Program-made: the position numbers and the translations under genes
Shown here: positions 1 to 19,837 of the stretch, in pieces
Layout: each line of letters begins with the position of its first letter
Numbering within the stretch: the first letter of the stretch is position 1
The notes under the pieces: model-generated
What the model saw: the letters and a program-made list of their open reading frames with translations, nothing else
Told to the model about the DNA's origin: nothing
Databases searched by the model: none
Assembly (NCBI GenBank): GCA_003694825.1
Contig: RFJS01000561.1
Coordinates: forward strand, 1-19,837
Reading direction: 5' to 3'
Length of the DNA: 19,837 nt
From: Verrucomicrobiota bacterium
GTDB taxonomy: Bacteria > Verrucomicrobiota > Verrucomicrobiia > Opitutales > Opitutaceae

Positions 1-107
1 GCGAGCACCGTGCAGGCCACCGCCCAGAGCCAGTTGCTGCGCCCGCGCGCCGGCTCGAAGGACGGTTCGGTTTTCTTTGAACTGGCTGTCTTCTTGCGCT
101 TCGCCAT
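1..107 (-). CDS. N-terminus of an unidentified membrane-anchored protein (partial)
   Basis: Only the first 35 codons are inside the window. The reading begins MAKRKKTASSKKTEP, a strongly basic and hydrophilic N-terminus. It continues to RGRSNWLWAVACTVLA, which looks like the start of a membrane-spanning or signal-anchor helix entered from a positively charged cytoplasmic tail. A GAGG Shine-Dalgarno sequence (CCTC on the plus strand at 117-120) lies nine bases before the ATG, so this is one of the few well-supported starts here. The gene is divergent from manA across about 100 bp. Function cannot be told from this fragment. A TPR, glycosyltransferase or transport membrane protein are all possible. 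Confidence 0.6.
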   Translation of the reverse strand, partial: MAKRKKTASSKKTEPSFEPARGRSNWLWAVACTVL

Positions 108-207
108 TTCAGTGGGCCTCTACCTGAACCATTTTGGGGAGGCGATGACAAATCTGCGCCCGGTCTTCCTTGCGAGAGGAGGCCGCCTTTGACCTTTTCT
201 TCATGCT

Positions 208-1173
208 ATGAACACTCCGCTGCACTTTCGTCCCCTTTATCAGGAACGCGTCTGGGGCGGGCGCAACTTCGAGAGCAAACTCGGCCGCACCCTGCCCGAG
301 AATAAGGTAATCGGCGAAAGCTGGGAGGTCGTTGACCGTTCGGAGGCGCAATCCGTCGTGGCGGAGGGCCCCCACGCCGGAAAGTCGCTGCGCGAGCTGA
401 TCCGGGAGGACCCGGTGGCGATCATGGGCGAAGGCTGGGATCCGGAGCGGCCCTTCCCGATCCTTGTCAAGTGGCTGGACTGCCAGGAGCGCCTCAGCCT
501 GCAGGTCCATCCGCCGGCGGACGTGGCGCCGCGCCTCGGCGGCGAGCCCAAGACGGAGAACTGGTATGTCGCCGATGCGACCGAGGGGGCCGGGCTCATC
601 GTGGGGTTGCGCCGGGGGGTGACGCGGGAGGCCTTTGAGAAGGCGATTCATGACTCGACCCTCGAATCGCTCGTGCATCGCTTCCCGGTGTCGGCGGGCG
701 ATTCGATCCTCGTGCAGAGCGGCCGCCTCCACGCCATCGACGCGGGCAACCTCATCCTCGAGATCCAGCAGAATTCCGACACGACCTACCGCGTCTACGA
801 CTGGGGGCGCGTCGGCCTCGACGGCAAGCCCCGCCAGCTGCACATCGAGGAATCACTCGCATGCATCGATTTCAACGATTTCGAGCCGGAGCCGCTCCGG
901 GCCACGCCGGGCGATGTCATCCTCGCCGAGTGTGCGGAATTTCGCATTCGCAAGCTCGAGCGCCCGGCCGGCGCGGCCATTGACGAGGTGGCGGGCGCGG
1001 GGGTGCCGCGGCTGCTTCACGTCGTGCGGGGCGCCGTCGTGGTTGCAACCGACGCGGGGAACCATTCCTTCTCGGCGGGTGACAATATTCTTCTGCCGGC
1101 CTCTCTGGCGTGTTCGGCCCGGGCCGAGAGCGACGCGGTCGTCCTCGTGACCGACGAGTTCGCCGGCGCATGA
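208..1173 (+). CDS. manA: Mannose-6-phosphate isomerase, class I (short type)
   Basis: Cytosolic zinc enzyme that interconverts mannose 6-phosphate and fructose 6-phosphate, linking glycolysis to GDP-mannose and to mannose use. At 321 residues it matches the short Bacillus-type class I isomerases rather than the roughly 390-residue enterobacterial type. The N-terminus (LHFRPLYQERVWGGRNF) is the usual family opening. The cupin metal site is visible as Gln99 and His101 in SLQVHP, Glu117 in KTENWY and His175 in GRLHAID. The catalytic arginine is probably Arg195 in TTYRVYDWGR. A second cupin-like half follows from about residue 230. The ATG has no clear Shine-Dalgarno sequence but gives the family N-terminus. 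It runs divergently from the partial gene at 1-107, and grpE follows after 98 bp. Assignment is firm; preference for mannose over another sugar phosphate is inferred from the family. Confidence 0.93.
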   Translation: MNTPLHFRPLYQERVWGGRNFESKLGRTLPENKVIGESWEVVDRSEAQSVVAEGPHAGKSLRELIREDPVAIMGEGWDPERPFPILVKWLDCQERLSLQVHPPADVAPRLGGEPKTENWYVADATEGAGLIVGLRRGVTREAFEKAIHDSTLESLVHRFPVSAGDSILVQSGRLHAIDAGNLILEIQQNSDTTYRVYDWGRVGLDGKPRQLHIEESLACIDFNDFEPEPLRATPGDVILAECAEFRIRKLERPAGAAIDEVAGAGVPRLLHVVRGAVVVATDAGNHSFSAGDNILLPASLACSARAESDAVVLVTDEFAGA

Positions 1174-1202
1174 GGACGACCGGCTCCGGACGCCGGGCGC
1201 CG

Positions 1203-1225
1203 TTTGAACGAAAAACGTTTTGAAC
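1203..1225. promoter_or_regulatory. AT-rich palindrome and TTGAAC direct repeat upstream of grpE
   Basis: The 98-bp gap before grpE contains an AT-rich patch that stands out from GC-rich surroundings. It holds the perfect 10-bp palindrome AAAACGTTTT (1212-1221) and two TTGAAC hexamers (1204-1209 and 1220-1225), either of which could be a -35 element. No convincing -10 lies at the right distance (TAAGGC follows the second hexamer at 17 bp). It is not a CIRCE element. A heat-shock promoter or operator is plausible from position alone. Confidence 0.3.
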
Positions 1226-1271
1226 CGCCGGACCGCGGCCGGTAAGGCACAATCCTTTTCGACACACCGAC

Positions 1272-1940
1272 ATGAGCGAAACGTACAAAACCAAAGAACA
1301 GGAAGAGGTGGAGATCCGGACCGCCGCTGACGCGGGCGAAGCCGGGGCCGAGGCGGCTCCAGCCTCTTCCCCCGTGTCGGAAGAAAACCCGGCCGGGGGC
1401 GCTGGCGCCTCGAGTGACGCGCCCACCGATGCGGTGGCCGATGAACTGCAGAAGCTCCGCCAGGAGCGAGACGAGATTTATCAGCGTTACCTGCGCGCCG
1501 TCGCCGACCTCGACAACTACCGCCGGCGGGTGATGCGCGAGAAGGACGAGCTGCGGCAGTTCGCCGTCACCGACCTCGTCGAATCGCTGATCCCGGTCAT
1601 CGAAAATCTCGGATTCGCCAATCAGTCTGCCCAGCAGGCGACCGATCCGAAGGCCATCGCCACAGGGGTTTCCATGGTGCTCGACCAGTTCAAATCGGCC
1701 CTTGCCGCGGTGGGGCTCGAGGAGATCCGCCCGGAAGTCGGCTCGGAATTCGATCCGCACAAGCACGAGTCGCTCTCCCACGCACCGAGTGACACGGTGC
1801 CGCCCGAGAAGATCGCCCAGGTCGTCCGCGTCGGCTATGCGCTCAATGGCCGCATCCTGCGTCCGGCCAACGTCGTGCTCTCCAGCGGCCCGGCCGGAGA
1901 AGGCGACGGGGGCGGTGATGAGCAGCAAAGTGGCTCGTGA
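1272..1940 (+). CDS. grpE: Nucleotide exchange factor GrpE
   Basis: Cytosolic homodimer that releases ADP from DnaK and so drives the Hsp70 cycle. The 222-residue protein has an acidic, Ala/Gly/Pro-rich disordered head (1-55). A long helical dimerisation region of about 55-115 follows, with the family segment YLRAVADLDNYRRR (73-86) and an ESLIPVIENL helix. The C-terminal beta domain (about 145-205) carries the GrpE signature as VGYALNGRILRPANVVL (187-203). The tail after 205 is Gly/Ser/Asp-rich and probably disordered. The start has no visible Shine-Dalgarno sequence, but the family N-terminus is variable and this ATG leaves the whole coiled region intact. dnaJ follows 109 bp downstream on the same strand, and the pair shares a terminator. 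dnaK and hrcA are absent from the window. Confidence 0.95.
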   Translation: MSETYKTKEQEEVEIRTAADAGEAGAEAAPASSPVSEENPAGGAGASSDAPTDAVADELQKLRQERDEIYQRYLRAVADLDNYRRRVMREKDELRQFAVTDLVESLIPVIENLGFANQSAQQATDPKAIATGVSMVLDQFKSALAAVGLEEIRPEVGSEFDPHKHESLSHAPSDTVPPEKIAQVVRVGYALNGRILRPANVVLSSGPAGEGDGGGDEQQSGS

Positions 1941-2049
1941 GATACCAGCCTGCACACGCCTTGACCCATCCTGACGGTCCGATGTCGAACCCGTTTGCCG
2001 CGCCGAGAGCGATGCCGATGACGGCGTTCACCAACCGGACCGCCCACCC

Positions 2050-3204
<1,155 letters not shown>

Positions 3205-3221
3205 CGGCGAATCCCGCGCGG

Positions 3222-3255
3222 TCGCGCCGGCCGGCCGGTGAGCCGGCGCGATTTT
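3222..3255 (+). terminator. Intrinsic terminator of the grpE-dnaJ unit
   Basis: A perfect 9-bp GC-rich stem, TCGCGCCGG (3222-3230) with CCGGCGCGA (3243-3251), closes a 12-base loop and is followed directly by TTTT (3252-3255). It begins 17 bases after the dnaJ stop. This is the textbook layout of a Rho-independent terminator and separates dnaJ from purN. Confidence 0.8.
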
Positions 3256-3287
3256 CCCGAAGGTTTGGCGTGCATCGATTCGGGAAA
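3253..3287. promoter_or_regulatory. 9-bp inverted repeat in the purN leader
   Basis: TTTCCCGAA (3253-3261) and TTCGGGAAA (3279-3287) form a perfect inverted repeat around a 17-base spacer, ending 18 bases before the purN ATG. The left arm reuses the T-tract of the dnaJ terminator. It could be a dyad operator covering the purN promoter, or an RNA hairpin near the ribosome site. Spacing and symmetry are seen directly; any role is inferred. Confidence 0.4.
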
Positions 3288-3305
3288 TCCGCCCATCCTG
3301 CAGGC

Positions 3306-3908
3306 ATGCGCGTGGTCATTCTCGGATCGGGTCGCGGCAGCAATGCCGAGGCGATTCTCAAGGCCCAGGAGGCCGGCCGGCTCGGCCGGGCCCGGGTCGT
3401 GCAGATATTTTCCGACAAGCCCGACGCGGGCATCCTCGCCCTCGGGCCTCGGTTCGGTGTGCCGGCCGCCTACCTCGATCCCGCGCCCTTCAAGACCAAG
3501 CTCGAAGGGCCGGCCGAGGCTCGCTACATCGAGGCGGTTTCCGCCTGTCAGCCGGACCTCGTGGTGCTCGCCGGTTTCATGCGCGTGCTCAAGCCCGGTT
3601 TCCTCAGGGCTTTCGAAGGGAAGATCATCAACCTGCATCCGAGCCTGCTGCCGAGCTTTCCGGGACTCGACGGCATCGGCCAGGCGTGGCGCCGCGGCGT
3701 GAAGATCACCGGGTGCACGGTTCACTACGTCACCGAGGAGGTCGACGGGGGGCCGATTATCGATCAGATGGCCGTGCGTATCGAGGATTCCGACACGCTC
3801 GAAACGCTCGAGGCGAAGATTCATGCGGCGGAGCACGAGTTGCTTCCCGCCGTGATAGCCCGGCTCAGCGAGCAACAGGGCAAGGCGCGGGAGACCACGC
3901 GCGCCTGA
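3306..3908 (+). CDS. purN: Phosphoribosylglycinamide formyltransferase (PurN)
   Basis: Transfers a formyl group from 10-formyltetrahydrofolate to GAR, the third step of de novo purine synthesis. The protein is 200 residues, normal for PurN. Visible motifs are the phosphate-binding loop GSGRGSN (7-13), and the active-site segment [13 protein letters not shown] with Asn109 and His111. The aspartate Asp147 in EEVDGGPI matches the third catalytic residue of the E. coli enzyme. I chose the ATG at 3306 because it gives the family start [17 protein letters not shown] at 3270 would add 12 residues not typical of the family and would place the leader inverted repeat inside the coding region. No good Shine-Dalgarno sequence is present. 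Convergent with the M48 peptidase gene. Confidence 0.92.
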
Positions 3909-3983
3909 ACACCTGCGGAGCCGGACGCGTTCGCGCCGAAGAGCCTCGCGCGGCGAGAGGGTTCACGAGTTTTTCGATACGCT

Positions 3984-5342
3984 CTACGGACGCGCCGTGT
4001 CCGCCGGCCGGCGGGCCGGCCGCGCCGCCGGCGGGGACCGGTGGGTGGTCGGCGGCGGCCGGAGTGTGAGGGACGGATCGGACCGGCGGCACTTTTCGAG
4101 AAAGAGGATGCGCTCGCGCGTCGACGGGTGGGTGCCGTGCGCGGCGATGGCGTCGTTGTCCTGTGGGATGGCGAAGAGCTGGCGGTCGGAGGCGGCGGTG
4201 AGGGCTTCGATGAGGCGCGGGTATTCGGCTTCGTCCACCCGGCCGTCTGGGGTGTGGTTGTCCCACGTGCTCCAGTCGACGAGGTCGAAGGTGCGGTTCA
4301 TCAGGAACTGTTCGACGAGCGTATCGATTTTCTGAGTCTCCTCGGCCGTTTGGGACGGGGTTTCCTGTCGGCGGAGGCGGCGGGTGCGTTCGGATCGCAA
4401 CACCTGTTCGAGCGCGCGATCGATGTCGGCGGCGCCGGCGGGGCCGGCCGGCAGGGCGCGGTTGAGTTGATCGAGAAGGTCGGGGAGGTGTGCGAGGGTC
4501 AGCGTGGTGTCGGCGCGCAGGATCTGCAGGAGGCGCTTGTGCAGCAGGTATTCGAGTTCGGCGGTCTTGATGATGCCGAGCAGGCCGTTCACCAGCGGGA
4601 GAATCCCGTAGCGCCGGGCGGCATGCAGGTCGCTGAGAAACTCAAAGGTTCGTGAATGGCGTCCGAGCCATCGGCCCAGCGGCACGGAGAGAACGAAGCT
4701 CGTCGCATACCAGGAGGCGACGAGGACGCCGAAGGAGAAGGTGGATACGGTGGCGCCGAGCTGCAGCGGCAGCAGCGCGTTGAGGAGCATGAGGGCGGAG
4801 CGGTTGCGGTTGAGCGGGCGCATGTGGCCGTAGAAATGCCCCAGCTCGTGGGCGAGGATGGCTTTGATCTCGGCCGGGCGCAGGATGGTGAAGAGCCGCC
4901 GCGAGATGTAGATGGCGTTGAGGGGCTTGATGAAGTTGAACAGCAGGGAGTTGACCACGAAGGCATTGCCGTCGGCGCTTTCGGTGATGTAGATCGCGGG
5001 CAGTTCGCGCCGGCGGCGCTGGTGCGGGGCGAGCAGTTCGGCGACCATGCGCTGGATGTCGGCGGCGGTGTAGGCGCCGACCCGTTCCGGCAGCCGAAGG
5101 TGTTTCACCCGGCGCCCGGGCAGCCGCATGATGGCGACGACGCCGCCGAGGTGCGCCAGGCTCGAGAGCAGCATGAAGAGCAGTGCGAGACCGAGGAGGC
5201 CCGGCTGGCGCAGCGCCAGGAGCCGCCAGGCCATGCCGCCGATGGCCGCCCAGATGGCGGTCAGCAGCAGGTAGTCGAGGACGATCTCCCGGCGGGCCGA
5301 TCGCGCGAGGGTGTCGAGAGAGGGGATGGCCTGCAGGCTCAT
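3984..5342 (-). CDS. Integral-membrane M48-family zinc metallopeptidase
   Basis: Predicted membrane-embedded zinc endopeptidase of the M48 (HtpX/Ste24-like) superfamily; a role in membrane protein quality control is inferred. In 452 residues there are two hydrophobic helices near 24-45 and 48-72, then the conserved NAFVVNSLLF and AIYISRRL segments. The zinc motif HELGH is at 165-169, a long hydrophobic pair of helices lies at about 185-222, and the third ligand region EFLSD (Glu234, Asp238) precedes AARR. A second M48-like mark is HPSTRERI near the C-terminus (around 410-420). The last 30 residues or so are Pro/Arg/Ala-rich low complexity. The ATG lies 45 bp after the SRAP stop on the same strand with no Shine-Dalgarno sequence, so co-transcription is likely. 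A large plus-strand reading frame opposite it is a GC artefact. Confidence 0.85.
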   Translation of the reverse strand: MSLQAIPSLDTLARSARREIVLDYLLLTAIWAAIGGMAWRLLALRQPGLLGLALLFMLLSSLAHLGGVVAIMRLPGRRVKHLRLPERVGAYTAADIQRMVAELLAPHQRRRRELPAIYITESADGNAFVVNSLLFNFIKPLNAIYISRRLFTILRPAEIKAILAHELGHFYGHMRPLNRNRSALMLLNALLPLQLGATVSTFSFGVLVASWYATSFVLSVPLGRWLGRHSRTFEFLSDLHAARRYGILPLVNGLLGIIKTAELEYLLHKRLLQILRADTTLTLAHLPDLLDQLNRALPAGPAGAADIDRALEQVLRSERTRRLRRQETPSQTAEETQKIDTLVEQFLMNRTFDLVDWSTWDNHTPDGRVDEAEYPRLIEALTAASDRQLFAIPQDNDAIAAHGTHPSTRERILFLEKCRRSDPSLTLRPPPTTHRSPPAARPARRPADTARP

Positions 5343-5347
5343 GGTTG

Positions 5348-5395
5348 CCGGGAGCGGGGTCGGGTTCGCCTCCGGGAGCGGGGTGGGTTACGCCT
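5348..5395. repeat. 24-bp imperfect tandem duplication across the SRAP stop codon
   Basis: Two adjacent 24-bp units (5348-5371 and 5372-5395) agree at 21 positions and share an exact 13-bp core, CCGGGAGCGGGGT. The right-hand unit contains the SRAP stop codon (TTA at 5388-5390), and the left-hand one fills the spacer before the M48 start. It looks like a local slippage or duplication that made the intergenic spacer. Confidence 0.6.
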
Positions 5396-6140
5396 CGAAG
5401 CCCAGGTCGAGGTCGAGCTGGCCGGAGGGCGCCTGGTCGGGCGGCCTGGGCGCTTCCGGGGTGTCGGAGGGATCGAGACAGGCCGGATCGTCGTTGTGGA
5501 CGTCGTTGACGCGCGGGGAGACGGCATGGGCGGCCATGTGAGTGGCGGGGCAGGGTTTGAGCAGGCGTTCGATGGCGTCGGGGGCGGTGAGCATCGGGTT
5601 GAGCCAGTCGTCGTAGAAGTCCGGCGCAAGGATGACGGGCATGCGGTCATGGTAGGGGGCGAGGACTTCGTTGGCGGCGGTGGTGAGGATCGTGAAGGTT
5701 TCGATGGCCTGATCGGGGGGCGCTCCGGGGGGGTGCCATCGATCCCAGAGGCCGGCCATGGCGAAGAGTTCGTCGTCGCCGATGACGAAGCGAAAGGGCC
5801 GTTTGGTGCCATCGCGGCGAGCCCACTCGTAGAAGCCGTCGGCGGGCACGAGACAGCGGCGGTGCCGAAGGGCGTCGCGGAAGGCCGGCCTGGTGGCGGC
5901 GGTCTCGCTGCGCGCGTTGATGAGCAGGGGCAGGCTGGCGGTGTCGCGCGCCCAGTGCGGGATCAAACCCCAGCGCAGCAGGGCGGCGGTCCGGGTGCCG
6001 GGATGGTCGCCGGGACGGATGACGAGGCCCTCCTGAGTCGGGGCAAGGTTGTAGCGGGGCTTGAGGGGGGGCAGGTGGTCGAGGCCGAAGTGCTTTTCGA
6101 TCCGGCCGGGGTCGGTTTTCAGAGTGTAGCGGCCGCACAT
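5388..6140 (-). CDS. SRAP-domain abasic-site DNA-protein crosslink protein (YedK/HMCES-like) with a C-terminal clamp-binding-like tail
   Basis: SRAP proteins shield abasic sites in single-stranded DNA by forming a thiazolidine link through the N-terminal cysteine exposed after Met removal. The 250-residue protein begins MCGRYTL, so Cys2 is present. The other active-site residues match E. coli YedK: Asn75 in INARSET, Glu105 in GFYEW and His164 in YHDRMPVIL. Core motifs RYNLAPTQ (29-36) and LRWGLIPHWA (55-64) are intact. The core ends near residue 215. A Pro/Asp-rich linker (about 217-240) then leads to QLDLDL (241-246) and GFEA. QLDLDL fits the QLxLxL hexapeptide consensus for beta sliding-clamp binding. 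The start has no Shine-Dalgarno sequence but is fixed by Cys2. Neighbours (M48 peptidase, O-methyltransferase) show no obvious functional link, and no SOS box is recognised in the upstream 100 bp. Confidence 0.93.
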   Translation of the reverse strand: MCGRYTLKTDPGRIEKHFGLDHLPPLKPRYNLAPTQEGLVIRPGDHPGTRTAALLRWGLIPHWARDTASLPLLINARSETAATRPAFRDALRHRRCLVPADGFYEWARRDGTKRPFRFVIGDDELFAMAGLWDRWHPPGAPPDQAIETFTILTTAANEVLAPYHDRMPVILAPDFYDDWLNPMLTAPDAIERLLKPCPATHMAAHAVSPRVNDVHNDDPACLDPSDTPEAPRPPDQAPSGQLDLDLGFEA

Positions 6141-6240
6141 GATGCTGGGGTGTGGGGAGGCGGAGGAGGCAGTGGGAAAGCAGATACGAGGCCGGGACGG
6201 TGGGGAGGGACGGCGGCCCTGGATCGGGGCGCCGAGGTGG

Positions 6241-6900
6241 TCAGAGTTTGCGGCAGAGCGTGAGGCCGTCGCCGATGGGAAGCAGGGTGCAGGCGATGCG
6301 GGGATCGCGGGAGAGCTTCTGGTTGAGCTGGTTGAGGATGCGGGCGTTTTCCGTATCGGGATGGATGATGCGACCGGCCTGCAGCATGTTGTCGAAGGCG
6401 ATCAGGCCGCCTTCGCGCATGCGCGGGAGCAGCTTTTCGTAGTAGGCTTCGTAGGCGGGTTTGTCGGCGTCGACGAAGGCGAAGTCGAAGACGGGTTCGT
6501 CCGGCAGGGCGTCGAGCGTGTCGAGGGCCGGCCCGAGGCGCAGCTCGATGCGGTCGGCGACATCGGCGCGCTCCCAATAACGCCGGGCGATGTCGGTCCA
6601 CTCGCGGCTGATGTCGCAGCAGATGAGCCGGCCCTCGGGCGCGAGGCCCCGGGCGATGCAGATGCTGCTGTATCCGGTGAAGGTTCCGATCTCGATGGCG
6701 TGGCGCGCTCCGAGAGCGCCGACGAGGACGGTGAAGAAGGCGCCCTGTTCCGGGGGGATCTGCATGCCGCCGATGTCGCCGAGCTCGGAGGTGACGGCGG
6801 CGAGTTCGTCGAGAATGGGGTCGTCGGAGAAGCTGTGGCACCGACGGATGTAGGCGAAGTGTTCAGGCGTGAGGGCGAGAGTTTTGTGGTCGGTGGGCAT
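6241..6900 (-). CDS. Class-3 SAM-dependent O-methyltransferase (CCoAOMT/COMT family)
   Basis: Predicted cytosolic, metal-dependent catechol-type O-methyltransferase of 219 residues, a normal length for bacterial members of the Methyltransf_3 family. Seen motifs are the family segment GDIGGMQIPPEQGAFF (41-56), the SAM-binding loop AIEIGTFTGYSS (68-79), Asp96 in LICCDIS for the SAM ribose, the metal-binding FVDADKPAYEAYY (142-154) and AFDNML (168-173). The ATG at 6900 gives the usual short N-terminus. A longer in-frame opening reaching 7125 would cross the spacer and overlap the divergent TPR gene, and it has no family similarity. The substrate is unknown. It is followed by the SRAP gene after 100 bp on the same strand and diverges from the TPR gene across 196 bp that must hold both promoters. 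Confidence 0.85.
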   Translation of the reverse strand: MPTDHKTLALTPEHFAYIRRCHSFSDDPILDELAAVTSELGDIGGMQIPPEQGAFFTVLVGALGARHAIEIGTFTGYSSICIARGLAPEGRLICCDISREWTDIARRYWERADVADRIELRLGPALDTLDALPDEPVFDFAFVDADKPAYEAYYEKLLPRMREGGLIAFDNMLQAGRIIHPDTENARILNQLNQKLSRDPRIACTLLPIGDGLTLCRKL

Positions 6901-7087
6901 GGCAGTGACAGAGTATGAGGAGGCCGTTTCGGGGGATGCAAAGCGTGAAGTGCCGGGAAGGTCCGGAGGGCGTTTCGGTTTGAGAGCGGGCCTCCGGGCA
7001 GCCCGAGCTTGTCGCCGGCGCGGGAGGCGGGGGCGGGCTTCGGCGTCTCTGGATACGCGTTGAGCTTTGTCGGGAAATAGCCGGAAT

Positions 7088-7091
7088 GAGG
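7088..7091 (+). promoter_or_regulatory. Shine-Dalgarno sequence fixing the TPR gene start
   Basis: GAGG lies five bases before the ATG at 7097. It favours this start over a TTG at 7067 that would add ten residues. Confidence 0.6.
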
Positions 7092-7096
7092 TGGCA

Positions 7097-7597
7097 ATGA
7101 ATCTACGCTGGCGGTTGTCACACACGCGAGGGTATCTGGCGCTGGGGATGTTGCGGGAGGCGGAGGCCGAGCTGCGGGCGATCGACCCGGCGGATCAGGA
7201 ACGCCGGGAGGTGGCGGAGTTGTGGCTGGCTCTCTTTCACGCGCGGGGAAGCTGGAGGAAGCTTGAGGAGCTGGCGAATAAGTGGGTGCTCCGCGAGCCG
7301 GAGGAGGTGAGCTGGTGGGTGAACCTTGCCTATGCGGCGCGGCGGACTTCCTCGGTGCACCGCGCCCATTCGATTCTCGAGCAGGCGTTGATGTGGCATG
7401 CCGGGGAGGCGATCGTGCACTACAATCTCGCGTGCTATGCGGCGCAGCTCGGCTGGCTGGAGGAGGCGAGAATGCGGCTGGGGGTGGCGGTGGATCTGGA
7501 CGAGAGCTTTCGCGAGCTCGCCAGGACGGATCCCGATCTGGCGCCGCTGCGGCGCGAACATCCCGGGAAGGAGGCTGGGCCCGGGGACACGTGCTGA
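7097..7597 (+). CDS. Small TPR-repeat protein
   Basis: A 166-residue cytosolic protein without signal peptide or membrane helix, almost wholly helical. TPR-like pairs can be seen: HTRGYLALGMLREAEAELRAIDP near residues 9-33, VAELWLALFHARGSWRKLEELA near 39-60, and the best match to the TPR consensus, VHYNLACYAAQLGWLEEARMRLGVAVDLD, near 107-135. The ending DLAPLRR is common in such proteins. TPRs bind partner proteins; the partner here is unknown. A Shine-Dalgarno sequence supports the ATG. The gene stands alone between the divergent methyltransferase and the convergent metallophosphatase, with a strong hairpin after its stop. I recognise the fold but not a specific function. Confidence 0.75.
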   Translation: MNLRWRLSHTRGYLALGMLREAEAELRAIDPADQERREVAELWLALFHARGSWRKLEELANKWVLREPEEVSWWVNLAYAARRTSSVHRAHSILEQALMWHAGEAIVHYNLACYAAQLGWLEEARMRLGVAVDLDESFRELARTDPDLAPLRREHPGKEAGPGDTC

Positions 7598-7609
7598 CGG
7601 ATCCCTGCG

Positions 7610-7648
7610 GAGAGCTACCGCGCCGGCCGGGCCGGGGCGGTAGCTCTC
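7610..7648. terminator. Strong shared hairpin between convergent genes
   Basis: GAGAGCTACCGC (7610-7621) pairs perfectly with GCGGTAGCTCTC (7637-7648), a 12-bp stem with a 15-base GC-rich loop. It lies 12 bp after the TPR gene stop and, on the other strand, its outer bases overlap the stop codon of the metallophosphatase (7647-7649). Neither side has a T-tract, so it may be a weak bidirectional terminator or a 3'-end-stabilising structure. Confidence 0.55.
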
Positions 7649-10600
7649 AAGGCCGGATCTCGTAGAGTTCGATCAGGCCCACGCCGGAGGCGCCATCGGC
7701 CCCGGAGAGCTGGATGGTGTAGCTGCCGGGGGGCACGGTGATGAGCAGGGCGGCGTCGAGACTCCCGGGGGCGAGGGGAAAGGCACCGGCGTCTGTGCTG
7801 GCTGCCTCGAGTGCAGGGAGATTGGGCGCGGACTCCCAGTTGTCGTTTTCCGCGATCGTCCGATCTCCCTCGAGGACCTTGATGAGGGGATCGGAGAGCG
7901 GATGGGCGATCTTGAATGCGGTGAGGCCGGGGCCGACGCCGCGGATGAGCAGCGTGCGGGGCTCGGTGCCGGAGATGACGTAGCCGGGGATGAGAATTTC
8001 GTCGCCGGTGCCGACGTAGGCACGGGTGGAGAGGTTGAGGAGACGGATGGCGGCGCTGGTGTTGTCGACGGTGTAGAGTTCGACGAGGCCGATGCCGCTC
8101 CTGCCCTCGCGGTCCCTGAGCTGGATCGTGTAGCTGCCCTCCGGGAGGCCCGCGAGCAGGGCGCAGTCCAGACTCCCGTCCTGCAGAGGGAAGGCACCCA
8201 ACGCTTCGGCGATCGAGGCGATTTGGGGCGCGTCGGTCTGATCAGACCATCCGGCATTGGTGGCGATGGTCTGATCGGTTGCGCCATCGAAGAGGGTGAG
8301 TTCGGGGGCCGGAAGCGTGAGGGTGTCGTCTATACCGAACGCGGAGAGGCCCGGGCCGATGCCGCGGACGAGGAGCTGCAGCGTGCCGCTCCCCTTGATG
8401 ACAAAACCGTGAATGAGAATATGATCCCCCGTTCCGACGAGGCTGCGGGTGGAGAGGTTGGCGAATTGCGTGTCCGCACGGATGACGAGGGTGGCGGCGG
8501 CTGATCCGCGGTAGCGAGGATCGGTGATCGTGGCGAGCACCGGATACGTGCCGATGGCCGCGGGTGGTTCGGTGAGGCCGTCGTAGGTGATGGCGACGGG
8601 GATGCCGGCCGGATCAGTGACGGCCGTGACCGATTTCGGGGTGCCGTCGAAGGTGTGTTCGAGGTCGGTGAGGGTGATCGCCGCGGTGGCCTCGGTCACG
8701 ATGAAGCTGTGTTCGACGGGCACCGCGGGATGATGGTTGCGGTCTCCGGGCTGGGTCGCGAGGACGGTGATGGTACCGGTATTTTCGATGCGCAGACGGT
8801 CGCCCTCGATTGTCGCCGGGCCTGCGACGACGGTGAATTCGACCGGGAGTCCCGAGGAGGCGGTGGCATGGAGGGCGATTTCGTCGATGTCGGCGGAAAG
8901 GTCGGGGATCGGCGTGAAGGTGATGGTCTGCTCGGCGCGGGCGATTGTCAGAACCCCGGCGGCGTGGCCGTTGTAGTGCGGACTGGTGATGGTGGCGTTG
9001 ACGGCGTAGGTGCCGGCGTTCACCGGTGGTTGCGGCGAGTTGTCGTAGGTGATGCTGACTTCGAGGCCGGAAGGGGCGGTCGTCGCCACAACGGGTTTCG
9101 GGTTGCCGTCGAAGACGGTGTCGAGTCCGGAGAGGGTGATGGCCGCGGGGGCGGGCTGAATTTCGAAGGTGCGGATGACGGACGGGGCCGGCTCGAAGTT
9201 GTCATCACCCGTCTGGTTCGCAGCGACGGTGATTGCGCCGGTGTCCTGAAACTCGATGCGGTTTCCCGAGATCGAAGCGGGCCCGCTGATGAGGGTGAAT
9301 GTCACCGGCAAGCCGGAGGATGCGCTGGCCGAGAGTGTGACGCTTCCCTGGGCGAAGGTGGCGTCAGGAGGCTGTGGGAAGTCGATGGTCTGCGGCGACT
9401 TTGCAATGACCAGGGAGCCGGTTGCCGATCCGGCATAGTTGGCGTCGACCACCGTGGCGACGACGGCATAGGCCCCGGCATCGACGGGCGCGCTCGGGCT
9501 GCCGTTATAGGTGATGGCGACGGGGAGGCCGGCCGGATCGGTGGTGGCGGTGACGGGTTTCGGGGCGCCGTCGTAGACTGCGGAAAGCCCATCGAGCGAG
9601 ATGTCGGCGGCGGCGGGATTGATGACGAGGGTGCCCGTCGCGCTTCCGGCATAGCCCGAGGTCGTGACGGTGGCGGTCACGCTATAGGTGCCGGCATCGA
9701 TTGGCGGCGTAGAGGCGCCGTTGTAGGTGATGGTGACGTCGAGGCCGGCCGGATCGGTGGTGGCGGTGACGGGTTTGGGGGCACCGTCGTAGGTGGCGGT
9801 AAGGTCTCCCAGCGTGACCGTCGCATTGGCCGGCATGACCGTAAAGGATCGTTCGACCGACGGCGCGGGATTGTAGTTCGTGTTGCCCGGTTGGTCGGCG
9901 CGGATGGTGATGACACCGGTTCCGTTCAGTAAAAGGGTGTTGCCGGTGAGTGTTGCGGGACCGGATACGAGGCTGAAGGTGACCGGCAGGCCCGAGGTGG
10001 CCGTGGCGTGGAGCGAAAGGGAGCCAATGTCGGTCGTGACGTTGGGTGGCTGAGGGAAGTCGATGGATTGGTCGGCCGGGGAGATGGTGAAGGTGCCGGT
10101 GGCTGTGCCGGTGTAGTTGGCGGCTGTTACCGTGGCGACAACGGTATAGGATCCGGCTTCGGTGGGTGATGTGGAGGCGCCGTCGAAGGTCAATGTCGTC
10201 GGCAGTCCGGCGGGATCTGTCGAGACGGTCGGGGTGAGTGGATTCCCTGTATAGGCGGTTGTCAGGTTGGCGAGAGTTACCGTGGCTGTCGCCGGTGCGA
10301 TTGTGAGGACGCCATTGGCTGAACCCGAGTAATCAGGATCGTCGATCGTGGCCACGACGTTGTAGGATCCGGCATCGGTCGGTGGGGTCGGGGAGCCATT
10401 GTAGGTGAAATGGACATTCAATCCGGGCGGAGTCGTGTTTGCCGAGGCCGTCTTTGGGGTGCCGTCGTAGGTGTGGCTCAGCCCCTCGAGTGTGATGGGT
10501 TGCCCTTTGACGATCTGGAATTCGTCGCGGACCAGCCCCTGGTCGTCGAGAAAGCGGGCGGTGAGGGTGTTGCCCAGCACGTCGATGACCATGGAGCCGT

Positions 10601-12311
10601 TGACCGCGAGCGAGGTGTTCATGACCGGGTGGTCAAGCGTGCCGGCCGTGACGTCCCATGAGCTGCCGGCGACGGTGTAGACGGCTCCCTCATGCGCGCC
10701 GAAGCCTTTGCCATAGGGCCCGTCGCTTCCCGGTGTTCCGTCCCCGCTGTCCTTGAAGGTGCCGCTGGAAGCGAGCGTGGGCGTGGCATAGAAACCATCG
10801 ATGAGATGGGATCGCTCGTAGGCGTGACTGTGGCCGCCGAGTACGAGATCGACTCCTTCGGCTTCGAGAAGCGGCAGGAAGTTTTCCCGCATCTCGATCA
10901 TCTGGTTGTTGAGGTCGGAGTCGTGCGACGCTTTTGAATACGGAGGATGATGCCAGAAGGCGATGATCCAGGGTTGTGTCGTCTGGGCGAGGTCGTTGGC
11001 CAGCCAGGTGTACATGGCTCCCCCGACGGAGCGGTCGGCCGTCTGTGAATCGAGGCAGATGAAGTGGATGTTGGCGTGGTCGAAGGCGTAGTAGTGTTCG
11101 GTGCCGGAGGGGATGCCCCCGGCCTCGCCCTGGGTGGGGAGGGTGAAGATGGAAAAGTAGGGGAAGGAGCCATTGTAGTTGGTGCTCTGGGCGGTGTCGT
11201 GGTTGCCGAGGGCGGGCCAGAGCACGGATTTGCGCAGCATGGCTTCGAAGCTCTCGAAGACGGCGGTCTGGTATTCGGCATCGGTGCCTGTTTCGTAGGC
11301 GTTGTCGCCGAGCATGATCCAGAGGTCGGTGTGCGTGGAGCCGGTGTAGGCGTAGTAGGCATCGCGGACGTTGAGCTGATTGGCGTCGACGCGCCCGGAG
11401 TCACCGAGCACCCAGATGCGGGTGGGCGTCTCCGCGCCGGGCAGGGGTGGGGTGATAAAGAAGGTGTCACTATCGCCGCCTTCGAAGATCTCAGTGGAGC
11501 TGCCGACGGCGTAATAGTAGCGTGTGGCCGGTGTCAGGCCCGTGAGTTCGATTTCATGCTCGGTGCCGGGAAGGGATTCGATGACGGCGGAGGTGAGGTT
11601 TGTCGGGCTGTCGCCGAAGAGGACGCGGCTGTCGGTCGGTTGATCCGTCCGCCAGCGAACGATGATGCTGTTCGGTGTGCCCATCTGCAGATAGGGGCCG
11701 CGGGTGACGCGTCCCTGCCCGACGAGTTTCAGGTCGAAGCTGATGTCGCTGCTGTCGGCACTGCGCTGATGGATTTCGACGGCGATCGTGTTCGTCCCGG
11801 CGACCAGAACAGAGGGCGCGAGTGTCCAGGTCTGTTGTTGGTTGTCGGCGGAACTGCTGCTGGTGTAGGTGGTGTGGTCGGCGGTTGCCGGGAGGTTGGC
11901 TGTGCGGGCGACCTCGACGCCATTGATGTAGACGGCGGCACCATCATCGTAGGTGACAGTGAGGGCGAGGGAGACGAAGGCGCCGGGATCGGTTATCGGG
12001 AAGGTGGAGCGGAAGTAGGTGGCGGCGTTGCGTTGGTCGCCCACCGTTGCGGGGTCGGTGTCGACGAACCCGACAACCGTGGCTTCGTCTCCATCGCCGT
12101 AGCCGAGCTGTGCCGTTCCCTGGGACCAGGCCGAGTCGTCGTAGCCGGGCGCGGTCCACGCGCTTCCCGGGTCGGTGCCATTGTCAAGGTAGCGCCATGT
12201 CGCTCCTCTGGGGATGAGCGTGTGATGGGCGGCGGAGGCGGTTGCGGCGAGAGAGCAGGCCAGCAAAAGACTCGTATGCAAACGGCGGATTCCGTTTTGG
12301 CGGCGTTTCAT
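7647..12311 (-). CDS. Giant secreted purple-acid-phosphatase-like metallophosphatase with MBG/Ig stalk and duplicated C-terminal module
   Basis: Predicted exported phosphoesterase of 1554 residues. Order: signal peptide (1-28, basic start then LLLACSLAATASA); a beta-sandwich, perhaps sugar-binding (about 29-198); a PAP N-terminal FN3-like domain (202-288, GPYLQMGTPNSIIVRW); and the catalytic domain (298-500). The five PAP motifs are present: GDSG 303-306, GDNAY 335-339, GNHD 369-372, WHH 453-455 and GHSH 493-496. Metal ligands are Asp304, Asp336, Tyr339, Asn370, His455, His494 and His496. A metallophosphatase C-terminal segment (540-602) follows, then six 72-residue MBG-type repeats and three 82-residue Ig-like repeats (604-1280), then two copies of an NLSTR...VGTGD module (1283-1551). 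The start is set by the signal peptide and the ATGA overlap with the upstream TPR gene. A longer opening to 12497 lies inside that gene. Substrate is unknown. Confidence 0.88.
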   Translation of the reverse strand: MKRRQNGIRRLHTSLLLACSLAATASAAHHTLIPRGATWRYLDNGTDPGSAWTAPGYDDSAWSQGTAQLGYGDGDEATVVGFVDTDPATVGDQRNAATYFRSTFPITDPGAFVSLALTVTYDDGAAVYINGVEVARTANLPATADHTTYTSSSSADNQQQTWTLAPSVLVAGTNTIAVEIHQRSADSSDISFDLKLVGQGRVTRGPYLQMGTPNSIIVRWRTDQPTDSRVLFGDSPTNLTSAVIESLPGTEHEIELTGLTPATRYYYAVGSSTEIFEGGDSDTFFITPPLPGAETPTRIWVLGDSGRVDANQLNVRDAYYAYTGSTHTDLWIMLGDNAYETGTDAEYQTAVFESFEAMLRKSVLWPALGNHDTAQSTNYNGSFPYFSIFTLPTQGEAGGIPSGTEHYYAFDHANIHFICLDSQTADRSVGGAMYTWLANDLAQTTQPWIIAFWHHPPYSKASHDSDLNNQMIEMRENFLPLLEAEGVDLVLGGHSHAYERSHLIDGFYATPTLASSGTFKDSGDGTPGSDGPYGKGFGAHEGAVYTVAGSSWDVTAGTLDHPVMNTSLAVNGSMVIDVLGNTLTARFLDDQGLVRDEFQIVKGQPITLEGLSHTYDGTPKTASANTTPPGLNVHFTYNGSPTPPTDAGSYNVVATIDDPDYSGSANGVLTIAPATATVTLANLTTAYTGNPLTPTVSTDPAGLPTTLTFDGASTSPTEAGSYTVVATVTAANYTGTATGTFTISPADQSIDFPQPPNVTTDIGSLSLHATATSGLPVTFSLVSGPATLTGNTLLLNGTGVITIRADQPGNTNYNPAPSVERSFTVMPANATVTLGDLTATYDGAPKPVTATTDPAGLDVTITYNGASTPPIDAGTYSVTATVTTSGYAGSATGTLVINPAAADISLDGLSAVYDGAPKPVTATTDPAGLPVAITYNGSPSAPVDAGAYAVVATVVDANYAGSATGSLVIAKSPQTIDFPQPPDATFAQGSVTLSASASSGLPVTFTLISGPASISGNRIEFQDTGAITVAANQTGDDNFEPAPSVIRTFEIQPAPAAITLSGLDTVFDGNPKPVVATTAPSGLEVSITYDNSPQPPVNAGTYAVNATITSPHYNGHAAGVLTIARAEQTITFTPIPDLSADIDEIALHATASSGLPVEFTVVAGPATIEGDRLRIENTGTITVLATQPGDRNHHPAVPVEHSFIVTEATAAITLTDLEHTFDGTPKSVTAVTDPAGIPVAITYDGLTEPPAAIGTYPVLATITDPRYRGSAAATLVIRADTQFANLSTRSLVGTGDHILIHGFVIKGSGTLQLLVRGIGPGLSAFGIDDTLTLPAPELTLFDGATDQTIATNAGWSDQTDAPQIASIAEALGAFPLQDGSLDCALLAGLPEGSYTIQLRDREGRSGIGLVELYTVDNTSAAIRLLNLSTRAYVGTGDEILIPGYVISGTEPRTLLIRGVGPGLTAFKIAHPLSDPLIKVLEGDRTIAENDNWESAPNLPALEAASTDAGAFPLAPGSLDAALLITVPPGSYTIQLSGADGASGVGLIELYEIRP
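7650..8465 (-). repeat. Tandem C-terminal module, two copies offset by 141 residues
   Basis: Residues 1283-1413 and 1424-1550 of the metallophosphatase are homologous. Shared marks are NLSTRxxVGTGD, LLxRGxGPGLxAF, GAFPL, GSLDxALL, GSYTIQL and SGxGLxELY. I recall similar ends on many large exported Verrucomicrobiota (Opitutae) proteins but know no accepted function. A cell-surface retention or sorting role is an inference from its terminal position. Confidence 0.7.
8472..10502 (-). repeat. Periodic MBG and Ig-like domain array inside the metallophosphatase
   Basis: Residues 604-1280 form a beaded array in the order M-M-I-M-M-I-M-I-M. M is a 72-residue MBG-type unit (YDGxPKxVTATTDPAGLxVxI...AGTYxVxAT...YxGSAxGxLxI). 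I is an 82-residue Ig-like unit (QTIDFPQPP...ASSGLPVTF...GPAxIxGN...TGxITVxAxQxGDxNxxPAP). Boundaries: M 604-674, 675-746, 829-900, 901-972, 1055-1126, 1209-1280; I 747-828, 973-1054, 1127-1208. The third and fourth M units share a 36-bp identical stretch (9525-9560 and 9741-9776) exactly 216 bp apart, pointing to recent duplication or conversion. Confidence 0.85.
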
Positions 12312-13162
12312 GATTTTTCTGCGGTGTCGAGTCGCGCCAGGGTCGTTGCGATTGCCTCGGCGAGTTTTCGGGCCGATGGGGTTTCGCGGCGTGAGGAGGG
12401 AACTTTTTCGAAGGCGGACAACGCGGCGAGGCAGGCCGCGCGGGCTTCTTTGAAGCGGCGCATTTTGGTCAGGATGAGGCTCTTGCGCAGCAGCCACCGC
12501 TCCTTGCGGGGCGATGCGGCGAGAATGCGCTCGAGGTGCGCGAGTGCCGCATCGAAACGCCCCAGGCGTTCGGCAAGATCGAGGGTCGCGATGTCGATTG
12601 CGAAACTGCCGCTGCGTTTCCGGGTGAGTTCATCGAGTACGAGAAAGGCTTCCTCCATACGCTGGTCGGCGATGAGGGCGCGTGCACAAGCAATGGCGAC
12701 GTCGGGTTCGGCGGACGGGTGTTGCTCGAGAACGGCTTTGTAGTCTGCCGCCGCTTCCGCATGGCGCCCGAGTTGTTCGAAAGCGCGGGCGCGTTCGATG
12801 CGCGCAGCCACGGGTTCGCGTTCGAGCAGGCCGGTGAGAACCGAGATGGCGCGATCTGGGCGGCCGGACTCGGTGAGCGCGCGGGCGCGGGCGATGTCGA
12901 CGGCGGTCAGGCCCGGAGCGAGTGCCGCCGCACGGTCGTAGTCGGCCAGCGCCTTTGCCCAGTCGCGGTGAAGACGATGCAGTTCGCCGCGGCGCAGATA
13001 CAGAGCGGCTTCATTTGGCGATTTGGCGATCCGCTCATCGAGCCTGGCCAGTTCCCGAACGATGCTCTCATGCGCCCGGGCGGTCGTGCCCGCGGTGGCC
13101 TGCAGAAGCAGCATGCAGGTGAGCGCTTTCAGCAAGGCGTTGATGAATCGAAAATGAGACAT
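12308..13162 (-). CDS. Exported TPR-repeat protein coupled to the metallophosphatase
   Basis: A 284-residue protein with an N-terminal export signal (FINALLKALTCMLLLQATAG, residues 6-25) probably cleaved after the ARA at 28-30; there is no lipobox. The rest is helical with about five or six TPR units. The clearest is AALYLRRGELHRLHRDWAKALADYDRAAALAPG (about 52-84), then units near 87-118, 120-152, 154-187, 190-220 and 223-252. It would act in the periplasm or at the outer membrane as a protein-binding scaffold. Its TGA overlaps the ATG of the metallophosphatase (ATGA), so translation is probably coupled and the two products may be partners in export or assembly. The start has no Shine-Dalgarno sequence. 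Specific function is not recognised. Confidence 0.8.
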   Translation of the reverse strand: MSHFRFINALLKALTCMLLLQATAGTTARAHESIVRELARLDERIAKSPNEAALYLRRGELHRLHRDWAKALADYDRAAALAPGLTAVDIARARALTESGRPDRAISVLTGLLEREPVAARIERARAFEQLGRHAEAAADYKAVLEQHPSAEPDVAIACARALIADQRMEEAFLVLDELTRKRSGSFAIDIATLDLAERLGRFDAALAHLERILAASPRKERWLLRKSLILTKMRRFKEARAACLAALSAFEKVPSSRRETPSARKLAEAIATTLARLDTAEKS

Positions 13163-13252
13163 GAAGGTGGTGGAGATACGGATACGAACGAGGGGCGGAG
13201 CGGTAACGTCATCCGGACCGATGGACGGTCGGTTTGCTGCGCTCCCCCTGAG

Positions 13253-13289
13253 GCGGCGGGCAGGCCTGGTTGCAGAGGTTGCCCGCCGC
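13253..13289 (-). promoter_or_regulatory. Leader hairpin upstream of the TPR/metallophosphatase unit
   Basis: GCGGCGGGCA (13253-13262) pairs perfectly with TGCCCGCCGC (13280-13289) around a 17-base loop, about 90 bases upstream of the TPR start. A smaller hairpin, GACCG with CGGTC (13216-13230), follows in the direction of transcription. No T-tract follows, so simple termination is unlikely. An attenuator-like or stabilising leader structure is possible. Confidence 0.35.
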
Positions 13290-13461
13290 GTCCGATATCG
13301 ATCATGAATGGCGGCGCCCGAGTCGCAAGATCGGTAGTATTAATTTGCGTTCAGGAACTCCCGGCCTTCGCGTCCAAAACGGGTGTGTTTTCGGATGGGG
13401 AAAATACGGATGCGGACTCGTGAAATCCCTGATGGTCGGTTCGCACGACCCGGATGGATCA

Positions 13462-13482
13462 GGAATATAAATACGTTATTCC
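13462..13482. promoter_or_regulatory. AT-rich dyad, candidate operator or promoter
   Basis: GGAATA (13462-13467) and TATTCC (13477-13482) form an inverted repeat around nine AT-rich bases in otherwise GC-rich DNA. The context contains -10-like TATAAAT/TATTTATA strings. It lies about 300 bp before the TPR start and about 110 bp beyond the end of the esterase gene. Confidence 0.3.
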
Positions 13483-13570
13483 AGCTGGGCGTGCCGGCGG
13501 GAATGATTGTGCATGGGCGCGGCTGGGGTGATATGCCGGGCGGTTCCGGGCGGCGTGGGCGAGGAGCTGG

Positions 13571-14323
13571 TCAATCGCGCTTTTGCGCGAAGAGCCACTG
13601 CCAGAGGCCGGATTCGTTGTAGGCCTTGACCCACGCGTCGACGTGTCCTGCCCCCGGGTAGGCGGTGAACTTCACGGGTGCGCCGACTTCATTGAGGGCG
13701 TTGACGAGGCGGGCGGATTCGGCGAAGGGCACGGCCTCATCGTCGGTACCATGAAAGACCCAGCAGGGCAGTTTGGCGAGGCGCGGTGCCCACCGCGGGG
13801 TGCCGTAGCCGCAGATGGGGGCGATGGCGGCGAGACGGTCGGGAATGTGGCGCGCGAGATCCCAGGTGCCGCGGCCACCCATGCTCAAGCCCGTGACGTA
13901 AATCCGATGTTCATCGATGCGGTAGTCGGCGATGAGGCGATCGATGAGCGCGACGAGGGCGGCAGGCTCCCACTCCAGTTCGTCGGCCGGGCATTGCGGG
14001 GAAACGACGACCGCAGGGAAGGCGCGGATGCCCTCGGCGATGAGGCGGGGCGGTCCCCACTTTTTGACGAGTTCGATATCGGAGCCGCGTTCGCCGGAAC
14101 CATGCAGAAAGAGCAGCAGCGGCCAGGCGTGGTCGCTGCTGCCATAGCCCTCGGGAAGCTGGATGAGGCAGCGGTATTGAATCGAACCGGTGAATACAGC
14201 GTCGATGGACTCGACGATTTCGGCCGGGCGTGAGGGCTGGTCGGAGGCACCGGTGTTCCCGGTGGATGCGAGAAAGGCGTATGCGGCGAGGAGGGTGAGC
14301 AAGAGCGGCGGCAGATGGGGCAT
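13571..14323 (-). CDS. Secreted alpha/beta-hydrolase, predicted peptidase/esterase (COG4099-like)
   Basis: A 250-residue exported hydrolase. The start at 14323 exposes a signal peptide (LPPLLLTLLAAYAFLA, about 4-19); a longer opening to 14491 only adds Pro/Arg-rich sequence. The mature domain follows the predicted-peptidase/phospholipase-carboxylesterase pattern: LPEGYG, then LLLFLHGSGERG (69-80) forming the oxyanion region, ELVKKWGPPRLI, VVSPQCP, and the nucleophile elbow GLSMGG with Ser147. Asp195 in HGTDDEAVP and His227 in GAGHVDAW complete the triad. Related proteins act on polymer esters, often in carbohydrate-degrading clusters; the substrate here is unknown. No Shine-Dalgarno sequence is seen. 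The membrane-protein gene ends 177 bp upstream on the same strand, so co-transcription is uncertain. Confidence 0.85.
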   Translation of the reverse strand: MPHLPPLLLTLLAAYAFLASTGNTGASDQPSRPAEIVESIDAVFTGSIQYRCLIQLPEGYGSSDHAWPLLLFLHGSGERGSDIELVKKWGPPRLIAEGIRAFPAVVVSPQCPADELEWEPAALVALIDRLIADYRIDEHRIYVTGLSMGGRGTWDLARHIPDRLAAIAPICGYGTPRWAPRLAKLPCWVFHGTDDEAVPFAESARLVNALNEVGAPVKFTAYPGAGHVDAWVKAYNESGLWQWLFAQKRD

Positions 14324-14500
14324 GGCGGCGGGGGTGCGGAGTTTATGACGGTCGGCTCTCTGTCTGACAGGGCGGTGGGATGATGACAAGGGCGGGGAGG
14401 GGGGCGGGGCAAGACACCCGGCGCCGGGGCGTTCGCGCTGGCGGGAGAGGTGGTGCCGCGGGCTGGAACGGACCGATGGCCCGGCGGGCATCCGGCGGGC

Positions 14501-14950
14501 TCAGGCGGGTTTGGGGCGTGGCTTGCGCGATTCGGTCGGCGTGGGCGGATCGAGGCGGTGCCAGTCGTTGTCGAGCTGTTCGCGCATCTGGGCCAGAGAG
14601 GGATCGGAAATGCCGTGGCTGACCTGGCAGCCGAGGCGTTCGGCGAGAAATTCCTCGAGGCTGACCCACCGGTCGCCCTGCTTGATCTTGTGTGTCCACG
14701 CGCAGACGACGAGCCAGTCACGCATGGTATTCGATTTTCGAATATAATACCAACTGATCCAGACATTGATCGTGCCGATGAGGGCGACGAGACAAGCCAC
14801 GCTTTGGGCGAGCTCGAGAGAGAGCCAGTCGGTCGATGAGCGCAGAACCCCCGAGAGATTGAAGGTGGAGTCAGCGAAGAGAAACGTCACGATCAGCCCG
14901 TAGGAGAGGATCTGACCGACGAGGACAGCAGCCTGGATGCGTTTGATCAT
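14501..14950 (-). CDS. Two-helix membrane protein of unknown function
   Basis: A 149-residue protein not assigned to a family. It has two hydrophobic segments, about residues 8-26 (AVLVGQILSYGLIVTFLFA) and 48-68 (AQSVACLVALIGTINVWISWYY), joined by a short loop. They are followed by a basic stretch (IRKSN) and a cytosolic domain of about 75 residues. That domain includes WLVVCAWTHKIKQGDRWVSLEEFLAERLG, a helix QMREQLDNDWHRL, and a Pro/Lys/Arg tail. The positive-inside rule places both termini in the cytoplasm. Coding style resembles the neighbours, and no frame damage is visible. The gene lies between the VOC gene and the esterase on the same strand. The start has no Shine-Dalgarno sequence. 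Confidence 0.7.
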   Translation of the reverse strand: MIKRIQAAVLVGQILSYGLIVTFLFADSTFNLSGVLRSSTDWLSLELAQSVACLVALIGTINVWISWYYIRKSNTMRDWLVVCAWTHKIKQGDRWVSLEEFLAERLGCQVSHGISDPSLAQMREQLDNDWHRLDPPTPTESRKPRPKPA

Positions 14951-14979
14951 GGATAGTGCGGAGCAGCACTGTGTTTATC

Positions 14980-15013
14980 GGCTGCCCTAAGGTGATTCAT
15001 GGATGCGGCAGCC
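14980..15013 (-). other. Weak hairpin after the VOC gene
   Basis: GGCTGCC (14980-14986) pairs with GGCAGCC (15007-15013) around a 20-base loop, in the 166-bp gap between the VOC stop and the membrane-protein start. There is no T-tract. It may end VOC transcription but the evidence is thin. Confidence 0.25.
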
Positions 15014-15116
15014 TTGGGTCCGGCAAGGTTTGCGCGGCCTTTACCGGGGCTGAAGGAGAATGGCCAGGGGCGGCGGGGCGCGATGGAGGAAATTGCGCAG
15101 AGACGGCGGATGACGG

Positions 15117-15554
15117 TCAGTCGGCGAGATCGCGCCAGAGTTCGGGCATGACGAGTTCGACGCTGTTGCCGGCAGGGTCGCGAAAGTAGAGGGATTCGGC
15201 GCCGTTGGGCCAGGTGACATGCGATTCGATGGGGATTTGCGCTTGTCGGAGGTGTGCCTGCCACCGCGGGAGCGCCTCGCGGGTCACGGCGAAGGCGACG
15301 TGGCCGGCGCCGAGGGCGCCGTGCAGGGGGATGAGGTCGCCGCCCACGTGGGTTTCCTCCCGGGCGGTGCTGCGCGGGTTGAAGATCAGCAGCATGCACT
15401 CGCCGCACCGGAAGAAGACGTGGCGGCCGGCTTCGCGGGCGGCGAGCGGAAGGCGGAGGATGTCATGGTAGAAGCGCTCGGCGGCGTCGAGGTCCTCGGC
15501 GTAGAGGCAGGTTTCGATGACGCGGCTGATGGGCGGAGGTGTCGGTGCAGGCAT
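15117..15554 (-). CDS. VOC-superfamily (glyoxalase/bleomycin-resistance-like) protein
   Basis: A 145-residue protein with two beta-alpha-beta-beta-beta half modules: IETCLYAEDLDAAERFYHDIL (13-33) and HVAFAVTREALPRWQAHLRQ (85-104). The closing pattern SLYFRDPAGNSVEL (121-134) is typical of the superfamily. Likely metal ligands are His85 and Glu133, with Glu14 as a possible third; a full four-ligand glyoxalase I set is not obvious. Chemistry in this superfamily ranges over isomerases, dioxygenases and thiol transferases, so the substrate cannot be named. The start at 15554 gives a short N-terminus; a longer opening to 15704 adds Pro/Arg-rich sequence unlike the family. No Shine-Dalgarno sequence. 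Divergent from the MscS gene. Confidence 0.8.
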   Translation of the reverse strand: MPAPTPPPISRVIETCLYAEDLDAAERFYHDILRLPLAAREAGRHVFFRCGECMLLIFNPRSTAREETHVGGDLIPLHGALGAGHVAFAVTREALPRWQAHLRQAQIPIESHVTWPNGAESLYFRDPAGNSVELVMPELWRDLAD

Positions 15555-15667
15555 GGGGTGTGGCTCGAGCGTAGCGGTGATGGTGAAGCGCCGGTGGATG
15601 GGGGCGAGACTGTTTCGTCGAGGAAAGGCAGGCGGGGCGCGCTGGCGAAGGGCCGGCGTGAGCGTGG

Positions 15668-15683
15668 GGAATGGCGGTATTCC
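15668..15683. promoter_or_regulatory. Small dyad in the VOC/MscS divergent spacer
   Basis: GGAAT (15668-15672) and ATTCC (15679-15683) flank six bases, 38 bp before the MscS start. It resembles the GGAATA/TATTCC dyad at 13462-13482 with a different spacing. It could be an operator, but short dyads occur by chance. Confidence 0.2.
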
Positions 15684-15721
15684 GGCCTCGCCAGGCCAAG
15701 GCACATCGAAGAAAGTGGGGT

Positions 15722-16789
15722 ATGTCGGATACAGGAGAGCTTCACCGTGTGCTTGAGATATTTGTGCCCATGCTGGCGACGGTGGTCGTGCTTGGCGCGG
15801 TTCTCTGGGCGCTGCACTACCTGCTGTTGGTCAGACCAAAGACGCTGAAAAGCAGCCAGCGGTTCTACCGGCAGCTGGCGATGCTTGGCGTGACGGTCGT
15901 CGGGGTGCTGGCGGTGATCCTCGCCCTGCCGGTGGCGGTGGAGACACGCAACCAGATCGTGCAGGTGTTCGGCCTCGTGATGACGGGCGCCATCGCGTTT
16001 TCCTCGACGACGGTCATCGCGAATTTCATGGGCGGGATCGTGCTGCGCACGACCGGCCGCTTCTGCACGGGCGACTATATTACGGTGGACGGGCACTTCG
16101 GCCGGGTGACGGAGCGTGGACTTTTGGATACGGAGATTCAGACAGAGACTCGGGAGCTGGTCGCGCTGCCGAATGCCTTTCTGCTCGGCCGGCCGGTCTC
16201 GGTGGTGCGGAGTTCCGGGGCGATGGTGTCGGTCGAGCTTTCGCTCGGTTATGATGTGCACCACGCGAAAGTGGAGCGTCTGTTGCTGGAGGCGGCGGCC
16301 CGGTGCGGGCTGGCGGAGGCATTCGTCCAGGTGCGTGCTCTCGGCGACCACGCGGTGACCTATCGGGTAAACGGGTTGCTCGAGGAGGTGAAACGGCTGT
16401 TGACCATGCGCTCGACCCTCAGTGCGGCCGTGCTCGATGTGTTTCACGAGCACGGCGTGGAGATCGTTTCGCCGGGGTTCATGAATCAGCGGCGTCTGGA
16501 TCCGGAAAGACTGGTGATCGCCCGCTCGGAGGAGGGCTTCGCGGGTGAGGAGGCTCCTGCGCGCACGGTTCCGGCTGAGAAGGTCGTCTTCGACAAGGCA
16601 GAGGGCGCCAAGCGACAGGAGAAACAGCGGGAGGCGCTGGCACGACGGATCGAGGAGCTGACCGAGGCGGTGGCGGAAGGGGAGGATGAGGCGCAGACGA
16701 AGTCGCTGAAGGCGGAGCTGGAGGCGCGGGAGGCGGAGCTGCGGGCGCTGGATGAGAAGGTGAAGGCGCAGAAGGAGGAGCAGGCGTAG
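15722..16789 (+). CDS. Mechanosensitive channel of small conductance (MscS) family protein with charged C-terminal coiled coil
   Basis: Inner-membrane channel that opens on membrane tension to relieve osmotic down-shock. The 355-residue protein has three predicted membrane helices (about 12-36, 52-72 and 78-109). The last, with TGAIAFSSTTVIANFMGGIVLR (88-109), matches the pore-lining TM3 of MscS. The beta domain follows at once with FCTGDYITVDGHFGRVTERGLLDTEIQT (114-141) and LPNAFLLGRPV. An alpha/beta domain ends near 255 (HEHGVEIVSPGFMNQR). Residues 293-355 are an added Lys/Glu-rich coiled coil not part of the core family. The ATG at 15722, after GTGGGG, gives a normal cytoplasmic N-terminus; an earlier opening at 15671 adds 17 unlikely residues. 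The XdhC gene follows 71 bp downstream. Confidence 0.85.
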   Translation: MSDTGELHRVLEIFVPMLATVVVLGAVLWALHYLLLVRPKTLKSSQRFYRQLAMLGVTVVGVLAVILALPVAVETRNQIVQVFGLVMTGAIAFSSTTVIANFMGGIVLRTTGRFCTGDYITVDGHFGRVTERGLLDTEIQTETRELVALPNAFLLGRPVSVVRSSGAMVSVELSLGYDVHHAKVERLLLEAAARCGLAEAFVQVRALGDHAVTYRVNGLLEEVKRLLTMRSTLSAAVLDVFHEHGVEIVSPGFMNQRRLDPERLVIARSEEGFAGEEAPARTVPAEKVVFDKAEGAKRQEKQREALARRIEELTEAVAEGEDEAQTKSLKAELEAREAELRALDEKVKAQKEEQA

Positions 16790-16860
16790 GCCGGCGGCAG
16801 GGAAGGCGCTGGGGCTTGCCGGGGGTTGACAGGCGCGGTCGGCTGCCGGACTGAAGTGTC

Positions 16861-17949
16861 ATGCTGAGGTCGATCTGGAGTCGGTTGCGGGGTTGGGTGA
16901 GTGATGAGGTGCCGTTTGCCCTGGCGACGGTCGTGCGCGTGGCGGGGAGTGGCCCGCGGGCGCCGGGCGCCTGCATGGCGGTGGCCGGGGATGGCCGGCG
17001 GTTTATCGGTTCGGCGAGCAGCGGCTGTCTGGAGGCGGTGGTTATGGAGGCGGCAAAGGCGGTGCTGGCTTCGGGCGGGACGCGCCGACTGCGTTTCGGG
17101 CCCGACGGACCGCAGCCGTGGTCCGATGGACTGACCTGTGGCGGGTGGGTGGATGTGCGGGTGGATCCGTGGTGGCGTTGGTGCGGCGGTTCGGGACCGG
17201 CGGTGGCGGAGGCGGTGATCGATTGGATGGATACGGACGCAACGGGGGTCGTCGTCTCGCGCGGCGCGGCGCATGCGGCGTTTGATGCCGGCGGGCGTTT
17301 CGTCGCGGGGGACAGGGCACTGGCCTCGGCGATGGCGGAGCCCGTCGCGGCAGCGCTTGCCACCGGACTTCCGCCGCATGAGCGGCAGGCGGACCGCGGC
17401 GATGAGCCGGTGTTTCTGCATGTGCTGGCGCGCCGGCCGCGCCTGGTCATGGTGGGCGCGGTGGATGTGGCGGTGCACCTGGTGGCGTTGGCGCGGGAGT
17501 GCGGCTGGGCGACCGTGGTGGTGGATCCGAGGGAGGCTTTTGTGGCGGCGGAGCGGTTTCCGCAGCCGCCGGACCGGCTGATGCGGAGCTGGCCGGAGCG
17601 CATCGTGCCGGAGCTGGACCTGGGACCGCGGGACGCGGCGGTGGTGCTGACGCACGATGCGAAGATCGATGATCCCGCGTTGCTGGCGTTTCTGGAGACA
17701 CGGGTGGGCTACATCGGTGCTCTGGGCAGCACCCGGAGTCATGCGGCCCGGCTCGATCGCCTGGCGGAACGCGGGGCCGATCCGTCGGCGCTGGCACGCA
17801 TCGATGGGCCGGCGGGCATTCACCTGGCGGTCGGCAGTGCCGCGGGCGTGGCTCTCGGGATCATGGCCGGCGTGGAGCGCTGGCTGGCGCGGCGAGACCG
17901 CGCGGCCCTGGCTGCGGCACCGGCAACCCCGGCATCGATGGAGGGCTGA
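16861..17949 (+). CDS. XdhC/CoxI-family molybdenum hydroxylase maturation protein
   Basis: XdhC proteins bind the molybdenum cofactor, assist its sulfuration and insert it into xanthine dehydrogenase-type enzymes. The 362-residue protein has the N-terminal XdhC_CoxI domain (about 18-100), with ATVVRVAGSGPRAPGACM, the conserved SSGCLEAVV (Cys56) and LTCGGWVDV (Cys93). The C-terminal Rossmann domain (about 193-340) has RPRLVMVGAVDVAVHL, TVVVDPREAF, VVLTHDAKIDDPAL and YIGALGSTRSHAARL. Two usual motifs are altered: the nucleotide loop is GAVDVA rather than GAGHVA, and the ending GLDIGAxTPEEIA appears as GIHLAVGSAAGVA. The stop overlaps the MocA-like start (TGATG). No hydroxylase subunits lie nearby, so the client is elsewhere or unusual. 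TTGACA at 16826-16831 could be a -35 element but lacks a -10. Confidence 0.85.
   Translation: MLRSIWSRLRGWVSDEVPFALATVVRVAGSGPRAPGACMAVAGDGRRFIGSASSGCLEAVVMEAAKAVLASGGTRRLRFGPDGPQPWSDGLTCGGWVDVRVDPWWRWCGGSGPAVAEAVIDWMDTDATGVVVSRGAAHAAFDAGGRFVAGDRALASAMAEPVAAALATGLPPHERQADRGDEPVFLHVLARRPRLVMVGAVDVAVHLVALARECGWATVVVDPREAFVAAERFPQPPDRLMRSWPERIVPELDLGPRDAAVVLTHDAKIDDPALLAFLETRVGYIGALGSTRSHAARLDRLAERGADPSALARIDGPAGIHLAVGSAAGVALGIMAGVERWLARRDRAALAAAPATPASMEG
17940..17944 (+). promoter_or_regulatory. Shine-Dalgarno sequence for the MocA-like gene
   Basis: GGAGG lies inside the end of the xdhC-like gene, four bases before the ATG at 17949. Together with the TGATG overlap it supports coupled translation and fixes this start. 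Confidence 0.65.
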
Positions 17950-18527
17950 TGTGGGTGACGGGCATCGTCCTGGCGGCCGGCCTTTCGCGGCGGGCGGGCG
18001 CGGACAACAAGCTGCTGTCGCCGTTCGAGGGGCGCCCGGTGGTGCGGGCGACGGTTGAGGCCGTGTGCGCGGCCGGTCTCGATGAGGTCCTGGTGGTGAC
18101 GGGGCACGAGCGCGCGGCCGTGGAGGCGGCGCTGAGAGGGCTGCCGGTGGCGTTTGTGCGGGCGGAGGATTTTTCGGCGGGGATGGGGCGCTCGCTGGCC
18201 GCGGGGGTGGCGGCGGCCGCGGCGCAGGCTGATGGCTTCGCGGTCGTGCCGGGCGATTTGCCGTGGCTGCGGGCGGCGACGGTTCGCGAAGTGGTGGCGG
18301 CGTTCCGGGAAGGCCGGCCGCCGATGCACGTGGTTCCGGTGGCGGCGGGGCGGCGCGGGCATCCCGTGGTGCTGGGCGCGTGGCTGCGCGAGGCGCTGTG
18401 CCGGCTGCAGGGGGATGCCGGCGCGCGCGGCCTTCTAGCGGCGCCGGCGGAACGGATCCGGACCCGCCGGGTGGAGGTCACCGACAGCGGGATCTGGAGG
18501 GATGTGGATTTCGGATACGGCGGGTGA
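17949..18527 (+). CDS. MocA-like molybdenum cofactor cytidylyltransferase (NTP-transferase family)
   Basis: Likely transfers CMP from CTP to molybdopterin, making the MCD cofactor used by xanthine dehydrogenase-type enzymes. Pairing with an XdhC-like gene favours this over MobA-type guanylylation. The 192-residue protein has the nucleotide-binding loop GIVLAAGLSRRAG (5-17) followed by Lys21 in NKLL, then AGLDEVLVVTGH (42-53) and AGMGRSLAAGV (77-87). The metal-binding PGDLP is at 101-105, followed by GRRGHPVVLG (134-143) and GDAGAR (155-160). The usual ending DIDTPED is replaced by DVDFGYGG (185-192), so the final family motif is partly lost. The ATG is set by GGAGG and the one-base overlap with the preceding stop. 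Other NTP transferases are a less likely alternative. Confidence 0.82.
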   Translation: MWVTGIVLAAGLSRRAGADNKLLSPFEGRPVVRATVEAVCAAGLDEVLVVTGHERAAVEAALRGLPVAFVRAEDFSAGMGRSLAAGVAAAAAQADGFAVVPGDLPWLRAATVREVVAAFREGRPPMHVVPVAAGRRGHPVVLGAWLREALCRLQGDAGARGLLAAPAERIRTRRVEVTDSGIWRDVDFGYGG

Positions 18528-18546
18528 GGACGCCGGACGGCGGTCC
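18528..18546. terminator. Short hairpin between convergent MocA-like and glycosidase genes
   Basis: Directly after the MocA-like stop, GGACGCC (18528-18534) can pair with GGCGGTCC (18539-18546) with one bulged G and a 4-base loop. There is no T-tract. The gap between the convergent genes is only 29 bp, so this is the only place for a terminator outside coding sequence. Confidence 0.3.
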
Positions 18547-18556
18547 TGCCGGATGT

Positions 18557-19837
18557 TCAGCGGCGCGTGAGCAGCGCGACCCAGTCGCGCCCGTCGGCCG
18601 CGGGCGGTTCGCCGAGGCTGTGGGCGCCGCGGGAGGCGGTGTCGATGCGCGTGACGCTGCCGGTCTGCATGGGGCCGCCGGTGCGGGGATTGTACCATTG
18701 CAGATCGTACTCGCCGGGCTCGAGGGTGAGGGCGACGGCATCACCGTGTTTGATGTAGACGATGTAGGCCTCGCCGGGAGCGGCGAAGCAATAGTCGCCC
18801 GCGCCGGAGCCGCGGGTGGGCGGGTTGTCGACGATGAGTTCGTCGTGGCTCTGCATCCGGGGGTAGGGGAGGTCATGGGACTGGAAGAATTCGAGCGCGA
18901 TGCGGCACTGGTCCCAGAAACGGTCGCGGGAGCGCCAGTCCTGGCAGGTGAGGTCGGAGTGTTCGTGTTTGTATCCGAAATACCACTCGAGTCCCCAGGC
19001 GCCGGCGAGGAAGGCGCCCCAGAGGGCGTTCTGGCGGGCGTTGTCGTGGGCGGGGTCGATGGCGTCCGGGACGAGAGCGAGCTGGGCGTCGCCGGGCTCG
19101 TCGACGGCGACGGCCCAGAGTTTGCCGGCCCGGGCGGATTCTTCGAGGATGCGAAGGACCTGTCCGTGGACGCGGCTGAAGTCGGGGCGGTCGGTCTGGA
19201 GGGAGGCGCCGGTGTAGTGGCTGGCGGGGCCGTAGAGGTCGTCGAACCAGTTGCCGTTGTGGATGACGCGGTGGTGGCCGTAGGGGTCGTGCTGGTGGAA
19301 GTATTCGGCCATGGCGAGGCGCTGGTGGGTGTATTGCGGCGGTGTCACGGGGTTGGGCTGCCATTCGCCGATTTCTTCGCCCATGTTCCAGTTGAGCGCG
19401 AGGTGGTGGCCGAAGCGGGCGATGAGTTCGCGGTAGTAGAGGCGGCGGAGGGCGCCGAGGGCGCCGCCGTCGAGCAGCCCCTGGTTTTCGGCTTCCTGGG
19501 TTTTGAAATGCAGGAAGATGCCGAGATGGTCGGCGTGCTCGAAGACGATCGCCCATTGATCGAGTTTGGAGACGTCGAAGCGGTCAAAGGTGTCGTAGTC
19601 GACGTAGGGGAAGACGTTCTTGTCGTCGCCGGCGATGTTGAGGGTGAGGAAGGAGACGGCGTTGAGTCCCTTGGCGGCGAGGTAGTTGAGGGCGCCGATG
19701 ATGGCTTTGCCGCGGCCTTCGCCCCAGGTGGGGTCGCCTTCGCGCCAGTCGCGAAGGTGAGGCGCCCAGGTTTTCACGAGCTGGTCACCGTGGCCGTCCT
19801 GGTGGAAGGTGCCGTCGAAGTCGGCGTAGGCGAGGAA
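18557..19837 (-). CDS. DUF5060-like glycoside hydrolase, C-terminal portion (partial)
   Basis: The reading frame is open to the window edge, so 426 residues of the C-terminal part are visible and the N-terminus lies outside. The visible start, FLAYADFDGTFHQDGHGDQL, continues without a break; the GTG at 19775-19777 is internal. The fold is a TIM-barrel glycosidase: GALNYLAAKGLNAVSFLT, then LNWNMGEE (149-156; Glu154 or Glu155 a candidate acid/base), DPYGHHRVIHNG, and AVDEPGD with Glu247 a candidate nucleophile. ALWGAFLAGAWGLEWYFGYKHEHSDL and CQDWRSRDRFW follow. The last 90 residues look like a small beta domain (YIVYIKHG, YDLQWYNPRTG) resembling the putative collagen-binding domain often fused to such enzymes. 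It probably degrades an extracellular polysaccharide; the substrate is unknown and export cannot be checked without the N-terminus. Confidence 0.8.
   Translation of the reverse strand, partial: FLAYADFDGTFHQDGHGDQLVKTWAPHLRDWREGDPTWGEGRGKAIIGALNYLAAKGLNAVSFLTLNIAGDDKNVFPYVDYDTFDRFDVSKLDQWAIVFEHADHLGIFLHFKTQEAENQGLLDGGALGALRRLYYRELIARFGHHLALNWNMGEEIGEWQPNPVTPPQYTHQRLAMAEYFHQHDPYGHHRVIHNGNWFDDLYGPASHYTGASLQTDRPDFSRVHGQVLRILEESARAGKLWAVAVDEPGDAQLALVPDAIDPAHDNARQNALWGAFLAGAWGLEWYFGYKHEHSDLTCQDWRSRDRFWDQCRIALEFFQSHDLPYPRMQSHDELIVDNPPTRGSGAGDYCFAAPGEAYIVYIKHGDAVALTLEPGEYDLQWYNPRTGGPMQTGSVTRIDTASRGAHSLGEPPAADGRDWVALLTRR

Follow-up and report, generated by a model that had tools for sequence, protein, structure and literature searches.

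A conserved C-terminal hexapeptide in a bacterial SRAP protein as a putative sliding-clamp docking tag

Human HMCES is an SRAP protein with a PCNA-binding motif (PIP box). The bacterial SRAP protein considered here has the SRAP core and a proposed clamp route in common with HMCES, although the clamp and the class of peptide differ. E. coli YedK has the same catalytic core and residues as this protein but is without its tail: the PDB alignment stops at query residue 224, after which chain 2icu_A runs for one residue more. Because the YedK alignment ends at this point, residues 225-250 constitute an extension that is absent from YedK. The YedK residues C2, N75, E105 and H160, which correspond to C2, N75, E105 and H164 here, are residues mutated in PMC9436759.

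The tail itself can be compared with the clamp motifs of other bacterial proteins. The clamp motif of E. coli DNA polymerase IV (DinB), QLVLGL, follows the same Q-L-x-L-x-L grammar as the SRAP tail and is likewise found at the C-terminal end of a protein of the damage response. Pol IV is, however, a polymerase whose clamp binding has been proven by structure and mutation, whereas binding by the SRAP tail is something we infer. Published accounts describe the LGL of the Pol IV motif filling the clamp pocket (PMC3716654) and a sharp shortening of clamp binding when the motif is altered (PMC5731819). PolA2 (QxxLF) and RecB (QVEMEF), recent bacterial clamp clients, were found from the same motif grammar; PolA2 is backed by AlphaFold complexes and RecB by NMR, ITC and mutants, in contrast to the SRAP tail, which is backed by sequence.

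How bacterial SRAPs reach abasic sites at forks is left unexplained in the portions of the literature covered. One paper ties SRAP-like proteins to UmuC-like polymerases (PMC12926913) and another places SRAP genes near polB2 (PMC11791011). The word 'clamp' is absent from the main text of both the YedK mechanism paper (PMC9436759) and the 2013 SRAP paper (PMC3765255), the full record of the latter containing it once. No paper in the literature searched paired the SOS response-associated peptidase with the sliding clamp. By title or the start of the abstract, there was likewise no report of an SRAP clamp motif in that literature, which was mostly without subscription papers and preprints, and novelty is therefore unproven.

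The SRAP gene and its C-terminal tail

The window, by which we mean the whole 19,837-nucleotide stretch of DNA that was analysed, contains the following features of the SRAP gene.

5388..6140, minus strand: SRAP gene, 250 aa plus stop; Pfam SRAP, 243.8 bits
5499..6140, minus strand: SRAP core, residues 1-214, from the Pfam match and conservation among homologues
6135-6137, minus strand: Cys2 codon, SRAP core catalytic residue
5916-5918, minus strand: Asn75 codon, SRAP core catalytic residue
5826-5828, minus strand: Glu105 codon, SRAP core catalytic residue
5649-5651, minus strand: His164 codon, SRAP core catalytic residue
5421..5468, minus strand: linker, residues 225-240, where homologues are unalignable and no secondary structure is predicted; begins where the YedK alignment stops
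5403..5420, minus strand: QLDLDL, residues 241-246, putative beta-clamp-binding hexapeptide
5391..5402, minus strand: GFEA, the final four residues, from the translation

Translation of 5388-6140 on the minus strand gives a 250-aa SRAP protein with the C-terminus PSGQLDLDLGFEA. The match to PF02586 (SRAP) is full length, with residues 1-214 aligned to profile positions 1-214 at 243.8 bits against a cut-off of 27.1. The first-pass annotation had described a complete catalytic SRAP core (Cys2, Asn75, Glu105, His164) and had placed QLDLDL at residues 241-246, four residues from the C-terminus, at 5403-5420. The translation bears out the position of the hexapeptide, and all four members of the Cys/Asn/Glu/His catalytic set of the SRAP family were found and are conserved in an alignment of 34 homologues, in which N75 is invariant and C2, E105 and H164 are each at least 90% conserved. 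One 63%-identical homologue from the protein search is named as coming from an Opitutaceae bacterium, and the top genome_contigs locus for the SRAP protein is from a Verrucomicrobia MAG; the genome would accordingly belong in or close to the Opitutaceae, within the Verrucomicrobiota.

The SRAP gene is flanked on the same strand by M48-family peptidase and O-methyltransferase genes (window 3984-5342 and 6241-7125, both minus), neither of them obviously a repair gene. Elsewhere in the window, a 1616-aa ORF (7647-12497, minus) contains several repeated modules and by eye resembles a secreted phosphoesterase with repeats.

Conservation of the hexapeptide and enrichment over chance

The strict consensus for beta-clamp motifs, as given in PMC13254535, is Q-phi-x-[L/M]-[F/L] or Q-phi-x-[L/M]-x-[F/L], where phi is L, I, V or A, and QLDLDL satisfies this published form. 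A homologue search scored 8000 candidates, and the nearest 50 homologues were taken from the best 120 of these. The strict consensus is present in 34 of the nearest 50 and a relaxed form in 49; the hexapeptide form lies within the last 12 residues in 47, with linkers before it that cannot be aligned. The exceptions to the hexapeptide are P0015, which ends QLDFD, P0024, which ends ELNFGLEG with the Q replaced by E, and P0045, which is without such a tail. Across the 34 aligned close homologues L242 never varies, Q241 is at least 90% conserved, and here too the linker is unalignable. Thus the key test set out in the first-pass annotation, that the hexapeptide be conserved in close homologues with a variable linker, holds both in this alignment and in 47 of the nearest 50, where a Q-L-x-L-x-[LFI] C-terminal end is kept while the linker varies.

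The tail motif is also enriched beyond chance in SRAP proteins of the family and order. A search of 57 family/order genomes gave an SRAP match in 41, from which one incomplete sequence was dropped to leave 40 sequences including the query. Within the last 12 residues of these proteins the strict motif occurs in 16 of 40 and the relaxed motif in 31 of 40, against means of 0.39 and 2.48 and highest values of 3 and 11, respectively, in 2000 shuffles of the same residues. Internal 12-residue segments of these proteins matched the strict pattern in 0 of 718 cases and the relaxed pattern in 10 of 718; the ends of unrelated ORFs did so in 1 and 11 of 416, these background ORFs being greedy longest ORFs of which some are surely not genes. 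After thinning at 60% core identity the strict motif remained in 11 of 32 sequences (shuffle mean 0.25, highest value 4 in 5000 shuffles). If M or W is also allowed as the last residue, 34 of the 40 proteins carry a motif, 27 of them the hexapeptide and 7 the pentapeptide. Neither class is found in the other six (L007, L015, L028, L145, L149 and L150), two of which read PELPFG and PELALG, with E at the Q position.

Since the tails had been viewed before the relaxed pattern and the 12-residue span were chosen, the figures that depend on them are descriptive; the strict pattern is the published one. The relaxed pattern can also match within the core, at its end (e.g. QCVLPL, in tail-less proteins), and the Q was therefore required to lie beyond the C221 column; the chance controls (shuffles, internal segments and the ends of the 416 ORFs) were scored without this requirement. 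Its effect was to lower the relaxed count from 19 to 16 of 34 in the phylum sample and from 10 to 8 of 23 in the group around G190 described below, leaving the other groups and all strict counts unchanged.

Motif classes, distribution and the host clamp

Counts beyond the family require the Q to lie past the core, and groups are named from the record titles of their centre loci. The full set of 250 sequences derives from 273 loci, after removal of 13 ORFs short of profile column 200, 6 identical sequences, 2 that were open-ended and 2 loci without an ORF. The phylum sample consists of 34 loci, with G151, G110, G140 and weak second matches excluded, and one of the locus sets covers 30 of the 35 genomes with a match. 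The relaxed motif was found in 16 of 34 SRAPs of the phylum sample (strict 2/34), 17 of 78 in the genome_contigs set (strict 4/78), 12 of 25 in the class around Labrenzia (G189; strict 4/25), 8 of 23 in the phylum around an Acidobacteriaceae MAG (G190; strict 0/23), with the MAG itself supplying five of the eight, and 6 of 28 in the phylum around a Myxococcota MAG (G192; strict 1/28). The Bacillota sample, the phylum around Alkalihalophilus (G194), had neither class (relaxed and strict both 0/22).

Outside the family the usual form is QxxLF at the same end position (QTELF, QGELF, QGSLF), and in Labrenzia the last five residues are QLDLF. The motif is not universal among SRAPs: one of the two classes is present in 88 of the 250 and neither in 162. 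Motif presence (either class) on a FastTree of the 250 cores entails 42 changes, compared with a shuffled mean of 72.0 (43 and 72.9 when the beyond-C221 requirement is lifted): the motif is inherited within clades yet gained or lost often. Phage SRAPs were rejected as motif carriers, none of the four examined (4 of 66 matching phage records) ending in the motif.

Several features of individual loci were recorded in the course of this survey. Three of the 22 Bacillota SRAPs (L251, L252 and L253) end in LF without a glutamine, and L169, L172 and L174, which seemingly are without the last part of the core, end QPLLPF or QTLLPF, possibly a further variant of the motif. The Acidobacteriaceae MAG (G190, the genome of L087) has seven SRAP matches, some partial or with internal stops, and Labrenzia sp. 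OB1 (G189) has four. At L312:5435-7636 and L306:401-1520 the SRAP ORF adjoins an ORF whose motif resembles that of a cytosine-5 DNA methyltransferase, and a UmuC-like ORF lies nearby; in phage S1 the SRAP directly adjoins an annotated DNA methyltransferase. An SRAP ending QLDLGL (L311:2603-6192) is located near an ORF with an IMS match (Y-family, probably ImuB).

Positions that the patterns leave free behave as they do in clamp motifs such as QL[S/D]LF and the Pol IV QLVLGL. Among 35 hexapeptides (34 under the beyond-C221 requirement), 26 have S or D as the third residue and 22 have G as the fifth; 27 of them lie at the very end of the protein, as do 40 of the 54 pentapeptides (54 also under that requirement). 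QxxLF is termed the clamp-motif consensus in PMC12926913.

The DinB protein of the same genome ends QLELPLA, and the Y-family polymerases of relatives carry QLELPL, QLELDL, QLEMF or QLDLF, several of them internal and some off the strict form. An ORF-level scan of the ImuB-like region in this genome found the strict clamp motif in none of six long ORFs. At the DnaN pocket positions named in PMC3716654, compared by eye, the organism's own clamp (L031:558-1682) is identical to that of E. coli at seven of ten (R152, G174, L177, P242, V247, V360 and M362) and unlike it at three (H175, R246 and M364). On this comparison the host clamp keeps the main pocket residues. AlphaFold2 (34 sequences) places no secondary structure past residue 222 of the SRAP protein, with a mean pLDDT of 62 for residues 231-240 and 61 for residues 241-250, and the motif is predicted to sit in a flexible and accessible C-terminal region.

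Readings of the tail and a model for clamp docking

We considered what else might account for the tail. The motif is short, and its relaxed form does turn up at 11 of 416 unrelated ORF ends, but origin by chance in an Asp/Leu-rich tail is rejected on the strength of the conservation, the shuffles, the internal segments, the unrelated ORF ends themselves and the thinning at 60% identity, all of which run contrary to it. Such an origin is contradicted for the family and possible for single distant members, and we give it almost no weight for the protein at hand. The extreme C-terminus is, as a matter of general knowledge, the site of degradation tags, and the tail might be such a signal or might fold back onto the SRAP core. 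The glutamine start and the QxxLF/QLxLxL grammar would nevertheless be unexpected in a degradation tag, and both versions are opposed by the low confidence and missing secondary structure of the modelled tail and by a linker that ranges from 6 to 22 residues across the family/order set. The same model and length variation disfavour the tail as a part of the fold, and we consider this group of explanations very improbable.

A conserved peptide for another partner, such as a polymerase accessory protein or another repair hub, that merely looks like a clamp ligand is somewhat easier to entertain, since conservation shows function and not the identity of the partner; the link between SRAP-like proteins and UmuC-like polymerases in PMC12926913 also speaks for it. 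Against this, a single position that holds the hexapeptide in some lineages and QxxLF in others, together with the preferences for S/D and G, is what would be expected of a clamp ligand, and a like motif terminates the DinB of the same genome, as a clamp ligand would show. We therefore regard another partner as unlikely.

In our preferred reading the tail is very probably a docking peptide for the beta sliding clamp (DnaN), carried on a flexible tether that would place the SRAP domain at stalled primer-template junctions. The first-pass annotation had already proposed a clamp-binding peptide that recruits the SRAP protein, and this proposal gains support at the sequence level from the conservation, the QxxLF at the same end in distant SRAPs and the QLELPLA of DinB. 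Weighing on the other side are the three DnaN pocket positions that differ from E. coli, the scarcity of strict matches outside the family, the four phage SRAPs that end otherwise and the many SRAPs that carry neither class. We suggest that QLDLDL would enter the hydrophobic pocket of DnaN in the manner of the Pol IV motif QLVLGL in E. coli. With the replicase halted by an abasic site in the template, docking would keep the abasic-site-crosslinking SRAP at the primer-template junction, and the protein could then crosslink that site through Cys2 before the strand is cut or a translesion polymerase takes the pocket. An SRAP bound in this way would occupy the pocket that Pol IV needs, and would thus compete with translesion polymerases.

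Whether bacterial SRAPs recurrently dock on the clamp is in our estimation evenly balanced. On this broader proposal the hexapeptide or pentapeptide would be kept, lost or switched by lineage, abasic-site shielding would be coupled to the clamp DnaN in bacteria, as to PCNA in eukaryotes, and competition between the tail and Pol IV would divert abasic sites from mutagenic bypass. The view of the bacterial tail as a convergent counterpart of the HMCES PIP box is plausible.

The putative docking tag resembles the clamp tags of other repair proteins, which suggests delivery to replication forks. If the clamp-docking reading is true, SRAP is a clamp client and its delivery to stalled forks is explained, and a single Q-to-A change could probe the competition between shielding and translesion synthesis. 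If the link between HMCES and PCNA is right as well, bacteria and eukaryotes, two domains of life, would use different peptides to attach the same enzyme to the sliding clamp.
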